Program-made: the position numbers and the translations under genes
Notes under the pieces: model-generated
Seen by the model: only the letters and a program-made list of their open reading frames with translations
Databases searched by the model: none
What the model was told of the DNA's origin: nothing
Source: Planctomycetota bacterium
Lineage (GTDB): Bacteria > Planctomycetota > PUPC01 > JACPCR01
Length of the DNA stretch: 64,000 bases
NCBI GenBank assembly: GCA_016179685.1
Contig: JACPCR010000056.1
Coordinates: forward strand, 90,241 to 154,240
Direction of reading: 5' to 3'
Shown: positions 1 to 64,000 of the stretch, piece after piece
Position numbering within the stretch: position 1 is the stretch's first letter
Layout of the letters: the number at the start of each line of letters is the position of its first letter

Positions 1-228
1 CTGTCTCCGCCGGCTGCAGGCTACCTGATCGCAGCGCATCGCAGCGCGGAGGCCGGGCACGGGGCCGCGCTCCGCGACCTGGGGAAGCAGCCTCTGCTGG
101 ACCTCGGCCTGCGGCTGGGCGAGGGCACGGGTTCTGCACTGGCCATGCACCTCGTCGAGGCCGCAGCCCGCATCCTGACCGAGGTCGCCACCTTCGAGGA
201 GGCGGGCGTCGCGGAGGCCGAACGATGA
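1..228 (+). CDS. cobT: CobT, nicotinate-nucleotide:dimethylbenzimidazole phosphoribosyltransferase (3' end only)
   Basis: The reading frame is open from base 1 and ends at the TGA at 226-228, so only the last 75 residues are present. The visible sequence contains the CobT C-terminal signature [14 protein letters not shown] (seen directly) followed by the helix [15 protein letters not shown]. CobT makes alpha-ribazole phosphate from the lower-ligand base for the cobalamin nucleotide loop. Its stop overlaps the cobS start in an ATGA arrangement, which is consistent with one operon. The gene is cut by the window edge, not broken. Confidence in the family is high from the C-terminal motif and the cobS neighbour. 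Confidence 0.9.
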
Positions 229-980
229 AACCGTTCCTCGCCGCCATTCAATTTCTCACCTGCGCGCCCGTCCCCCAGTGCTGGGGCGGCGGCGAGCGCG
301 GACTGGCGGCCAGCGTGCCTTTCTTTCCCATCGTCGGGCTGCTCATCGGTCTCCTCGCCGCAGCCCTGGACCAGGTTCTATCCCGCGCATTTCCCCCGCT
401 CCTGGCCAGCCTGTTCACGGTCCTATCGCTCGCGGCGGTTTCCGGGGCCTTTCACCTCGACGGCCTCGCCGACACGGCCGACGGATTCCTCAGCGCCCGA
501 AGCCGCGAAAGAATGCTGGAGATCATGAGGGACAGCCGGACGGGGCCGATGGGCGCCTGGGCGATCGTCTCGATCGTGTCGATCAAGTGGGCCGCGGTGG
601 CCTCCGTCGCGCCCGCCGCGCGGTGGGGGTCGGTGTTGCTCATGCCCATGGCGGGCCGGTGCGCCCTCGTCATCGGGATGACGCCCATCCCCTACGCCCG
701 GCCCGAGGGCGGCCTCGCTTCCCTTTTCTGCGAGCGCCGTTCCTGGGGCCGCGCGGCCTGGTCCCTCCTGGTCCTCGGAGCGGCCGGATTCTGGGCGCTC
801 GGTGAAGCCGGGCTGATCGCCGCCGCCGCCTGCCTGGCCGCGACACTGCTCTTCGCTTTGTATTGCCATCGAAAGATCGGCGGGTTCACCGGCGACACCC
901 TCGGCGCGGGCTGCGAGATGGCCGAGGCGATTCCGCCGCTCGTGGCGATCGCCTGGGGAGGCGGGAGGGCCGTGCTATGA
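225..980 (+). CDS. cobS: CobS, adenosylcobinamide-GDP ribazoletransferase
   Basis: This 251-aa polytopic inner-membrane protein has the usual CobS length. Residues around 75-90 carry the hallmark [14 protein letters not shown] with the acidic residues expected to bind Mg2+. An [19 protein letters not shown] segment follows, also typical of the family, and several hydrophobic helices surround it. It joins adenosylcobinamide-GDP with alpha-ribazole (phosphate), the last assembly step of cobalamin. The ATG overlaps the cobT stop (ATGA), and its own stop overlaps the next start, so translation is probably coupled along the operon. Confidence 0.95.
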
Positions 981-3550
981 CGGCAAGCCGGCACGGCGGG
1001 AACGTGTGGCGCTGGGCCTCGGCCTCCGGCCGGCGACTCGAAGAGGTCCTCGATTTCTCCGCCAATATCAATCCTCTGGGGCCGCCCGAATGGCTGCGGC
1101 GGGTCGTCAGCTCGAATCTCAGTTCCCTCGTGCACTATCCGGACCCCGAGGCCGCTGCGCTGGTCGAAGCAGCGGCGGCCCGCTACGGCGTCTGCACGGC
1201 TGAAGTCATCGTGGGCAACGGCTCGACGGAGATTCTGCACCTGCTGCCCCCGGCGCTGCAGGTCACGCGGGCGCTGCTTCCCGTCCCCTCCTATTCCGAT
1301 TACCGCCGCGCCGCGGAGGCGGCGGGCTTGGAAGTGGAGACGATGCCTCTTCGGGAGGAGGACGGCTTCCAACTGGACTCCGGCGCGCTCGAGCGGCGAC
1401 TCCGGGGCGGCGAGATGGTCCTTCTCGGCCAGCCCAACAATCCCACCGGCCGGACCTTCGACGCGGCCGACCTGCGCCTCCTGGCCGCACGCTGGCCGAA
1501 GACCCTGTTCGTGGTCGATGAAGCCTTCGCGGATTTCGTCGGGGGGCTGGACCGGCTGTCCCGCCGCCGGCCCCCCAATCTCGTGGTCGTCTGCTCCTTG
1601 ACGAAGTTCTATGCCATTCCCGGCCTCCGCCTGGGCTGCGCCCTGGCCGACCCGGAGGTCGTGAGACGATACCAGCAACTCGTTCCGAGCTGGTCGGTGA
1701 ACACCCTGGCCCAGGCCGTGGGGCGCGAGGCGCTGCGGGACGTCGAGTACGCCTGGCGGACGGTGGCGTTCGTGAAGGAGCAGAGGGAACAGCTTGCCGC
1801 GGAGATGCGCGGCGTGCCGGGTCTGACCGTTGTTCCGGGCGAGGCGAACTTCCTGCTCGTGCGGCTTTCCGGCGGGCCTTTCGACGCTCCCGCCCTGGCG
1901 CGGCGGACGCTGCGAGAGGGCATCCTGGTCCGGCCGTGTGACGACTTCGATGGCCTGGACGCGCGGTTTTTCCGCGTGGCGGTGCGGACGCCCACCGAAA
2001 ATGCGAGGCTCGTCGAGTGCCTGCGGGCCGCGCTCGGCGTCGGGCATCCCCGGCCACCGAAGCGCCACACCCCGGCGATCATGTTCCAGGGCACCAGCTC
2101 CAATGCCGGCAAGAGCGTCCTGGCAACGGCCTTCTGCCGGATTCTTCTCGAGGACGGTTACCGGGCCGCACCCTTCAAGGCGCAGAACATGTCGCTGAAC
2201 TCCTGCGTGACCCGGGACGGCGGCGAGATGGGCCGCGCCCAGGTCGTACAGGCCCAGGCCTGCCGCATCGAGCCCGACGTGCGGATGAACCCGGTCCTGC
2301 TGAAGCCGAACAGCGACACGGGCTCGCAGGTCATCGTCCTGGGCAAGCCGGTGGGAAACATGGAGGTGGGCCAGTATATCCGGTACAAGGCCGAGGCGGT
2401 GTCGAGGGTCCGGGAGGCCTACGATGCGCTGGCCGCGGAGTTCGACGTTCTGGTGATCGAAGGCGCAGGCAGCCCGGCGGAAGTCAACCTGAAGCGCCAC
2501 GACATCGTCAACATGAGCATGGCGAGACACGCCGCGTCGCCGGTCCTGCTGGTGGGCGACATCGACCGCGGAGGCGTCTTCGCCTCGTTCGTCGGGACCC
2601 TCGAGGTCATGGCCGAGTGGGAACGGGCCCTCGTCGCCGGATTCATCGTCAACCGATTCCGAGGCCAGCCGCAACTGCTCAAAGACGCCCTCGAGTACAC
2701 CCGCCTGCACACCGGCCGGCCGGTCCTCGGCGTCGTGCCCTACCTTCAAGACCTCGGCCTTCCCGAAGAGGACTCCGTGAGCTTCAAGGAAGGCGCCTTC
2801 GACGCCAGCTCGCCCGGCCGGGACAGCGTCGAGGTCGCCGTCGTTGACCTTCCTCATATCTCCAATTTCACGGACTTCGACCCTCTGCGGGTCGAGCCGG
2901 ACGTCCGCCTGCGCATCGTTCGCAGGCCGGAGGACCTCGACCATCCCGACGCGGTCATCCTCCCTGGAAGCAAGAACGTGGTGGGGGACATCGCCTACCT
3001 CCGGGCGAACGGCCTGGCGCGGAAGGTCATGGAACTGGCCGCTGGGGGCCGCACGGAGGTCGTGGGCCTGTGCGGGGGATTCCAGATTCTGGGCCGGAAC
3101 ATCGGCGACCCGCACGGGATCGAATCGTCGGGCCGGGTCGTGGAGGGTCTGGGGCTGTTGCCCGTGGAGACCGTGCTGGCCCCGGAAAAAACGCTCCGGC
3201 GCGTCGCGGCCGAGCACCTCGATTCACGGCTTCCGGTCAAGGGCTACGAGATTCACCACGGCGTGACTCGCGGCCAGGGCCTTCTCCCCCTCGTTCGCCG
3301 CGAAGACGGAGAGGTCATCGGCGGCAAGTCCGGGGACGGCCGCGTCTGGGGCAGCTACCTCCACGGGATTTTCGACGCCGACGCGTTCCGCCGGTGGTTC
3401 GTCGACCGGCTGCGGGAGCGCCGCGGGCTGAAGGCGCTCGGCGAGGTGCGCGCGCCCTACGATCTCGAGCCGGCGTTCGAGCGGCTGGCGTCGGCCGTCC
3501 GCGCCGGCCTCGAGCTGGAGGAGATTTATCGAAGGATGGGACTGCGATGA
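977..3550 (+). CDS. CobD-CobQ fusion: threonine-phosphate decarboxylase / cobyric acid synthase
   Basis: This 857-aa protein joins two enzymes that are usually separate. Residues 1-~355 are a class-I PLP aminotransferase-fold protein of the CobD/HisC type: [10 protein letters not shown] near 151, DEAFADF near 181, and the Schiff-base lysine at about 210 in [14 protein letters not shown]. It should decarboxylate L-threonine phosphate to aminopropanol phosphate. Residues ~364-857 are CobQ/CbiP: a P-loop-like [21 protein letters not shown], and a type-1 glutamine amidotransferase half with nucleophile Cys in [10 protein letters not shown] and the late YLHGIF histidine motif. CobQ amidates the b, d, e and g side chains. 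The ATG at 977 overlaps the cobS stop; a longer upstream reading frame is the shadow of cobS. I see no internal stop or frameshift. Confidence 0.92.
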
Positions 3551-4512
3551 GCCTGGAACATCAAATTCTTTGGGCTCTCGGACTGGACTTGCTGCTGGGC
3601 GATCCGCGGTGGATTCCGCATCCCGTGCGGCTCATGGGGCGTCTGGCCCTGGCCCTGGAGTCGCCCCTTCGCCGGGTCGTCCGGAGTCCGAGGCGGGCCG
3701 GCGCGGCCGCGGCCTTCACCGTCCTTGCGGCGACGGCCGCCGTCACCGCCGCACTGGTCCTCGGGGCCCGGCGCATCCATCCCCTGGCCGGGGACCTCGT
3801 CTCGATCCTGCTGCTCTACACCACGCTGGCGGCGCGGGACCTGGCGCACCACAGCATGGAGGTCTACCGGGCGCTGCGATCGGGCGACCTGGCCGCGTCG
3901 CGCCGGAGGGCGGCCCGGATGGTCGGCCGCGACACGGACAAGCTGGACGAGCCGGAGGTGATTCGTGCGGCGGTGGAGAGTGTGGCCGAGAGCACGGTGG
4001 ACGGCGTGACGGCGCCGCTGTTTTACGCCTTCCTGGGGGGCCCCGTGGGCGCGATGCTTTACAAGGCGGTGAACACGCTGGACTCGACCTTCGGCTACCG
4101 CGACGAGCGGTACGCCGAGTTCGGCTGGGCCTCGGCGCGAATCGACGATCTGGCCAACTACCTGCCCGCCCGCGTCACCGCTCCTCTGATCGGCGTCTCG
4201 GCCGCGCTCCTTGGCCTCCGGCCCCTCCAATCCCTGCGGGTCCTCCTGCGCGACGGGCGGAAGCACCCGAGCCCGAACTCCGGCCTGCCGGAGGCTGCGG
4301 TGGCCGGCGCCCTGGGCGTCCAGCTCGGCGGAATGAACACCTACGCGGGTGAGCCTTCCGAAAAACCTCGATTGGGGGACCCTATCGTCTCCTTGCAGAG
4401 AAGGCACATCCTCCAGGTCAACGCGCTCATGCTCCTGACGACGGGCCTGGCCACAGCCCTGCTCCTGGCCGTCCGGGCGGGCCTCGAGTCGTGGAACGGA
4501 GGGACGCCTTGA
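3547..4512 (+). CDS. cbiB: CbiB, adenosylcobinamide-phosphate synthase
   Basis: This 321-aa membrane protein starts at an ATG overlapping the cobQ stop (ATGA). It shows [16 protein letters not shown] at the N-terminus and [33 protein letters not shown] and [13 protein letters not shown] in the middle, all CbiB/CobD-family signatures. CbiB attaches the aminopropanol (phosphate) arm to adenosylcobyric acid. The preceding fused gene supplies both substrates: threonine-phosphate decarboxylase makes the arm, and CobQ makes cobyric acid. Confidence 0.95.
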
Positions 4513-5057
4513 AAGAATCGAACGGGGGACGGCCGAGGAGCGCCCGCATCCTGCTCTTCACGGGCGACGGCAAGGGGAAGACGACCGCGGCTTTGGGCCT
4601 GGCGGCCCGGGCCAGCGGGCACGGCCTGAGGGCTCTGGTGGTCCAGTTCATCAAGTCCGATCCCTCGACGGGCGAGATGGAGACCTTCCGCCGACTCGGC
4701 GGGGTGGAAATCCAGCAGACCGGCCTCGGCTTCGTGCCCCCGCCGACGAGCCCGCACTTTTCGGAGCACCGGGCCGCGGCGGAAAGGGGCCTCGCCCTGG
4801 CCTCCGAGGCCCTTTCCTCGGGCCGGTACGACCTCCTCGTCCTGGACGAGGTCTGCAACGCCGTCGCCCGCGGCCTGCTCGAAGAGGCCCGGGTCATCCA
4901 GGCCATCCGGCAGGCGGGGCCCGCGACATGCGTCGTGATGACCGGCCGCGGCGCGACCGAGGGACTCGTCTCGCTGGCGGATACCGTGACGGAGATGCGT
5001 TGCGTCAAGCACGCTTACCACGCGGGCGTGTCCGCGCAGAAAGGAGTGGAGTTTTGA
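4509..5057 (+). CDS. cobO: CobO/BtuR-type corrinoid adenosyltransferase
   Basis: This is a soluble ATP:cob(I)alamin adenosyltransferase with the P-loop FTGDGKGKTTAALGLA near residue 20, VVQFIKSD, and LLVLDEVCNA as the Walker-B-like strand. I chose the TTG at 4509 (182 aa). It overlaps the cbiB stop (TTGA) and has a GGAGGG Shine-Dalgarno six bases upstream. An in-frame GTG at 4491 would add six residues but has no clear ribosome-binding site. The enzyme puts the upper adenosyl ligand on the corrinoid before the amidations by CobQ. Family assignment is firm; the start is less so. Confidence 0.92.
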   Translation: MKESNGGRPRSARILLFTGDGKGKTTAALGLAARASGHGLRALVVQFIKSDPSTGEMETFRRLGGVEIQQTGLGFVPPPTSPHFSEHRAAAERGLALASEALSSGRYDLLVLDEVCNAVARGLLEEARVIQAIRQAGPATCVVMTGRGATEGLVSLADTVTEMRCVKHAYHAGVSAQKGVEF

Positions 5058-5088
5058 GCGCAGCCAATCCGCGAATCGAGGTCGGGCC

Positions 5089-5850
5089 ATGACGGAAAAA
5101 AACCGATATCCCGTGGCGGCGGCGACGGGGCGCGCGGCAGGGCCCGTCCAAAGGGCCCTGATCCATGCGTTCCTTGCCGACCCCATGAGCGGGCAGCAGA
5201 TCGAGGAAAGGTCGTTCGAGATCATCGACCGAGAGGCGCCGGCCCATCCCTTCAACCCGGAGGAATGGAACGTGGTCCGCCGGATGGTCCACACCACCGG
5301 GGATTTCGGCCTGATCGGCTCGGTGCGCTTCTCCAACGGAAGCATCGACGCCGCGGAGGAGGCCTTGCGGAGCGGCCGCCCGCTCTACGTGGACTCCAAC
5401 ATGGTCCGGGCCGGCATATCCATGGACCGGTTGCAGAAGGTGTCCGGGACCTATCGACCCGAACACGTCGTCTGCCACGTGGCGGACGAGGATGTGGCGC
5501 GGCAAGCGCAGGCGGCCGGGCTGCCTCGCTCGCTCCTGGCCGTGCGCAAGGGAAAGCCGATCCTGGACGGCGGGATCGGCGTGTTCGGCAACGCGCCGGT
5601 GGGATTGATGGAGCTGAATCGCCTGATCCTGGAGGAGGGGGTCCGGCCCGCGCTGGTGATTGCCGTGCCCGTCGGCTTCGTTCACGTCGTCGAGAGCAAG
5701 GAAGAATTGATGTCGCTGGATGTTCCGTTCGTGGCCCTGGCGGGGAGACGTGGCGGGAGCACGCTGGCCGTGAGCGTGGTCCATGCTCTCGCGTCCGTCG
5801 CTGTGACTCGCCGGGCCGTCCACTCCTGGGCCACGCCCGAGAGGAGGTGA
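5089..5850 (+). CDS. cbiC: CbiC, cobalt-precorrin-8 methylmutase
   Basis: This 253-aa protein matches CbiC/CobH. The catalytic histidine lies in RRMVHTTGDFG (residues ~64-74). Further matches are VDSNMVRAGI, GIGVFGNAPVGLMEL and PALVIAVPVGFVHVVESKEEL. The enzyme moves the C11 methyl to C12, giving hydrogenobyrinic- or cobyrinic-type products. It is about 30-40 residues longer than usual, because of an N-terminal leader (residues 1-20) and a C-terminal tail (WATPERR). The ATG at 5089 follows the cobO stop by 31 bases. Its end overlaps the region holding the Shine-Dalgarno of the next small gene. Confidence 0.94.
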   Translation: MTEKNRYPVAAATGRAAGPVQRALIHAFLADPMSGQQIEERSFEIIDREAPAHPFNPEEWNVVRRMVHTTGDFGLIGSVRFSNGSIDAAEEALRSGRPLYVDSNMVRAGISMDRLQKVSGTYRPEHVVCHVADEDVARQAQAAGLPRSLLAVRKGKPILDGGIGVFGNAPVGLMELNRLILEEGVRPALVIAVPVGFVHVVESKEELMSLDVPFVALAGRRGGSTLAVSVVHALASVAVTRRAVHSWATPERR

Positions 5851-5855
5851 AAGGT

Positions 5856-5966
5856 TTGGCAACGACGAAAAAGGCGAAAAAGGACGTGATCGCCTATCGC
5901 CGAGCCTGCTCGGCCAATGGAACGGGCCTCTCTCACTACATCCTAGTGGAGAAGAAGTCCAAGTAG
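5856..5966 (+). CDS. cbpA: CbpA-type small peptide, putative radical-SAM-modified precursor
   Basis: This 36-residue ORF starts at a TTG eight bases after a strong GAGGAGG (5841-5847). An in-frame GTG at 5847 is an alternative. The peptide is lysine-rich at both ends, has a single cysteine in YRRACSANGTGLSHYI, and has a conserved-looking core ending in HYILVEKKSK. Its size, single Cys and position directly before a SPASM radical SAM enzyme in a cobalamin operon fit what I recall of the CbpA/CbpB pair (modified peptide precursor and maturase). The modification and role are unknown. It lies just before a strong hairpin that separates it from cbpB, a common layout for making more peptide than enzyme. 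Confidence 0.75.
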   Translation: MATTKKAKKDVIAYRRACSANGTGLSHYILVEKKSK

Positions 5967-5982
5967 GCCGGCCGTGCTCAAG

Positions 5983-6015
5983 CTGGACGCCCCGGCGCAG
6001 CGCCGGGGCGTCCAG
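5983..6015 (+). promoter_or_regulatory. 15-bp perfect GC-rich hairpin between cbpA and cbpB
   Basis: The arms at 5983-5997 and 6001-6015 are perfectly complementary with a 3-nt loop. No T tract follows, so it is not a standard intrinsic terminator. It may stabilise the upstream peptide mRNA or partly attenuate transcription into cbpB. Its existence is seen directly; the role is inference. Confidence 0.6.
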
Positions 6016-6146
6016 TATCGGAGTCACGCCGATTTCCGCTGGGACGACGGAACGCGCCCTGCAGCGGCCATTCGGGCGGTCGCACAAAGGTTGAGGATTC
6101 TTGACTTCTCGGAATGGGAATCACCACGAACCAGGGGGAAACAGGA

Positions 6147-7559
6147 ATGAACGAGATGAGGACCGGAGTCGGCGCAGCCTCCTCGCGCGGGATGTACATG
6201 AATACGGGCAGGGGGCCGACCTTTCAGCCGCTCGATATCGGGCATCCGGACTACGTGGCGCTCGTGGACCCGGACACGGCGTTTTGGTCCCTGGTCCTGA
6301 AGGAAAAGGTGGGGCAGGCGCTGGCCGGCGGCTCGCTGCTGAAAGAGTATCGGCAAAAGCTCGAGGCCTGCTCGGCCGAGATGGAAACGCTCCGGTTCGG
6401 CCTCCGGCCTTCGGCGGTGTATTTCAATCCGACGGACCGCTGCAATCTGAACTGCCAGTACTGTTACATCCCGGAAGCCATGCGCCGGGGCGGGGTGCAG
6501 ATGTCGGAAGCACGGATGATGGAGGCGCTGGCCATCTTGAAGGCGTATTTCGGGCGGGCGCTTCCGGCGGGCCGGCTGCCGCAGGTGGTGTTTCACGGGG
6601 CGGAGCCTCTATTGAACCGCGACGCCCTGTTCGCGGCGATCGAGCGATACCGGACCGATTTCCGATTCGGTGTGCAGACCAACGGCACGCTGCTGGACGA
6701 ATCGGCAGTGGACTTTCTGACCTCGCGTGACGTGAGTCTCGGGCTTTCCCTGGACGGCCACGTCGAGGAGGTGGCGGACCGCACGCGCCGGACCTGGTCC
6801 GGGGCAGGCGCCTCCCGAAAGGTCGTCCAGGCCATTGAACGACTGAGGGGCTACGGCAGTTTCAGCGTCCTCTGCACCGTATCGAAGGCGAACCTCCGCG
6901 AGCTCCCGAAGATCGTGGATTTCTTCCATGACCTGGAGGTGCCCTATTGCATGCTGAACCCGCTCCGTTGCACGCAGGAGCGGGCCCGCGGCCTGAAGCC
7001 GCCGGACGAGGAGGCCGTGCCCCACTACCTGGCGGCTCTGGACCGGACCTATGAGCGATACGAGGAGACGGGCCGGAAACTGATCGTCGTCAACTTTGCG
7101 AACATCCTGTTGAGCCTGGTGGCCCCGGCCGCCCGGCGTCTCATGTGCGACATTTCGCCCTGCGGCGGGGGCCGGTGCTTTTTCGCCCTGTCCGCGAGCG
7201 GCGACCTCTATCCCTGCAGCGAGTTCATCGGGCTGGAGGAGTTCTGCGGCGGCAACCTCTTCCGCGGCGAGCTGGAGAAGGCGCTGGCCAGCCCGGCCTT
7301 CCGGACCGTCACGGACCGGAAGGTGGAGGGCATCGAGCCGTGCGCCCGCTGCGCGATCCGGCACTTCTGCGGGTCGCCGTGCCCCGCGGAGGCCCATGCG
7401 ATGAACGGGGGCATGAGCCGGCCGGGCGCCTTCTGCGAATTCTACGAGGAACAGGTCCGCTACGCCTTCCGGCTGATCGCGGACGGGAAGGAGGCCGCGT
7501 ATCTGTATGACGATTGGGACCGAGGGATGACCGAGACCTTGAACATTTCATCCTTGTGA
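6147..7559 (+). CDS. cbpB: CbpB-type radical SAM/SPASM peptide-modifying enzyme
   Basis: This protein has about 470 aa. The radical SAM cluster motif CNLNCQYC (CxxxCxxC) is near residue 110, in TDRCNLNCQYCYIPE. The HGAEPLL motif and a TIM-barrel-like core follow. The C-terminal SPASM-type region carries many cysteines: MCDISPCGGGRC, YPCSEF, and then CARC, FCGSPC and FCEF. These should bind auxiliary Fe-S clusters, as in RiPP maturases. I chose the ATG at 6147 behind a G-rich Shine-Dalgarno; an ATG at 6114 would add 11 residues. Its partner is probably the 36-aa peptide encoded just upstream. The location inside a corrinoid operon suggests a role tied to cobalt or cobalamin, but the reaction is unknown. 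Confidence 0.85.
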   Translation: MNEMRTGVGAASSRGMYMNTGRGPTFQPLDIGHPDYVALVDPDTAFWSLVLKEKVGQALAGGSLLKEYRQKLEACSAEMETLRFGLRPSAVYFNPTDRCNLNCQYCYIPEAMRRGGVQMSEARMMEALAILKAYFGRALPAGRLPQVVFHGAEPLLNRDALFAAIERYRTDFRFGVQTNGTLLDESAVDFLTSRDVSLGLSLDGHVEEVADRTRRTWSGAGASRKVVQAIERLRGYGSFSVLCTVSKANLRELPKIVDFFHDLEVPYCMLNPLRCTQERARGLKPPDEEAVPHYLAALDRTYERYEETGRKLIVVNFANILLSLVAPAARRLMCDISPCGGGRCFFALSASGDLYPCSEFIGLEEFCGGNLFRGELEKALASPAFRTVTDRKVEGIEPCARCAIRHFCGSPCPAEAHAMNGGMSRPGAFCEFYEEQVRYAFRLIADGKEAAYLYDDWDRGMTETLNISSL

Positions 7560-7575
7560 AAGGCAGGAGGCGCTC

Positions 7576-8040
7576 ATGAATTCTGACGAGAAGACGGCCG
7601 TGGTCCTTCTGGGCCACGGCAGCCGCGTGCCGGATGCCGCCGAGGCGATGGAGCAGGTGGCCGCGAAGCTGAGACAGCGATACCCGATCGTGGAGACCTG
7701 CTCGATGTCCCTGCGCGGCCCCTTGCTGCCCGAGGCCCTCGCGAAGTGCGTCCGTCTCGGGGTGTCGAAGATCGTCGTGATTCCGTACTTCCTCCACCAG
7801 GGGATGCACCTGCACGTGGACATCCCGGCGATGATGCAGGAGGCGGCCCGGGACTGCCCGCACGTGAAGCTGGTCCTGGGCAAGCACCTCGGATTCGACG
7901 AGTCGCTGGTGAACCTGGTGGCGAGGCGCATCGAGGAATCGGAGGGTCTGAACGACGTGCGGGATCTGAAGCTGAGAGCGGAAGAGGAACTGGTGGAATG
8001 CGCCCCGGACGCGGGCTTTCAGTCGCAGCCTCAGAGATGA
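7576..8040 (+). CDS. cbiX: CbiX-type sirohydrochlorin cobaltochelatase (short form)
   Basis: This 154-aa single-domain chelatase starts after a clear GGAGG (spacing about 6). The family motif VLLGHGSR is near residue 12 and the metal-binding histidine region IPYFLHQGMHLHVDIP is in the middle, both as in CbiX-S/SirB. The enzyme inserts Co2+ into sirohydrochlorin, the first committed step of the anaerobic pathway. A tail of about 30 residues after LVARRIEES is less conserved. It lies between the CbpA/B pair and the cobalt transporter genes. Confidence 0.93.
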   Translation: MNSDEKTAVVLLGHGSRVPDAAEAMEQVAAKLRQRYPIVETCSMSLRGPLLPEALAKCVRLGVSKIVVIPYFLHQGMHLHVDIPAMMQEAARDCPHVKLVLGKHLGFDESLVNLVARRIEESEGLNDVRDLKLRAEEELVECAPDAGFQSQPQR

Positions 8041-8053
8041 AAGGAGAGAACCC

Positions 8054-9406
8054 ATGAGAGCCCTCAGGAAGCCCAAGGTCCCACCGCGGATTTCATTCGC
8101 AACCGAAGAAGAGTTTCCCCACGGATTCTCCGTTAGGATGCCGTTGGGACCCGTCCCTATGGGAAGGAGGACCGCGGATGGGAAAACTCAGCACTCGCTC
8201 ATCACCCAGACGTTCGCCGGCAAGCCGATGGTTCTCGCCGCCGCGGCGGTTCTGTGGCCCGCCACCGCCTCGGCGATGCACATCTCGGAGGGCATCCTGC
8301 CGGCGCCCTGGGCCGCCCTCTGGTTTCTGGCTTCTCTGCCCTTCCTGGCGCTGGGCATGTGGCGGCTGCGGGAGCGAAGCCGACCCGACCCCCACTTCAA
8401 GGCGCTGGTGGGCCTCGTGGGGTCCGCGGTCTTCATCATCTCCTGCATGCCGGTGCCCGTGCCGACCGCGGGCACCTGCTCGCATCCCTGCGGCACGGGC
8501 CTGGCCGCCATCTTGATTGGACCCGCCCTCACCGTCGTCGTCACGAGCGTCGCGCTGACGCTCCAGGCGCTCTTCCTGGCCCACGGAGGCCTCACGACGC
8601 TCGGGGCCGACATCGTCTCCATGGGCGTGGCGGGCGCCTTCGTCGGATACGGCGTCTTCCGGCTGCTCCTCCGGCTGCGCGCGCCGCTCGCCGTTGCCGC
8701 CTTTGCCGCGGGCCTCCTGTCCGACTGGGCCACCTACGCGGTCACGTCCTTCGAGTTGGCCTCCGCCCTCCACGGCGACGGCAGCCTCTCCCAGATGTTC
8801 GTCGCCATCCTCGTCGCCTTCGTGCCGACCCAGTTGCCCCTGGGGATTCTCGAAGGCTTCCTCTGCGCAGGCGCCTTCCGGTTCGTCCGCTCGCGTCGGC
8901 CCGAACTGCTCCTGAGCCTGCTCGGACTCGACGCCCGAAGGGCCTCCGCTCTTCCCGCATCGAATCGCAGCGCCGGCTTTCTGCCGCGACCGAATGGGGA
9001 AGAAATCCTCCGGACAAGATTCTCGGTCCGCAGGATTTTCGATTCGGCAACCGCGTTGCTCCAGCGCCGCGCCCGCCTGCGGCACGGGCGCGACCGCCGC
9101 GGGCGCGTCAAGCATCCCCTTTTCCCCTTCGTGGCCGGAGCGGTCCTTCTCGCCGCCCTGGCCGCCGGACCAGCCCGGCACGCCGCGGGCGCGGACTGGT
9201 CCGGCGTCGATGAGACCGTCGTGGAGAAGTTCGCCCGGGAGGCGAACCGGCCAGCCCGCAAGCCGTTCATCAACACCGATCAGGGCGACCTGCTCCTGTT
9301 TGTCTTTCTGGTCGCTGGGACCGCTGGCGGCTTCCTCGGCGGCTACTACTTCCGTGAACTGTTTCCACCCCGGGGCAAGAACCCGGAGAAGCCGGCGGAT
9401 GTTTGA
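8054..9406 (+). CDS. cbiM: CbiM-CbiN fusion, cobalt ECF transporter S component
   Basis: This is a 450-aa ORF. After a leader ending ATASA comes MHISEGILP, the CbiM start; the cleaved Met-His terminus coordinates Co2+ in this family. Typical CbiM follows: PVPVPTAGTCSHPCGTGL, HGGLTTLGADIVSMGVAG, FVPTQLPLGILEG. After a poorly conserved linker (~300-355) a second hydrophobic stretch and DWSGVDETVVEKFA...FLGGYYFRELF resemble CbiN, the small auxiliary subunit. The ATG at 8054 has an AAGGAGAG site, but the first ~55 residues are atypical, so an internal in-frame ATG at 8229, just before the signal-like segment, is possible. It works with CbiQ and CbiO. Confidence 0.9.
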   Translation: MRALRKPKVPPRISFATEEEFPHGFSVRMPLGPVPMGRRTADGKTQHSLITQTFAGKPMVLAAAAVLWPATASAMHISEGILPAPWAALWFLASLPFLALGMWRLRERSRPDPHFKALVGLVGSAVFIISCMPVPVPTAGTCSHPCGTGLAAILIGPALTVVVTSVALTLQALFLAHGGLTTLGADIVSMGVAGAFVGYGVFRLLLRLRAPLAVAAFAAGLLSDWATYAVTSFELASALHGDGSLSQMFVAILVAFVPTQLPLGILEGFLCAGAFRFVRSRRPELLLSLLGLDARRASALPASNRSAGFLPRPNGEEILRTRFSVRRIFDSATALLQRRARLRHGRDRRGRVKHPLFPFVAGAVLLAALAAGPARHAAGADWSGVDETVVEKFAREANRPARKPFINTDQGDLLLFVFLVAGTAGGFLGGYYFRELFPPRGKNPEKPADV

Positions 9407-10175
9407 TCTTTTTTCGGACATTTTTTCCTCGCGTGAGAACGCGCTGACTCGGGTGGACGCCCGAGCCAAGCTCGGGATCGCTCTGCTCGGCCTCCTGGCG
9501 GTCCTGCTCTCGACGCGGCCGGTCCTGCCGCTGGCCGCGCTGGTCCTGTGCCTGGCGGGCGGGCTGCTCCTCGGACTTCCTCTCCCGCTGCTGGTCTTCC
9601 GGCTGCTGGCCCCGGCGGGCATCGTCTTGGTCCTGCTCCTCGTGCAGGCCTTCACGACGGGCTCGACGCCACTCTGCTCGTTCTCGGTGGGCGGCTGCGA
9701 GCTGACCGCCACGCGGGAAGGCGCCTGGCGCGGGCTCGTCATGGCCGCCCGCGTCCTCGGCGCGGTCAGCATCGTCCTGCTCCTCGGCGTCGTCACGCCC
9801 GCGCACCGCCTGTTCCAAGCCCTGCGCTCCCTCGGCCTCTCCGCCGCCTGGGTCGAGATCGCCATGCTCATGTACCGCTACACCTTCGTCTTCCTCGAAC
9901 AGGCCGAGGAGGTTGCCACGGCCCAGAAACTGCGCCTGGGCTACGACGGACTCCGGCGCTCCCTGGCCTCCCTGGGCGTCCTGGCGGGGACCGTGGTCCT
10001 GCGGTCCGTGGACCAGGCCCAGCACACGCACGAGGCAATGACCCTGCGGGGCTACTCAGGCCAGATACCCTTCGGCCCCACACCCGCCCTCTCCGGCCGG
10101 GACTGGCGGCTTCTGGGAGCGTCCTCCGCGGCGCTGCTCCTGGCCTACCTCCTGCTCGAAGGGGGTCTGAAGTGA
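9399..10175 (+). CDS. cbiQ: CbiQ, cobalt ECF transporter T component
   Basis: This 258-aa integral membrane protein begins at an ATG eight bases inside the end of cbiMN. It has a cluster of N-terminal hydrophobic helices. The coupling region follows, with the family's alanine/arginine motifs (GAWRGLVMAARVLGAVS; MTLRGYSG near the end). These contact the ATPase. Residue DARAKLGIALLG at the N-terminus is typical of CbiQ/EcfT. It overlaps cbiO by four bases (GTGA). Confidence 0.94.
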   Translation: MFDLFSDIFSSRENALTRVDARAKLGIALLGLLAVLLSTRPVLPLAALVLCLAGGLLLGLPLPLLVFRLLAPAGIVLVLLLVQAFTTGSTPLCSFSVGGCELTATREGAWRGLVMAARVLGAVSIVLLLGVVTPAHRLFQALRSLGLSAAWVEIAMLMYRYTFVFLEQAEEVATAQKLRLGYDGLRRSLASLGVLAGTVVLRSVDQAQHTHEAMTLRGYSGQIPFGPTPALSGRDWRLLGASSAALLLAYLLLEGGLK

Positions 10176-11053
10176 CGCCTGCGCCGCCTTCCCTCCAGAT
10201 TTCGGGGGTCTGCTTCACCTTTCCCGACGGGACCCGCGCACTTCACGATGTCGATTTCCACGCGGACGAGGGCGAGTTTGTCGCCCTGCTGGCCTCGAAC
10301 GGTTCGGGCAAGACGACCTTGATCAAGGTGCTCGTCGGGCTGCTGACGCCGCAGGAAGGGAGCGTGCGGCTGGGAGGCATGGCCCTGGCCGACCTTTCAG
10401 CGCCGGAGCGGTATCAAGCGATGGGCGTGGTTCTGCAGAATCCCGTGGACCAGCTTTTCGCCGCGACGGTAGAAGAGGACGTGGCCTTCGGGCCCCGGAA
10501 TCTGGGCCTGCCGGAGTCCGAGGTCCAGCAACGCGTGTCCGATGCGCTCGAGGCGGTGTCGGCCTCCGAGCTTCGCGGCAGGGCCATCCACCACCTCAGC
10601 TTCGGCCAGCAGAAACGGGTCTCCCTCGCTGGCGTCCTCGCCATGCGGCCCTCGATTCTCATTCTGGACGAGCCGACGGCAGGCCTCGACCCGTCGGGCG
10701 AGGCGGCGATGATGCGGCTGCTCCACCGGCTGAACCGCTCGGGGCACATCACCATCGTCCTGGCGACTCATTCCGTGGACTTGCTGCCGCTGTTTGCGGA
10801 CCGCATCTACGTTCTGCGGCATGGAAGGGTCCTCAAGGTGGGAACGGCCCAGGACATTTTCTGCGACCAGGAGGTGATCGAGCAGGCGAGCCTGCGCCTG
10901 CCCTACGTCTCCGCGCTGCTCTACGAGATGAAGCACGTTGACGGCGTGCCCATCCATGGCCTGCCCCTGACGGTCGGCGAGGCCCGACACCGGCTGCTGG
11001 AACTGATCCCGGAGGACCTCTTGTTGAAGCCCTTTGAGGAGAAGGCGTCATGA
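10172..11053 (+). CDS. cbiO: CbiO, cobalt ECF transporter ATPase
   Basis: This 293-aa ABC ATPase uses a GTG start overlapping the cbiQ stop. Walker A is LLASNGSGKTTLIKVL, the Q-loop is VLQNPVDQLFA, the signature is LSFGQQKRVSLAG, Walker B is ILILDEPTAGLDP, and the H-loop is LATHSVD. The first Walker-A residues (ASNGSGKTT instead of GPNGSGKTT) are slightly unusual but keep the lysine. It energises Co2+ import by CbiMN/CbiQ. The C-terminal ~60 residues after the H-loop form the usual dimerisation tail. Confidence 0.95.
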   Translation: MTPAPPSLQISGVCFTFPDGTRALHDVDFHADEGEFVALLASNGSGKTTLIKVLVGLLTPQEGSVRLGGMALADLSAPERYQAMGVVLQNPVDQLFAATVEEDVAFGPRNLGLPESEVQQRVSDALEAVSASELRGRAIHHLSFGQQKRVSLAGVLAMRPSILILDEPTAGLDPSGEAAMMRLLHRLNRSGHITIVLATHSVDLLPLFADRIYVLRHGRVLKVGTAQDIFCDQEVIEQASLRLPYVSALLYEMKHVDGVPIHGLPLTVGEARHRLLELIPEDLLLKPFEEKAS

Positions 11054-12105
11054 GCGGGCTGGTGACCGGCTGGACCACGGGCACGTGTGCGGCGGCGGCG
11101 GCCAAGGCGGCGGCCCTGGTGCTGTGCGGCGAGACGCCCCCCCTCGAGGTGGCGGTCTCCCTGCCGCGGGCGCACCGCGCCATCATTCCGATCCTTTATG
11201 GAAAACGCCTTGCGGACTCGGCGGAGGCCGCGGCCCGCAAGGATGCGGGCGACGATCCGGATATCACGCACGGGGCCGTGCTCGTCGCCTCCGTGCGCTG
11301 GACGCCCGGCGGCAAGATCACCTTCGCCGCCGGAGAGGGCGTCGGCACGGTGACCAAGCCCGGCCTCTCCGTTCCGCCGGGCCAGCCGGCCATCAATCCG
11401 GCGCCGAGGCAGATGATCCACGACGCCATCCGGGAGGTCACGGACCGCGGCGTCCAGGTGACGATCTCCATTCCGGGCGGGCGTGAACTGGCGGAGAAGA
11501 CCTTCAACCCGCGGTTGGGGATCGTCGGCGGCCTTTCCATCCTGGGGACGACCGGGATCGTCCGGCCCTTCAGCAGCGAGGCGCTGCGGGAGTCCCTGAG
11601 AAGCGCCCTCAGCGTGGCCGTGGCCTGCGGCGTCCGTTCGCCCGTCTTCGTGCCGGGCCACCTGGGCGAGCGGGCGGCCCGGAATCGTTTTCGCCTCGCT
11701 GTGGAGCAGGTGATCGAGGTGAGCAATGAATGGGGCTTCATGGTGGATGCCGCCGTGGAGGCCCGGCTGCCGCGTCTGCTCGCCCTCGGCCATCCCGGCA
11801 AGCTGGCCAAGCTGGCGGCAGGCGAGTGGGATACCCACTCCTCGCGTTCCGGCAGCGCCTTGCCCGTGGTCCTGGCCGCGGCCCGAGAGGCGCTCGGGCG
11901 GGCCCTGCCGGAGAGCCCCACCGTGGAAGGCCTCTTCAAAGGCCTGCCGCCGGACGAACGGCAGCGGCTGGCGGACCCCCTGGCCCGGCGCATCCGGGAA
12001 GCCATCGTCCAGCGCGTCCGGGGCAGGCTGGAGGCCTCGGTCGTGCTCGTCGGGATGCAGGCCGATGGGTTGGGAAGCGCGGGGGACCTGAGCCCATGGC
12101 AATGA
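11050..12105 (+). CDS. cbiD: CbiD, cobalt-precorrin-5B C1-methyltransferase
   Basis: This 351-aa protein has the diagnostic N-terminus GWTTGTCAAAAAKAA. KPGLSVPPGQPAINPAPR, STPLGIVGGLSILGT-like (NPRLGIVGGLSILGTTG) and a late HPGKLAKLAAG motif follow. CbiD methylates C1 during ring contraction in the anaerobic pathway and has no aerobic counterpart, so it confirms the early-cobalt-insertion route. ATGA overlap with cbiO. The stop overlaps the beginning of cbiE. Confidence 0.95.
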   Translation: MSGLVTGWTTGTCAAAAAKAAALVLCGETPPLEVAVSLPRAHRAIIPILYGKRLADSAEAAARKDAGDDPDITHGAVLVASVRWTPGGKITFAAGEGVGTVTKPGLSVPPGQPAINPAPRQMIHDAIREVTDRGVQVTISIPGGRELAEKTFNPRLGIVGGLSILGTTGIVRPFSSEALRESLRSALSVAVACGVRSPVFVPGHLGERAARNRFRLAVEQVIEVSNEWGFMVDAAVEARLPRLLALGHPGKLAKLAAGEWDTHSSRSGSALPVVLAAAREALGRALPESPTVEGLFKGLPPDERQRLADPLARRIREAIVQRVRGRLEASVVLVGMQADGLGSAGDLSPWQ

Positions 12106-12740
12106 CCCGAGCGAAGATTCTCCTCGTCGGATGCGGGCCGGGCTCGCCGGACACGGTGACGCCCGAGGCGCGCCGGGCGGCCCTCGAGGCCGAGGTCCTG
12201 GCCGGCGCCGATCGCCTGCTGCGGCTCTTTCCCGAAAGCCGGGCCGAAAGGATCAGGGTCGGCGTCGATGTCGAGAAGACCCTCGAAGAGCTGGCAGCCC
12301 GCGCGGGACGCCAGCGCGTGGCCGTGCTCGTGACGGGCGACCCCGGGCTCTGCAGCCTGGCGCAGCCGGTGATCCGGCGATTCGGCCGCGAGGCCTGCGA
12401 AGTGATCCCGGGCGTCAGTTCCGTGCAGGTGGCTTTTGCACGGCTCGGCCTGGAGTGGCTTGACGCCCGCATTCTCAGCGCCCACGCTCGGCTTCCCGAC
12501 GTGGACGCCGGGGCGCTGGCCGATGCGGAGAAGATGGCCATCCTGGCCGGCGGAAAGGATTCCTTGCTTTGGATCGCCAAGTTGGCCGGAAACTTGGGAG
12601 GTGACCGACTCTGGTTCGCCTGCGAGAACCTGACGCTGGAGGACGAGCGTGTGCGCCAGGTGACGCCCCCGGAACTCGGGGCCCTGGACGCCCGATCGAG
12701 AACGATAGTCCTGATGGTCAAGCGGAGCGTGTGGTCATGA
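12096..12740 (+). CDS. cbiE: CbiE, cobalt-precorrin-7 C5-methyltransferase
   Basis: This 214-aa tetrapyrrole methylase has the N-terminal LLVGCGPGSPDTVT motif, VLVTGDPGLCSLA and EVIPGVSSVQVAFARLG, as expected for the CbiE branch. The ATG at 12096 sits nine bases after GGGGGA; an ATG at 12102 is an alternative. In many genomes CbiE is fused or adjacent to CbiT, the decarboxylating C15-methyltransferase. Neither a CbiT domain nor a separate cbiT is present here, so C15 methylation must be encoded elsewhere. Confidence 0.9.
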   Translation: MAMTRAKILLVGCGPGSPDTVTPEARRAALEAEVLAGADRLLRLFPESRAERIRVGVDVEKTLEELAARAGRQRVAVLVTGDPGLCSLAQPVIRRFGREACEVIPGVSSVQVAFARLGLEWLDARILSAHARLPDVDAGALADAEKMAILAGGKDSLLWIAKLAGNLGGDRLWFACENLTLEDERVRQVTPPELGALDARSRTIVLMVKRSVWS

Positions 12741-13474
12741 CGCTTGGAAAACTCTACGGAATCGGCGTGGGGCCGGGCGATCCGGACCTGGTCACGGTGA
12801 AGGGGGCGAGCCTGCTGGCCCGATGCCGGCAGGTCTTCGTGCCGAAGGGCCGGGCCGCCTCGCAGAGCCTGGCCCTGAACATCGCCCGGCGTCACGTCAG
12901 CGCCAGCGCCCAGGTCCATGAGCTGCTCTTCCCGATGACCACGGACGCCGCGGAACTGGCCGGCCGCTGGGCCGAGTCGGCCGACCGGATCGCGGAAGTC
13001 CTCCAGTCGGGCGAGGATGCCTGCTTTCTGACCCTGGGCGACCCCTTCCTCTACTCGACGTACATCTACCTGGTCCGCGCGGTGCGGGAACGCCTGCCCG
13101 GCCTCGAGATCGTAACGGTGCCCGGGATCACCTCGTTCAGCGCGGCCGCGGCGCTCACGGAATTTCCCGTGGGTGAAGGCAAGCAGCCGGTGGTCATCGT
13201 TCCCACCGCGGAGGACTTGACGGAGGTGAAACGGGCGCTGCAGGGGCCCGGAACGGTCATCCTGATGAAGATCGGCAAGCGCCTGGGGGACATTCTCGAC
13301 GCCCTGGAGGAGGCGGGGCTTCTGGACCAGGCGGTGTTCGTTGCGCATGCCGGCGCCGCCGAGCAGCGCATCGAGACGGACCTCCGGCGTCTGCGGGACG
13401 CGGGGCCGGAGGCCGGCTACCTGTCCATCATTCTCGTTCGATGCCTGCGGACTCCACCGCGGAGGAAGTCATGA
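12737..13474 (+). CDS. cbiL: CbiL, cobalt-factor II (precorrin-2) C20-methyltransferase
   Basis: This 245-aa SAM-dependent methylase begins LYGIGVGPGDPDLVTVKGA. It has TLGDPFLYSTYIYL in the second nucleotide-binding segment, followed by VPGITSFSAAAAL, all characteristic of CbiL/CobI. The ATG at 12737 overlaps the cbiE stop (ATGA); an in-frame GTG two codons earlier is less likely. It methylates C20 before the C17 methylation and ring contraction by CbiH. Confidence 0.93.
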   Translation: MTLGKLYGIGVGPGDPDLVTVKGASLLARCRQVFVPKGRAASQSLALNIARRHVSASAQVHELLFPMTTDAAELAGRWAESADRIAEVLQSGEDACFLTLGDPFLYSTYIYLVRAVRERLPGLEIVTVPGITSFSAAAALTEFPVGEGKQPVVIVPTAEDLTEVKRALQGPGTVILMKIGKRLGDILDALEEAGLLDQAVFVAHAGAAEQRIETDLRRLRDAGPEAGYLSIILVRCLRTPPRRKS

Positions 13475-15066
13475 AGGTCACCTTCGTGGGCGCGGGGCCC
13501 GGCGATCCGGAATTGTTGACGCGGAAGGCCGAACGGCTGCTCCGGAGCTGCCGCTTCTGCATCTACGCCGGCTCCCTGGTGAGTCCGGAGGTCCTGGCGC
13601 TGATCCCCTCGGCCTCGGAAAAGCACGATTCGGCCGCCCTCTCGCTCGACCAGATCGTCGGGCTCTACCGGCAGGCGCAGGAGCGGGACGTGGACGTGGT
13701 GCGGCTTCACTCGGGCGATCCCGGCCTGTTCAGCGCCATCGGGGAGCAGATGAGCGAGCTGGATCGGCTCGGCATCGAGTATGCCGTGATCCCGGGCGTC
13801 AGTTCATTCCAGGCCGCGGCGGCGGCGCTGAAGGCGGAGCTGACGGCGCCCGAGGTGGCGCAGGCCGTGGTCCTGACCCGGGTGGCCGGCCGGACTCCGG
13901 TCCCGGAGGGGCAGGAGCTGGACCGGCTTGCGGGACCGCGCGCCACGCTCTGCCTCTTCCTCTCCGTGCACCGGATTCGGGAGCTGGCGGACACGCTCGC
14001 GGCGTCGTACGGCAAGGACTGCCCCGCGGCGGCCGTGCACCGCGCCTCCTGGCCTGACGAGAAGATTGTCCGCGGGGTGCTCGGCGACATCGCCGGCCAG
14101 GTGGAGGCCGCCGGAATGGCCCGGACAGCCCTGATCGTCGTCGGACACGCCCTGGCTCGCGGGCTGCCCGTCTCCCGGCTCTATAACGCGGCCTTCTCGC
14201 ACGGTTTTCGGGCCGGCAGCCCGGCGAAGCCGGCAGACCCGGAGATTCCGCCTGGGGAGGCGGGGAGCGCGGAGTTGCCGGCGGGGGTGCGGACCCCGAT
14301 CGCCTTGATCAGTGTTTCCGACGCTGGGGCGCGTGCGGCGGCCCGGCTGTCGGAGCGTCTTCCCGTCGCCCGGGCCTTCCTGCACGAGTCCGCGAGCGCG
14401 TCATTCGCCGGCGAGAGATATAGCAGCCTGGTGGATTTGACGAGCCGCCTTTTCAGCGAGTTCGGCTCCCTGGTCTATTCGGCGCCCTGCGGCGCCGTCG
14501 TACGCGCCGTCGCTCCCCTGCTCCAGAACAAGAAAACCGATCCGGCGGTCGTCGTCGTCGACGCGGGCGGCCGATACGCCATCAGCCTCCTCTCCGGCCA
14601 CGAGGGCGGCGGCAACGCACTCGCCGTCCTGGCCGCCAACGCCCTCGGCGGCGAGCCGGTGATCACCACGGCCAGCGAGGCCGTCAAAACGGTCATCGCG
14701 GGAATCGGATGCCGCCGCGGCGTGGAATGCGCCCGAGTCCTCGAGGCGCTTCATCAGGCCCTCGAAAAGGCCGGTGTGAGCATCCGGGAGGTCCGGCTGC
14801 TCGCTTCCGCCGACATCAAGGCCGGGGAGGCGGGGCTGCTTCAGGCCTCCGCGCGCCTCGGGATACCCATCCGCTTCATCCCGTCCGAGGAGATTCGAGC
14901 GTGCCCCATGGCATTCAGCCGATCCGAATTCGTGGAAGAGAAGGTGAATCTGCCCGCGGTCGCCGAGCCGGCGGCCCTGCTGGGGGGACGAAGAACCCGA
15001 CTCCTGCTGCCGAGGATTCTATGCAACGGAATTACAGTGGCTCTGGCCCGGGAAGGTTGCTGGTGA
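13471..15066 (+). CDS. CbiF-CbiG fusion: cobalt-precorrin-4 C11-methyltransferase / cobalt-precorrin-5A hydrolase
   Basis: This is a 531-aa protein with two domains. Residues 1-~250 are a CbiF/CobM methylase: FVGAGPGDPELLT, YAGSLVSPEVL, LHSGDPGLFSAIGEQ, IPGVSSFQAAAAAL and HRASWPDEKIVRG. Residues ~275-531 are CbiG: SVSDAGARAAARLSE, then VYSAPCGAVVRAVAPLL, VVDAGGRYAISLLSGHEGG and the C-terminal subdomain GIGCRRGVECARVL. CbiF methylates C11, and CbiG opens the delta-lactone and releases the C2 unit as acetaldehyde; the two reactions are consecutive. A Pro/Glu-rich linker joins them. The ATG at 13471 overlaps the cbiL stop. Confidence 0.93.
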   Translation: MKVTFVGAGPGDPELLTRKAERLLRSCRFCIYAGSLVSPEVLALIPSASEKHDSAALSLDQIVGLYRQAQERDVDVVRLHSGDPGLFSAIGEQMSELDRLGIEYAVIPGVSSFQAAAAALKAELTAPEVAQAVVLTRVAGRTPVPEGQELDRLAGPRATLCLFLSVHRIRELADTLAASYGKDCPAAAVHRASWPDEKIVRGVLGDIAGQVEAAGMARTALIVVGHALARGLPVSRLYNAAFSHGFRAGSPAKPADPEIPPGEAGSAELPAGVRTPIALISVSDAGARAAARLSERLPVARAFLHESASASFAGERYSSLVDLTSRLFSEFGSLVYSAPCGAVVRAVAPLLQNKKTDPAVVVVDAGGRYAISLLSGHEGGGNALAVLAANALGGEPVITTASEAVKTVIAGIGCRRGVECARVLEALHQALEKAGVSIREVRLLASADIKAGEAGLLQASARLGIPIRFIPSEEIRACPMAFSRSEFVEEKVNLPAVAEPAALLGGRRTRLLLPRILCNGITVALAREGCW

Positions 15067-15779
15067 TCGGCATCGGACCCGGTGGGAGGCTGGACCGGAC
15101 GCGCCGCGCGGAGGAGGCGATTGCCCGGAGTCAGGTCGTCATCGGCTATTTCCGGTATCTGGAGCTGATCCGGGACCTGACGACGGGGAAGGATCTCGTC
15201 TCTACCGGGATGACGCAGGAGGTGGAGCGATGCCGCGAGGCGCTGCTCCGGGCCCAGAAAGGGCAAGTGGTCGGCCTGGTCTCCTCGGGCGATCCGGGCG
15301 TTTACGGCATGGCGGGTCTGGCCCTGGAGCTGGCCGCCTCGGGCGGCTTTTCGTGTCCCATCGAGATCGTGCCCGGGGTCTCGGCGGCGCAGGCGACCGC
15401 GGCTCGGCTCGGCGCCCCCCTCATGCTGGATTTTGCCTGCATCAGCCTGAGCGATCTCCTGATGCCCTGGGAGATCATTCGCCAGAGGATCGAAGCCGTG
15501 GCCGCGGCGGACCTCGTGGTGGCGCTCTACAACCCGAGAAGCCACAAGCGACGCCGCCAGCTCGAGGAGGCCGCCGCCATCCTCCGGAGTCACCGGCCCG
15601 GAAATACCCCCGTGGGCATCGGCACCGCCGTCGGCAGCGAAGAGGAACTCATCCTCCTGACCGACCTCGACCGCTTTCTGGAGGCGGAAATCAACATGAG
15701 AAGCACCGTCCTGGTCGGAAATCGATCCTCCAAGAACATTCACGACTGGTTCATCACCCCGCGGGGGTACGTACTATGA
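15021..15779 (+). CDS. cbiH: CbiH, cobalt-factor III C17-methyltransferase
   Basis: This 252-aa methylase begins inside the end of cbiFG (46-base overlap). It has LLVIGIGPGG, GLVSSGDPGVYGMAGLALE, VPGVSAAQATAARLGAPL and YNPRSHKRRRQL, the CbiH/CobJ signatures. The last third ends in STVLVGNRSS, typical of the family. It performs C17 methylation with ring contraction. The ATG at 15021 has GAGGA upstream. The downstream gene starts four bases before its stop. Confidence 0.94.
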   Translation: MQRNYSGSGPGRLLVIGIGPGGRLDRTRRAEEAIARSQVVIGYFRYLELIRDLTTGKDLVSTGMTQEVERCREALLRAQKGQVVGLVSSGDPGVYGMAGLALELAASGGFSCPIEIVPGVSAAQATAARLGAPLMLDFACISLSDLLMPWEIIRQRIEAVAAADLVVALYNPRSHKRRRQLEEAAAILRSHRPGNTPVGIGTAVGSEEELILLTDLDRFLEAEINMRSTVLVGNRSSKNIHDWFITPRGYVL

Positions 15780-16591
15780 TCCTTTTGCTGGGCGGCACGA
15801 GTGAGACGGCGGCCCTGGCGACGGGCCTGGCCGAGGCGGGCTACCCCGTGCTGGTCTCCACGGCTACGGAGATTCCGCTCGAGACGGGCCGCCACCCGGC
15901 TATCCGACGCCGGTCGGGCCGGCTGGACGCTGAGGGGTTGGCGGCCATCGTTCGCGAGGAAGGCATCCGGGCCGTGGTGGACGCCACCCATCCCTTCGCC
16001 ACGGTCGTGCACGCCACCGCCCGCGAAACGGCCACGCGCTTGAGCATCCCTTATCTGCGCTTCGAGCGCCCGCATACCGACCTGCAGACGCACAACCTCT
16101 TCTTCGCCGAGGACCATCCACAGGCCGCTCGCATCGCCTTCTCCTTCGGACGCGCCGTCCTGCTGACCACCGGATCGAAGGTCCTCGAGCCCTACGTGAG
16201 CGAGGCCCGAAGGACGGGAACGGCGCTGGCGGCCCGGGTCCTTCCGCATCCGCAATCCCTCGAGGCCTGCCGGGCCGCCGGCCTTCCGGATGGCCTCATC
16301 CTGACCGGCCGAGGCCCGTTCTCGGTGGAGGAGAACCGGTCGGCCATCCGGCAGTTCGGGATTGGCGTGCTGGTCACGAAGGACAGCGGGGCGGCGGGCG
16401 GGGTGCCGGAGAAGATCGCCGCAGCGCGGCTGGAAGGCTGCTGCGTCGTCGTGGTCCGCCGGCCGGCGGAATCCACGGCCGCCGTTTACAGCAGCGTACC
16501 CGGCCTGATCGAGGCGCTGCTGAAACACTTACAGGACAGCCCAGGGCGATCCGCCGCACCTATTGAGAAATTACGCATTCCTATTGCGTGA
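15776..16591 (+). CDS. cbiJ: CbiJ/CobK, cobalt-precorrin-6A reductase
   Basis: This 271-aa protein begins with the nucleotide-binding LLLGGTSETAALA and has VVDATHPFA and GLILTGRGPFSVEEN with VLVTKDSGAAGG near the C-terminus, as in CbiJ. It reduces the macrocycle of cobalt-precorrin-6A with NAD(P)H. ATGA overlap with cbiH. It is the last gene of the corrinoid operon in this window; 266 bases follow before pabB. Residues after about 255 (SPGRSAAPIEKLRI) look non-conserved. Confidence 0.93.
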   Translation: MILLLGGTSETAALATGLAEAGYPVLVSTATEIPLETGRHPAIRRRSGRLDAEGLAAIVREEGIRAVVDATHPFATVVHATARETATRLSIPYLRFERPHTDLQTHNLFFAEDHPQAARIAFSFGRAVLLTTGSKVLEPYVSEARRTGTALAARVLPHPQSLEACRAAGLPDGLILTGRGPFSVEENRSAIRQFGIGVLVTKDSGAAGGVPEKIAAARLEGCCVVVVRRPAESTAAVYSSVPGLIEALLKHLQDSPGRSAAPIEKLRIPIA

Positions 16592-16802
16592 CCGTTCAAC
16601 GTATGTACCCCTCATCCAGCAGGCGTACAAACCCGCGAGGTCGGCTTCATCGTGACAGAGAGAAGCTCAATCGGTTTGAACCACGGAGAACACGGAGAGC
16701 ACGGAAAAAAACCAGTCTGAGCCTTGTCGGGCTTCGGGTATCATCCGCCTGGGGTGAGAATGGGTTTTGAATCTTTCGCCTGGGTTTCCTATAGTGCTCG
16801 AT

Positions 16803-16828
16803 CACGGAAGTCCGAACGCACTTCCGTG
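16803..16828. promoter_or_regulatory. 9-bp inverted repeat upstream of pabB
   Basis: CACGGAAGT at 16803-16811 and ACTTCCGTG at 16820-16828 form a perfect dyad with an 8-nt spacer, 30 bases before the pabB start. It could be an operator or a 5'-UTR hairpin. No T tract follows, so a terminator is unlikely. The rest of 16592-16857 shows only a short CACGGAGA-type direct repeat near 16680. Confidence 0.4.
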
Positions 16829-16857
16829 CCCAAGCACTCGTCATCCATGCCCGGAGC

Positions 16858-18348
16858 ATGATCGGCGCTTCTTTGTCCCCCAGCCCGACCGTCCAAGAAA
16901 TCCCGGTGACCTTGACGCCGCTGGAGGCCTTCGAGCGGATTTCGGACCTGCCTTATCCTCTATTCCTCGATAGCGCCCTGCCCGACGCGCACCAAGGCCG
17001 GTATGCGTTCATCACGGCCGATCCGTTCGAATTCGTCAGCTTCCGCAGCGGACGCCTCAGCCGCCATCCCGTGCATTCCCCCTCGATGAGCGACGCCAGG
17101 GAGGAGACTACGGCTTCCGCCAACGTGTTCCTATACCTCAAGGATCGGCTCGCGGCCTTTCCGGCATCGACCCTCGAGGGCCTGCCCCCGTTCCAGGGCG
17201 GCCTCGCGGGACTCTTCAGCTACGACCTCTGCCATCAGGTCGAGCGCCTGCCGCGTCCGCTCCACGACGAGTTCCAGTTTCCCGACCTCGCGGTGGGACT
17301 CTACGACTGGGTCTTGGCCTTCGACCTGCAGGAGGAAATGGCCTGGATTCTCTCTCACGGCTTTCCCGAAGGCGACCCTGATCGCCGGCGCAGCCGCGCC
17401 GAGGCCCGCGTCCGGGCCGTCCAAGCCCTGCTGGCCCGGCCCGCGTTCGAGCCCGTGTCCATGCCCGGCCACCCCCCTCTGCCGCCTTCTGCGCTGGCGG
17501 ACCAGACGCCCGTCCGGGGCCCCGATGGCCTCACGAGCAACTTCTCCCGCGAGGCCTACCTCGAGGCCGTCCGCAAGATCATCGACTACATCGCCGCGGG
17601 CGATATCTTTCAGGCCAACCTCTCCCAGCGGCTGCTCTTCCCCGCACGGGAGCACCCCCTGCGCCTCTACCGGAGACTGCGGGCGCTCAATCCCGCGTCC
17701 TTCAGCGCCTATTTCCACGCCGGCGGGTTGACCCTCGCCAGCGCTTCTCCCGAGCGATTCCTCCAGGTCCGCCTCGGCCAGGTCGAAACGCGGCCCATCA
17801 AGGGCACGCGTCCCCGTTCGCCGGACCCCGCTCGGGACCAGGCCATGGCGGACGAGCTGAGGCGCAGCGAAAAGGACCGGGCCGAGAACGTCATGATCGT
17901 CGATCTGCTCCGAAACGACCTCTCCCGCGTCTGCGTCCCCGGTTCCGTCCGCGTTCAAGAGCTCTTCCGCCTGGAATCCACTCCCTTCGTGCACCACCTC
18001 GTCAGCGTCATCCAGGGAAGACTCGCCGAAGGCAAGTGTCCCCTCGACCTCCTGCGGGCGGCCTTCCCGGGCGGGTCCATCACGGGCGCCCCGAAGGTGC
18101 GGGCCATGGAGATCATCGCCGAGCTCGAGCCGACCGCCCGTGGCCCCTACTGCGGCTGCCTCGGCTACGTCGGATTCGACGGCTGCATGGATACCAGCAT
18201 CCTGATCCGCACCTTCATCGCCTCACGAGGATGGCTGCAGTTCCCCGTCGGAGGCGGCATCGTCTCCCAGTCCGTGCCCGAGCTCGAATACGAGGAAACC
18301 TTCCACAAGGCCCAGGGCCTCCTGGCCGCCTTGCCGCAAGGCGCGTGA
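16858..18348 (+). CDS. pabB: PabB, aminodeoxychorismate synthase component I
   Basis: This 496-aa chorismate-binding enzyme has an N-terminal TrpE-like domain (FQGGLAGLFSYDL near residue 115) and the C-terminal catalytic domain. The latter contains GDIFQANLSQRL, ASASPERFL, DLLRNDLSRV, GSITGAPKVRAME and GGGIVSQSVPELEYEET. The active-site loop reads ETRPIKGTRPR; the lysine in PIKGT is typical of PabB and differs from PIAGT of anthranilate synthase TrpE. It makes 4-amino-4-deoxychorismate for folate. The glutaminase subunit PabA is not in the window. The ATG at 16858 has GGAG nearby. Confidence 0.92.
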   Translation: MIGASLSPSPTVQEIPVTLTPLEAFERISDLPYPLFLDSALPDAHQGRYAFITADPFEFVSFRSGRLSRHPVHSPSMSDAREETTASANVFLYLKDRLAAFPASTLEGLPPFQGGLAGLFSYDLCHQVERLPRPLHDEFQFPDLAVGLYDWVLAFDLQEEMAWILSHGFPEGDPDRRRSRAEARVRAVQALLARPAFEPVSMPGHPPLPPSALADQTPVRGPDGLTSNFSREAYLEAVRKIIDYIAAGDIFQANLSQRLLFPAREHPLRLYRRLRALNPASFSAYFHAGGLTLASASPERFLQVRLGQVETRPIKGTRPRSPDPARDQAMADELRRSEKDRAENVMIVDLLRNDLSRVCVPGSVRVQELFRLESTPFVHHLVSVIQGRLAEGKCPLDLLRAAFPGGSITGAPKVRAMEIIAELEPTARGPYCGCLGYVGFDGCMDTSILIRTFIASRGWLQFPVGGGIVSQSVPELEYEETFHKAQGLLAALPQGA

Positions 18349-18703
18349 TACCTGCAACCCAAGTCGGAATGTTAAAGCTGCAATGCAGACTTCAACGCGC
18401 CCTTCCTGGCATCTCGATCCGGGCTAGCCCCTCAATCCCTGCCTCTTAATCCCCAAACGCTGAAAAAACCCGCCAAAAAAATGCCCGGGCCCTTCGTGCC
18501 GCTTCCACGCGTTGGAGTGAGCGCTTCAGCGCTGGTGTTGCGGTGAGCGCTTCAGCGCTGGTCCGCGCCTCCATCCCACCGGGACACCCAAGGGAGGCGT
18601 GACCCCAACTCGCCACGCCTCCATCCCAGCGGGATGCCTCCCAGTGCTTCCCCTTGGGTTTGCGTCCCCCCTGTTCGGGCTCGCCGCCGGCACACTCGCT
18701 CGC
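18349..18703. repeat. Intergenic repeat cluster between pabB and dnaN
   Basis: This 355-base gap has no gene. The sequence at about 18443-18482 is an inverted copy of 63609-63649. Around 18514-18560 the palindrome GAGCGCTTCAGCGCTG occurs twice, and around 18567-18630 CGCCTCCATCCCA-GCGGGA-like units repeat. These look like dispersed intergenic palindromic elements of the REP/MITE kind. Confidence 0.65.
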
Positions 18704-19807
18704 CTACGCGGTCGGGGTGATCGGCATGATCAGGTTCAGATACCCCTCGTCGGCCCTGACCAGAACGGGCCGGTTTACCTCGGCAAACTCCATCCGAAAC
18801 GTGCCGGACGCCAGCACCTTCAGAATATCCGCCAGATACTCAGGATTGAACCCGAGGACCAGCTCCTTGTTGTCGTACTCCACCGGCATCTCCAGCTCCG
18901 CTTCCGCGACACCCTCGTTTGAGGACTTGAAGGTCAGCATGCCTTTCTTGAAGCCAATGTAGACGACACGGCTGGTGTCGCTCGCCATGTAAGCCGCCTT
19001 CTGCAAATCAGAATGGAAAGGCGCTGCCGGAAGCTCGAGCCGGATGGGATACTCCTTGGGTATGACCTCCCGGTAGTTCGGAAAGTTTCCCTCCACGAGC
19101 TTCGCGCTCAACGTGACGTCGGACACTCTGAACTGAATCAAGGCCTCCTGAACATCCAGGAGAAGCTTTTCTTGTTCCCGGCCGGCCGCAATCCGCTCGA
19201 AAAGCTCCATCGCCTTTCTGGGCACAATGGCAAAAATCTTCCCTTCAACCTTCTGTTCCAGGGTCTTTGAGACCATCGATAACCGCTTCCCATCCGTCGC
19301 TACCATCTGGAAATCCTGGCCCGACATTTCCAGCAGCACCCCGTTCAACGCAAACCGCGCCTTCTCCTTCGCCGTGGCGAAAATCGTTCTCCGGATCGAC
19401 TCCAGAAAATCCCCGACCTGGAACTCCATCGACTTTCCAGACTCGATAAACGGCACAAAGGGAAAGTTGTGCGGATCGTCTCCCTGAATCCGGTATCTGC
19501 TCCGAGGCGATCGGATTTCACAGACATTCCCTTCCGCCTGAAAAACCACCTCTTCATCCCGCGTCTCCCGCATGATCAACGCCAGATTCGATGGAGGAAT
19601 CGACACCACCCCCTCTTGTTCCACGCGGACGTCGCGAATCAACGAACGCAGCGCTACCTCGGTATCCGTTCCTATCAACTCCACCCCGCCCCCTTTCGTT
19701 TCCAATCGGATATTGTTCAAAGCCGGACGTGGGCTATTGGCAGGAATAACACCACCCACCAACTGAAAGGCATTAGCCAGTAGTACTGGTTTGGTTATAA
19801 ACTTCAA
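18704..19807 (-). CDS. dnaN: DnaN, DNA polymerase III beta sliding clamp
   Basis: This 367-aa clamp subunit is the expected length. It begins MKFITKPVLLANAFQLV and shows domain features such as VATDGKRLSMV in the middle, VEGNFPNYREVIP, and the C-terminal YLNLIMPI. It forms the ring that tethers replicative polymerase. It is transcribed away from the large secreted-protein gene at 20.5 kb. The 695 bases between the two starts hold a candidate replication origin. dnaA and recF are not adjacent. This differs from the classical dnaA-dnaN-recF order but is known from some phyla, such as cyanobacteria. Confidence 0.96.
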   Translation of the reverse strand: MKFITKPVLLANAFQLVGGVIPANSPRPALNNIRLETKGGGVELIGTDTEVALRSLIRDVRVEQEGVVSIPPSNLALIMRETRDEEVVFQAEGNVCEIRSPRSRYRIQGDDPHNFPFVPFIESGKSMEFQVGDFLESIRRTIFATAKEKARFALNGVLLEMSGQDFQMVATDGKRLSMVSKTLEQKVEGKIFAIVPRKAMELFERIAAGREQEKLLLDVQEALIQFRVSDVTLSAKLVEGNFPNYREVIPKEYPIRLELPAAPFHSDLQKAAYMASDTSRVVYIGFKKGMLTFKSSNEGVAEAELEMPVEYDNKELVLGFNPEYLADILKVLASGTFRMEFAEVNRPVLVRADEGYLNLIMPITPTA

Positions 19808-20034
19808 AGAAAGAACTCCTAATACAAGGACCTGTGCAAAACCATCATATCGGCCACTCCATCCGCACTCCTGCCGGTCAGGAGCGAACGGGCTGAGAAA
19901 CCTCCAGTCCTGACAAGTGGGCGTATTTTCGCCATATAACCGGGTTCAAATCAAGTAGGTTGAGTAAAAAAATGAAGGGGATGAGATGCTCGGGTACAGT
20001 CCTGAGTTTTTGCCCATTTAGCTTTTGGCAAACC

Positions 20035-20195
20035 GATGTGGAAAACCTGTTCGTAAGATGTGGAAAACTCGGTGTATGACTCGGGTATTGCTGGAGAGGG
20101 CTGCGTCCATCCGCGGAGTGCAGAGCAATGGGTGTGGAACCTAGTGGAAACTTTGAGAATTATCCACTGTGAATCCGCAAGATTATCCACCGGTT
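20035..20195. other. Candidate replication origin: cluster of DnaA-box-like sequences next to dnaN
   Basis: Four near-consensus DnaA boxes (8 of 9 against TTATNCACA) lie within 160 bases. Two are TTTTCCACA on the minus strand, read as TGTGGAAAA at about 20037-20045 and 20059-20067. Two are TTATCCACT and TTATCCACC on the plus strand at about 20160 and 20183. A TGTGGAA lies near 20133. The spacer 19808-20344 is gene-free, and AT-rich sequence follows further on (20560-20660). oriC next to dnaN is common. The boxes are seen; the function is inferred. Confidence 0.55.
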
Positions 20196-20344
20196 TTCCA
20201 ATGTTCTTGGACACGAAATCAATTAGTTATTATGATGATAGGCAGCCAAGCGCTGCTTCAACACTCTCAGAATTTCATGCAGAGCGACGAGCGTGAGCGA
20301 GTTGAATTTGACGATGTCTAGACAATTCACTGGTAGGCGATGCT

Positions 20345-20525
20345 GTAACTCCTTAGCGAAAACTTCTGTCGTCCCTACGGGACTCTTATGGTTGATGCGC
20401 TTTCCCTTCCCAGGGCTGCGTTCGCCTTCGCGGGGCTTCGGCGAACTTGTGCCCTGGGCTCATTTCGGACGTCCCTATGGGACTCAAAGAAACAGGCCAC
20501 CGGTGACGATCACTAAGCAGTTACG
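20345..20525 (+). repeat. ~180-bp dispersed repeat, inverted partner at 63386-63567
   Basis: This block and the reverse complement of 63386-63567 are near-identical over about 180 bases. They share the ends GTAACTCCTTAGCGAAAAC and GATCACTAAGCAGTTACG. Each contains two GTCCCTA-GGGACTC palindromes. No protein is evident inside. The block covers the 5' side of the following giant gene and blurs its start. Confidence 0.8.
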
Positions 20526-23500
20526 ACGATGCTACGGGTGCGGCAGTTTTTTCGGCATCGTTTATTTACATTACTTAGAAAAGAAATGTATTGACAGGCT
20601 TGCAGCGTATGGTATTTGTATAGTTTGTTTTATTTTAATCATTAATAATAATTTGTCAGCAGAGCAGACGCAGGAAATGCCTGGGAAACCGCCCCTCGCG
20701 CCAGAAAGTATTCAGAATTCGAGTGAGGCGAAACCGGGTGGAGAAGAGCCAGCCGGCAGCGTTCGTTCCTCAACGAAGCAAGTCGTTCCAGAGGATTCCG
20801 ATGACCGTGTGTTCATCCATACCGATCCGGAAGTGAGAAATCTTCTGGATGCCCTAGAAAAAGCCAGAGATGCCGGAGACTGGCGAGGGGCTTTGACTCT
20901 CCTGGGAACTCTGATCGAGAAGTATCCTAAGTCTTTGATAACCAATGAGAAGTATCCAAGTCTTTACCTTCCTGCTCATATTTATGCGGCTTCCCTGGTT
21001 GCCAGCCTGCCGGAGGAGGCGGTTGGTTCTTACCGGCAGGTGAATGATGCGGTAGCTCATCAGCTTTTCGACGAAGCGATGAAGAATTCTGACCTTGAAG
21101 GGATTCGAACGATTGTTGAACGGTACTTTTGTGCATCTATAGGGCATCGGGCTGCCGATCTCCTTGCTGAGTATTTATTTGAGAAAGAACGAATTGCGCA
21201 TGCCGCCTCGGTCTGGAGGCAGATTCTGGATATTTACCCGCAGCCGAAGGTTGACCGTACCGCCATTCGAGCCAAATTGATTCTGGCCTATCATCGTCTG
21301 GGAAGAGAGGACATGACGAATGTTTTGATGGAGTCGGTCCGGAATGACCTTCGCGAGAAGGAGGTAGTGTTTTCTGGCGAACGTATTCTCATGGATAGCT
21401 TCCTGAGGCAGTCGCTGCAGGATTCCCTCTTCACGCCCTGGTCGCTCCGACATCGGCCGGAAGAGCAGGCTCGACTTAATTTCTGGAGTTATGGGAACAG
21501 CGAAGGCATCCTTGATCCTGGACTCGAGGCCTGGTCCTGGTCAATCAAAGGCATAGAAACCGCGAGGTATTTTCAAGGGCGTGAAAGGATGAAGTCCGCC
21601 GAGCTCCTGTTGCCCTGGTTTCCGGTAGTTGTCGAAAACGTGCTGTATATCGCTGGTCCCACGGCAGTAACCGCGCTGGACGCCAGCACAGGCCGGGGCC
21701 TCTGGCAATACCAGGATCGGAGCGAGGGCGCTGCTGACCTGGACCAGCCGAGGGACGAGGAATTCACGCCGGCAGTTTCGGGCGACCTGCTGGCGGCAAA
21801 GATTGCCGGCCGGCTCGTCTGTTTGGACCGTCGCAGCGGGACGGTGGTCTGGGACACGAGGGATTCTCTGGCGGGCACTTCGAACGAGAAGTTTCTGGCG
21901 GAGATGACGGATTTCACGTCTCCTGTAGCTGTGCCCGGGCAATTCGTGATTTGCGGCTCTCGCCTGAAGGGGGAGGTAGAATCGGTGGCTGCGGGTTTTG
22001 ATGGGGCGAGCGGCAAGCTGGTCTGGGAACGGATACTGGCGGCGCGGGGTCACGAGGCCTTTTTGGGCCTGGGTTACCGGCCCTGTTTGCCGATTTACCG
22101 TGACGGCTCGGTTTACGTGGTGACCCAGATTGGCGCCTTTGCGGCGCTGGATGCCGCGACAGGGGACATTCGGTGGGTAAGAACCTATGACACGTTTCTT
22201 CCGGGCCTGCGCAAGCGCACGGTACGCGACTTTCGCCGGTGGCATCAGTTGCCGCCGAGGGAGATTGGCGGCATGTTGTATGCTACGCCGCAAGATTCCA
22301 ATTACTTATATGCTGTGGACGTGGTGGACGGACAAATTCTGTGGCGATATCCCCGGGGCAGCCAGTTTCTCTTGGCCGCGAGCAATTCGCGTTGCCTATT
22401 CCTCGCGGGCCGAAGCCTGATGGCTCTGGACCGCCGGCGTGGGAGGGTCCTGTGGGAGACACGGGAGTCGCCTGGGGAGGCTGCCGGCGTGGGCCTCGCC
22501 AGCGAAACGGAAGTCCTCGTACCCGCCACGGGCGGACTCTGGCGCGTCGATGCTTCCACGGGCGCTTCTCGGGCCGTTTACCGGTGGCATGCGGCGGACA
22601 GCGTGGGGTCGCTTCTTCAGGCCGGCGAGCGCCTCCTGGTCTGCGGCTCGACGGAAGTGGCATGTCTGGAGTCTCTGGCGCGGACGATGGCGCGCTGCGA
22701 GGAGCGTCTGGCGCAGCCCGAGCGCGAAGCGCAGGCGCGGGATGACCTGGGACATCTGGCCTGGCGGAGGGGAGACCTGGACGGGGCGGTGGAGGAATTG
22801 GAGAAGGCTGTGGCGCTGTATCTGGAGGAGGCGGACGCGCTGCGAGGCGAGGGCGAGATCGACCGAGCTCAGCGGATGTGTCGAGAGGCCTTGATGGAGC
22901 GCGGCGGAGCCCGGCTGGCCCGGGGCGCGGCAGGGGATGCGGAAACGGATTTTCGGCGTGCCTCGACTCTGTCCCAGGGCCCCCGCGACGCTGTCCCGGC
23001 GCTGCACGCGGCTGCCGAGGCCGCCCGCGCCGCGCAGAACTGGAAGTCCGCGGTGGAGCTGTACCAGCAGCTCCTGGAGGACCATGGCGAGCGCCGGCAC
23101 GAGTTCGTCCCGGGCGTGGAGATGAGCGTCAGGGCCGAGGCCCGCCGCGCCATCGGGGAGGTCCTGCTCGCCGCCGGACGCGACGTGTACCTCGAATTCG
23201 AACAGGAGGCGGAGCTGCTGGCCGAGTCGGCCCGGAATGAGGGGCGTGCGGCGCTCTGGCGGCAGCTCTACGAGCGCTTCCCGAACAGCGAGCTGGCGCC
23301 GGAAGCGCTTCTGAGGTCCGCCGTATCACGTTTGGGCGAGGGAGACGCTCCGGGCGCCATCCTCGGCCTCGAAGAATGGCGGCGGTTCTTCTCCGGCGGG
23401 CACTTCGAGCCCGAGGTGCTCTATCGTCTGGCCGAAGCCTATGAGAAGGCGCGGCAGCCGGGGCAGGCCGCGTTGCTGTATCGGCGGATCAGAGATTTCT

Positions 23501-25824
23501 TCGGCGACCGTGTTCTGGCCATGGACAAGGAGCAGGGGAGCGCGGCGCAGTGGGCCGGGGCGGCCCTCGAGCGCCTCTCGTCCTCCGGCGTCACGTCGGA
23601 GACGCGCTCCCTCGCTTTCCCCCTGCGCCCGAAATGGCAGACCTATTCCAAGATGCTTTCGGGATCGAGCGCCTTCCTTGAAATCGAGAATGCGGACCCG
23701 GAGTCGATATCGGACCTCATGCTGGTCGTTTCACGCTCGATGACGCGGCTGCCGAGCGGCGTTTACGACCAGATCGAATGCCACAGCCGGGCGTCCGGCG
23801 CTGAGCACTGGTCCCTCCGGCTGCCCTCCGGGATCGCCCGCAGCGCCGCGGCCGGCCTCGTCGGCGGTCTTCTCGTGCTGAAGTCCGGACCGGACCTCCT
23901 GGGCATTCGAGCGGCGACGGGCGAGCGCGTCTGGCAGTTCGCCCGCGGCGAACGGGTGCGCCTCCCCGGGGAGGCCCCGGAGACGGAACCCAAGGCCAGC
24001 GAAGAAAATCCCGAGTTGCCCTTCGACTGGGAGCGGCTGTTCGAGGGCCCGGAGACGGAGACGGAGGCCCAGCGGTGGTCCGGTGTGGCCTTCGACGCCG
24101 CGAGGGTGTATGGCGTCACCGTGGGCCGCCGGGTTTACGCACTCGACGGACTCGAAGGCCGCAAGCTCTGGAACCGTCCGATCGACGAAGCCGTCGTCGG
24201 GCCGCCTCTCTTCTGCGGTGAGAACCGCCTCGTCTTGTGCACCGAGAACCCCGTCAAGATTTACCTTCTCGACGCCACAGACGGGTCGCTCCTCTTCAGC
24301 CAGGAGTTTCCCATTTCCGACAGCCGCCTGCCCATACCGCCGGTTGTGATGCAGTCGGGCACGCTTCTGGCTCTATTAGGTGGCGATCAGACCCTCCAGG
24401 TCTTCGATCTCGTCGCCCGCCAGGTGCTGTGGAAGAAGAAGCTGGGACCCCAGGGCATCCAGGTCCGGTCCGCCGCCGCCGAGGGGCGTCCGGTCCTGGT
24501 CCTCAGTCCATCCCAGTGGACGCGCACGGGCCAGATTTCCGTCCTGGACGGGCGGACCGGAGAAGAAATCTGGAATCTTCCGATCCCGGACTCGAAGGTC
24601 AAGGCTCTGGAGGTATCGGGGGAGGAGATGCTCGTGCTGCTCTCTCGGGACCGGGACGTGCTGTCCGCCTTCCCGTTGGGGAGCGGCGACAAGCTCTGGG
24701 AGGCTGCGGTGCCTCGTGCCTGGGGCCAGGCCGCACTCGCCGCCAGCGGTGAGCTCGTCCTCGTCGCCGTCGAGCGCATGCCCAAGGTTTACCTCTATGC
24801 TCGCCGGTCCGGCGCGCTTCTGGACGAATGGAGTCTTCCGGGCCGGGCGCAGCTCGCTCTTGGCGTTTACGGCGACACGCTCGGCCTGGCCACGGACCGC
24901 GGCCTGCTCGCCTATTCGGCCCTGGATGAAGGGGCGCTGAGCGAGCGGGCCGCCGAGCTTCTGGCCAACCTGAGAGCCCGGCCCGAGGAGGAGGCGTACC
25001 TCGAGGAGCTCGCTGGCATCTATTTCCGACTCCGGCAGGCCGACCGCGCCATCCAGCTTCTCAGCCGGGCGCTCGAATCGGAAACGCTTCCCGAGGCCTC
25101 GTTCCGCCGCCTGCACGACCAGCTTACGGGCCTGCTCGAGCATCAGTCCGAAATCACCCAGCCCGTCCTCGAAATCCGGCGCTTCACGCGCCCGCCCGAG
25201 ATCGATGGGGAGCTCACGGACGCCTGGCGGCAGGATCAAAGCGCCCGGCTCGATCGTCCCGGCTTCATTTCTCGAGTCCAGGAGGGCGGCGAGAGCCCCC
25301 GATTCTGGCGCGGCCGCAGCGATCTTTCGGGCACGCTCTATCTCGGCTGGGACGAAAAGAACCTCTACATCGCCGTCGAGGTGTCCGACGACGTGTCCCA
25401 GAGCTTTTCCTCGGACAGCCCCGTGTGGAAGGGCGACGGGCTGATGATCGCCATCGATCCCGACAACGACGGCGGGTACGGGTACGACGGCCGCGACTAC
25501 GTTTTCACCCAGGCTCTGATGAACAAGCCTCCGAACGACCAGAATGACGACGACGAGCCGGAGGGCCAGTACGCGGTGCGGCACAAGCCGGACGGCACGG
25601 GCACCATCTACGAGTCGGCCATCCCATGGAGCTACGTCAACCGGATATCGCCGCGGCCGGGCAGCCGTTTCGGCTTCAACATTTACGTCACGGACGACGA
25701 CACGGGCCGGGGTTGCGAGAAGGGTCTGACCTGGACGGCCGGATTCCAGCTTCACCGATTCCGCGATTTTTTCAGCAAGGGCTACGTGCCGCAGTATTTT
25801 GGAAAGGTGATCCTGAAGGATTAA
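20503..25824 (+). CDS. Giant secreted PQQ-like beta-propeller / TPR / CBM9-like protein
   Basis: About 1773 aa. A late signal peptide (hydrophobic ICIVCFILIINN, cleavage around LSA-EQ) precedes a Pro/Glu-rich stretch and helical repeats. Two PQQ-type propellers follow, with repeats such as ALDASTGRGLWQY, CLDRRSGTVVWDT and YAVDVVDGQILWRY in the first and YALDGLEGRKLWNR, YLLDATDGSLLF and VLDGRTGEEIWN in the second. TPR-like helices (AWRRGDLDGAVEELEKAV) lie between and after them. The last ~200 residues, from PPEIDGELTDAWRQD to GWDEKNLYIAVEVSDD, resemble CBM9/DOMON-type carbohydrate-binding domains. The start is uncertain: the GTG at 20503 lies in the repeat, with an in-frame ATG at 20395 and GTG at 20293. 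Likely periplasmic or surface; function unknown. Confidence 0.8.
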   Translation: MTITKQLRRCYGCGSFFGIVYLHYLEKKCIDRLAAYGICIVCFILIINNNLSAEQTQEMPGKPPLAPESIQNSSEAKPGGEEPAGSVRSSTKQVVPEDSDDRVFIHTDPEVRNLLDALEKARDAGDWRGALTLLGTLIEKYPKSLITNEKYPSLYLPAHIYAASLVASLPEEAVGSYRQVNDAVAHQLFDEAMKNSDLEGIRTIVERYFCASIGHRAADLLAEYLFEKERIAHAASVWRQILDIYPQPKVDRTAIRAKLILAYHRLGREDMTNVLMESVRNDLREKEVVFSGERILMDSFLRQSLQDSLFTPWSLRHRPEEQARLNFWSYGNSEGILDPGLEAWSWSIKGIETARYFQGRERMKSAELLLPWFPVVVENVLYIAGPTAVTALDASTGRGLWQYQDRSEGAADLDQPRDEEFTPAVSGDLLAAKIAGRLVCLDRRSGTVVWDTRDSLAGTSNEKFLAEMTDFTSPVAVPGQFVICGSRLKGEVESVAAGFDGASGKLVWERILAARGHEAFLGLGYRPCLPIYRDGSVYVVTQIGAFAALDAATGDIRWVRTYDTFLPGLRKRTVRDFRRWHQLPPREIGGMLYATPQDSNYLYAVDVVDGQILWRYPRGSQFLLAASNSRCLFLAGRSLMALDRRRGRVLWETRESPGEAAGVGLASETEVLVPATGGLWRVDASTGASRAVYRWHAADSVGSLLQAGERLLVCGSTEVACLESLARTMARCEERLAQPEREAQARDDLGHLAWRRGDLDGAVEELEKAVALYLEEADALRGEGEIDRAQRMCREALMERGGARLARGAAGDAETDFRRASTLSQGPRDAVPALHAAAEAARAAQNWKSAVELYQQLLEDHGERRHEFVPGVEMSVRAEARRAIGEVLLAAGRDVYLEFEQEAELLAESARNEGRAALWRQLYERFPNSELAPEALLRSAVSRLGEGDAPGAILGLEEWRRFFSGGHFEPEVLYRLAEAYEKARQPGQAALLYRRIRDFFGDRVLAMDKEQGSAAQWAGAALERLSSSGVTSETRSLAFPLRPKWQTYSKMLSGSSAFLEIENADPESISDLMLVVSRSMTRLPSGVYDQIECHSRASGAEHWSLRLPSGIARSAAAGLVGGLLVLKSGPDLLGIRAATGERVWQFARGERVRLPGEAPETEPKASEENPELPFDWERLFEGPETETEAQRWSGVAFDAARVYGVTVGRRVYALDGLEGRKLWNRPIDEAVVGPPLFCGENRLVLCTENPVKIYLLDATDGSLLFSQEFPISDSRLPIPPVVMQSGTLLALLGGDQTLQVFDLVARQVLWKKKLGPQGIQVRSAAAEGRPVLVLSPSQWTRTGQISVLDGRTGEEIWNLPIPDSKVKALEVSGEEMLVLLSRDRDVLSAFPLGSGDKLWEAAVPRAWGQAALAASGELVLVAVERMPKVYLYARRSGALLDEWSLPGRAQLALGVYGDTLGLATDRGLLAYSALDEGALSERAAELLANLRARPEEEAYLEELAGIYFRLRQADRAIQLLSRALESETLPEASFRRLHDQLTGLLEHQSEITQPVLEIRRFTRPPEIDGELTDAWRQDQSARLDRPGFISRVQEGGESPRFWRGRSDLSGTLYLGWDEKNLYIAVEVSDDVSQSFSSDSPVWKGDGLMIAIDPDNDGGYGYDGRDYVFTQALMNKPPNDQNDDDEPEGQYAVRHKPDGTGTIYESAIPWSYVNRISPRPGSRFGFNIYVTDDDTGRGCEKGLTWTAGFQLHRFRDFFSKGYVPQYFGKVILKD

Positions 25825-25827
25825 TGA

Positions 25828-25915
25828 AATTCGCTGCGCCCTCCGGGCACCGCGGATTTCAGAGTCAGGGTTGGCCCGGCTTCGACGGCCCAACCCTGGC
25901 GGGAAAACGGAAGCC
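25828..25915 (+). repeat. Dispersed hairpin repeat, copy 1 (copy 2 at 44071-44160)
   Basis: The sequence from GCGGATTTCAGAG through AGGGTTGGCCCGGCTTCG to AACCCTGG recurs at 44096-44155 with few changes. It can fold on the AGGGTTGG/CCAACCCT dyad. It lies directly between the propeller protein and the protease gene. Confidence 0.7.
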
Positions 25916-25921
25916 TTTAAA

Positions 25922-28210
25922 ATGCAACTCAAAAGGGACGGGTGGCGAGGCGTGACTCCAACATCTCCGCCGGGTGCTCGCCGGGTGGTCGCCGAATCCC
26001 AGCGGGACCCCTCTTCGGGCGGCGGGCGGCGGTCTACCGTCACCTGGCGACAGGCAGGCGGCAGGGGGGTGTTCCTCGGTCTGGCGCTGCTCTTCGGGGT
26101 GGTCGTCGGCCTCGCCACCGCCCAGGACGAAGGGACCCTGAACATATCGGAGAAGGTGGCCCAGGAGGTCAGGAATCTTCTGATGGAGATGTCCAGGGCG
26201 GGCCCCGAGGAGCTTTGGCCCCTCGAGCGCAAGCTCGAGCTGCTGGGCGGGCCCGGGGCAAGACTGGTCAAGGCCCTCGCGCCGACGCTCGCGCCGGGCC
26301 CGCGCCTCGCATGCGCCAAGATGCTCTGCGCCGCAGGGGAGAACCGCGCCGGGATCGACCTGCTCCACGGCATCCTTCAAGACGAGGGGCAGGGGATGGC
26401 GCTTCGGGTGACCGCGGCCGATCTCCTGGCCGCCTACGCCCTGACGGCCGCTCCCGGGGGGGCGGCGCCGGGCCCTCCGCCGGTCGGTGATGGCCTTCCC
26501 GGCCGGCTCGTGCGTCTGTTGGAGAAGACCCGCGAGGTCTCGCTTCGGGTGTCGATCGCCAAGGCGCTCTGGAATACCGGTGAGAATGAGGAGCACCAGT
26601 CCAAGGCCTACGAGGCCCTCGCAGGCGCACTTCACTCGCCCGATGCCCGCGAGCGCGGCCTGGCCGCGTTCGCGCTTGCCGAGCTGTTCGGCACAAAGCC
26701 ACTCGCCGATGAAGCCGTCCAGGTGCTTCAGGAATTCGAAAATGAGCCCACACCGGAGGGCCGGCGGGCAACGGCCCTCCTGCATCTCCACCGCCTCATT
26801 CTTCATACCGTCCGGGAATCCCAGTTCCGCGGCAAGTTGAGCAATCCGCTTCTCGATGAGCTGCGGAACAAAATCCAGGCCTACTACGTCGATGAAAACC
26901 TGATCGGCGACGGTTACCTCGTCGAGTCCGCTTCGCGCGGCATGGTGTCCGCCCTCGACCGTTTCTCTTCTTACATGAACCAGGCGGAGTGGGAGGGTTT
27001 TCGCGAGGGTATGGCCGGGGAATATGCCGGCATCGGTGCGTCCGTGCTGGCGCGCGAGCGCCGCGTCACCATCGAAAAAGTCATCTACGCGGGTCCCGCC
27101 TACAAGGCCGGCCTCCGCACCCACGATGAAATCCTTCAGATCGATGACGCGGCCATGGAAGGCAAGGGCACGGAGGATGTGGTCCGGGGACTCCGCGGCG
27201 AGGCCGGCAGCACCGTCGTCCTCAAGATTCGACGCCTCCGGGCGCCCGAGCCCCTCACCTTCACCGTCACCCGAGAGTCCATCAAAATCCCCGTCGCTTA
27301 CCGGGAAGTCCTTCCCGGCCCCATCGGATACCTCCGGCTATTGAGCTTTGGAGATACGGCCAGCGAAGAGATGCGCCAGGCGCTCGAGACCCTCGAGGAC
27401 GAGGACAAGGTCCTCGGCCTGGTCCTCGACCTGCGCCAGAATCCAGGGGGGCTTCTGCAGGCCGCGCAGGAGATCGCGAACCGTTTCCTCGATGGCGACA
27501 AGCTCATTGTCTTCAGCAAGGGCCGCAACCCGCAGATCGCCCCGCGGCAGGAATTCCGGACCGATCCGAATGTCCGGACCACCGCCTTGTCCCTGGTCGT
27601 GCTGGTGGACGGGAACAGTGCAAGCGCCGCCGAGATTCTCGCCGGGGCCCTCCAGGACCACCACCGCGCCGTCCTCGTGGGACAGAAGACCTTCGGCAAG
27701 GGCAGCGTCCAGCAGCTCATGCCCCTCGATTCCACTCAGGGCGTCAGCGCCCTCCGCCTCACCATCGCCAAGTACTACCTCCCCTCTGAACGCTGCATTC
27801 ACGAGATCGGCATCCAGCCCGACGTCGCCGTCGAAGCCCGCGCCCTGGGCGCGGACGATGAAGAAAAACTCGCCCGGCTCGGCGAAGCTCCCTTTGTCGA
27901 TTATTACCTGGACCGGCGGCAAGCGCAGGGCAAGCTTCTCGAAAACCTCGCTGATGACGACGGCAGGGACTCCAGACGCTATCCAGACTTCGAGGCCTGG
28001 TATTCCGCACTGCCCGTCCAGCCGTCCCGCGATGCCGCCCGTTACCAGCTCCGGCAGGAAATCCGCCGGTTCATTGCCGACGAGCGCGGCCGAGATTACT
28101 TGACCGACCTTGCCGACGATCCTCATCTCCAGAAGGCCATCCGGGAGATTGCTCGAAAGATCGGCCTGGACCTTTCGACGTTCGAGGCCTACAAGAACCT
28201 GCCGCCATGA
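25922..28210 (+). CDS. S41-family carboxyl-terminal processing protease with N-terminal HEAT-like helices
   Basis: About 762 aa. The ATG at 25922 is the first after the upstream repeat. An unusually long basic leader precedes a single hydrophobic signal/anchor (GVFLGLALLFGVVVGLATA). Residues ~80-320 are alpha-helical, HEAT-like. A tail-specific protease follows: RNKIQAYYVDE, SRGMVSALDRFSSYM, a PDZ domain (GIGASVLARERRVTIEKV...AGLRTHDEILQIDD) and the S41 core. Catalytic Ser is in DGNSASAAEILAGAL and Lys in VGQKTFGKGSVQ, with RLTIAKYYLPS and GIQPDV as expected for CtpA/Prc. It probably trims or degrades envelope proteins in the periplasm. The same-strand neighbours are also secreted. Confidence 0.9.
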   Translation: MQLKRDGWRGVTPTSPPGARRVVAESQRDPSSGGGRRSTVTWRQAGGRGVFLGLALLFGVVVGLATAQDEGTLNISEKVAQEVRNLLMEMSRAGPEELWPLERKLELLGGPGARLVKALAPTLAPGPRLACAKMLCAAGENRAGIDLLHGILQDEGQGMALRVTAADLLAAYALTAAPGGAAPGPPPVGDGLPGRLVRLLEKTREVSLRVSIAKALWNTGENEEHQSKAYEALAGALHSPDARERGLAAFALAELFGTKPLADEAVQVLQEFENEPTPEGRRATALLHLHRLILHTVRESQFRGKLSNPLLDELRNKIQAYYVDENLIGDGYLVESASRGMVSALDRFSSYMNQAEWEGFREGMAGEYAGIGASVLARERRVTIEKVIYAGPAYKAGLRTHDEILQIDDAAMEGKGTEDVVRGLRGEAGSTVVLKIRRLRAPEPLTFTVTRESIKIPVAYREVLPGPIGYLRLLSFGDTASEEMRQALETLEDEDKVLGLVLDLRQNPGGLLQAAQEIANRFLDGDKLIVFSKGRNPQIAPRQEFRTDPNVRTTALSLVVLVDGNSASAAEILAGALQDHHRAVLVGQKTFGKGSVQQLMPLDSTQGVSALRLTIAKYYLPSERCIHEIGIQPDVAVEARALGADDEEKLARLGEAPFVDYYLDRRQAQGKLLENLADDDGRDSRRYPDFEAWYSALPVQPSRDAARYQLRQEIRRFIADERGRDYLTDLADDPHLQKAIREIARKIGLDLSTFEAYKNLPP

Positions 28211-28457
28211 ACGGAGGGACCATAGACTATGGACAAGGGACGATGGACAAGGAACGAGGGACTTTAGAATCCAGGATGAGTTAGCAGTGAACAGTCATCA
28301 GTCAAGAGTCATCAGTCAACCAGCAACCACCCACCGCCAACCACCAACCGATTCGCGGCGTGGCCCTCGTAGGTTCTTATTCGGCCCGGCTCTTCACCAC
28401 CAACGACCAACCACGAACCACCAACGGATTGGGCAGGCCGCAGCCCTCCGCTCCCAC
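28211..28457. repeat. Low-complexity spacer of CCAACCACCAACC-type short repeats
   Basis: This spacer is built from short repeats of AGTCATCAGTCA and CCACCAACC-like words, with ATGGACAAGGGACGATGGAC near its start. Related text (ACCAACCGATTC, TTCCCATTCGGGCCC) recurs around 58300. It codes for nothing convincing. Confidence 0.5.
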
Positions 28458-29672
28458 TTGTCCATTGGCCGTTTTCTCCTGCTCCTTGTGCTGGCGCACC
28501 CGGGTGTCTCTTCCTTCGCCCAGGAGGACGAGGGGGGGTCTTGCACCGTTTCACTCGCCCGCGGCGATCGATTCGAGGCGCGGTGGACCGCTCTCGAGGC
28601 CCCCCATCTCTTCCGCTTCGAGGCCGCCGACGGCGTGCGATCCGTGCCCGGCGACCAGATTCTCGAGATGGTCTGGCCCTCGGCCGCACCGGCGGCCGAG
28701 AACGACACGCCCGACCTCCGCCTCCAGTTCGTCAACGAAGACCGCCTCTCTGGCCGTTTTGAGGAGCCCGGCAGCGCCGGCTTCCGCCTCCGTTCACCCT
28801 GCTGGGGCCTCCTCAACGTCCAGCTCAAACACCTCCGGTCCGTCCAGTGGCTGGACAAGACCGTCGGAGAATCTACCCGGCAGAAGCTCCTCGCCGCCCT
28901 GGCCGCCCGTGATTCCCGCGAGGACCGCGTTATCCTGACCCACGGCGACGTCCTGCCCGGCGTCGTTACCGCCTGCACCGCTACCGGCCTCACCGTGCGG
29001 TCCGACCTCGGGGACCTGGAAATCGGGACCGATCGGCTTTATGGTGTCGTTTTTACCGCCGCGGCCGCGGAGCTTGCCGCCCCCAAGGACCTCATCGCCG
29101 TGCTCGAAAGCGTCGGAAACGATGTCCTCACCGCCTGGCTCGATTCCCGGACGGGAAACGAGTTGACCGGCCGGTCGGTTTTCGGCGAAAATATCCGCTT
29201 GCCCCTGCCGTCGATTCGAAGGCTTTCCTTCCGGAACGGGGCCGTGGTTTTTCTCTCCGACCTGGAGCCGGAAAGCGTGACCGAGGTTCCTTTCTTCGAG
29301 GTGGTCTATCCCCACCGGCGTGATCGAAGTCAAGGGGACCAACCCCTGCGCCTGAGAGGCAAGACCTATCCCAAGGGGCTCGGGGTGCATTCCCGAGCGA
29401 TTCTGACCTACGTACTCGCTGGCCAGTTCTCCCGCTTCCAGTCCGATATCGGTATCGATGACGAGGTCGAGAACCGTGGCAACGCTGCCTTCCGGGTCCT
29501 CGCCGACGGCAAGGAAATCGCCCATCAGCCCGAGGTGCGCGGCGGCCAGCCTCCCGTCTCCCTCGACCTCGATGTGCAAGGAGTGAAGAAGCTGACGCTG
29601 GTCGTCGATTTCGGAAAGGATTTTCACATCGCCGACCACGCGGACTGGGCCGGGGCCAGGCTTCTTCGTTGA
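28458..29672 (+). CDS. Secreted NPCBM-domain protein
   Basis: About 404 aa from a TTG start chosen because it directly begins a signal peptide (LSIGRFLLLLVLAHPG, cleavage near SSFA-QE). An in-frame GTG at 28287 would add 57 residues of low-complexity spacer. Residues ~25-260 are beta-rich repeats (TVSLARGDRFEARW, LQFVNEDRLSGRFE, VILTHGDVLPGVV). The C-terminal ~140 residues match the NPCBM/NEW2 fold: YPHRRDRSQGD, LRGKTYPKGLGVHSRAILTY, FQSDIGIDDEV, and VDFGKDFHIADHADWAGARL. NPCBM domains bind carbohydrate and are often found in secreted planctomycete proteins. The partner is unknown. The start codon is the weak point. Confidence 0.78.
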   Translation: MSIGRFLLLLVLAHPGVSSFAQEDEGGSCTVSLARGDRFEARWTALEAPHLFRFEAADGVRSVPGDQILEMVWPSAAPAAENDTPDLRLQFVNEDRLSGRFEEPGSAGFRLRSPCWGLLNVQLKHLRSVQWLDKTVGESTRQKLLAALAARDSREDRVILTHGDVLPGVVTACTATGLTVRSDLGDLEIGTDRLYGVVFTAAAAELAAPKDLIAVLESVGNDVLTAWLDSRTGNELTGRSVFGENIRLPLPSIRRLSFRNGAVVFLSDLEPESVTEVPFFEVVYPHRRDRSQGDQPLRLRGKTYPKGLGVHSRAILTYVLAGQFSRFQSDIGIDDEVENRGNAAFRVLADGKEIAHQPEVRGGQPPVSLDLDVQGVKKLTLVVDFGKDFHIADHADWAGARLLR

Positions 29673-29701
29673 GGTAATCCGCTTACGAACTCCCTCTCTC
29701 G

Positions 29702-30079
29702 ATGGGAAACACGAACATGTCCCAGACCTCCGCGCACCTGACGACCGAGAAGGTTCAAGATGCAGTAGTGGTGCACTTCCACGGCCCCCGCATCACGAAC
29801 GTCAATGACATCCGGGAAATCGGCGACATCCTTTTCGCGGTCCTCGAGAAGGAGAAGCCTCGGGAGGTGATCCTGGACTTCGAGAAGGTCAATTATCTTC
29901 CCAGCGCCATGCTCGGGAAGCTCGCCGCCATCCGGAGCAAGGTCCTCGGGCAGGGCGGCACGCTTAAGCTGACCAACCTCCAGGAACCCGTAGCCCAGCT
30001 TTTCAAGATGACGCACTTGGAGAAGATTTTCCAGATTTACAAGGACCTCGACAGTGCGATGAAGGCGAAGGCCAAGTAG
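29702..30079 (+). CDS. STAS-domain protein, putative anti-sigma factor antagonist
   Basis: This 125-aa protein is a single STAS domain: VQDAVVVHFHGPRI, REVILDFEKVNYLPSAMLGKLAAI, GGTLKLTNLQEPVAQLFKMTHLEKIF. The serine of LPSAMLGKL sits where SpoIIAA-type proteins are phosphorylated. Such proteins bind anti-sigma kinases in partner-switching systems. No kinase or sigma factor is nearby. An ATG at 29717 is an alternative start. It is separated by 29 bases from the NPCBM gene, so it may be cotranscribed. Confidence 0.85.
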   Translation: MGNTNMSQTSAHLTTEKVQDAVVVHFHGPRITNVNDIREIGDILFAVLEKEKPREVILDFEKVNYLPSAMLGKLAAIRSKVLGQGGTLKLTNLQEPVAQLFKMTHLEKIFQIYKDLDSAMKAKAK

Positions 30080-30164
30080 ACCAAGGACCAGGGATAAGAG
30101 GACCAGGGGACGGGACCTGGAGGCAAGGGGCAAAATGGAAAATCCCGGAGGGACCCGCTGGTAG

Positions 30165-30330
30165 CTTCTCAACAAGTTCGGGTAAGACGATCAGGTCAAG
30201 TCCATGAAGTATGAATTCCGTAGCGGAACGCGTCAGCGTTCCGTCCGAGAGATGAGATTTGAGGGCCCAGACGAAGCGCTGACTGAGAAGTTACAAACGG
30301 GCGAGCGATTTACCCGAACTTATTGAGAAG
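30165..30330. mobile_element. MITE-like element with 21-bp terminal inverted repeats
   Basis: The ends, CTTCTCAACAAGTTCGGGTAA at 30165 and its reverse complement at 30310-30330, differ by one base. The interior holds a CGGAACGC/GCGTTCCG hairpin and no ORF. The left half recurs at 43159-43211. The rest of the 500-base gap 30080-30579 shows no gene. Confidence 0.65.
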
Positions 30331-30579
30331 TTACTCCCGCCGGACTTGTCCCACTGGGAGGCGGGTCGGGTGTCAGTTGATTCCTGAACCCTGACACCTT
30401 TTGCACCCTAGTTGGGTTGCGGGCTTCGCCCGCTTGAAGATATCTTCGTGCATGTTCACTCGTGAGGGCTTGGCGAGTCGGGTGACCGCCGTTACAATCA
30501 GAAATTTGAGGGTTCGGAAAAATACCGGACGGAAGGCGCGGCAGCGATCGTCTACCTTTGTCTTGGGAAGGAGAAACTC

Positions 30580-32112
30580 ATGGTGCGGAGAGGCCAGGTG
30601 AGGGCGGACCGTCAGAGGGTGGGAATCCGGGAATCATTTTTCGAGCTGAGCGGCCAGGCGGCCTGTTTAGCAGGGTTGCTGGCCCTGAGCATGGCCCTGG
30701 CCGAACCTCCGGCCGCGCCCGCGGCCCCCAAGGCGGAGACCTTGTCGCTCCAATCGGAGGTGACGATTCCGCCGGGCACCCGCGCGGGAGCGGCGCTTCT
30801 CCAGCAGCTCCGCGAGGACATGGAGGCTGCGGAAGGCAAGGCGAAGCTGACCTTGTCGGGCGGCCTGGCCGCGGAGACTCTCGATGCCCAGGACGGGAAA
30901 TCCGAGTCCTTTATAACGCTCGATCTCGGCACGGAATTCAGCATCTGGAAGCTGGGGATTGGACTGGGCGGGCCCATCCGCGTCAGCCTCGAACAGGGGA
31001 GCATCCGCCATGAAGATTGGGACGAGCTGGCCGATTTCTTCAACGTGGCTCAGTACGTCCGGTTCGGACACCGAGGCGAGTCGATTTACGCCCGCGCCGG
31101 CTCGCTGCCCTCGGTCTCCCTCGGACACGCCACCATCGTGGACCGTCTGGGAAGCGAGGTGGATGCGGACCGCATCCGGCGCGGCCTCGAGGTGTCCCTC
31201 GATTTCGAGAAGGCCGGGGTCGATTATTTTCAGACCAGTCTGGGGGAAAGCCCCATCCTGGGCGGACGCGCCTTCGTCCGGCCCCTCAAGTTCTTCGACG
31301 TGGATTCCTTTTTCGAACGCCTGGGCGTCGGCTTCAGCTTCGTGACGGACATGGATGCGCCGGCCAGACTGCGGCTCGATTCCGCCGGGCGGCCCCAGAT
31401 CGATGAGGACGGGAATCTCCACTTCGCCGGCAATTCGGTCGAGGTCTTCGGCTTTGACCTGGACCTTCCACTGGTCGCCTCCGACTGGTTCTCGATGACG
31501 GCCTACGCGGACGAGGTCTTCATCCGAAACGCGGGCCAGGGCTTCCACACCGGCTTCCAGGGCCAGCTCAAGCTGCCCCTCGTCGAGCAGGCGCTTCTTT
31601 ACCAGGCGGAGTATCGGCTGCTCGATTCGGACTACATTCCGACCTACTTTGACAGTCTTTACGACGTCCAGCAGTTCCACTTTCCGGACAGCGATTCCCG
31701 CGTGACGAAGCTTCAGCAGCTCCAATCGCTGCGGCCCGACGGCTCCCGGGCCTCAGCGGCCTTCTTCGAGGCCGCGTGGGCCATGGGGAAGACCGCCGCC
31801 TTCGGGGCCAACTGGCAGGATACGTTCAAGGACGACAACGACCAGTCGGCCCAGCTCGGCGTCTTCGGCCGCGTCGCCGTGTCCAAGTACCGCATCGAAC
31901 TGAATTACATCAAGAAAAATTTCGGGACCCTGAGCGAGGCCTTCACCGTGGATGACCGCTCCCTCGTCACCCTGTCCGTCGCCTCGAAGGTCTCGGAGCT
32001 TGTCGAAGTGGTCCTTCTCGTCACGCGTCGCTTCCAGGTGAATGAGAACACCCGCGAAGTGGAATCGCTGGACACCTATAGCATCAGCCTGAACCTGTCA
32101 AAGACCTTTTAG
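30580..32112 (+). CDS. Putative outer-membrane beta-barrel protein
   Basis: 510 aa starting at an ATG after GGAAGGAGAAACTC, a strong Shine-Dalgarno. Residues ~28-42 are hydrophobic and end in SMALAEPP, which fits a signal peptide after a longish basic n-region. The rest alternates polar and hydrophobic residues in short strands, without helices. It ends in a typical barrel C-terminus, YSISLNLSKTF, with terminal phenylalanine. There are no recognisable catalytic motifs. It looks like a porin or fibre-associated barrel of unknown substrate. Located between the STAS gene and the tandem-repeat region, apparently monocistronic. Confidence 0.72.
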   Translation: MVRRGQVRADRQRVGIRESFFELSGQAACLAGLLALSMALAEPPAAPAAPKAETLSLQSEVTIPPGTRAGAALLQQLREDMEAAEGKAKLTLSGGLAAETLDAQDGKSESFITLDLGTEFSIWKLGIGLGGPIRVSLEQGSIRHEDWDELADFFNVAQYVRFGHRGESIYARAGSLPSVSLGHATIVDRLGSEVDADRIRRGLEVSLDFEKAGVDYFQTSLGESPILGGRAFVRPLKFFDVDSFFERLGVGFSFVTDMDAPARLRLDSAGRPQIDEDGNLHFAGNSVEVFGFDLDLPLVASDWFSMTAYADEVFIRNAGQGFHTGFQGQLKLPLVEQALLYQAEYRLLDSDYIPTYFDSLYDVQQFHFPDSDSRVTKLQQLQSLRPDGSRASAAFFEAAWAMGKTAAFGANWQDTFKDDNDQSAQLGVFGRVAVSKYRIELNYIKKNFGTLSEAFTVDDRSLVTLSVASKVSELVEVVLLVTRRFQVNENTREVESLDTYSISLNLSKTF

Positions 32113-32228
32113 CGCCATCGCCCCAGGCGGGCCGCGTGGTGCTACGCGAGCCGCGAGGCACACGTAGCCGGCGACCTCCGGGCGTCGGGACCGTGACCTT
32201 TTCGAAGCGCAGGAGCGCTTCGACACCG

Positions 32229-32455
32229 CTCGCGATGCGCGTGTGTGTGCGTGTAGTGGGTAAGGGGAGCGGTCGCACAGCGCCCGCGCTACCTGCCTCG
32301 CGATGCGCGTGTGTGTGCGTGTAGTGGGTAAGGGGAGCGGTCGCACAGCGCCCGCGCTACCTGCCTCGCGATGTGTGTGTGTGTGCGTGTAGTGGGTAGT
32401 GGGTAAGGGGAGCGGTCGCACAGCGCCCGCGCTACCTGCCTCGCGATGCGCGTGG
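32229..32455. repeat. 68-bp tandem repeat, three copies plus a partial
   Basis: Units start at CTCGCGATG at 32229, 32297, 32365 and 32440. The spacing is 68, 68 and 75 bases; the last has a 7-base AGTGGGT duplication. Each unit has a GT-rich stretch followed by GGTCGCACAGCGCCCGCG. Similar text occurs at 58237-58290. Not a CRISPR, because there are no spacers. Confidence 0.85.
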
Positions 32456-32495
32456 CGGCAGGCGGCCGCGGCTGCCATCCCAACGTGGCGGCATG

Positions 32496-32523
32496 TTGCA
32501 GCCGTCCGGCTTTTGACTATAAT
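32496..32523 (+). promoter_or_regulatory. Sigma-70-like promoter for the structured RNA
   Basis: TTGCAG at 32496-32501 and TATAAT at 32518-32523 are 16 bases apart. This would start transcription at about 32530, at the 5' end of the structured RNA candidate. Confidence 0.6.
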
Positions 32524-32529
32524 CTCACC

Positions 32530-32724
32530 ATGTTTCGGGAAAGGAAACCCGGAGCGGGAGTGGACTTCGACTCATTCGTCGAATCATAAGGATGGGAATG
32601 CGTCTCCGGCTGAATGGTGCCTGTCCCTGTTGTCCTTTCATGAAAGGCTTCCTGCCCTTCGGGAGGACCGCGTGGACGAGTTTTGAGCCGTAAGAAGCGC
32701 CCTCGGAACGCAAGAATCTCGAAA
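32530..32724 (+). ncRNA. Structured RNA of unknown class (riboswitch or sRNA candidate)
   Basis: A ~195-nt segment lies between a promoter and an intrinsic terminator. The ends pair (32533-32540 with 32717-32724, one G-U). Inside, CCGGAG/CTCCGG (32549-32554/32604-32609) encloses TTCGAC/GTCGAA (32566-32571/32578-32583). CCTTT/AAAGG (32634-32638/32643-32647), CCC/GGG (32655-32657/32661-32663) and GCG/CGC (32697-32699/32709-32711) follow. The closing helix touches the terminator stem, as in transcription-terminating riboswitches. The downstream gene is an SLC13 transporter. Two tiny ORFs (19 and 31 codons) overlap it, so a leader-peptide attenuator or small protein cannot be excluded. No known RNA class was recognised. 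Confidence 0.45.
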
Positions 32725-32759
32725 GCCTGGAAGCCTTGACCGGCTTCCAGGCTTTTTTT
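32724..32759 (+). terminator. Intrinsic terminator upstream of the SLC13 transporter
   Basis: A perfect 12-bp stem (32724-32735 with 32742-32753, loop TTGACC) runs into seven T residues. It is 24 bases before the chosen start of the transporter gene, so read-through or antitermination would control that gene. Confidence 0.85.
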
Positions 32760-32783
32760 GTTCTGAGTCAAGGACTGCTGGCC

Positions 32784-34643
32784 ATGACACCCGAGGCCTG
32801 GCTGACCCTGGCCATCACGGCCGCCATTTTTCTAGCGCTTTTACGGGACCTTGCGCCGCCGGACGTCCTTTTCGTGTGCGCCGCGACCGTCCTGGCCGTC
32901 GCGGGCATCATCACGCCAGCCGAGGCGTTCCACGGATTCGCCAACTCGGCGGTGCTGGCGGTGGCCGCTCTGTTCGTCGTCGCCGCTGGGCTGCGGGAGA
33001 CCGGGGTGCTCGAGCACCTGGGACACCGCGTGCTGGGAGGCGCACGGACCAATGGCGATGCACGCCCGCCCAACGAGTCCGGCGCGTTGAAGCGCCTCGC
33101 GGCCCTGGTCATCCCTCTTTCCGCTTTTCTCAATAACACGCCGATTGTGGCCATGTTCATGCCGGTCACCGTGGACTGGTGCCGGCGTCACCGCATCTCA
33201 CCCTCGAAGCTCCTTATACCTCTCTCCTATCTTGCCATTCTCGGCGGCACGTGCACCCTGATCGGCACGAGCACCAATCTCGTTGTCAACGGCCTCATGA
33301 CGCAAAGCGCGGGTTCGCCCGGTCCGGGCGATTCTCCGGCGGCGGAGGCGGGGGCGGCGTTCCGACGCGACCTGCGCGGAATGAGCCTTTTCGAGCTTGC
33401 GCCCGTCGGCGTGCCTTACGCGCTCGTCGGCCTCGCTTACCTTCTCTTCGTGGGACGGAAGCTGCTGCCCGAGCGCAAGGACCTCCTCGAGCAGCTCGGC
33501 GATGAGCGCCGGGAATACCTCGTCGAGATGCTCGTCGAGCCCGAATGCCGCCTCGCCGGCCTGCCCGTCCAGGAGGCGGGGTTGGGCGGTCCCGCGGGCC
33601 TCTCCCTCATCGAAATCGAACGTGAAGGCCGATCGATCATCCCTTCCAGGCCCGGGGAGACGATCCAGGCGGGCGACCGGATCGTCTTCAGCGGCGTCCT
33701 GAGCCGGATCGTCGAACTGAAACGGATTTCCGGCCTGATTCCGGTGATCGATCCTTCCTACGAGGTGACGCCCGAGAAACAGGCGAACCGCCTGCTCGTC
33801 GAAGCCGTCCTTTCGCCGTCTTCACCGCTGGTGGGGAAGACGGTGGAGGATGCGGATTTCCGTTCGGCTTATGGGGCGGCTGTTGTCGGCGTGCACCGCA
33901 ACGGTGTCCGCGGCACGGGCCAGATTCGCCACTTCGAGCTTCGGCCCGGCGATACCGTTCTGCTGCAGGCCCGGTCCTCCTTCCTCCGGGCGCATCGGAA
34001 CGACCCCGATTTCTACCTGGTCAGCGACGTCGAGGAATGGCGGCCTCTCCGGCCCGATCGGGCCTGGATCGCCCTCCTCCTCTTCATCGCTCTGATTGCT
34101 CTCATGACCACCGGGTCAGTCGACGTGGGCATCGCCTCCCTGGCCGCGGGCGTGCTCATGATCCTCTGCGGGTGCATTTCGACCGCGGAGGCCCGGAAGG
34201 CCATCGATTTCCAGGTCATCGTCACCATCGCCGCGTCCTTCGCCGTTGGCGTGGCGCTACAAAAGACGGGGGCGGCCGCGGTCATCGCCGGAATCGTGGT
34301 GGACCTCACCCGCGGGCTCGGGCCCCTGGCGGTCCTCGCCGCCCTGTATCTCGTCGCCTCCATGGTGACCGAGCTGATCACGAACAACGCCGCCGCCGTC
34401 CTCCTTTTTCCTCTCTGCCTCGAGACCGCCCGGGCCTGCGCCGCCAGTCCTCGACCCTTCCTCATGGCGCTCGTCTTCGCCGCTTCCGCCAGCTTCGTCA
34501 CCCCCATCGGCTACCAGACCAACATGATGGTCTACGGGCCCGGCGGATACCGCTTCATCGATTTCGTCCGCGTCGGCCTGCCGCTCAAAGTCATCCTCTG
34601 GCTCGTCGCTGTCGCCCTGATCCCTCTGTGCTGGCCGTTCTGA
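32784..34643 (+). CDS. SLC13/DASS-family permease with internal RCK_C (TrkA-C) domains
   Basis: About 619 aa. The ATG at 32784 gives a clean start to the first helix; an upstream TTG at 32736 lies in the terminator loop and is rejected. N-terminal helices carry SAFLNNTPIVAMFMPV and GGTCTLIGTSTNLVVNGLM, the family's hairpin/SNT-like motifs. A cytosolic insert (~residues 245-420) contains two RCK_C-like units (YLVEMLVEPECRLAG...GDRIVFSG; LVEAVLSPSSPLVGKTV...LRPGDTVLLQ). The C-terminal half repeats the fold: MVTELITNNAAAVLLFPL and FVTPIGYQTNMMVYGPGGY. Such permeases move sulfate or dicarboxylates with Na+. The substrate is not readable here. Possibly controlled by the structured RNA and terminator just upstream. 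Confidence 0.9.
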   Translation: MTPEAWLTLAITAAIFLALLRDLAPPDVLFVCAATVLAVAGIITPAEAFHGFANSAVLAVAALFVVAAGLRETGVLEHLGHRVLGGARTNGDARPPNESGALKRLAALVIPLSAFLNNTPIVAMFMPVTVDWCRRHRISPSKLLIPLSYLAILGGTCTLIGTSTNLVVNGLMTQSAGSPGPGDSPAAEAGAAFRRDLRGMSLFELAPVGVPYALVGLAYLLFVGRKLLPERKDLLEQLGDERREYLVEMLVEPECRLAGLPVQEAGLGGPAGLSLIEIEREGRSIIPSRPGETIQAGDRIVFSGVLSRIVELKRISGLIPVIDPSYEVTPEKQANRLLVEAVLSPSSPLVGKTVEDADFRSAYGAAVVGVHRNGVRGTGQIRHFELRPGDTVLLQARSSFLRAHRNDPDFYLVSDVEEWRPLRPDRAWIALLLFIALIALMTTGSVDVGIASLAAGVLMILCGCISTAEARKAIDFQVIVTIAASFAVGVALQKTGAAAVIAGIVVDLTRGLGPLAVLAALYLVASMVTELITNNAAAVLLFPLCLETARACAASPRPFLMALVFAASASFVTPIGYQTNMMVYGPGGYRFIDFVRVGLPLKVILWLVAVALIPLCWPF

Positions 34644-34845
34644 CTTCCTCCACGCGCACTCGCTCGAGCAGTTCCCCATACACCTCCCGTGGTATCCGGC
34701 CTGGCGAATGGCAGAGGACGTCCGCCGTCCCGGCGGCCACCGCGCTCCTCAGGACATCCGGAGTCTGCAGCCCGGCCCGGCCAGCCACGATCAGACCCGC
34801 CAGCATCGCGTCGCCGCACCCGACGGTATTGGGAATCCGGGTTTA
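34591..34845 (-). pseudogene. Truncated PfkB-family kinase (1-phosphofructokinase-like), C-terminal remnant
   Basis: On the minus strand, RIPNTVGCGDAMLAGLIVAG is followed by a helical tail (AVAAGTADVLCHSPGRIP, VYGELLERVRVEEV). GCGDAMLAGL is the PfkB C-terminal signature with the catalytic Asp. Only about 80 residues remain of a ~310-residue family; an in-frame stop lies just upstream at about 34846, next to a TAGCGAAGCGTTGCTTC repeat. The 3' end overlaps the transporter gene by 53 bases. No start codon fits, so it is a remnant. Confidence 0.65.
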
Positions 34846-34982
34846 GCGAAGCGTTGCTTCGTAAATTAATGTAATGCCCCCAGCATTCCAAGCTTGCGAG
34901 AGTTAAGGTCTTGCCTGTAGATTATGCGCCCCCGCCGTTCCGAACTCGTCCATACTGCCCAAGTCCGAGGCCTCCACCCCTG

Positions 34983-37900
34983 ATGGAGCGGACTGAAGAA
35001 GGAGAGGGCCAGCCCTTGCAAGGCCAGGCAACGTCTCTGTCGATTGGATTTCCGAGCCGGACCTGTCACGACCGCGCATTGGCTCTATCAGCCCTTCTGA
35101 TGGTTCTTGGGCAGGGCCTCCTTCGGGCCGAGGGAGCGGAGTCCGCCCGCATTATCCTGGGGACGCGTTCCTATCTTGCGGTCCCGGAGGCGGCCCCGCC
35201 AGCCTACAACTGGGAACTGAAGTTTGAAAATCCGGAGGGCGTGAGGGACCTCGACCTGCTCTTCAACTATCGCAGCGCGGAAGAATATTACCGATTCCGC
35301 TGGTCCGGAGAGGAGATCGAGCTTCTGAAGGGCCAGGCGGGACGGGAAACCCTGCTGGCCCGGGCCAGGACGGCTTCCCTGGCCAAACGGAAGGCCGGCG
35401 AGGTTCTGGTCCGAAGGCGGGCATCGGCCTGTTCCGTGGTTCTGGATGAACGCCAGGAATTGGAAGCGCGTGACGGAACGCACGCGGGTGGGCGGCTCGC
35501 CGTCGGCACGGGCGACGAACGACTTCGGATCACCGCCCTGCGGATGCAGCCGGTCGAGGCCATCCAGTTCAGCGACGATTTCATGCGCCGTGAGGAGGAG
35601 CAGGACCTCGGCTCATGGAGTCCCGTGCATGGCCAGTGGTCCTTCCGGTCCGTCATGTCCGAGGTGCGGCAGAACAAGGACGCCCGAATCCGCAAGGGCA
35701 AGGAGCCCGAGGCCCAGCGCAGCGCGAACCCGTTCACATTCCAGGCCCAGGGCGGTACAGAGTGCATTGCGGTCACGGGCTACCGTTTCTGGGACGATTA
35801 CGACTTCTCCGCCGCAGTGAAGAACGCTGGGGGCGAATGCGGCCTCGCTTTCTATTACCGCTCGCCTGAAAGTTATTTTCTCTTCAGCGTGGACATCGCC
35901 TCGCAGCGGATGATGCCCTCGAGGGCGAGGCTCGTCCGGGTGAGCCCCCGGGGCCGGGAAATTCTGGCCGAGCGCACGGTCCTCACGGGCTGCCAACAGT
36001 GGTATCAGCTCGAGGTGTCCGTGCGGGGCATCCGGGTCCAGGCCTTTCTGGACCGCGTGTTCCTCTTCGACGTGATGGATGCGGAGCTGACCGGCGGGCA
36101 GGCCGGTCTTTATGCCTCCGCTCCGGAGAACACTTTTTTCGACGACGTGCGCGTGGCCAGCGGCACTCGCCTGGGACTGGACCGGGCGGAGGTGCTGGAA
36201 GCTTGCGGGAAGAGTCTCGAGGGTTCCTGGGAGGTCCGGGCCGGACGGGCCCGCGCCGCCGGCCTGCCCGCCGATCCGGCGGTCCTCGAGAACCGGTCGC
36301 CAGCGCCCTCCTTGTATTCTTTCGGGGAGTTCGGAGACGAGTTTCCAGTCCTGTCCGTGGAGCTCCGCATCCCGGACGCCGCAGGGTCTGTGGGACTGGC
36401 CTTCGGCTGCCAGGACGCCCGGAACACCTGGGTGCTGCGGGTGCGGAACGGCGATCCGGACGCTGGCGTTTTGGAGCTTGTCCGGGTGCAGGGGGGCAGG
36501 TCCCAGCGCCTTGCGGCTTTCCCGGCCTCGGGTCCCCGCGGCGGTTGGTCGACCTGGACGCTGGACCTCTCCGAAGCGGCCCGGCTGCGGTTTTACGAGG
36601 ACGGCGAGCTTCAGGTCCGGTGTTCCCTGCCGGAGTCCGTGAAGGGCCGGTTCGCAGCCTGGGCAGAAGGCGCGGCCGGCGTGCAGTTCCGCTGTGTCCA
36701 GATGGCCCGGGCGTCGGAGCGCGACTGGGAGAAGATCGAGGACAACACGATCTTCGCCAACGATCCCTACATGCAGGGCTGGGCCTCCCCGCGCTGGGCC
36801 TGGATTCCCCAGAGCCTCGAGAGCACTCCGCCGCCCGTTTACTCCGAGATCGCTTACACCCGGCCGCGCCAGGAAATGGAGTACCCCGACCTCCCGGTCG
36901 AGGACGGCGAGAAACCGCCCGAGGTGAAGAAACCCCAGCCGGCCGAGGAGAAGGCCCCGGAGGTCGAGGAGAAGCCGCATCGCATGGAGTATGTGCACAA
37001 GGGCGACTTTTTCGGCGCCTTCGCCATCCAGCTTCCGCTTTCAGACGGCCTGTCGCTTTCTTTTGGAGACGAGGACCCGGGCGGGGCCCGCGGCTACACC
37101 CTGGAGGTGGCCGCCTCGGCGGGTCCGGAGTCCGCCGCTCCAGCGGGCACGGCGGCCCAGGCCGCGCCGGCCGCCAAGGCCACTGACGCGGCTTCGCCGG
37201 ATTCGGACGCCGACGCGGTGGACGAGAGAATCCGGCAGGAACAGGAAGCTGCCCGGCCGATGCCCGCGCCCCGGCCGAAACCGGAAAAACGGGAGGTCGC
37301 TGTTCGCCTCAGGCTCAAGCGCCAGGAGACCGTGGTCGGTGAAGGCGCCTTTCGCCTGCCCGCCGCCCCGAAACAGATGGTCACTGTCCACCGCGAAGGC
37401 CGATACCTCTGGGTCTCCCGGGAGGGGCAGGAGACGCTGGAATTTCGTGACCTCGATCCGCTGCGGGGACGCCGCGTCCGGCTCGTCACAGCCTGCTCGA
37501 GCGATCTCGCCCGCGTCGAGGTCCGGCGCGATCACGTCCGGGACTACCTGTTCAAGGAAGCGCCGTCCGACTGGCTCAAGGTGGGCCAATGGGAAATCAC
37601 GAACCGGTTCGCCTGCGATCCGCGGTGGTCGCACCTGAACGGCGAGAGCAAGAGTGATGCGATCCTCTGGCACAAGGACGACTTCCCGGGCGACGTGACC
37701 CTCGAGTTCTACGCGGGGATGCGGATGCGGCAGGGCCGGATGAAGGAGGAGACGGCGATGTATTATCCCCGCGTGGGCGATCTCAACGCCACGATCAGCG
37801 CGTCGGGCGAGGATTTGACCACCGGCTACACCTTCATCCTGGGGGCCTGGGACCCGCTGTGGAGCGAGACGTGGACGCGCCTGTTGCGCCGCGACGCCGT

Positions 37901-40900
37901 GGTCGCCGAGACGGACCAGCAGCTTCTGCCGCGCACCCGCGTCGCCATGGACACCGCCCGGCTCGTCCGCGTCGGGTGGGACCCCGGCGGCAGGGCGATC
38001 CACGGGGCGTGGTATTACATCAAGATTCGACGCCAGGGCCGGGATATCCGCTACTACTTCGACAACCACCTCGCCCTCTCCTACCGCGATGACAGCCCGC
38101 TCCCGGGCAGCCGTCTGGGCATCTGGACCTACAACAACAGCATGATGGTCGCCCGCGTCAAGATTTCCTACGAGACCACCCGGCCTTCCGCGGAGATTCT
38201 CGACCCGCCGGCAAGGCAGATATCGGATGAGACTGCGGCCCCGGCTGCCGCCCCGCCGTCGTCGATCGCCGCATCGAGTCCTTCTCACCCCGGGGCGTTC
38301 TTCGACTTCGAGAGCGGGCTCGATGGCTGGACAACGCCGAACAGGGACGACAACACCCAGCTTTCATTGGACCCGAGCACGGCGGGCTCTGGTAAGGCCA
38401 GTCTCAGGCTGATGAATGCGCTGCCCGGCGGAGAATTCGGCGCCCTCATTCCCCTGCCGGAGATGAACCTCCTCGAGGTCGAACAGGTCTCCTTCGATTA
38501 CCGCATCCCGGCCGGCGTCCGCGTCCACCTCTACTTTTCGGTTCGGGAGGATCCCCGACACCGCTCCTGGTGTTATCTTCCCCTGACCGGCGAGGACCGC
38601 AGCGACGAGATCGTCACTCGCATCGAGGGTGTTCCCGCCGTGTACGCCGACGGCCAGTGGCATCATTTTTCGTTCAGGCTCGGCGACGCGCTCCAGAAGC
38701 TCTACCTGGGCCAGACGGACCTCCGGCTCGCCTCGGCCATGGTCGGAAACCTCCACGAGGGCTACCTCAACGTCGGGTTCGGCGGCAACGGGCCCGGCCT
38801 GGCCTACCATCTGGACAACTTTCTCGTCGCCTCACGGGGCGGCCCCGGCGTCCAAGTCGGTTTCGGCATCCGGGGAGGCGCAGGAGGGGGGGGCCGCCCG
38901 GTCCCACAGGCCGCCGCCGCTTCCTTCAGTCGCACCCCCGATGCCTCCGCAGATGCCTCACGTCCGATTCCTCTGGCCGATGAAGCCGCCATCGAGCTTC
39001 GGGCCCCGGCATCGGGCCTCTGGTATCTTGCCCTCGCCGCCCGGATCGAGCCCGGCTCGTGGACGCCCGTGGGCCGCATCCCTGTTTTCATCGAGGCCAG
39101 CGCGCCGGCCGTTGTTTCCATGCGACCGCCTGACGGTGCAGATTGGAGCGGCGAACCCATCCGCCTTACCCTCGCCGAGGGAAACAGCCTCCTGCCCGCA
39201 CGGGTCCAGATCGAATGCGATGGCCGGGCAGTTCCCCTGCTCCCGCCCGGCCTCTCCTATGACCGCGACACCCGAATCCTGGCGATCGACCTCCGCGCTT
39301 CCGGCCTGGTCTTCGCCGACGGTCAGGCCGCCCGATTCCGCGCCCTTCTCCCAGCGCGTGAAACAGCCCTCTCCGGGTCCCACCCGTGGACTTACACCTA
39401 TCGCATGCACAACGATCAGGATGAACCGGATAGGGTCCGTCTCCTCGGCGAGCCTGCCCGTTTCGACTTCGAGGGTCCCGAGACCGGCTTCGAGCATTTC
39501 TCCGAGGAGGCCGCCGCGGTGAGGGATGCCGGCACGGCCGCCGGAGGCAAGGCCAGCCTCAAACTCTTCAACCGGTTCGCCGGCTCGCCCTTCACCGTCC
39601 CGTTCGCCGTCCCCGCCTTCCTGGCCGACCGATACCCTCTTCTCGCCTTCGACTATCGAGTCGACCGCGTCGTCCGATCGAATTTCGTTCTCGAAGTCCA
39701 AGGGGAGGAGAAGACCCTGCCGTTCACCGATCGCTCATCGGACGACCTTCCTTCGGCGGGGATACCGGAGGTGGTTGCGGACGGGCAGTGGCATCATCTG
39801 GAGATGCCTTTGCGGCAGATTCTGGCGGCGCAGACGACCAATGCCGGCCCCGACGCTCTGAAGGTTTCCGCATTGCGCATGCAGGACCAGGGCTACCAGG
39901 GGAACGCGCCTGGTGCGACCATTCACCTCGACAATTTTCAGCTTGTCCCGTGCGTCAGCAGCCCGCAGGGCATCCCGCTGCGGTGGTCAGCTCGGGACCT
40001 GAGCGGCGTCCGGGGCTTCAGCTTCTCGTGGTCCCTGGGCCGGCCGGCCGATCCCGGGGAGCGCATCCTTCTCGGGGGTGATTCGCACACGTTCCGGGAC
40101 GCGCCGGAAGGCGATGCCTACCTCAACCTTCGGGCCGTCGACGCGGCCGGCAACTGGGGCCCTCTCTCGAGCTTTCGTTTCTTTGTGGATAACACCCCGC
40201 CGGCCATCGTCAAGGCCTGGCCACCAGCCGGATCGGCCAGCGCCAGCCGGTCCATCCGCATCCTGATGGCCGACGCGCTCTCCGGCATCCTGGCCGCGCC
40301 GATGACGATCACCCTGAATGGCAAGCCTTACGCCTTCCAGGCGGCAACCACGAGGGTCCACGGCGAGACCGGCGAGTTGGAATGGGAATGGGCGGTGGCG
40401 AGGGGGCCCACCACCAGTCCGACGCCCGACGGCGAGACGCTGAATTTCAAGGTCGAGAACCTCCGGGACACCGCCGGCAACTGCGCGGAATCCATCGAAT
40501 GGTCCTGGACGGTCCGGCACGAAGAGGACCGCTCCCCGCCGCTCGCGCCTGCGGTCAAGTCCGCCTCGCACCAGGTCCTCAGCCTGCAGAGCTTCTCCGA
40601 CAGTGAGGAGTCGGCGAAGCCCTTTCAGGAGACCGCCCGACTCCTGCGCATCTTCGACGCTGAAAAGGCCGACTACTGCCTGCAGGTCATTCAACGCTGC
40701 GCCGGCAACTACGGCGCGTCCCTCGTCGCCCAGCCGTTCGACGTGGCCCGTTTCCCGATTCTTTCCTTCGAGTACCGCCTACCCAAGGCGACCAAGCCCG
40801 CCCTTTGGGCCAAAGTCGCAGGAGAGTGGAAGGCCTTCACCCGGGGCCCCGATTTCATTGCCGACGGGGAATGGCATCTCGCCGCGTGCGACCTCGAGCC

Positions 40901-41456
40901 GCTTTTCCAGCAGGAAATCGGCGCTGGCCGGGTCCCGACCTGCGAGGAGCTCGCCATCGTCGATTATTCTTACTCTGCTACCTCTTCTTACGACGCCTCC
41001 TTCAGCTTCTTCTGGCTTGACGGCATCGCCCTCGTCTCCCGGGCGGGCGATGCCGAGCCGGTCTTCGAGTTCGGCGTCCATGACGAGACCGGCGTGAGCC
41101 AGTACAGCTTCGCCATCGACCAGAACTACGACCGCATCGCGAACGCGGGCGACCTGGCCTCCAAGCTGGGGAACGACCTGGCGGAGAAGATCGAGAAAAC
41201 CCGGGCCGAGGGTGAGCCGGATGGCGGCAAGGTGGATTTTGGCTTCGACCGTTTTCAGAAGACCATTCCGGACGAGACGGGCGAAGGGCTTTTTATGCAG
41301 CGGAAGTTTCCTGCGTTTCCACGGTCCGGCATCTGGTTTCTGCACGTCCGGGCGCGGGACGGCGCCGGCAACTGGGGCCCCACCACACATTATCCCTATT
41401 TCTGCACCGAGGCGCAGACCTCCGAAGAGGTCGACGACGTCATGCCGGAGGAGTGA
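34983..41456 (+). CDS. 2157-aa secreted multidomain protein with jelly-roll (LamG/CBM-like) domains
   Basis: The ATG at 34983 was chosen; a TTG at 34911 is an alternative. A signal peptide (ALALSALLMVLGQGLLRAEG) starts around residue 32. The first ~700 residues hold LamG/DUF1080-like beta sandwiches (FSDDFMRREEEQDLGSW, VRGIRVQAFLDRVFLFD, GGQAGLYASAPENTFFDDV). A Pro/Lys/Glu-rich linker follows (~640-690), then an Ala/Pro-rich one (~725-785). Three related carbohydrate-binding-like modules come later, each with DFES/DFEG, a GKASL..L.N motif and DGQWHH (for example FDFESGLDGW, VVADGQWHHLEMPL, FIADGEWHLAACDL). Ig-like segments (AAGNWGPLSSFRFFVDNTPP) lie between. No enzymatic motif was seen. Probably a surface or periplasmic glycan-binding scaffold. 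Confidence 0.75.
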   Translation: MERTEEGEGQPLQGQATSLSIGFPSRTCHDRALALSALLMVLGQGLLRAEGAESARIILGTRSYLAVPEAAPPAYNWELKFENPEGVRDLDLLFNYRSAEEYYRFRWSGEEIELLKGQAGRETLLARARTASLAKRKAGEVLVRRRASACSVVLDERQELEARDGTHAGGRLAVGTGDERLRITALRMQPVEAIQFSDDFMRREEEQDLGSWSPVHGQWSFRSVMSEVRQNKDARIRKGKEPEAQRSANPFTFQAQGGTECIAVTGYRFWDDYDFSAAVKNAGGECGLAFYYRSPESYFLFSVDIASQRMMPSRARLVRVSPRGREILAERTVLTGCQQWYQLEVSVRGIRVQAFLDRVFLFDVMDAELTGGQAGLYASAPENTFFDDVRVASGTRLGLDRAEVLEACGKSLEGSWEVRAGRARAAGLPADPAVLENRSPAPSLYSFGEFGDEFPVLSVELRIPDAAGSVGLAFGCQDARNTWVLRVRNGDPDAGVLELVRVQGGRSQRLAAFPASGPRGGWSTWTLDLSEAARLRFYEDGELQVRCSLPESVKGRFAAWAEGAAGVQFRCVQMARASERDWEKIEDNTIFANDPYMQGWASPRWAWIPQSLESTPPPVYSEIAYTRPRQEMEYPDLPVEDGEKPPEVKKPQPAEEKAPEVEEKPHRMEYVHKGDFFGAFAIQLPLSDGLSLSFGDEDPGGARGYTLEVAASAGPESAAPAGTAAQAAPAAKATDAASPDSDADAVDERIRQEQEAARPMPAPRPKPEKREVAVRLRLKRQETVVGEGAFRLPAAPKQMVTVHREGRYLWVSREGQETLEFRDLDPLRGRRVRLVTACSSDLARVEVRRDHVRDYLFKEAPSDWLKVGQWEITNRFACDPRWSHLNGESKSDAILWHKDDFPGDVTLEFYAGMRMRQGRMKEETAMYYPRVGDLNATISASGEDLTTGYTFILGAWDPLWSETWTRLLRRDAVVAETDQQLLPRTRVAMDTARLVRVGWDPGGRAIHGAWYYIKIRRQGRDIRYYFDNHLALSYRDDSPLPGSRLGIWTYNNSMMVARVKISYETTRPSAEILDPPARQISDETAAPAAAPPSSIAASSPSHPGAFFDFESGLDGWTTPNRDDNTQLSLDPSTAGSGKASLRLMNALPGGEFGALIPLPEMNLLEVEQVSFDYRIPAGVRVHLYFSVREDPRHRSWCYLPLTGEDRSDEIVTRIEGVPAVYADGQWHHFSFRLGDALQKLYLGQTDLRLASAMVGNLHEGYLNVGFGGNGPGLAYHLDNFLVASRGGPGVQVGFGIRGGAGGGGRPVPQAAAASFSRTPDASADASRPIPLADEAAIELRAPASGLWYLALAARIEPGSWTPVGRIPVFIEASAPAVVSMRPPDGADWSGEPIRLTLAEGNSLLPARVQIECDGRAVPLLPPGLSYDRDTRILAIDLRASGLVFADGQAARFRALLPARETALSGSHPWTYTYRMHNDQDEPDRVRLLGEPARFDFEGPETGFEHFSEEAAAVRDAGTAAGGKASLKLFNRFAGSPFTVPFAVPAFLADRYPLLAFDYRVDRVVRSNFVLEVQGEEKTLPFTDRSSDDLPSAGIPEVVADGQWHHLEMPLRQILAAQTTNAGPDALKVSALRMQDQGYQGNAPGATIHLDNFQLVPCVSSPQGIPLRWSARDLSGVRGFSFSWSLGRPADPGERILLGGDSHTFRDAPEGDAYLNLRAVDAAGNWGPLSSFRFFVDNTPPAIVKAWPPAGSASASRSIRILMADALSGILAAPMTITLNGKPYAFQAATTRVHGETGELEWEWAVARGPTTSPTPDGETLNFKVENLRDTAGNCAESIEWSWTVRHEEDRSPPLAPAVKSASHQVLSLQSFSDSEESAKPFQETARLLRIFDAEKADYCLQVIQRCAGNYGASLVAQPFDVARFPILSFEYRLPKATKPALWAKVAGEWKAFTRGPDFIADGEWHLAACDLEPLFQQEIGAGRVPTCEELAIVDYSYSATSSYDASFSFFWLDGIALVSRAGDAEPVFEFGVHDETGVSQYSFAIDQNYDRIANAGDLASKLGNDLAEKIEKTRAEGEPDGGKVDFGFDRFQKTIPDETGEGLFMQRKFPAFPRSGIWFLHVRARDGAGNWGPTTHYPYFCTEAQTSEEVDDVMPEE

Positions 41457-41552
41457 TCGGCAGGCTTTGGTGTGGATTGAAAGTTCCGCTTCAAACGATT
41501 ACATTATTACTCTTCTCCCCTTTCCCCCGAAAGGCCCCGCCGAGGAGCATCC

Positions 41553-42356
41553 ATGAGTCTCTCCCAGACCCAAATTCAGGAATTCAACGAACGCGGTTTT
41601 ATCTTTCTTGGCCGTGTGATCGAGAAGGATCGGCTGGCGGACCTCCAGCGCCGGTTCGATCGCCTGTTCGCGGAGAAGGCAGGCACGGTCGGCCAGGGCT
41701 TTCGCAACCTTGCGGCCCGGAGCGACGCCGCGGAGGATCAGAAAGTCGCCCGGCAGCGCATGCTTCAGATCATCAACATGTGGAAATTCGACCCCGTCTA
41801 CAAGGAGCTGCTTTACGATCGAGGCCTTCTCGACCGCGTGGAAAGCTTGATGGGGCCGAATATCCAGCTCTTCCACGACCAGTCGTTCTATAAGCCAGCG
41901 CACGACGGCGGCATCGTTTCCTGGCATCAGGACAATGGCTACTGGCAGTGCACCCCTCCTACGCTCGTATCCATCTGGATCGCCCTGGACCCCGCTACGG
42001 AGGAGAACGGCTGCCTGCTGATGCTTCCGGGCAGCCATAAGATTCGGTATCAGCACCAGAAATCGAGCCAGGCGCCGATCCTTCTCGAGGTGGACGTGCA
42101 GGAGAAGAATCTCGAGCCGATCTGCCTCGGGCCGGGCGAGGCCGTCATGCATCACTGCATGACCGTGCACGGAAGCCGGCAGAATCAATCGGCAAGGGAC
42201 CGTCGCGGCCATGCGATCCATTACATGGGGGCGGGCACGCGGGGTCGGGACGGCCGGGTGCTGAGAGACCATCTGCTTCTGCGGGGCGTGCTGCCGCCAG
42301 CCGAGGAGACGCCCGCGGCGACGCCCCAGCCCGAGGCTGCGGCCGCCTCGCGGTAA
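41553..42356 (+). CDS. Phytanoyl-CoA dioxygenase (PhyH) family protein 1
   Basis: This 267-aa Fe(II)/2-oxoglutarate-dependent oxygenase has the family's N-terminus IQEFNERGFIFLGRVI. The iron-binding HxD lies in VSWHQDNGYW and the distal His in MTVHGSRQNQS. ENGCLLMLPGSHK and HYMGAGTRGR follow the usual order. The substrate cannot be told; PhyH proteins are expanded in planctomycetes and hydroxylate lipids or secondary metabolites. The last ~25 residues are an Ala/Pro/Glu-rich tail. It is 97 bases after the giant protein gene. Confidence 0.88.
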   Translation: MSLSQTQIQEFNERGFIFLGRVIEKDRLADLQRRFDRLFAEKAGTVGQGFRNLAARSDAAEDQKVARQRMLQIINMWKFDPVYKELLYDRGLLDRVESLMGPNIQLFHDQSFYKPAHDGGIVSWHQDNGYWQCTPPTLVSIWIALDPATEENGCLLMLPGSHKIRYQHQKSSQAPILLEVDVQEKNLEPICLGPGEAVMHHCMTVHGSRQNQSARDRRGHAIHYMGAGTRGRDGRVLRDHLLLRGVLPPAEETPAATPQPEAAAASR

Positions 42357-42445
42357 TATTCGGCCGCTTCTCGAGTGAGACCGTGCTGAGGCGGCCTCAC
42401 TGCCGCGGTGGGCCAACGGCTGCCGGAACTACCGGAGAACCTCCC

Positions 42446-43045
42446 GTGGCCGATCCTCTGTATCAGGCCGACTCGACGCCATCGGCGACTTTGCATCCAG
42501 GCCAGCCGCCGGGCAGTAGTGCACTATTCGAGAGACATGCCAACGGCATTACGATCACCGTTCCGCCCGTGGGGGTCTGGCGCGGCAGCAAGGGCTTGTT
42601 CTTTTTTGCCATCATCTGGATGGGCTTTTCGTCCCTGTTCACGGTGGTTGTAGTCTTGAGCGGCCAGGCCCCCTGGTTCGTCTACGCCCTGATGGGCTTT
42701 TTTGAGCTCATCGGAGTGGGCATTCTTCTCGCCGCGATCAACATGGGCGCCCGTGAGGCCGTCCTCGCGGTCATCGGCCAGGACCTCGTCATTCTGTACA
42801 AGCAGGTGTTCGGCAAGAAGCAGCATCAGTGGCCGCGGAATGGCATCGCTCAGGTCGTCGCTGGCCACAGCGGCATGGAGGTGAACCACAAGCCCGTCCT
42901 GGAGCTCCAGGTGATCCTTCAGACGGGTGAGAAGTTCGGCCTGCTCGCTGGCCGCGACGAGGCGGAGCTGCACTGGATGTCCAAAGTGCTCTCGGAAGCG
43001 TTAGGCGCCGCCGGCGGAAGCACACTTCAGCCTCCGTCGCGGTGA
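42446..43045 (+). CDS. Small membrane protein of unknown function
   Basis: About 199 aa from a GTG with CCGGAGAA eight bases upstream; a GTG at 42383 would add 21 residues without a good site. The central part has two membrane helices (FFFAIIWMGFSSLFTVVVV and WFVYALMGFFELIGVGILLA) separated by a short loop. A beta-rich C-terminal domain (AVIGQDLVILYKQVFGKKQ, LELQVILQTGEKFGLLAGR) looks like a PH-like or bacterial membrane-associated fold. No family name can be given. It lies between a PhyH gene and a deacetylase gene on the same strand. Confidence 0.65.
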   Translation: MADPLYQADSTPSATLHPGQPPGSSALFERHANGITITVPPVGVWRGSKGLFFFAIIWMGFSSLFTVVVVLSGQAPWFVYALMGFFELIGVGILLAAINMGAREAVLAVIGQDLVILYKQVFGKKQHQWPRNGIAQVVAGHSGMEVNHKPVLELQVILQTGEKFGLLAGRDEAELHWMSKVLSEALGAAGGSTLQPPSR

Positions 43046-43158
43046 ACCATCGTCCGAGGCCGAACGAACTGAGAAAAGGCACAAGCAAGAGGGGGTATAC
43101 AGGATTTCTTCCTACCCTTAGTGTCCTGAGTACACGACTTGACCGGCTTTTGTGTCAT

Positions 43159-43211
43159 CTCAATAAGTTCGGGGAAGACGATCAGGTCAAGTCCATGAGG
43201 TATGAATTCCG
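43159..43211 (+). repeat. Partial copy of the 30165-30330 MITE-like element
   Basis: About 53 bases from CTCAATAAGTTCGGGG through ACGATCAGGTCAAGTCCATG to GAATTCCG match the left half of the element at 30165. The right terminal repeat is missing. Confidence 0.7.
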
Positions 43212-43282
43212 GTGAACTTAGCGTTTTTTGCGGTTGGCGCACAGCCTTGCACGCAGATGGGATTTTGACTCGAGTACTCCCC

Positions 43283-44149
43283 ATGCGCATCCCTATCACC
43301 ATGTGCCACGGCGTCCGATCGGACGGGAAGCTGCCCCTGCCGGTGGAACACTTCGACCGCTTGATCCGAGTCGCCAGCGAGCTGGGTTTCGAATCGGTCG
43401 ACTACAACGACTTGGCCGCATGGCGTGAGGGGACCGGAACACTGCCCCGGAGGCCCATCCTGCTGGATTTCGACCATGCGGTGAAATCCATGCGCAATGA
43501 AGTCCACACCGTGCTGAGCCGCTACGGCTACCGGGGCAATCTTTTCATCCATACGGGCCCGCTGAAGCAGATGTACAGCGGCCCGTTGCCGCCGGAGGAG
43601 AAGCGGGAGTGGATGACGTGGGAAGAGATTGGCGAGCTGATGGCCGCCGGCTGGCACATCGGCTCACACACGGTGACGCACCCGAATCTTTCGAAATTGT
43701 GCCTCGAGGATCCCTCGGGGGCGAAGATTCGCGCCGAGCTGGAAGGCTGCGACGAGACGCTGAAAAAGCACCTGGGGATCACCCCCAAGGATTTTGCCTT
43801 CACGGGCACGAGTTGGAGCTCCATGGCGGAACGAGAGGTGATGAAGCGATATCGCTTCGGCCGGCTCTGGATCGTGGGCTCCCGATACCAGGCAGACGGA
43901 AAGGATGTCCGCTATGCGGAGCTGGCTGGGGTGACGGGCCCGGACGAGCCAGACGGGGGTCCTCCGATGGATGCCCGGTATATCACGGAAGAATCGAATC
44001 CCTACCGCCTCCCCTCGATGGAGTTCCAGGGGCTCATCCATGAGCCGGAGGCATTCCGGGGGTATCTGTTGAAATCTGCGAGCCCGAAGGGGGCAGCGGA
44101 TTTCAGAGCTAGGGTTGGCCCGGCTTCGCCGCCGAACCCTGGAGGGTAA
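43283..44149 (+). CDS. Polysaccharide deacetylase (NodB-like) family protein
   Basis: About 288 aa from the ATG at 43283 (MRIPITMCHGV); the upstream in-frame ATG at 43202 lies in the MITE-like fragment and is rejected. CE4/NodB motifs are PILLDFDHAV (a variant of the usual TFDD), GNLFIHTG, GWHIGSHTVTHPNLSKL with the SHxxxHP metal histidines, and FAFTGTSW. The enzyme would remove N- or O-acetyl groups from glycans. The last ~20 residues (after SPKG) are translated from a dispersed hairpin repeat, so the original C-terminus was probably replaced. The neighbours are PhyH oxygenases. Confidence 0.8.
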   Translation: MRIPITMCHGVRSDGKLPLPVEHFDRLIRVASELGFESVDYNDLAAWREGTGTLPRRPILLDFDHAVKSMRNEVHTVLSRYGYRGNLFIHTGPLKQMYSGPLPPEEKREWMTWEEIGELMAAGWHIGSHTVTHPNLSKLCLEDPSGAKIRAELEGCDETLKKHLGITPKDFAFTGTSWSSMAEREVMKRYRFGRLWIVGSRYQADGKDVRYAELAGVTGPDEPDGGPPMDARYITEESNPYRLPSMEFQGLIHEPEAFRGYLLKSASPKGAADFRARVGPASPPNPGG

Positions 44150-44160
44150 ACAGAAATCCC
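44071..44160 (+). repeat. Dispersed hairpin repeat, copy 2 (copy 1 at 25828-25915)
   Basis: GCGGATTTCAGAG followed by AGGGTTGGCCCGGCTTCG and AACCCTGG repeats the block at 25852-25915. It supplies the last codons of the deacetylase gene. Confidence 0.7.
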
Positions 44161-44166
44161 CGAATT

Positions 44167-44196
44167 TTGACATTTCACCGGATTTTCCTTTAGAAT
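44167..44196 (+). promoter_or_regulatory. Sigma-70-like promoter of the second PhyH gene
   Basis: TTGACA at 44167-44172 and TAGAAT at 44191-44196 are 18 bases apart. Transcription would start at about 44203, within a palindrome that ends shortly before the AAAGGAG site of the gene at 44252. Confidence 0.65.
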
Positions 44197-44234
44197 TCGC
44201 GCAGGGAAGTACGAAGGCCCTTCCCTGCGCGAAT
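44195..44234. promoter_or_regulatory. 15-bp perfect palindrome over the promoter start region (operator or UTR hairpin)
   Basis: Arms 44195-44209 and 44220-44234 are perfectly complementary with a 10-nt spacer. The left arm overlaps the -10 box and the predicted start site. This is what an operator for a dimeric repressor looks like; an mRNA hairpin before the ribosome-binding site is the other reading. Confidence 0.55.
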
Positions 44235-44251
44235 ACAAAGGAGATGCCGCC

Positions 44252-45103
44252 ATGCTTTCCCCCGAGCAGGTGAACCAGTACCGCCGTGACGGATACACCC
44301 TCGCCCCGGGTTTTCTGACCTCGGGCGAGGTCTCCGCATTTTTGCGGAAGATGGAAGAAATTTCTGCCGGGAACACCCTGGCGAATCACGACAAGACGCG
44401 GATGGAGATGGAGCCCCACCAGCCGCCGGACGGGACGCGTGTGCGGCGACTCTACGAGCCCTGCACCTATTACCCCGAATTTCAGAGGTTTTCGGAATCT
44501 CCGAAGCTGCTGGATTGCCTCGAGCAGCTTCTCGGTCCCAACATCTTTTTTTATTACAGCAAGATCAACATGAAGCCCGGGGAGATCGGCTCCGTGGTCG
44601 ATTGGCATCAGGACCTTTCCTATTATCCGCTGACGAACCGAGATTCGCTGGCGATCCTTTTCTACCTGGACGATGGGGACCGGACCAACGGATGCCTGAT
44701 GGTCATTCCCGGGTGGCACAAGGGGCGGCTGCTCGACCACACCCGCGAGGGTTTCTTTCAGGGCCGGATCACGGAGCCGGTGAACGAATCGCTGGCGAGG
44801 CCGGTGGAAGGCCCGGCCGGGTCGGCGATTTTCATGAATGCCATGACCCCGCATGCCTCCGCGCCGAATCGGTCGGCACGGCCTCGCCGGACGCTCATTC
44901 TCAGCTACCGCGCGGCTGACGCCTTTCCAATCTACACCGGCGAGATGACGGGCACGAATGAGTCGCGTGTCCGCCTCATGCGGGGAAAGCGCCTGGCGTC
45001 GGCTCGTTTTTCGATGACGGAGTTTCCTATCCCGGTCTATGAAAGAAAAATTGCTTCCCTTTACGATCTCCAGGAACGGTCGCGGGCCGGGGAGCAAGGA
45101 TGA
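44252..45103 (+). CDS. Phytanoyl-CoA dioxygenase (PhyH) family protein 2
   Basis: This 283-aa Fe(II)/2-oxoglutarate oxygenase starts after AAAGGAG. Motifs are VNQYRRDGYTLAPGFL, VDWHQDLSYYP (HxD), TNGCLMVIPGWHKG, MTPHASAPNRS (distal His) and RRTLILSYRAAD (Arg for 2-oxoglutarate). It is only distantly similar to the first PhyH protein. Own promoter and palindrome upstream suggest independent regulation. Convergent with the hydrolase gene behind it. Confidence 0.9.
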   Translation: MLSPEQVNQYRRDGYTLAPGFLTSGEVSAFLRKMEEISAGNTLANHDKTRMEMEPHQPPDGTRVRRLYEPCTYYPEFQRFSESPKLLDCLEQLLGPNIFFYYSKINMKPGEIGSVVDWHQDLSYYPLTNRDSLAILFYLDDGDRTNGCLMVIPGWHKGRLLDHTREGFFQGRITEPVNESLARPVEGPAGSAIFMNAMTPHASAPNRSARPRRTLILSYRAADAFPIYTGEMTGTNESRVRLMRGKRLASARFSMTEFPIPVYERKIASLYDLQERSRAGEQG

Positions 45104-45136
45104 GGCAGGGGGTTCGGCCAACAGCTTCCCTTTGCA

Positions 45137-46816
45137 TTAGTTCGGGATAACCGGCAGAAGAAGATGGGAGGGGAAGGCCTTGGAGTGATGGACCGTCTGG
45201 CGGGCTGGCCGCACCTCGCTGTCCGTGCCGAACTCCCGGCCCGTGTTGGGGTTGCGGTCGAATCGCGGGAAGTTGCTCGAAGCGATCTCCACGCGCACGC
45301 GATGTCCGGCGCGAAAGACGTTCCCCGTAACCCAGAGGTCGATCTCATATTCATAGACCCGGCCGGGTTCGAGAAGCCTGGGGTGACGCCGGTCCTCCCG
45401 GAATCGGGCGCGAAGGATGCCGTCGGTGAGATTCATGGCGTAGCCATCCGGGGCGACGTCCACCAGCTTGGCGGTCCAATCGGTATCCAACGCGTCCGTG
45501 GCAGCGTAGAGAATGGCCCTGATGGGCCCGGTCACCTCGAGTGACTTTTCGAGCGGCGGGCTGGTGTAGCACAGGACGTCGGACCTCATTTCGACGGGCC
45601 GCTGATCGTAGGGGCCCCAGGGCACGATGTGCGGGGAGCAGCAGTTGTTGCCGCCGAGAGTGGGCAGCGGCATCTCGGGGTCGTAAATGAACTCGTCGGG
45701 GCTTTCCGGGCCCGTGGGGCACTCGGGCGTGAGGCCTCCGTCGCCCAGGAGGCTGTTGGCCCGGCCGCCGGAATGCAAATACCACTTTTGCCACTGCGTC
45801 CGGTCGATAGGCCACTCCGACTCGTCGCGCCACTGGTTGACACCCATGATGAAGAGGCGCAAGGGTTTCTCCCGGGCGATTCCATTGTCAATTCCTTTGA
45901 GCCAATAATCGAACCAGCGCAGTTCCAGCGCCTCGAGGTCCACCATGGACGTGGCGCCGAAGTCGACGTCGCCGGTGCGTGTCGAGGCGCTCAAAGCATG
46001 TGGCCAGGGGCCGCAAATGAGCTTGCTCTGGCGGGCCTGGGGCGTGCCGCCGTGCCGCCGCAGACCGTTAAAGTTGACAAAGGTGGCCTTGGAGTAGAGG
46101 TCGAACCACCCGCCCATGTTGAGGGCCGGCGCAGCGATTTCGCCCCACTTGTCCTCGTTGCTCATCCGCTGCCAGTACTCGTCGTAGGAGCTGTGCCGAA
46201 TCCAGTCCCGCCAGAATTCCAGGTCACGGCCCGCGGCGCGACCAGCCTCCGCCAGCGGGAGTGTCCTGAAGAGGCGATTCCAGTCGTAATACTCGATGCT
46301 CTGTGCGGTCCGGCTGTTGGTCCGCAGACCCCACGTCATGAGGACTCCGAGCTGGAGGGCGCCGGCCGTATAGTTCGGCGAGTCCCAGAAGTCGGAAGGG
46401 GCCACACGAGGCACCATACAGGTGAGTTGCGGGTGGCGAAGCCAGGACGAGGTCCACTGCGTCAACCCGAGGTAGGAGCCGCCCGACATCCCGATCTTCC
46501 CGGTACACCAGGGCTGCCGTCCGATCCAGTCCTGAGTGTCGTAGCCGTCCTCGGCCTCGTGGACAAAAGGATAGTAAGTCCCGTCCGAGTCGAACCGTCC
46601 GCGGCAGTCCTGAATGATGCAAGCGTAACCGTTCTCAGCGAGCCGGCGGCCCTTCTCGATTAATGCGGCTGTATTGTTGTCATAGGGGGTCCGAATGAGC
46701 ACGGCGGGAGCGGCCCCGCTGGAAGCAGGCAGGTAGAGATCGGCGGAAAGTCGCACTTGGTCTCGCATGGGAATCTTGACATCGAAGAGCATTCGGACGG
46801 TATCGCTGACAGGCAT
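45137..46816 (-). CDS. CocE/NonD-family hydrolase (X-Pro dipeptidyl-peptidase / acyl esterase type)
   Basis: About 559 aa. The start at 46816 has an AAGAGG site; a start at 46870 would add 18 residues. The alpha/beta-hydrolase half begins VKIPMRDQVRLSADLYLP and holds the nucleophile elbow KIGMSGGSYLGLTQW and CGPWPHA with the catalytic-His region. The C-terminal half (from about 330) is the beta-jelly-roll with VTGPIRAILYAATDALDTDW typical of CocE. Cocaine-esterase-like enzymes cleave esters, amides or X-Pro dipeptides. No signal peptide. The neighbours give no substrate. Confidence 0.88.
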   Translation of the reverse strand: MPVSDTVRMLFDVKIPMRDQVRLSADLYLPASSGAAPAVLIRTPYDNNTAALIEKGRRLAENGYACIIQDCRGRFDSDGTYYPFVHEAEDGYDTQDWIGRQPWCTGKIGMSGGSYLGLTQWTSSWLRHPQLTCMVPRVAPSDFWDSPNYTAGALQLGVLMTWGLRTNSRTAQSIEYYDWNRLFRTLPLAEAGRAAGRDLEFWRDWIRHSSYDEYWQRMSNEDKWGEIAAPALNMGGWFDLYSKATFVNFNGLRRHGGTPQARQSKLICGPWPHALSASTRTGDVDFGATSMVDLEALELRWFDYWLKGIDNGIAREKPLRLFIMGVNQWRDESEWPIDRTQWQKWYLHSGGRANSLLGDGGLTPECPTGPESPDEFIYDPEMPLPTLGGNNCCSPHIVPWGPYDQRPVEMRSDVLCYTSPPLEKSLEVTGPIRAILYAATDALDTDWTAKLVDVAPDGYAMNLTDGILRARFREDRRHPRLLEPGRVYEYEIDLWVTGNVFRAGHRVRVEIASSNFPRFDRNPNTGREFGTDSEVRPARQTVHHSKAFPSHLLLPVIPN

Positions 46817-47273
46817 GGATAACCTCTTATAAATTGAGATGTTGAAGATAGGCTCGAAGCTCACACTCACCTTTTCGGAAACGAGATGCTTCCGTTCCCC
46901 GGCAAGAGCACTCGCACGACGCGCAAAGTTTCACAAGTAAATGCCTAACTGCCAATCGGTGCGCGGCAAGTGGTTTCTGGAATTTCAATCTGCCACATTG
47001 ACAGAGCACGTAGGGGGAATATGGATAGCCGACGGTTTTGGAATTTATACTAACCTTTTTTAAAACAATAGGTTATATCGCGACAATCCTGCAAAATAGT
47101 CATGGCACAAGTTTTGTTTCTCTTGGCTCTCTCACGTTATTGCGCGATGGCCAATAGATACGCCATATTGTCCAGCTTAAGCTTTCCGACGGATACAGGC
47201 AAGCAGCGCCGGCCGGCGCGGCATTTCATACATAACGCGCCGCCAGCAGTGCTAGGAATTTGGGAGGAGACTC
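46817..47273. other. AT-rich intergenic region between the hydrolase and groEL1
   Basis: This 457-base divergent spacer holds no convincing gene. TTGACA occurs at 46998-47003 with a poor -10, and TATACT at about 47046. No CIRCE element (TTAGCACTC-N9-GAGTGCTAA) was found upstream of groEL1, so HrcA control is not evident. Confidence 0.5.
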
Positions 47274-48998
<1,725 letters not shown>

Positions 48999-49070
48999 GC
49001 TTCCCGATTGAGGTTCGGTTGGGTAGAAAGAATTTGTGGGTGTTCATGGGATTCAAAGGAGGAATGCATT

Positions 49071-49364
49071 ATGGCGACGAAGATTCAGCCTCTGGATGAT
49101 CGGATTCTGATTCGGCCTCTCGAAGCGGAAGAGAAGACGCCGGGCGGCATCGTTCTGCCGGATACGGCCAAGGAAAAGCCCCAGCAGGGGAAGATTATGG
49201 CCGTGGGCAGCGGGCGACTGACTGACAAAGGAAAACGAATTCCACCCGAGGTGAAGGTCGGTGACACGGTGATCTTTGGAAAGTACTCCGGAGATGAGGT
49301 TCATGTCGGCGACGACGAGTGCAAGATCATTCGGGAGAGCGACATTCTGGCGGTGCTGGTCTGA
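49071..49364 (+). CDS. groES: GroES co-chaperonin
   Basis: 97 aa with the expected length. [19 protein letters not shown], the mobile-loop [32 protein letters not shown], and the end [11 protein letters not shown] are standard GroES. The ATG at 49071 follows AAAGGAGG. An upstream in-frame ATG at 49008 would add 21 non-homologous residues and is rejected. It lies between two groEL genes, so the single GroES may cap both chaperonins. Confidence 0.97.
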
Positions 49365-49419
49365 CCCGGTCCAGCCGGGTGAGAGATTGTCCACGACTTC
49401 TTGAGGAGGTATCGCGGTC

Positions 49420-51033
49420 ATGGCTGCCAAGCAGCTTCTATTCGATGCTGAAGCCCGGCATAAGATTCTAGAGGGGGCATCCAAGCTCGCCGGAGCCGTC
49501 AAGGTCACGCTTGGCCCCACGGGCCGGCACGTGGTCCTGGAGAAAAGTTACGGGGCTCCGGTCATCACGCGGGACGGCGTGACGGTCTCCAAGGAGATCG
49601 AGCTGGAGGACCCGTTCGAGAACATGGGGGCCAAGCTCGTGAACGAGGTCGCTTCGAAGACGAATGACGTCGCCGGCGACGGCACGACCACGGCGACCGT
49701 GTTGGCCGAATCGGTTGTCGCCGCCGGCCTGAAGGCGGTCACCGCGGGTGCGGACCCGATGGCGATCCGGCGGGGGATGGAAAAGGCCCTCGCCGCGGCC
49801 ATTCAGGCGCTTGAAGCTTCAAGCCACCCGGTGAAGGGCAAGGCTCAGACCGCCCAGGTGGGCAGCATTGCCGCCAATCAGGACTCCGAGATCGGCAACA
49901 TGCTCGCCGAGGCCATGGACCGGGTGGGCAAGGACGGCGTGGTCACGGTCGAAGAAGGTGAAGGCATTGCCACGACGCTGGATGTGGTCAACGGCATGAG
50001 GTTCGACAAGGGTTACATCTCCCCTTATTTCATCACTCGGCCCGAGACGATGGACACCGAGCTGGAAGAGGTCCAGATTCTGATCCACGAGAAGAAGCTC
50101 TCGAACCTCATGGAGTTCGTTCCGCTTCTCGAGCTGGTGGTGCGGTCCGGGAAACCCTTGCTCGTCATCGCGGAGGAAGTGGAGGCCGAAGCGCTCGCCG
50201 GGCTCGTCGTGAATCATCTTCGAGGAGTCCTCAGGTGCTGCGCGGTCAAAGCGCCGGGTTTCGGCGACCGCCGCAAGGCCATTTTGCAGGATATTGCCAT
50301 TTTGACGGGCGGAAAGATGATCTCCCAGGATTTGGGGACCAAGCTGGAGAACGTTCAGATTTCGGATCTTGGCCGGGCGCAGAAGGTTGTGGTGGAGAAG
50401 GAATTCACGACGATCGTGGGCGGCCGCGGGTCGAAGAAGGACATGGAAGCGCGGATGGCCCAGATTCGCAAGCAGATCGAGGCGACAACCTCCGATTATG
50501 ACCGCGAGAAGCTCCAGGAGCGGCTGGCGAAGCTGACCGGCGGAGTCGCCGTGGTCCGTGTCGGCGCGTGCACCGAGGTGGAGATGAAGGAACGGAAGGC
50601 CAGGGTAGAGGACGCCCTGCATGCCACGAAGGCTGCCGCGGAGGAAGGTGTCGTCGCGGGCGGAGGCGTGGCTCTTTTGAGCGCCATTCCAGCCGTCGAG
50701 AAAATCAGAGGCGGGCTCAAGGGCGACGAAAAGATAGGGGCCGACCTGGTCATCGAGGCCATGCAGTCTCCTCTTCGGCAAATTGCTGAGAATTCCGGCC
50801 GGGATGGAGACGTTGTCGTCGATGAGGCCAAAGCGCAGAAACCCAACTGGGGCTTCGATGCCCGGTCGGGCGAATTTGTGGACCTGTTCAAGGCGGGGAT
50901 AATCGATCCGACCAAGGTGGTTCGAACCGCTTTGCAGAACGCAGTCAGCATCGGCGGGCTTTTCCTCACCACGGAAACGCTCGTGACCAAGATTCCGGAG
51001 GAGGAGAAGCCCGTGGAGAACGCGGTTCACTAG
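49420..51033 (+). CDS. groEL2: GroEL chaperonin 2 without GGM tail
   Basis: 537 aa with complete GroEL domains: [33 protein letters not shown], and [24 protein letters not shown] with the catalytic Asp. It ends in [19 protein letters not shown] and lacks the GGM tail. The apical region around 180-370 differs clearly from GroEL1, so the substrates may differ. Located 55 bases after groES behind GAGGAGG. An intrinsic terminator follows at 51111. Confidence 0.96.
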
Positions 51034-51110
51034 TCAACGATGCCGCCCGTGCTGCCCCACCTCCTGCATCGTTGAAACTGGGCATTCGGGCACGCAAGTG
51101 GGCCCATCCC

Positions 51111-51147
51111 ACCGGGTTCGCGGTCAGCGCGAGCCCGGTTTTTTTTT
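51111..51147 (+). terminator. Intrinsic terminator after groEL2
   Basis: ACCGGGTTCGCG at 51111 pairs with CGCGAGCCCGGT (one G-U), loop GTCAG, then nine T residues. It closes the groEL1-groES-groEL2 transcript. Confidence 0.85.
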
Positions 51148-51311
51148 CGGAGTTGAAATCCATTCAAAGACCCAGCAGAAAGGCGATATCCTCGGGGCTT
51201 CGTTGACACTCTACAAGGGTTTTGATATTTTTTGTTTTCTTGGAATCGACCCGGGGAAGGGGCTAGCAACGCAGCGGCAGGTCCCGGGGCATTGGCGCGA
51301 CCTTCCCCTGA

Positions 51312-52715
51312 ATGGATTCTTTCATGAGCTCCAAGTCGCGTTTCCAACGATTCCTTCGGCTCTGCTCCCGGATGGGACTGGGTGCATGGATCGTCGGGTT
51401 CTGCTCCGTTGGAGCGGAAGAAGCCAGTCCGGATAAGGAAAAGGAAAGAAGAATCAGGGACTGCATCGAGACCGTGACGAACTTGTCGAATCCCATGATG
51501 GTCTCTCGAAATTGCATCGAAGAAGTTTTGAGACGATATCCCCGTGAAGCCCTCGAACCATTCGTCCGCGCGGCCCGGGATGCCAAGGAGCCACGGGCCA
51601 AGCTGCGCCTGCTGCAGCAGGTGGACCGGATTCTGACGGAGAGGCCGATCGAGACCCCGGAGGATGGAGCGAAGATTTTTTCCACCTTGTCGGCCATGAC
51701 GGCGGAAAATGAATTCGCCGTGCGATACTGGGTCGTCAAGGCCCTGGGTGGAATTCCGACCGAGGAGGCCCTCCGCGCCTTGAGCCGGCTGCTGGAAGAG
51801 CCCGATGACAAACAGGTCCTTCATGTCCAGATCATCTATTCCATGGGCCGCACGGGCTATGGCGACAGCGAGTTGGTTCGCCGCGTTCGTCACAAAGATG
51901 CTCTGATCCGCGAGGCCATCTGTGACGCCCTGGTCTCCTATCGGACCGTTCCGGCGCTGACCTGCATGTTTCGCGGGCTCTATGACAAGGATATCCGAGT
52001 CCGCAGCGCAGCCATCACGGGTCTGAAATTTCTCAATGCGGATGGAGAGTTGGGCTATTTCCCCGGTTCGAGCGACGAGGAACGCCGGGGGCCCCTCAAG
52101 GCCTGGTTCGATTGGATGCTCAAGCTGGGAGACGTGCCGTTCAGACCGGAAGAGCTGACGGAATTTTTTGATGCGCCTCATCCCGAGGTCCGGGAAAAAA
52201 TCTGCCAAGCCCTCCGGGAACCAAAGAGCGGCCCCGCCTTCCGCTGCCTCTTGTGGGGTCTGGCCGATCCGGAAGAATCGGTGCGGCGTGCAGCCATCGA
52301 GTCCCTCAAAAGCGCCAATAAGGGCGCCGATCTCGGATTTAATCCGGCCGGTGCGGAAGAGAACAGAGAGAAGCCTGCACGGCAATGGGCGGACTGGGCT
52401 CGGGGACAAAAGGCGGCCGGACTGGCTGAGCTCGACTGGTTTCCGGTGTTCCAGGCGTCCCCGGGCCAGGTCAAGTTCAGCCTTCTCGAGCTCCTCCGTG
52501 GCGTGAGGACCCGAAGTGCCGGCCTCTGTATCTATTACGGACTTCTGGATAAGAGTCTGGACGTCCGGCGGCAGGCCCTTGAGGCTTTCAAGTCACTCAG
52601 CGGAGGGAAAGACCTGGATTACAAGCCGGATGCCAAAGTGGAGGATTTTCGAGAGTTGGCGCAGCCGATCTCCAACTGGCTAGCGGAACACAAGGCGGAA
52701 CTGCATAGCCCCTAG
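51312..52715 (+). CDS. HEAT-repeat protein, probably exported
   Basis: 467 aa. A hydrophobic stretch after a basic start (GLGAWIVGFCSVGAEE) fits a signal peptide. The rest is HEAT-like alpha-hairpins (VRYWVVKALGGIPTEEALRALS, IREAICDALVSYRTVPALT, VRRAAIESLKSANKG). One ~22-residue motif recurs three times: G-[YF]-x-P-[GS]-[AS]-x-[ED]-E...W-x-[DN]-W (around residues 251, 342 and 445). Such repeats usually carry protein-protein contacts in planctomycete proteins of unknown role. Lies between the chaperonin operon and dnaJ, same strand, but after a terminator. Confidence 0.72.
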   Translation: MDSFMSSKSRFQRFLRLCSRMGLGAWIVGFCSVGAEEASPDKEKERRIRDCIETVTNLSNPMMVSRNCIEEVLRRYPREALEPFVRAARDAKEPRAKLRLLQQVDRILTERPIETPEDGAKIFSTLSAMTAENEFAVRYWVVKALGGIPTEEALRALSRLLEEPDDKQVLHVQIIYSMGRTGYGDSELVRRVRHKDALIREAICDALVSYRTVPALTCMFRGLYDKDIRVRSAAITGLKFLNADGELGYFPGSSDEERRGPLKAWFDWMLKLGDVPFRPEELTEFFDAPHPEVREKICQALREPKSGPAFRCLLWGLADPEESVRRAAIESLKSANKGADLGFNPAGAEENREKPARQWADWARGQKAAGLAELDWFPVFQASPGQVKFSLLELLRGVRTRSAGLCIYYGLLDKSLDVRRQALEAFKSLSGGKDLDYKPDAKVEDFRELAQPISNWLAEHKAELHSP

Positions 52716-52769
52716 CGAAGCGCTGCTTCAAACAGACCCGTGTGTGGCTCGAGCGACTCAGTAGACGAG

Positions 52770-52795
52770 TTCGCAAGTGCACCCGCACTTGCGAA
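52770..52795 (+). other. 11-bp perfect hairpin between HEAT gene and dnaJ
   Basis: TTCGCAAGTGC and GCACTTGCGAA form a perfect stem with an ACCC loop, no T tract. It may be a weak terminator or mRNA-stability element. The dyad TAGCGAAGCGCTGCTTC just before it at 52713 also occurs near 34845. Confidence 0.5.
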
Positions 52796-52945
52796 TTCGT
52801 CACCTATAGGAAACCCCTCCTCCACAGGGTCCTCCCGAATGGGGTACGGCGAGCGCTTCGCTCGAACCTGCCCCTCCCACACGTGTCCCCATGGGAGGCA
52901 TCCTGTTGGGACATGGAAGCCGAAGCCGTTCTGGGATGATTTTCG

Positions 52946-54055
52946 ATGGCTGAGAAAAGAGATTATTACGACATCCTCGGTGTCAGCCGGGACGCCACGC
53001 CGGACGACGTCAAGTCGGCCTACCGCAAGCTGGCGCTGAAGTATCACCCGGACCGAAATCCAGGTGATCAAGAGGCGGAAACGAAGTTCAAAGAAGCGGC
53101 GGAAGCCTATGAGGTGCTTCGGGACCCGGAGAAACGGGTCCGCTACGACCAATACGGCCATGAAGGGGTCAAAGGACGAGTGGCTGACTTCCACGACGCC
53201 TCGGATATCTTTTCGGCTTTTGAGGACATCTTTGGCGGCGGTCTATTCGGTGAATTCTTTCAGAATACCAACCGCGGGGCGAACCTCCGCGTCGAGGTCG
53301 AACTGGAATTCGAAGAGGCCGTCCTCGGCACACGAAAAACCCTGGAAGTGACGCGATCGGAGACGTGCGAGACGTGCCGTGGCTCGGGCTGCCGGCCGGG
53401 TACCCGGCCGAGCGCTTGCTCCTACTGCCGTGGCACCGGCCAGGTCCGCCAGGTGCAGGCCTTCTTCCAAATCCGCACCGCGTGTCCGAGTTGCGGCGGA
53501 AGCGGACAGATCATCAAGTCTCCTTGTTCCCGATGCGATGGGCTCGGTCGCGCGCCCCGGCGCACCCGCATCGAAGTCCCGATTCCAGCCGGGGTTGACG
53601 ACGGATCCAGGCTCCGCGTCCCCGAAAAGGGCGAGTCCGGTTACCGGGGACGGCCCGGAGACCTTTACTGTTTTATCCGCGTCCGTCCGCACCCGTTGTT
53701 CCAGCGGCACGGCGACCATATTCTCGTGGATGTGCCGATCACCTTCAGTCAGGCCGCTCTCGGCGCGGACATCGAGGTGCCTGGCCTGTCCGCCAAGCGA
53801 CACCGAGTGACGATTCCCGCCGGCACCCAGAGTGGGGACATCCTCCAAATCCGGGGCGGCGGTGTGCCCAGGCTGCACGGGGACGGCCGGGGCGACCAGC
53901 TTGTTCGCATCAGCGTTGAGGTGCCTAAGACTCTGTCGCCGCGCCAGCAGGAGCTGCTCCGGGAGCTTGCCAAGACGGAAGAAGTGGAAGTGACGCCGGA
54001 ACGGAAGAGCTTCTTTGAAAAGGTTAAAGCCTATTTCACGGAATCCCCCTCATGA
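52946..54055 (+). CDS. dnaJ: DnaJ co-chaperone
   Basis: 369 aa with the J-domain [20 protein letters not shown] and the HPD motif in [11 protein letters not shown] short Gly/Phe region ([10 protein letters not shown]) is next, then four zinc-finger CxxCxG-type motifs ([32 protein letters not shown]). The C-terminal substrate domain ends FEKVKAYF. It stimulates DnaK. dnaK itself is not in the window. The stop overlaps the grpE start by four bases. Confidence 0.96.
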
Positions 54056-54765
54056 CGTCGAAGCAACCGAGCTCGAAAAAATCATCGGTCAGCGTCCAGG
54101 CGAAGGAAGGTGAAGCCGCGCAGCCTTCACCGCCTGAAGCTGCGCCTCTGGCCACGGAAGCTCGCGCCAGCGGACCGTCCAGCGCGGGCCCCGAATCCAC
54201 GCCGGGCGTCTTCCTTGCCGAATCGGAGCTCCAGGAGCTGCGGCAGAAGGCGGCGGAGCGCGACGGGTTACTGAACGACCTTCAGCGTGCCCGGGCGGAC
54301 TACATCAACCTCCAGCGGCGCACGTCTCGCGATCGCGTGACCTGGTCATCCCAGGCGATCCAGAAATTCGCGCTGGATTTGCTGTTGCCTCTGGACCAAC
54401 TGGAGTTGGCCCTTGCCTCGGCGGAGACGAGCCAGGATTTCAAGGTGCTCTCGGAAGGAATCGGATTGGTCCGGGATTCTTTGCTGGCCGTCCTTCGACA
54501 GCACAAGCTGGAGCCTATTCAGACCCTCCAGGAACGATTCAATCCCGCGCTCCATGAGGCGGTCCTTCAGGAAGATCGGCTGGACCTCCCGGACATGACC
54601 GTGCTCTCTGAGCTTCGCCGCGGCTACACGCTGGAGGGGAAGGTGCTCCGGCCCGCCCAAGTCAAGGTTTCCAGGAACCCCGGCCAGGAGAAGCCCTGTT
54701 TACCACAGACGCCGCCGAGTGCTGGGCCCGACGCGGCGCAGGCCCCCCGACCCGGAGGCCCATAG
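54052..54765 (+). CDS. grpE: GrpE nucleotide-exchange factor
   Basis: 237 aa. After a Ser/Pro/Ala-rich leader, the coiled coil ([22 protein letters not shown]) leads to [14 protein letters not shown], the GrpE family core. The beta-domain with [16 protein letters not shown] ([14 protein letters not shown]) and [19 protein letters not shown] follows. It releases ADP from DnaK. The C-terminal Pro-rich tail is long. ATGA overlap with dnaJ; fmdB follows 64 bases later, so the three may form one heat-shock operon. Confidence 0.95.
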
Positions 54766-54829
54766 CTGTCAAGTGAAGCCAGAGAGATTCCGTCTCTTGT
54801 ATGGATTCGAACGCAAAGGAGAAGGAAAC

Positions 54830-55159
54830 ATGCCGACCTATGAATATCAATGCACCAACGCAAGCTGTGGACATAAGTTTGAATTGTTTCAGTCCATCAG
54901 GTCCTCCTCGGTCCGAAAATGCCCCACCTGCGGGAAACGGGCGAAACGGCTGATCGGCGCGGGCGCGGGCCTGATCTTCCGTGGTTCGGGCTTTTATATC
55001 ACCGATTACCGCAAGAAGGACTATCACGAGAAGGCCAAGGCGGAAAGCGGGGCCTCCGGCCCCAGTTCCGATGGCAAGGCAGGGAAGGACGCTGACGCCG
55101 CCAAGACGGCAAAAAGCGAGGGCGGCAAGTCGGAGACCGCTAAGAAGTCGGAGAAGTAG
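54830..55159 (+). CDS. FmdB-type zinc-ribbon protein
   Basis: 109 aa from the ATG at 54830 behind AAAGGAGAAGG; an upstream in-frame ATG would read through the end of grpE. The N-terminus MPTYEYQCTNASCGHKFE with CPTCGK makes a one-ribbon zinc site (FmdB/YfcC-like). It continues with IFRGSGFYITDYRK, also typical of the family. The C-terminal half is Lys/Ala/Asp/Ser-rich and disordered. Function is unknown; a putative regulatory protein. Confidence 0.88.
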   Translation: MPTYEYQCTNASCGHKFELFQSIRSSSVRKCPTCGKRAKRLIGAGAGLIFRGSGFYITDYRKKDYHEKAKAESGASGPSSDGKAGKDADAAKTAKSEGGKSETAKKSEK

Positions 55160-55311
55160 TTTTGGAAGACGGGGGAAACGCCCGGCCTTCTGTGCTGAAC
55201 CGTCTCTTATGAGAAGGCTTGTCAAGGCCGATGTGGAGGCATGGCGGCTGTTTCGGCGCTGTATTCATTTCCGCAGCCCGCAGCCTTCAGGGAGAGGGGC
55301 ATCGCGGCGCG

Positions 55312-56658
55312 TTATTCCGCCTCCGCCGCGTCCGGCGCTCCCTCCGGAACAGGTTCAAACTGAGCCTGCTCCTTTTCCCTCTCTCCAGGTTCGGCCGGCG
55401 CGGGCGCGGCTTGCTTTCCACTGCCTCCCTCCGTCGCCTGCTGCTCGGGTCCAGACGGCTCGGTCGCCGGCTGCTCGGACTCCGGCTTCTTGGACTCTGC
55501 CGCCTCCAAAGCGGCCTTCTCGGATTCCGGCCTCGCCGGAGGCTTGGGACTCACCTTCTTCCGACGTGTATCGATCCCGTATTTCATGCCTGGCCGGTGC
55601 TCCCGGAGCAGGCTGCGGACTTTCGGATGAAAGGTGAGATTCAGAGGTTTCTTGCCCAGGCGTGTTTCCGCATTTGAGTCGGCCCCGAACGCGAGCAACA
55701 GCTTCAGCAGTCCGAGGTGCTCGCCCCGTGCGGCATAGTGCAGAGGCGTCTCCCAGAACCGATTCACCGGGTCCACCTCGGCACGGCGCACGAGAAGGTC
55801 CCGCGCCGCTTCCTCGTGCCCGTGCTCCGCGGCCAGGTGGAGTGGCGTCTCGAAAGCCTCGTTCCGGGCACCCGGGTCGGCCCCGCGTTCGACCAACAGT
55901 CCGATCAGGGGCACGTTTCCTTTGATCGCCGCCCAGTGCAGGGCCGTCGAACCCTTGGTGACGCCCACGCTCTCCTTCGCATGGACGTCGCTTCCCCGGT
56001 CCAAGAGAAGCGCTACCATTTCCAGGTGGCCGTTTCGAGCGGCGAGGTGCAGAGCGGCCGCGCCGGTCAAATCGCCTTTGGACACCTCGAGAGACGTGCT
56101 TGCGCCGCCGTCCAGGAGCACCCGGGCCGAGTCCCGAAGGTCCTGCGCCGCAGCCACATGCAGAGGGGTCCATCCTTCGCCATCGCACGAGTTCACGTCC
56201 GCTCCCTTACCGAGGAGCAGGACCGCCGTTTCCGTCCTCTGGTTTTGAGCCGCCCACCACAACGGACTCCGGCCTTTCAGGTCCAGGGCATGGACCTCCG
56301 CACCCCGCGCCAGGAGAAGCTCGGCGACTTCGGCGTGGCCCTCCATGGCCGCGAGGTGGAGGGGAGTGAAACGAGAAGAACTGAGGGCGTTCACCTCGGC
56401 GCCCTGGCCGAGCAAACATTCCGCCGCAGCCTTCTGACCCCTCATGGCGGCCCAGTGCAGGGCCGTGTAGCCGCTGGGCGGCCAGAGGGTATCGTCCTTC
56501 TGCCGGATTAGACTCGGACGTGCCTCGATCAGCGCCTTGATCTTCTCCACATCGCCCGCCTTCGCCGCCTCGTGGATTTCCGACCCGTGCGGCCCGGGCC
56601 GAGATAGACTCAGCGCGAGAAGACCGGTAAGGGTCCGAGCGATCAGTCGAACGTTCAT
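55312..56658 (-). CDS. Ankyrin-repeat protein with charged tail
   Basis: About 448 aa from the ATG at 56658 with AAAGAG upstream; a start at 56775 would add 39 unconvincing residues. A signal-like stretch (LIARTLTGLLALSLS) precedes seven or eight ankyrin repeats (GYTALHWAAMRGQKAAAECLL, RFTPLHLAAMEGHAEVAELLL, GWTPLHVAAAQD, STALHWAAIKGN, ETPLHLAAEHGH, ETPLHYAARGEH). A Pro/Glu/Lys-rich tail of ~90 residues follows. Ankyrin domains bind protein partners. No effector motif was seen. The coding strand opposes the flanking genes. Confidence 0.85.
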   Translation of the reverse strand: MNVRLIARTLTGLLALSLSRPGPHGSEIHEAAKAGDVEKIKALIEARPSLIRQKDDTLWPPSGYTALHWAAMRGQKAAAECLLGQGAEVNALSSSRFTPLHLAAMEGHAEVAELLLARGAEVHALDLKGRSPLWWAAQNQRTETAVLLLGKGADVNSCDGEGWTPLHVAAAQDLRDSARVLLDGGASTSLEVSKGDLTGAAALHLAARNGHLEMVALLLDRGSDVHAKESVGVTKGSTALHWAAIKGNVPLIGLLVERGADPGARNEAFETPLHLAAEHGHEEAARDLLVRRAEVDPVNRFWETPLHYAARGEHLGLLKLLLAFGADSNAETRLGKKPLNLTFHPKVRSLLREHRPGMKYGIDTRRKKVSPKPPARPESEKAALEAAESKKPESEQPATEPSGPEQQATEGGSGKQAAPAPAEPGEREKEQAQFEPVPEGAPDAAEAE

Positions 56659-56968
56659 CTCTTTTTTATAACTCCTGGCGGTAGACGCGTCAATGGTCAG
56701 AGGGTGAGAAGCCTGCCGAAAAATGACCAGCGAATCTAAGACGCGACAAGGCAGACCCCCTGAAGATGGAAACACGGCCTGCGTTGCGAACGCCGGGCGG
56801 CATGGGTAAAAGGAATACTGGAATGGGAGGCATTTCCGCCGCCTGGGTCATCGGTGAACGATTTGGAGGGGTCTCCGCAGTCCCGAGACGGGGACGAGGA
56901 CGAGGAGTTCGGTAGAACGAAAGTCCTCCCGCAGCTCCACTCTGGCGAACTTGAGGAAAGAGGCAGCA
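56659..56968. other. Divergent intergenic spacer
   Basis: This 310-base region between the ankyrin and enolase-type genes shows no gene, tRNA or clear promoter. A GAGGACGAGGAC-type stretch occurs near 56890. Confidence 0.4.
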
Positions 56969-58087
56969 ATGAAGATCACGCGTCTGGAAACCTTTCTCGT
57001 GAAGCCGCGTTGGTTGTTCCTGAAGATGCACACCGACTCGGGCCTTGTGGGCCTCGGAGAGCCGATCCTCGAGGGCCGGGCCCGGACCGTTGCCACGGCC
57101 GTCCAGGAGCTGTCGTCTTACCTGATCGGGAAGGACCCTCGGCGCATTCAGCACCACTGGCAGGCCATGTACCGCCATGCCTTCTACCGCGGCGGGCCCA
57201 TCCTCACCAGCGCCATCAGCGGCGTGGAGCAGGCTCTCTGGGACCTTCTGGGCAAGTCCCTCAACACGCCCGTTTATCAGCTCCTCGGCGGCGCTTGCCG
57301 TGACCGAATCCGCATCTACAAGGGCGTCGGGGGCCGCACTCCCGAGCAGGCCGCAGCGGCCGTTCGGTCGGCCCTGAATGAAGGTTTCACCGCGTTGAAG
57401 ACCGGCGTGGCGCAGGAAGCGCCCATCGCCAGCATCGATTCGCCGGCCGTCGTCGACACCGCTGTCGAGGTCTTCGCCGCCATGCGCGAGGCCGCGGGCC
57501 AAAAAACGGACATCGCTATCGATTTCCACGGGGCCATCAACCCCGCCATGGCCATGAGGCTCATCAAGGCCTATGAGCCCTACGCTCCTTTCTTCATCGA
57601 AGAACCCTGCCAGTGCCAGAATGTGGACGTCCTCGCCACCATCGCCCGGTCCACCACCATCCCGATCGCCACCGGCGAGCGCCTGTTCACCAAGTGGGCG
57701 TTCCGGGAGGTGCTCGAGAAGCAGGCCGCGGCCGTCCTTCAGCCCGACTTGTGCCACGCTGGCGGCATCATGGAGTGCCGGTTCATCGCGGCGATGGCCG
57801 AGTCCTACTATGCCTCGATCGCGCCGCACAATCCCCTGGGCCCCATCTCGCTGGCCGCGGGAATCCAGCTTGCCGCGTGCACCCCCAACTTCCTCATCCT
57901 CGAGCATACCACCCTCGGCGAGGGCTACCTCAAGGAGCCCTTCCGCATCAAGAACGGCTACATCGATCTGCCGGCGCGGCCCGGCCTCGGCATCGATCTG
58001 GATGAGCAGGCCATGGCGGACAAGTTGGGGCACGACTGGCGCAACCCGGAGAGCTACCACCGCGACGATTCGGTGGCGGACTGGTGA
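56969..58087 (+). CDS. Enolase-superfamily sugar-acid dehydratase, galactonate-dehydratase-like
   Basis: 372 aa from the ATG at 56969 (GAGGAAAGAGG upstream); the GTG or ATG at 56951 is rejected. Mandelate-racemase-type motifs: MHTDSGLVGLGEP near residue 25, ISGVEQALWDLLGK, LNEGFTALKTG, then the metal ligands in AIDFHGA, FFIEEP and PIATGERLFTKW, and APHNPLGPIS with the catalytic His. This order fits D-galactonate dehydratase-like enzymes, which make 2-keto-3-deoxy acids. The exact substrate is not certain. No sugar operon partners lie nearby. Confidence 0.85.
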   Translation: MKITRLETFLVKPRWLFLKMHTDSGLVGLGEPILEGRARTVATAVQELSSYLIGKDPRRIQHHWQAMYRHAFYRGGPILTSAISGVEQALWDLLGKSLNTPVYQLLGGACRDRIRIYKGVGGRTPEQAAAAVRSALNEGFTALKTGVAQEAPIASIDSPAVVDTAVEVFAAMREAAGQKTDIAIDFHGAINPAMAMRLIKAYEPYAPFFIEEPCQCQNVDVLATIARSTTIPIATGERLFTKWAFREVLEKQAAAVLQPDLCHAGGIMECRFIAAMAESYYASIAPHNPLGPISLAAGIQLAACTPNFLILEHTTLGEGYLKEPFRIKNGYIDLPARPGLGIDLDEQAMADKLGHDWRNPESYHRDDSVADW

Positions 58088-58444
58088 GCTAACCCAGGGC
58101 AGCTCAGGGAAGCATGGAGCGTGGAGAAGGAAGCGGGGAGCAAGGAGCGGGAAGCGGGCAGAAACCCGACCGGTTTCCAGGTGGAAAAGTTGGCTTTCGA
58201 AGTAGACCCGCCGCTGTGCGGCGGGGGGCCATTTGCCAACTCTGCGGTCGCACAGCGACCGCGCAACTCTGCGGTCGCACAGCGACCGCGCTACACCAAC
58301 CACCAACCGATTCACGAAGTGGCCATTGTTCGTTCCCATTCGGGCCCGCGGTTGGCCTTGCGTCTCGTGACCCCGAAGGTAAGATAAGAAATGCTCGAAA
58401 GCGCCTTCGATTCTATCTGCCTGTCCCAAGCGGGAGATACGTAG
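58088..58444. repeat. Intergenic region with a 27-bp tandem repeat
   Basis: CAACTCTGCGGTCGCACAGC, continuing GACCGCG, occurs twice in tandem at 58237-58263 and 58264-58290. GCGGTCG/CGACCGC is a palindrome. Related sequence lies in the 32.3-kb tandem repeat. The spacer also contains AAGGAGCGGGAAGCGGG-like purine text and the CCAACCACCAACC words also seen at 28300. No gene. Confidence 0.7.
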
Positions 58445-60706
58445 ATGTGCCAGGCGAACATTCGCTCCATCGCGCTGTTTTTGCTCGTTACGTGCGTCGG
58501 ATGGCCTTGCGTCTCGGCGGAGGACCGGGGGTTACGCGTTGAGGTGGAGGCGGTTCTTGGCCAGGAGGCGGATATCCCCCGATATCATGCTTTGGTTATC
58601 GGCATCAACGAGTATGACCACCTGCAGGACCTGCGGAAGGCTGAGGATGACGCGCGGGAGGTCGCCGAGCTTCTTGCCGAGAAATTCGGCTTCGAAGAGG
58701 TGAAGCTGCTGCCGACGGAGGGCGCCAGCAGGGTGACACGAAGAGATATTTTCCGAGAGTTGGACCGGCTGCGGAAGGAGTTGACCGACAGGGACTCTCT
58801 GCTGATTTACTACGCCGGCCACGGGGAATATGACAAGGAGTTGGACATGGGGTTTTGGATTCCTTCGGATGCGAGGCGGACGGTGGACGACGGGCCTGCG
58901 CGGGACGACTGGATTTGGAACTCACAGCTTATGCAGCACATCAAGTCCATGAAGGCCCGGCACATCCTCATCTTGAGCGATGCGTGCTTCAGCGGATCGC
59001 TGTTCCGTTCCAGCACGCCGGACCTATCCGCCAGGGAGCACACCTGGTATCGCCGGGCTTTGACGAAGCCGAGCCGGTGGGGAGTCTCGAGTGGTGACCT
59101 GGAAGAGGTGCCGGATGACAGCGTGTTCACGGTGAAGGTGAAGCAGATATTGCGGTATCCGCCGCAGCCGGTGTTTTCCGCGTCGGAGCTTGGAAATTGG
59201 CTGGTGAAGGAGGTGGCGGAGCATACGCAACGACAGCCGTTGTTCGGTCCACTGAATGACCCGAAAGACATGCGAGAGGGCCAATTCATCTTCCTGGCCC
59301 GGGGACCGCAGCCTGGAAATGGACCGGTCACTCCGCCGGATGAAAAGCCTTCGAAGCCGAAGAATGAGGAGACGACGCGCCCGCGCGTGACGCGGCTTTC
59401 TGCGGACGTGTGGGTGGACAGCGATCCGCAGGGAGCGGAGGTCTACGTGGATGGTGAGGCGAGCGGGAAGAAGACGCCGACGAAGGTGACGATTGACCTG
59501 GCCGCAGTAATGACGCGTGAGGTTAAAATTTCACTCCGCATGGAAGACTACGCGACGAAGGACGTGGCCGTCACGGTCGAGCGGGGCGAGGAGCAGCGTC
59601 TGGAGGCCTTGCGCCTGGAGAAGCGGTCCGGAGAAGTGAGCATCCGCAGCGAGCCCGCAGGTGCGGAAATTTTCGTAGATGGGCAGGAGAAGGCGGCGGG
59701 GAGGACGCCGACGAAATTGAAGGTGGACCTCTCGGAGAGCCGGACGCGGGACGTGAAGGTTTCGGTGCGTCTGAAGCGTTACAAGGCGAAGGACTTGGTG
59801 GTGACGGTGACGCGCGGGGCCGAGGTTGAACTGGAAACCATCCACCTCGAAGAATCGAAGGAGGCCGAGGTTTACACCACCTGGCCGTTCAATGAGACGG
59901 AGGCGAAGCGCCGTCAGAAGGAGACGGCGGACTTCCTGGGCGTGCCGGTGGAGTATGACGAGGAGCTGCCGGGCGGGGTGAAGATGCGGATGGTGCTGGT
60001 CCCTGCGGGCGAGTTTGACATGGGGAGTCCGGATGGGGAGTCGGGCCGGGGCGATTACGAGGTTCAGCACCGCGTCCGGCTCACGAAGCCATTTTACATG
60101 GGGAAGTATGAAGTGACGCAGGCGCAGTGGGAGGCCGTGACGGGGAAGAACCCCAGCAAGTTCAAGGGGGATCAGAATCCGGTGGAGGAGGTGAGCTGGG
60201 AGGACGTGCAGGGCTTCGTCCAGAAGCTGAATGCAAAGGGAGGCCCCGATAAAGCGGGTGAATACAAACGGGTCTATGGGTTGCCGACGGAGGCGCAGTG
60301 GGAGTATGCGTGCCGAGGGGGGACTGATACAGCATATAGTTGGGGAATGAGCTTTAAACAGGGAAAATGTAACGTTGAAAATGATGTCGGAAGTAGTGAT
60401 GATGCGAATGTGGCAATGTTTAAGAGTATGGGGCTTCCGACGGACAGCACTGTTCCAGTTGGGAAATTTTTGGCGAATGCGTGGGGGTTTCATGACATGC
60501 ACGGGAATGTTTGGGAGTGGTGTCAGGATTGGTATGCTGGGTATGAGCAGGGAGAGGTGACTGATCCGATCGGATCAGCCGGCAGCCTCCGGGTCTTTCG
60601 TGGCGGCGGTTGGGGCTACGCCGCGCACAACTGCCGGTCGGCGCTTCGCCCCGCCGCCTTTCGCCGGGCTACCGGGACGACTCCCTGGGCTGCCGCCTCG
60701 TCCTGA
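58445..60706 (+). CDS. DGR target protein: secreted caspase-like protease with PEGA domains and FGE/C-type-lectin fold
   Basis: 753 aa as read. A signal peptide (SIALFLLVTCVGW, cleavage near VSAED) is followed by a caspase-like p20 domain (residues ~45-250). It has His126 in YYAGHG and Cys181 in SDACFSGS, the catalytic pair. Two PEGA domains (~320-390, VDSDPQGAEVYVDG; ~396-465, IRSEPAGAEIFVDG) follow. Residues ~512-753 are FGE-sulfatase/SUMF1-type (VLVPAGEFDMGS, YEVTQAQWEAVTGKNPS, LPTEAQWEYACRGG), the C-type-lectin fold used in DGR targets. VR covers ~712-753. A net +2-nt indel makes the end FRRATGTTPWAAASS; deleting two bases restores RDDSLGCRLVLRSFP with a stop at 60720. Probably periplasmic or surface-exposed, binding variable ligands and gating the protease (inference). 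Confidence 0.9.
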   Translation: MCQANIRSIALFLLVTCVGWPCVSAEDRGLRVEVEAVLGQEADIPRYHALVIGINEYDHLQDLRKAEDDAREVAELLAEKFGFEEVKLLPTEGASRVTRRDIFRELDRLRKELTDRDSLLIYYAGHGEYDKELDMGFWIPSDARRTVDDGPARDDWIWNSQLMQHIKSMKARHILILSDACFSGSLFRSSTPDLSAREHTWYRRALTKPSRWGVSSGDLEEVPDDSVFTVKVKQILRYPPQPVFSASELGNWLVKEVAEHTQRQPLFGPLNDPKDMREGQFIFLARGPQPGNGPVTPPDEKPSKPKNEETTRPRVTRLSADVWVDSDPQGAEVYVDGEASGKKTPTKVTIDLAAVMTREVKISLRMEDYATKDVAVTVERGEEQRLEALRLEKRSGEVSIRSEPAGAEIFVDGQEKAAGRTPTKLKVDLSESRTRDVKVSVRLKRYKAKDLVVTVTRGAEVELETIHLEESKEAEVYTTWPFNETEAKRRQKETADFLGVPVEYDEELPGGVKMRMVLVPAGEFDMGSPDGESGRGDYEVQHRVRLTKPFYMGKYEVTQAQWEAVTGKNPSKFKGDQNPVEEVSWEDVQGFVQKLNAKGGPDKAGEYKRVYGLPTEAQWEYACRGGTDTAYSWGMSFKQGKCNVENDVGSSDDANVAMFKSMGLPTDSTVPVGKFLANAWGFHDMHGNVWEWCQDWYAGYEQGEVTDPIGSAGSLRVFRGGGWGYAAHNCRSALRPAAFRRATGTTPWAAASS

Positions 60707-60708
60707 GG
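60580..60708 (+). repeat. DGR variable repeat (VR)
   Basis: 129 bases, matching TR at 62785-62911. By hand alignment 21 substitutions all fall on TR adenines; non-A positions are unchanged. The 3' 24 bases, from CTGGGCTGCCGCCTCG to CTGAGG, are identical and would act as the IMH. A 2-nt insertion lies where TR has AAT and VR has GCCTT (about 60656-60660). Confidence 0.93.
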
Positions 60709-60781
60709 TCTTTTCCTTGATCCCTTTTTCTCTTTTTCCCTTGGAATTGGCTGCTGGGTTTTACTGCCTGAAGGGAGCGGT

Positions 60782-60828
60782 GGGCTGAGGCCTGCGCCCG
60801 TTGCGTAGCCGGGCGCAGGCCTCAGCCC
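60782..60828. promoter_or_regulatory. 19-bp perfect inverted repeat downstream of VR
   Basis: Arms 60782-60800 and 60810-60828, 9-nt loop, no T tract. It is 74 bases after VR. DGRs often have a hairpin or cruciform just after the IMH that aids retrohoming; this one is further away. A terminator-like or RNA-stability role is also possible. Confidence 0.6.
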
Positions 60829-60936
60829 AAGCGACCGAAAGGCAGCGGCTTGGGATTGTAGGGAGTCCAGAGGGGCAAAGCCCCTCTGGTGCGCGGCGGA
60901 GGGACCGGCAAAGTTTGCAGAATTGGATTCAAGGCG

Positions 60937-61446
60937 ATGTTGGTGAAAGTGCTCACGGTGAAATACGTAGAAGGAGTGGACGGATTTGACGATGCCGCGC
61001 TCCGCAGTTTCTGCCTGAACCACACCGTAATAGATATTCGGGAGGAATTCTTCCTGTTCAGAGGAGTTCCGCATTGGAGTTTTGTGATACGGTACGAGTC
61101 AACGCCTGCTATCTGCGAGAAGAAACCGGAAACAAGAAAGCGTGATGAAGATTGGCGAGAGTGGATATCTAATGAGCAGATGCCGTGTTTCGAAGCATTG
61201 AGGGAATGGCGGAACGACCAGGCCCAACAGGAGGGCATTTCGGCGTACATCATAGCGACCAATCGAATACTGGCCGAGATTGTGCGGCGGCGTCCAACGT
61301 CGTTAGAGGCTCTCAAAGAAATTCGTGGTTTTGGCCCATCGAAACTCAAGAATTACGGCAAGGCGATCCTGGCTCTGTTGAATACTTCGCCACCGCAGAT
61401 GTCAACGCCCACCGAGGAGAGCGCTGATGGAAGCAAACTCCAGTGA
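60937..61446 (+). CDS. HRDC-domain DGR accessory protein
   Basis: 169 aa from the ATG at 60937; a GTG at 60889 would add 16 residues of poor quality. The N-terminal half (VLTVKYVEGVDGFDDAALRSF, HTVIDIREEFFLFRGVPHWS) is beta-rich and unassigned. Residues ~75-165 are an HRDC-type helical domain: CFEALREWRNDQAQQEGI, AYIIATNRILAEIVRRRP, and EEIRGFGPSK-like (LKEIRGFGPSKLKNYGKAIL). HRDC genes are known companions of some DGRs, probably binding nucleic acid. The avd start lies 20 bases inside this gene, so they are coupled. Confidence 0.85.
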   Translation: MLVKVLTVKYVEGVDGFDDAALRSFCLNHTVIDIREEFFLFRGVPHWSFVIRYESTPAICEKKPETRKRDEDWREWISNEQMPCFEALREWRNDQAQQEGISAYIIATNRILAEIVRRRPTSLEALKEIRGFGPSKLKNYGKAILALLNTSPPQMSTPTEESADGSKLQ

Positions 61447-61780
61447 CGATATCCCCATCCTCCAGCGGTGGTATTCCTTCCTGTCCTGGATGATGGACGT
61501 CACCGAGAAGTTCCCGAAACGGATACGATGGTCTTTGACGAGCCGGGTCGAATCGCTATCCGTGGAGATTCTTGAAGATCTGATGGAGGCGAAGTATCGG
61601 CGGAAAAAGTTAGACCTTCTGCTGGCCCTGAACCGGAAGCTGGCCCGGTTGAGAATTCTGCTGCGCCTGTGCCACGAGAAGCAATACCTATCGATGGGAG
61701 CTTACGAGACAGCAAGCCGGCGAGTGGACGAGTGCGGGCAGATGCTGGGAGGCTGGATCAAGGAGCAGAGAGGCGAATGA
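61427..61780 (+). CDS. avd: Avd-type DGR accessory protein (four-helix bundle)
   Basis: 117 aa, almost all helical: IPILQRWYSFLSWMMDVTEKF, PKRIRWSLTSRVESLSVEIL, KLDLLLALNRKLARLRILLR, and MGAYETASRRVDECGQMLGGW. This is the Avd pattern (basic four-helix bundle, pentamer-forming in phage BPP-1) that binds RT and template RNA. Overlaps the HRDC gene (20 bases) and RT (ATGA). The Shine-Dalgarno-like GAGGAGAGCG lies within the HRDC gene. Confidence 0.92.
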   Translation: MEANSSDDIPILQRWYSFLSWMMDVTEKFPKRIRWSLTSRVESLSVEILEDLMEAKYRRKKLDLLLALNRKLARLRILLRLCHEKQYLSMGAYETASRRVDECGQMLGGWIKEQRGE

Positions 61781-62934
61781 AACGCCACGGATACTTTTTC
61801 GAACGAATCGTCGCCTTTGCGAATCTGCTGGCAGCGGCCCAAAGCGCCCTGCGAGGCAAGAAACCCGGCCGCGAGAGCGAAGCTCTCTTCTTGGAAATGG
61901 AGAGGAAACTCATTCGAGTGCAGCGGGAAGTAGCTGAAGGAACCTATCGGCCACAGCGTTATGAGACGTTCTGGGTGCGGGACCCCAAAGTGCGGCGGAT
62001 CTGCGCGGCGCCGTTGCTTGACCGTGTGGTGCATCACGCGATCTGCCGGGTGCTGGAGCCACTTTTCGACTCCTGGCAGATTCCGGACAGCTATGCCTGC
62101 CGCGCAGGCAAGGGACAACACGCGGCGGTCCGCCGCGCTCAGAGCCTGGCGCGGGGGCATCTTTTCTTCGCCAGAGCCGACATCCGCAAGTTTTTTGAGT
62201 CAGTGAACCACGAGGTTCTGGAGACCCTGTTGGTGCGAAAATTCAAGGATGCCCGACTGTTGAGGCTGCTTTCGACCATCATCCGCCATGGGGACCCGGC
62301 ATTGCCGGACGGGCGGGGTTTGCCGATCGGGAACTTGACGAGCCAATATTTTGCCAACTTCTACTTGAATTTCCTGGACCATTTCGTAAAGGAAGAGTTG
62401 AAGGCAGGAGCTTATCTGAGGTACATGGACGACATGGTGTTTTTTTCGAACGATCGGGACACGCTGCACGGATGGTTGTATGAATCGCAGCAGTTCCTGC
62501 GGGAGCGGCTGAAGCTGGAATGGAAGCAATGCGCATGCTTCGTGTCGCCTGTCGCGGTGGGGATGCCGTTTCTAGGATGCCGCGTTTTCCCATCGGTCGT
62601 GCGACTGAAGGGGCCGTCCAGGATTCGATTTTACCGCAAATGGACGCAGCGGGAGAGGGAATGGAATGAGGGCCGGATCGAGGAGGAGCAATTCCTGCAA
62701 TCCGCATCGAGTTTGCTCGGGCATATTCGGCAGATGAACTGTCGCGAGATGTGCCGAGGCTTTTTTTGGGGCGAGGGCCGCAGGCGGCAGCAACCGGGTC
62801 AATCGTGGCGGCAGTTGGAACAACGCCGCGCACAACTGCCGGTCGGCGAATCGCAACAACAATTCGCCGGGCAACCGGAACAACAACCTGGGCTGCCGCC
62901 TCGTCCTGAGGCCGGAACGACGCCCGATGGATGA
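61777..62934 (+). CDS. DGR reverse transcriptase
   Basis: 385 aa. The ATG overlaps the avd stop; a longer upstream frame is the shadow of avd. RT motifs: RYETFWVRDPKVRRICAAPL, DRVVHHAICRVLEPLF, DSYACRAGKGQHAA, the first catalytic Asp in ARADIRKFF (about 135), RGLPIGNLTSQYFANFYLN (DGR/retron-like), and YLRYMDDMVFF with the catalytic YMDD (216-219). It makes error-prone cDNA from TR RNA. The last ~50 residues (RRRQQPGQSWRQLEQ...) are encoded by TR in another frame, so the functional RT may end earlier, around GHIRQMNCREMCRGF. Confidence 0.94.
   Translation: MKRHGYFFERIVAFANLLAAAQSALRGKKPGRESEALFLEMERKLIRVQREVAEGTYRPQRYETFWVRDPKVRRICAAPLLDRVVHHAICRVLEPLFDSWQIPDSYACRAGKGQHAAVRRAQSLARGHLFFARADIRKFFESVNHEVLETLLVRKFKDARLLRLLSTIIRHGDPALPDGRGLPIGNLTSQYFANFYLNFLDHFVKEELKAGAYLRYMDDMVFFSNDRDTLHGWLYESQQFLRERLKLEWKQCACFVSPVAVGMPFLGCRVFPSVVRLKGPSRIRFYRKWTQREREWNEGRIEEEQFLQSASSLLGHIRQMNCREMCRGFFWGEGRRRQQPGQSWRQLEQRRAQLPVGESQQQFAGQPEQQPGLPPRPEAGTTPDG
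62785..62911 (+). repeat. DGR template repeat (TR)
   Basis: 127 bases at the 3' end of the RT ORF, rich in AAC codons. In the target frame it reads GSNRVNRGGSWNNAAHNCRS and continues ANRNNNSPGNRNNNLGC. It matches VR except at adenines and the 2-nt indel. Three in-frame runs of Asn codons are the mutable positions. Confidence 0.94.
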
Positions 62935-63115
62935 CGTTTACTGGATGTCATCCCTGAGCAGCAGGTTTTGACCACGGCCCTCGTCCTGCGCCTCGCGAAA
63001 GTGGGGCCAAAGAAGCGCGTCCCGGCGGGGGCTGGTAGGTCCGCTGGAAGGCGGAATCGAACGTCCCCGCCGGGACGACTTTCAATTATCCGGGTATGGA
63101 CCTGGGCGTGCCGCT
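62935..63115. other. Spacer after RT/TR with a 13-bp inverted repeat
   Basis: CGTCCCGGCGGGG (63018-63030) and CCCCGCCGGGACG (63065-63077) are inverted with a 34-nt loop. They may end the TR RNA or belong to a decayed element. No other gene. Confidence 0.45.
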
Positions 63116-63210
63116 CCGTTCAGGAGCCATGTTGTGCATCATGCGCTGATCAACGTCATCGGGCCGCTCTTCGAGCGTCGCTTCCACTTTGACAGCTACG
63201 CAAATCGGAG
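63116..63210 (+). pseudogene. Fragment of a second reverse transcriptase
   Basis: [20 protein letters not shown] followed by [11 protein letters not shown] aligns with residues 79-109 of the intact RT (DRVVHHAICRVLEPLF...DSYACR) but belongs to another lineage. Similarity stops on both sides and no start or catalytic motif remains. It is a remnant of another DGR or retroelement. Confidence 0.7.
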
Positions 63211-63385
63211 GCAGGAGTGCCCGTTGGTCGTCACGCGCTTTAGCCCGCCGGCTGCTACGGCGTCCCGGTTGTATTATTTGGAGGCTACACCTGCCCCCGC
63301 AAGGCGGAGTCGCTCCGTGTGAGCGATTGTCCGGCGTCTGCTTCGCTTGAGGTGGCGGACCGAAGAACGACGGCTCTGCCCGCGG

Positions 63386-63567
63386 CGTAACTGCTTAGTG
63401 ATCGTCACCGGAGGCCTGTTTCTGTGAGTCCCCTAGGGACGTCCGAAAATAGCCCAGGGCACAAGTTCGCCGAAGCCCCCGCGAAGGCGAACGCAGCCCT
63501 GGAAAGGGAAAGCGCATCAACCACAAGAGTCCCGTAGGGACGACAGAAGTTTTCGCTAAGGAGTTAC
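63386..63567 (-). repeat. Inverted partner of the 20345-20525 repeat
   Basis: About 180 bases, near-identical to the reverse complement of 20345-20525. Contains GTCCC-GGGACG palindromes and no gene. Confidence 0.8.
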
Positions 63568-63608
63568 CCCGCGGCAAGTAGTCTCATGGGGACGAACGTG
63601 GCGGGCAG

Positions 63609-63649
63609 TTTTTTTTTGGCGGGTTTTTTCAGTGTTTGGGGATTAAGAG
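63609..63649 (-). repeat. Inverted partner of the 18443-18482 repeat
   Basis: TTTTGGCGGGTTTTTTCAG followed by TGTTTGGGGATTAAGAG is the reverse complement of the block at 18443-18482 with one or two changes. Confidence 0.7.
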
Positions 63650-63702
63650 AGTAGAGGCTCAAGTTGCACAGTCTTCGCATCTCCCCGGTCGAGGCGTTGC
63701 GG

Positions 63703-63902
63703 GTTGGAGTGACGCCTTGAGGCGTTGCGAATTGGAGTGACGCCTTGAGGCGTTGAACTACTCGGACAACGGCTAAAGCCGTCACTCCAACTTTGGTTGG
63801 GGCCGTCACGCCGCGTTAGGAGTGACGCCTTGAGGCGTTGCGGGTTGGAGTCACGCCTTGAGGCGTTGAACTACTCGGACAACGGCTAAAGCCGTCACTC
63901 CA
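63703..63902. repeat. Tandem-like block of GACGCCTTGAGGCGTT palindromes
   Basis: GGAGTGACGCCTTGAGGCGTTG occurs several times. GTTGAACTACTCGGACAACG followed by GCTAAAGCCGTCACTCC occurs at 63752 and 63865, 113 bases apart. CGCCTTGAGGCG is a palindrome. The region 63568-64000 has no gene. Confidence 0.75.
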
Positions 63903-64000
63903 ACGAATAGCGTTTTATCGCCTCGTCGTTCGGCGACGAGCGATAAAACGTGGTTGAACTAAGCCGCTGAGGTACGGGGTGTGCGGTGAGTGATTGGGGA

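What the first reader, a model, noticed from the sequence alone, without database searches (positions are those of the whole stretch)
58445..62934. Complete DGR that diversifies a secreted caspase-like / PEGA / FGE-fold protein
Seen: a protein with a caspase His/Cys dyad, two PEGA domains and an FGE/C-type-lectin domain carries a VR at its 3' end. Downstream are HRDC, avd, RT with YMDD, and a TR whose adenines alone differ from VR. Known: DGRs mutate C-type-lectin-fold tips, and FGE-like folds are one such target class. Inference: the lectin tip is a rapidly evolving recognition surface that controls a self-destruct or signalling protease in the periplasm or outside, possibly a polymorphic defence or sensing system. 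The PEGA spacers between sensor and protease are an unusual layout.
Basis: partly seen in the sequence, partly recalled or inferred. Interest (0 to 1): 0.95.

Follow-up and report, generated by a model that had tools for sequence, protein, structure and literature searches.

The report
Self-rewriting gene for exported caspase sensor
This bacterial locus carries a reverse-transcriptase cassette whose template differs from the tail of a neighbouring gene almost only at adenines; that gene encodes a caspase-like protease joined to a lectin-fold domain and is predicted to be exported, so the cell likely keeps rewriting the part that would sense a target, although the copy in this assembly is out of frame inside that very tail.

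Summary
A complete diversity-generating retroelement (DGR) is present: target, HRDC, Avd, RT and a TR lying inside the 3' end of the RT frame. Over the repeat, 21 of 22 substitutions fall on TR adenines. The target has a likely signal peptide, a caspase domain with intact His126/Cys181, two PEGA domains and an FGE (C-type-lectin-fold) domain whose top structural match is the DGR protein TvpA.

It shifts about the last 19 residues out of frame, so this allele lacks the final lectin strand while TR stays intact. A 20-bp perfect inverted repeat 3' of VR resembles known DGR target-site hairpins.

The layout recurs. Ten Pfam-confirmed caspase targets with adenine-biased VRs occur in five other genomes, six with PEGA, some as two- or three-gene arrays on one TR. 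One pair carries Lcl_C instead of FGE.

Caspase-FGE fusions, DGR-diversified orthocaspases and exported DGR sensors are each in print; the caspase-PEGA-lectin class appears to be a new variant. Sensing, protease activity, export and current diversification here are untested.

The parts
58445..60706 (+). DGR target gene, 753 aa: likely signal peptide, caspase (C14), two PEGA, FGE/C-type-lectin domain; frameshifted near its 3' end
58445..58519 (+). likely Sec signal peptide (about 25 aa; cleavage after VSA guessed by eye)
   Evidence: max 10-aa hydropathy 3.07, no charge in that stretch; N-termini of aligned homologues (by eye)
58586..59029 (+). caspase domain (residues 48-195 in Pfam); His126 codon 58820-58822, Cys181 codon 58985-58987
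   Evidence: dyad invariant in 29 aligned sequences; MALT1 and metacaspase folds
59405..59605 (+). PEGA domain 1 (residues 321-387)
59633..59854 (+). PEGA domain 2 (limits approximate, by eye; Pfam reports two stretches)
   Evidence: low-confidence model region
59987..60649 (+). FGE-sulfatase / C-type-lectin-fold domain (residues 515-735)
60576..60708 (+). variable repeat (VR); 21 of 22 substitutions at TR adenines
60644..60660 (+). stretch holding the 2-nt insertion of VR relative to TR (aligner puts it at 60649-60650; exact place ambiguous); shifts the frame
60684..60708 (+). 25-nt 3' end identical in VR and TR (IMH-like; IMH named from the literature)
   Evidence: PMC4891356 passages
60781..60829 (+). 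20-bp perfect inverted repeat, 9-nt loop TTGCGTAGC: candidate DGR target-site hairpin/cruciform
   Evidence: PMC3240598 passages
60937..61446 (+). HRDC-domain accessory protein
   Evidence: HRDC accessory in T. denticola DGRs
61427..61780 (+). Avd accessory protein
61777..62934 (+). DGR reverse transcriptase, YMDD; about its last 50 residues are the TR read as protein
62781..62911 (+). template repeat (TR), inside the RT frame; in the target's frame it encodes an intact asparagine-rich tip (13 AAY codons)

Best explanation
The locus is a complete diversity-generating retroelement whose template differs almost only at adenines from the lectin-fold tip of a caspase-PEGA-FGE protein, so it likely rewrites that tip, and the protein is predicted to be exported and to act as a receptor in which ligand binding at the tip would switch on the caspase. 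Shown: cassette anatomy, adenine-specific TR/VR differences, domain order, intact catalytic dyad, recurrence of the layout in other genomes with VR copies that differ from each other, and a 2-nt frameshift inside the VR of this copy. Inferred: export and placement in the periplasm or at the surface, ligand binding by the VR face, control of the protease by that binding, and a role in sensing invaders or neighbouring cells. The present allele is predicted to lack a working tip; since TR is intact, a later retrohoming event could replace the VR.
Against: No reads, expression or activity data. The target copy is frameshifted in VR, so it may be a dead allele or an assembly artefact. Export rests on hydrophobic N-termini only. 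PEGA2 is modelled with low confidence (block means about 47-62), and pTM is 0.44 and 0.43 for the two models, so the domain arrangement is not predicted and nothing shows how tip and protease would communicate. In 392 genomes of the own phylum no other listed match to the target reached the caspase part; nearly all cover the FGE part (at most two candidates scored per genome), so the layout looks rare there. No STAND, MoxR or vWA partner in the target or in 8 flanking ORFs scanned.
Confidence: 0.55

Rival explanations
1. The variable protein is a surface adhesin or nutrient-binding protein; the caspase domain only matures, sheds or recycles the protein and is not a death or alarm effector.
For: [quoted passage not shown] TvpA is a predicted lipoprotein thought to mediate interactions (PMC4891356 passages).
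Against: In HSG2 two targets share PEGA and FGE (80% identity over that part) but carry different caspases, and caspases also pair with Lcl_C tips, which looks like a shared protease output rather than a maturation step.
Confidence: 0.2
2. The exported protein is an offensive tool: a lectin tip that docks a protease on competitor or prey cells, diversified to follow changing surfaces.
For: Likely signal peptides on the window protein and 11 related targets; the variable tip sits at the C-terminus.
Against: PEGA domains are described as peptidoglycan-associating (PMC7159879 passage), which favours retention in the own envelope; no secretion partner was recognised in the 8 flanking ORFs scanned.
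Confidence: 0.1
3. The target at this locus is a decaying pseudogene: the frameshift in VR is permanent and the DGR no longer works here.
For: 2-nt insertion in VR; only one VR of this TR found in the genome; fragments of other RT/TR copies elsewhere (C119, C127).
Against: The rest of the gene, Avd, HRDC, RT and TR are open, 21 of 22 substitutions are at adenines, and the indel lies in the mutagenised core rather than elsewhere in the 2.2-kb gene.
Confidence: 0.2
4. The frameshift is an assembly artefact from merging several VR variants in a mixed population; the true genes are in frame.
For: The genome is in 137 contigs and one contig (C119) starts inside a TR-like copy; hypervariable stretches are hard to assemble.
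Against: No reads to test it. Frame-shifting indels between TR and VR were also counted in 7 of 108 VRs of other loci, two of these at contig edges, but those are mostly metagenome assemblies too.
Confidence: 0.35

Closest known systems
Treponema denticola TvpA DGR (HRDC accessory, FGE-fold variable lipoprotein)
   Same: FGE/C-type-lectin-fold target with C-terminal VR and an HRDC accessory; TvpA is the top structural match
   Different: No caspase or PEGA is mentioned for TvpA in the passages read; the window has Avd as well as HRDC
Cyanobacterial DGR targets with orthocaspase-like N-termini (PMC7517822)
   Same: Caspase-type peptidase domain grafted on a DGR-diversified C-type-lectin domain
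   Different: Most are predicted cytosolic, with some membrane or secreted cases; the term PEGA does not occur in the text; different phylum
DGR-diversified conflict-system sensors of multicellular bacteria (PMC10907252; PMC7159879)
   Same: Variable FGE/CLec sensor coupled to protease effectors, with sensing and cell death proposed. One target (DGR 2) holds a caspase-like CHAT domain and a TIR domain in the same protein, some others have N-terminal peptidase domains, and one (DGR 5) has a signal peptide
   Different: Those loci mostly have STAND NTPases or MoxR/vWA partners and adaptor domains, none of which was found in or beside the target here; PEGA does not occur in PMC10907252
Metacaspase-FGE-sulfatase proteins (PMC3501461)
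   Same: Same two domains in one protein (33 of 671 sequences in that survey)
   Different: No DGR link in the passages read; the term PEGA does not occur

Membership tests
Diversity-generating retroelement (DGR) | TR/VR near-repeat with substitutions at TR adenines | tested here: met
   21 of 22 substitutions at A
Diversity-generating retroelement (DGR) | RT gene of the DGR type beside TR | tested here: met
   RVT_1; shares GNLTSQ and YMDD with five RTs fetched as relatives; 90 of 119 loci fetched mainly by RT similarity hold a TR/VR pair with at least 75% of mismatches at adenines. Of the five aligned RTs one lies beside a clear pair (L073) and one beside a weaker one (L080, 67%). That the SQ motif marks DGR RTs is recalled
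Diversity-generating retroelement (DGR) | Avd accessory | tested here: met
   NF033474 105.6 bits, cut-off 80
Diversity-generating retroelement (DGR) | VR in a C-type-lectin-fold domain at the target's C-terminus | tested here: met
   FGE domain, TvpA top match; in this allele the last strand is lost to the frameshift
Diversity-generating retroelement (DGR) | Hairpin/cruciform 3' of VR | tested here: inconclusive
   20-bp perfect inverted repeat 72 nt 3' of VR; longer and farther away than the 7-10 bp stems at 4-34 bp described for phage DGRs; function untested
Diversity-generating retroelement (DGR) | Active mutagenic retrohoming | not testable with these tools
   No reads or cultures; only indirect evidence from VR copies in relatives
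Caspase / Peptidase C14 | Domain match over the curated cut-off and His/Cys dyad | tested here: met
   60.8 bits against 21.4; H126 and C181 invariant in 29 aligned sequences
Caspase / Peptidase C14 | Proteolytic activity | not testable with these tools
   needs an assay
Formylglycine-generating enzyme | Active-site Cys pair (residues 336 and 341 in the human enzyme) | tested here: not met
   The tip reads RGGGWGYAAHNCRSALR, with one Cys only; the two human Cys are named in PDB titles, their role and place are recalled. It shares the fold, not that active site
VMAP/MoxR or STAND conflict system | MoxR ATPase, vWA or STAND NTPase in or beside the target | tested here: not met
   No such domain in the target or in 8 flanking ORFs scanned, which are GroEL, HEAT, DnaJ, GrpE, zinc-ribbon, ankyrin, mandelate-racemase-like and one without a match; not searched in window 1-49400 or the rest of the genome

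The most novel reading that the evidence does not exclude
A bacterial, exported counterpart of a self-rewriting inflammatory-caspase receptor: arrays of envelope caspases that share one template and keep re-drawing their recognition tips, and in which frameshifts made during copying act as reversible off-switches. A lethal or self-reactive receptor is silenced by an out-of-frame VR copy and brought back by the next copy from the intact template.
Probability: 0.12. Interest if true: 0.9.

Novelty: new variant of a known kind. Interest (0 to 1): 0.62.

Why it matters
The 2024 PNAS study of DGR sensors leaves open how a sensor that mutates itself avoids attacking its own cell (PMC10907252 passage). 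Here protease and variable tip are in one polypeptide that is likely exported, and caspase-type targets in three genomes (window, L090, L118) carry frameshifts inside the VR. That makes two ideas testable: keeping the effector outside the cytoplasm, and silencing it by frameshift. The arrays in Desulfobacterales and in G770 (two or three caspases on one template) are natural material for such tests. If the caspase is active and controlled by the tip, this would be a very simple receptor-to-protease layout with built-in receptor evolution.

Tried and rejected
Frameshift enrichment in caspase targets: at first 3 of 8 caspase VRs against 5 of 101 others (Fisher p 0.012). After adding L241 (2), L252 (3) and the VR of the broken HSG2 copy it is 3 of 14 against 5 of 100 (p 0.058). 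The test was thought of after seeing the data, two of the five others are partial VRs at contig edges (L138, L147), duplicates (L077/L114, L121/L171) were not removed, and L102 counts as caspase only by my own profile (no Pfam C14). I do not claim it.

Remote VRs of this TR elsewhere in the genome: six hits besides the TR itself. One is the local VR. One (C119, 97%) is the 3' end of another TR-like copy at a contig start. The other four (C69, C108, C102, C127) differ at many non-A sites (alignments, by eye) and were rejected as VRs of this TR; C127 looks like a broken RT/TR remnant.

Own-genome paralogue C104 (caspase-FGE, L224): no TR match and no TR/VR pair, so not taken as a target. Of 20 regions, new caspase VRs came from one (L241; L239 covers L108 again); of 20, from one (L252). 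L245 has caspase-PEGA-FGE beside a short RT frame but no TR found. In the protein search 3 of the 119 listed hits other than the window's own carry C14, PEGA and FGE (P0002, P0008, P0025, 120 of 334 listed); their DGR context could not be fetched.

Rfam: no match in the window. A first TR/VR script printed nothing and was replaced with other BLAST settings; one script failed and was rerun. My GNA-loop hairpin scan does not list the window among the rows printed, since its 9-nt loop breaks the pattern; the plain stem scan does, but that scan had only shuffles as control.

Foldseek was run on the window model only; VIA-align 2 on the L108 model only.
Full report
OBSERVATION. The region holds, in order on the + strand, a 753-aa ORF (58445-60706), an HRDC protein (60937-61446), Avd (61427-61780) and a reverse transcriptase (61777-62934). 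The 131-nt TR (62781-62911) lies inside the RT frame; the five relatives' RTs aligned with it end about 50 residues earlier. VR (60576-60708) differs from TR at 22 positions, 21 of them TR adenines; TR has 31 adenines (hypergeometric P about 1e-15). TR has 13 AAY codons in the target's frame; changes at their adenines give NNY codons, none of which is a stop (codon table). The only non-A substitution is near the 5' edge.

FRAMESHIFT. VR is 2 nt longer than TR. The insertion is in the mutated core (aligner position 60649-60650), about 19 codons before the ORF's stop. Upstream of it the ORF reads RGGGWGYAAHNCRSALR. Downstream the ORF frame gives RRATGTTPWAAASS, while another frame gives GYRDDSLGCRLVLR, like the GFR strand at the end of 7 of 8 aligned relatives (the eighth is partial). 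AlphaFold2 gives residues 737-753 pLDDT under 50, whereas residues 701-744 of the intact HSG2 relative have block means of 73-92. The allele as assembled therefore should not make the full lectin fold. No reads were available to decide between a real allele and an artefact.

CIS ELEMENTS. VR and TR share 25 identical nt at the 3' end. A 20-bp perfect inverted repeat (60781-60829, loop TTGCGTAGC) lies 72 nt 3' of VR, the longest stem among 107 VRs scanned against shuffles. In a separate scan, stems of 9 or more pairs closed by GNA or GNNA loops were found 3' of 10 of 108 VRs, 3' of 0 of 101 TRs and in 0 of 88 upstream controls; the window is not among these ten. Guo et al. 2011 showed that a hairpin 3' of VR is needed for efficient retrohoming in a phage DGR, with 7-10 bp stems and GRNA loops in phage DGRs (PMC3240598 passages). 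The window's element is longer and farther away, so it is a candidate only.

TAXON. The window is therefore taken as Planctomycetota (inferred). RT relatives at E up to 1e-30 occur in 38 of 392 genomes drawn from that phylum. Searching 392 genomes of the phylum with the target, 92 match at 1e-40, but apart from the window itself the listed matches start at residue 359 or later, mostly within FGE; none reaches the caspase part (at most two candidates scored per genome). The layout looks rare in its own phylum.

RECURRENCE. I scanned 119 fetched loci (80 from the one genome-contig scan, 39 from the genome search and the fetch from genomes; some duplicates) and found 107 VR-bearing ORFs in 90 loci (at least 75% of mismatches at template adenines). 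Seven ORFs matched my caspase profile; Pfam confirmed C14 in 6 of the 7 and PEGA in 4. Two further sets of 20 regions each added L241 and L252. Pfam-confirmed caspase DGR targets outside the window are therefore: HSG2 two, HSG16 four (two FGE, two Lcl_C), G770 two plus one gene split between two frames, an Acidobacteria MAG one, a Kuenenia-labelled MAG one. That is 10 plus a split gene in five genomes, 6 of them with PEGA; 81-100% of their TR/VR mismatches are at adenines. HSG2 also has a third copy broken upstream of VR. At the HSG16 Lcl_C locus my RT profile matches only part of the frame, so that RT may be incomplete. Histidine and cysteine motifs are present in these proteins by eye. Other DGR targets of the same phylum carry other N-termini (kinase-like with a PEGA-like stretch, NACHT-, SIR2- or TIR-like, read by eye), so the FGE tip is a shared module.

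DIVERSIFICATION. On one TR, three HSG2 VRs differ from each other at 19 of 34 adenine sites and are changed at 4 of 97 other sites; the two HSG16 FGE VRs at 19 of 31 (3 of 110 others); the two Lcl_C VRs at 16 of 32 (0 of 78 others). This shows repeated adenine-directed rewriting of caspase targets in relatives, not at the window locus itself.

MECHANISM. Most likely the caspase-PEGA-FGE protein is an exported receptor: the VR face binds a ligand outside the cytoplasm and this alters the protease. The DGR supplies new tips. Export and all later steps are inference. No STAND, MoxR or vWA partner was found in the target or in 8 flanking ORFs; window 1-49400 was only listed as ORFs.

LITERATURE. 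Seen: passages of PMC7159879, PMC7517822, PMC10907252, PMC8144416, PMC4891356, PMC3240598, PMC3501461, PMC3521204 and PMC4605624; other papers only as search listings. Caspase-FGE fusions were reported in 2012 (33 of 671), orthocaspase DGR targets in cyanobacteria in 2020, and in 2024 a DGR target with a caspase-like CHAT and a TIR domain and another with a signal peptide. Searches: DGR with caspase and FGE-sulfatase, none; DGR with caspase and PEGA, one paper, whose PEGA passages concern other systems; DGR with caspase, 11 papers, 10 listed, of which four are on DGRs or bacterial conflict and death systems by title. The held library has no preprints and lacks most subscription papers, so 'not in print' is not shown.

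FRAMESHIFT IDEA. Eight of 109 VRs have indels that shift frame; three are caspase targets (window, L090, L118), each with the indel inside VR. With all 14 caspase VRs the contrast is 3 of 14 against 5 of 100 (p 0.058, post hoc). It is kept as an idea only.

VERDICT. A real and complete DGR with a recurring target class that combines known parts in a new way: a new variant of a known kind, with a broken allele at this locus.

Noticed in passing
G000:C119:3-87 (L008): A contig begins inside a TR-like copy, 98% identical to window 62845-62929, with a different downstream flank: a likely second DGR cassette lost at the contig end.
   Followed up: partly
G000:C127:39429-39680 (L012): RT/TR-like remnant with stop codons: perhaps an older dead DGR.
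   Followed up: no
L241 5487-10811 (Desulfobacterales HSG16): A caspase-PEGA and a caspase protein whose variable tip is Lcl_C instead of FGE, on one TR: the caspase part combines with two kinds of variable tip.
   Followed up: partly
L252 2998-11563 (G770:C496): One TR serves three caspase-type targets with different caspase sequences, one of them split between two frames.
   Followed up: partly
G000:C104:215431-217671 (L224): Own-genome caspase-FGE paralogue with extra C-terminal sequence and no TR match: an undiversified relative.
   Followed up: yes
62781-62911: TR is read as the C-terminal tail of the RT. In relatives 10 of 101 TRs lie wholly inside the RT frame and 22 overlap it.
   Followed up: partly
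L081 4628-7285: DGR target with a kinase-like N-terminus and a PEGA-like stretch, with a second target of similar kind on the other strand (domains read by eye).
   Followed up: no
63706-63904: 86-nt direct repeat (97%) with internal inverted repeats downstream of the DGR.
   Followed up: no
L139, L182 and others, 3' of VR: Stems closed by GNA loops 3' of many VRs, differing from the GRNA tetraloops described for phage DGRs.
   Followed up: partly
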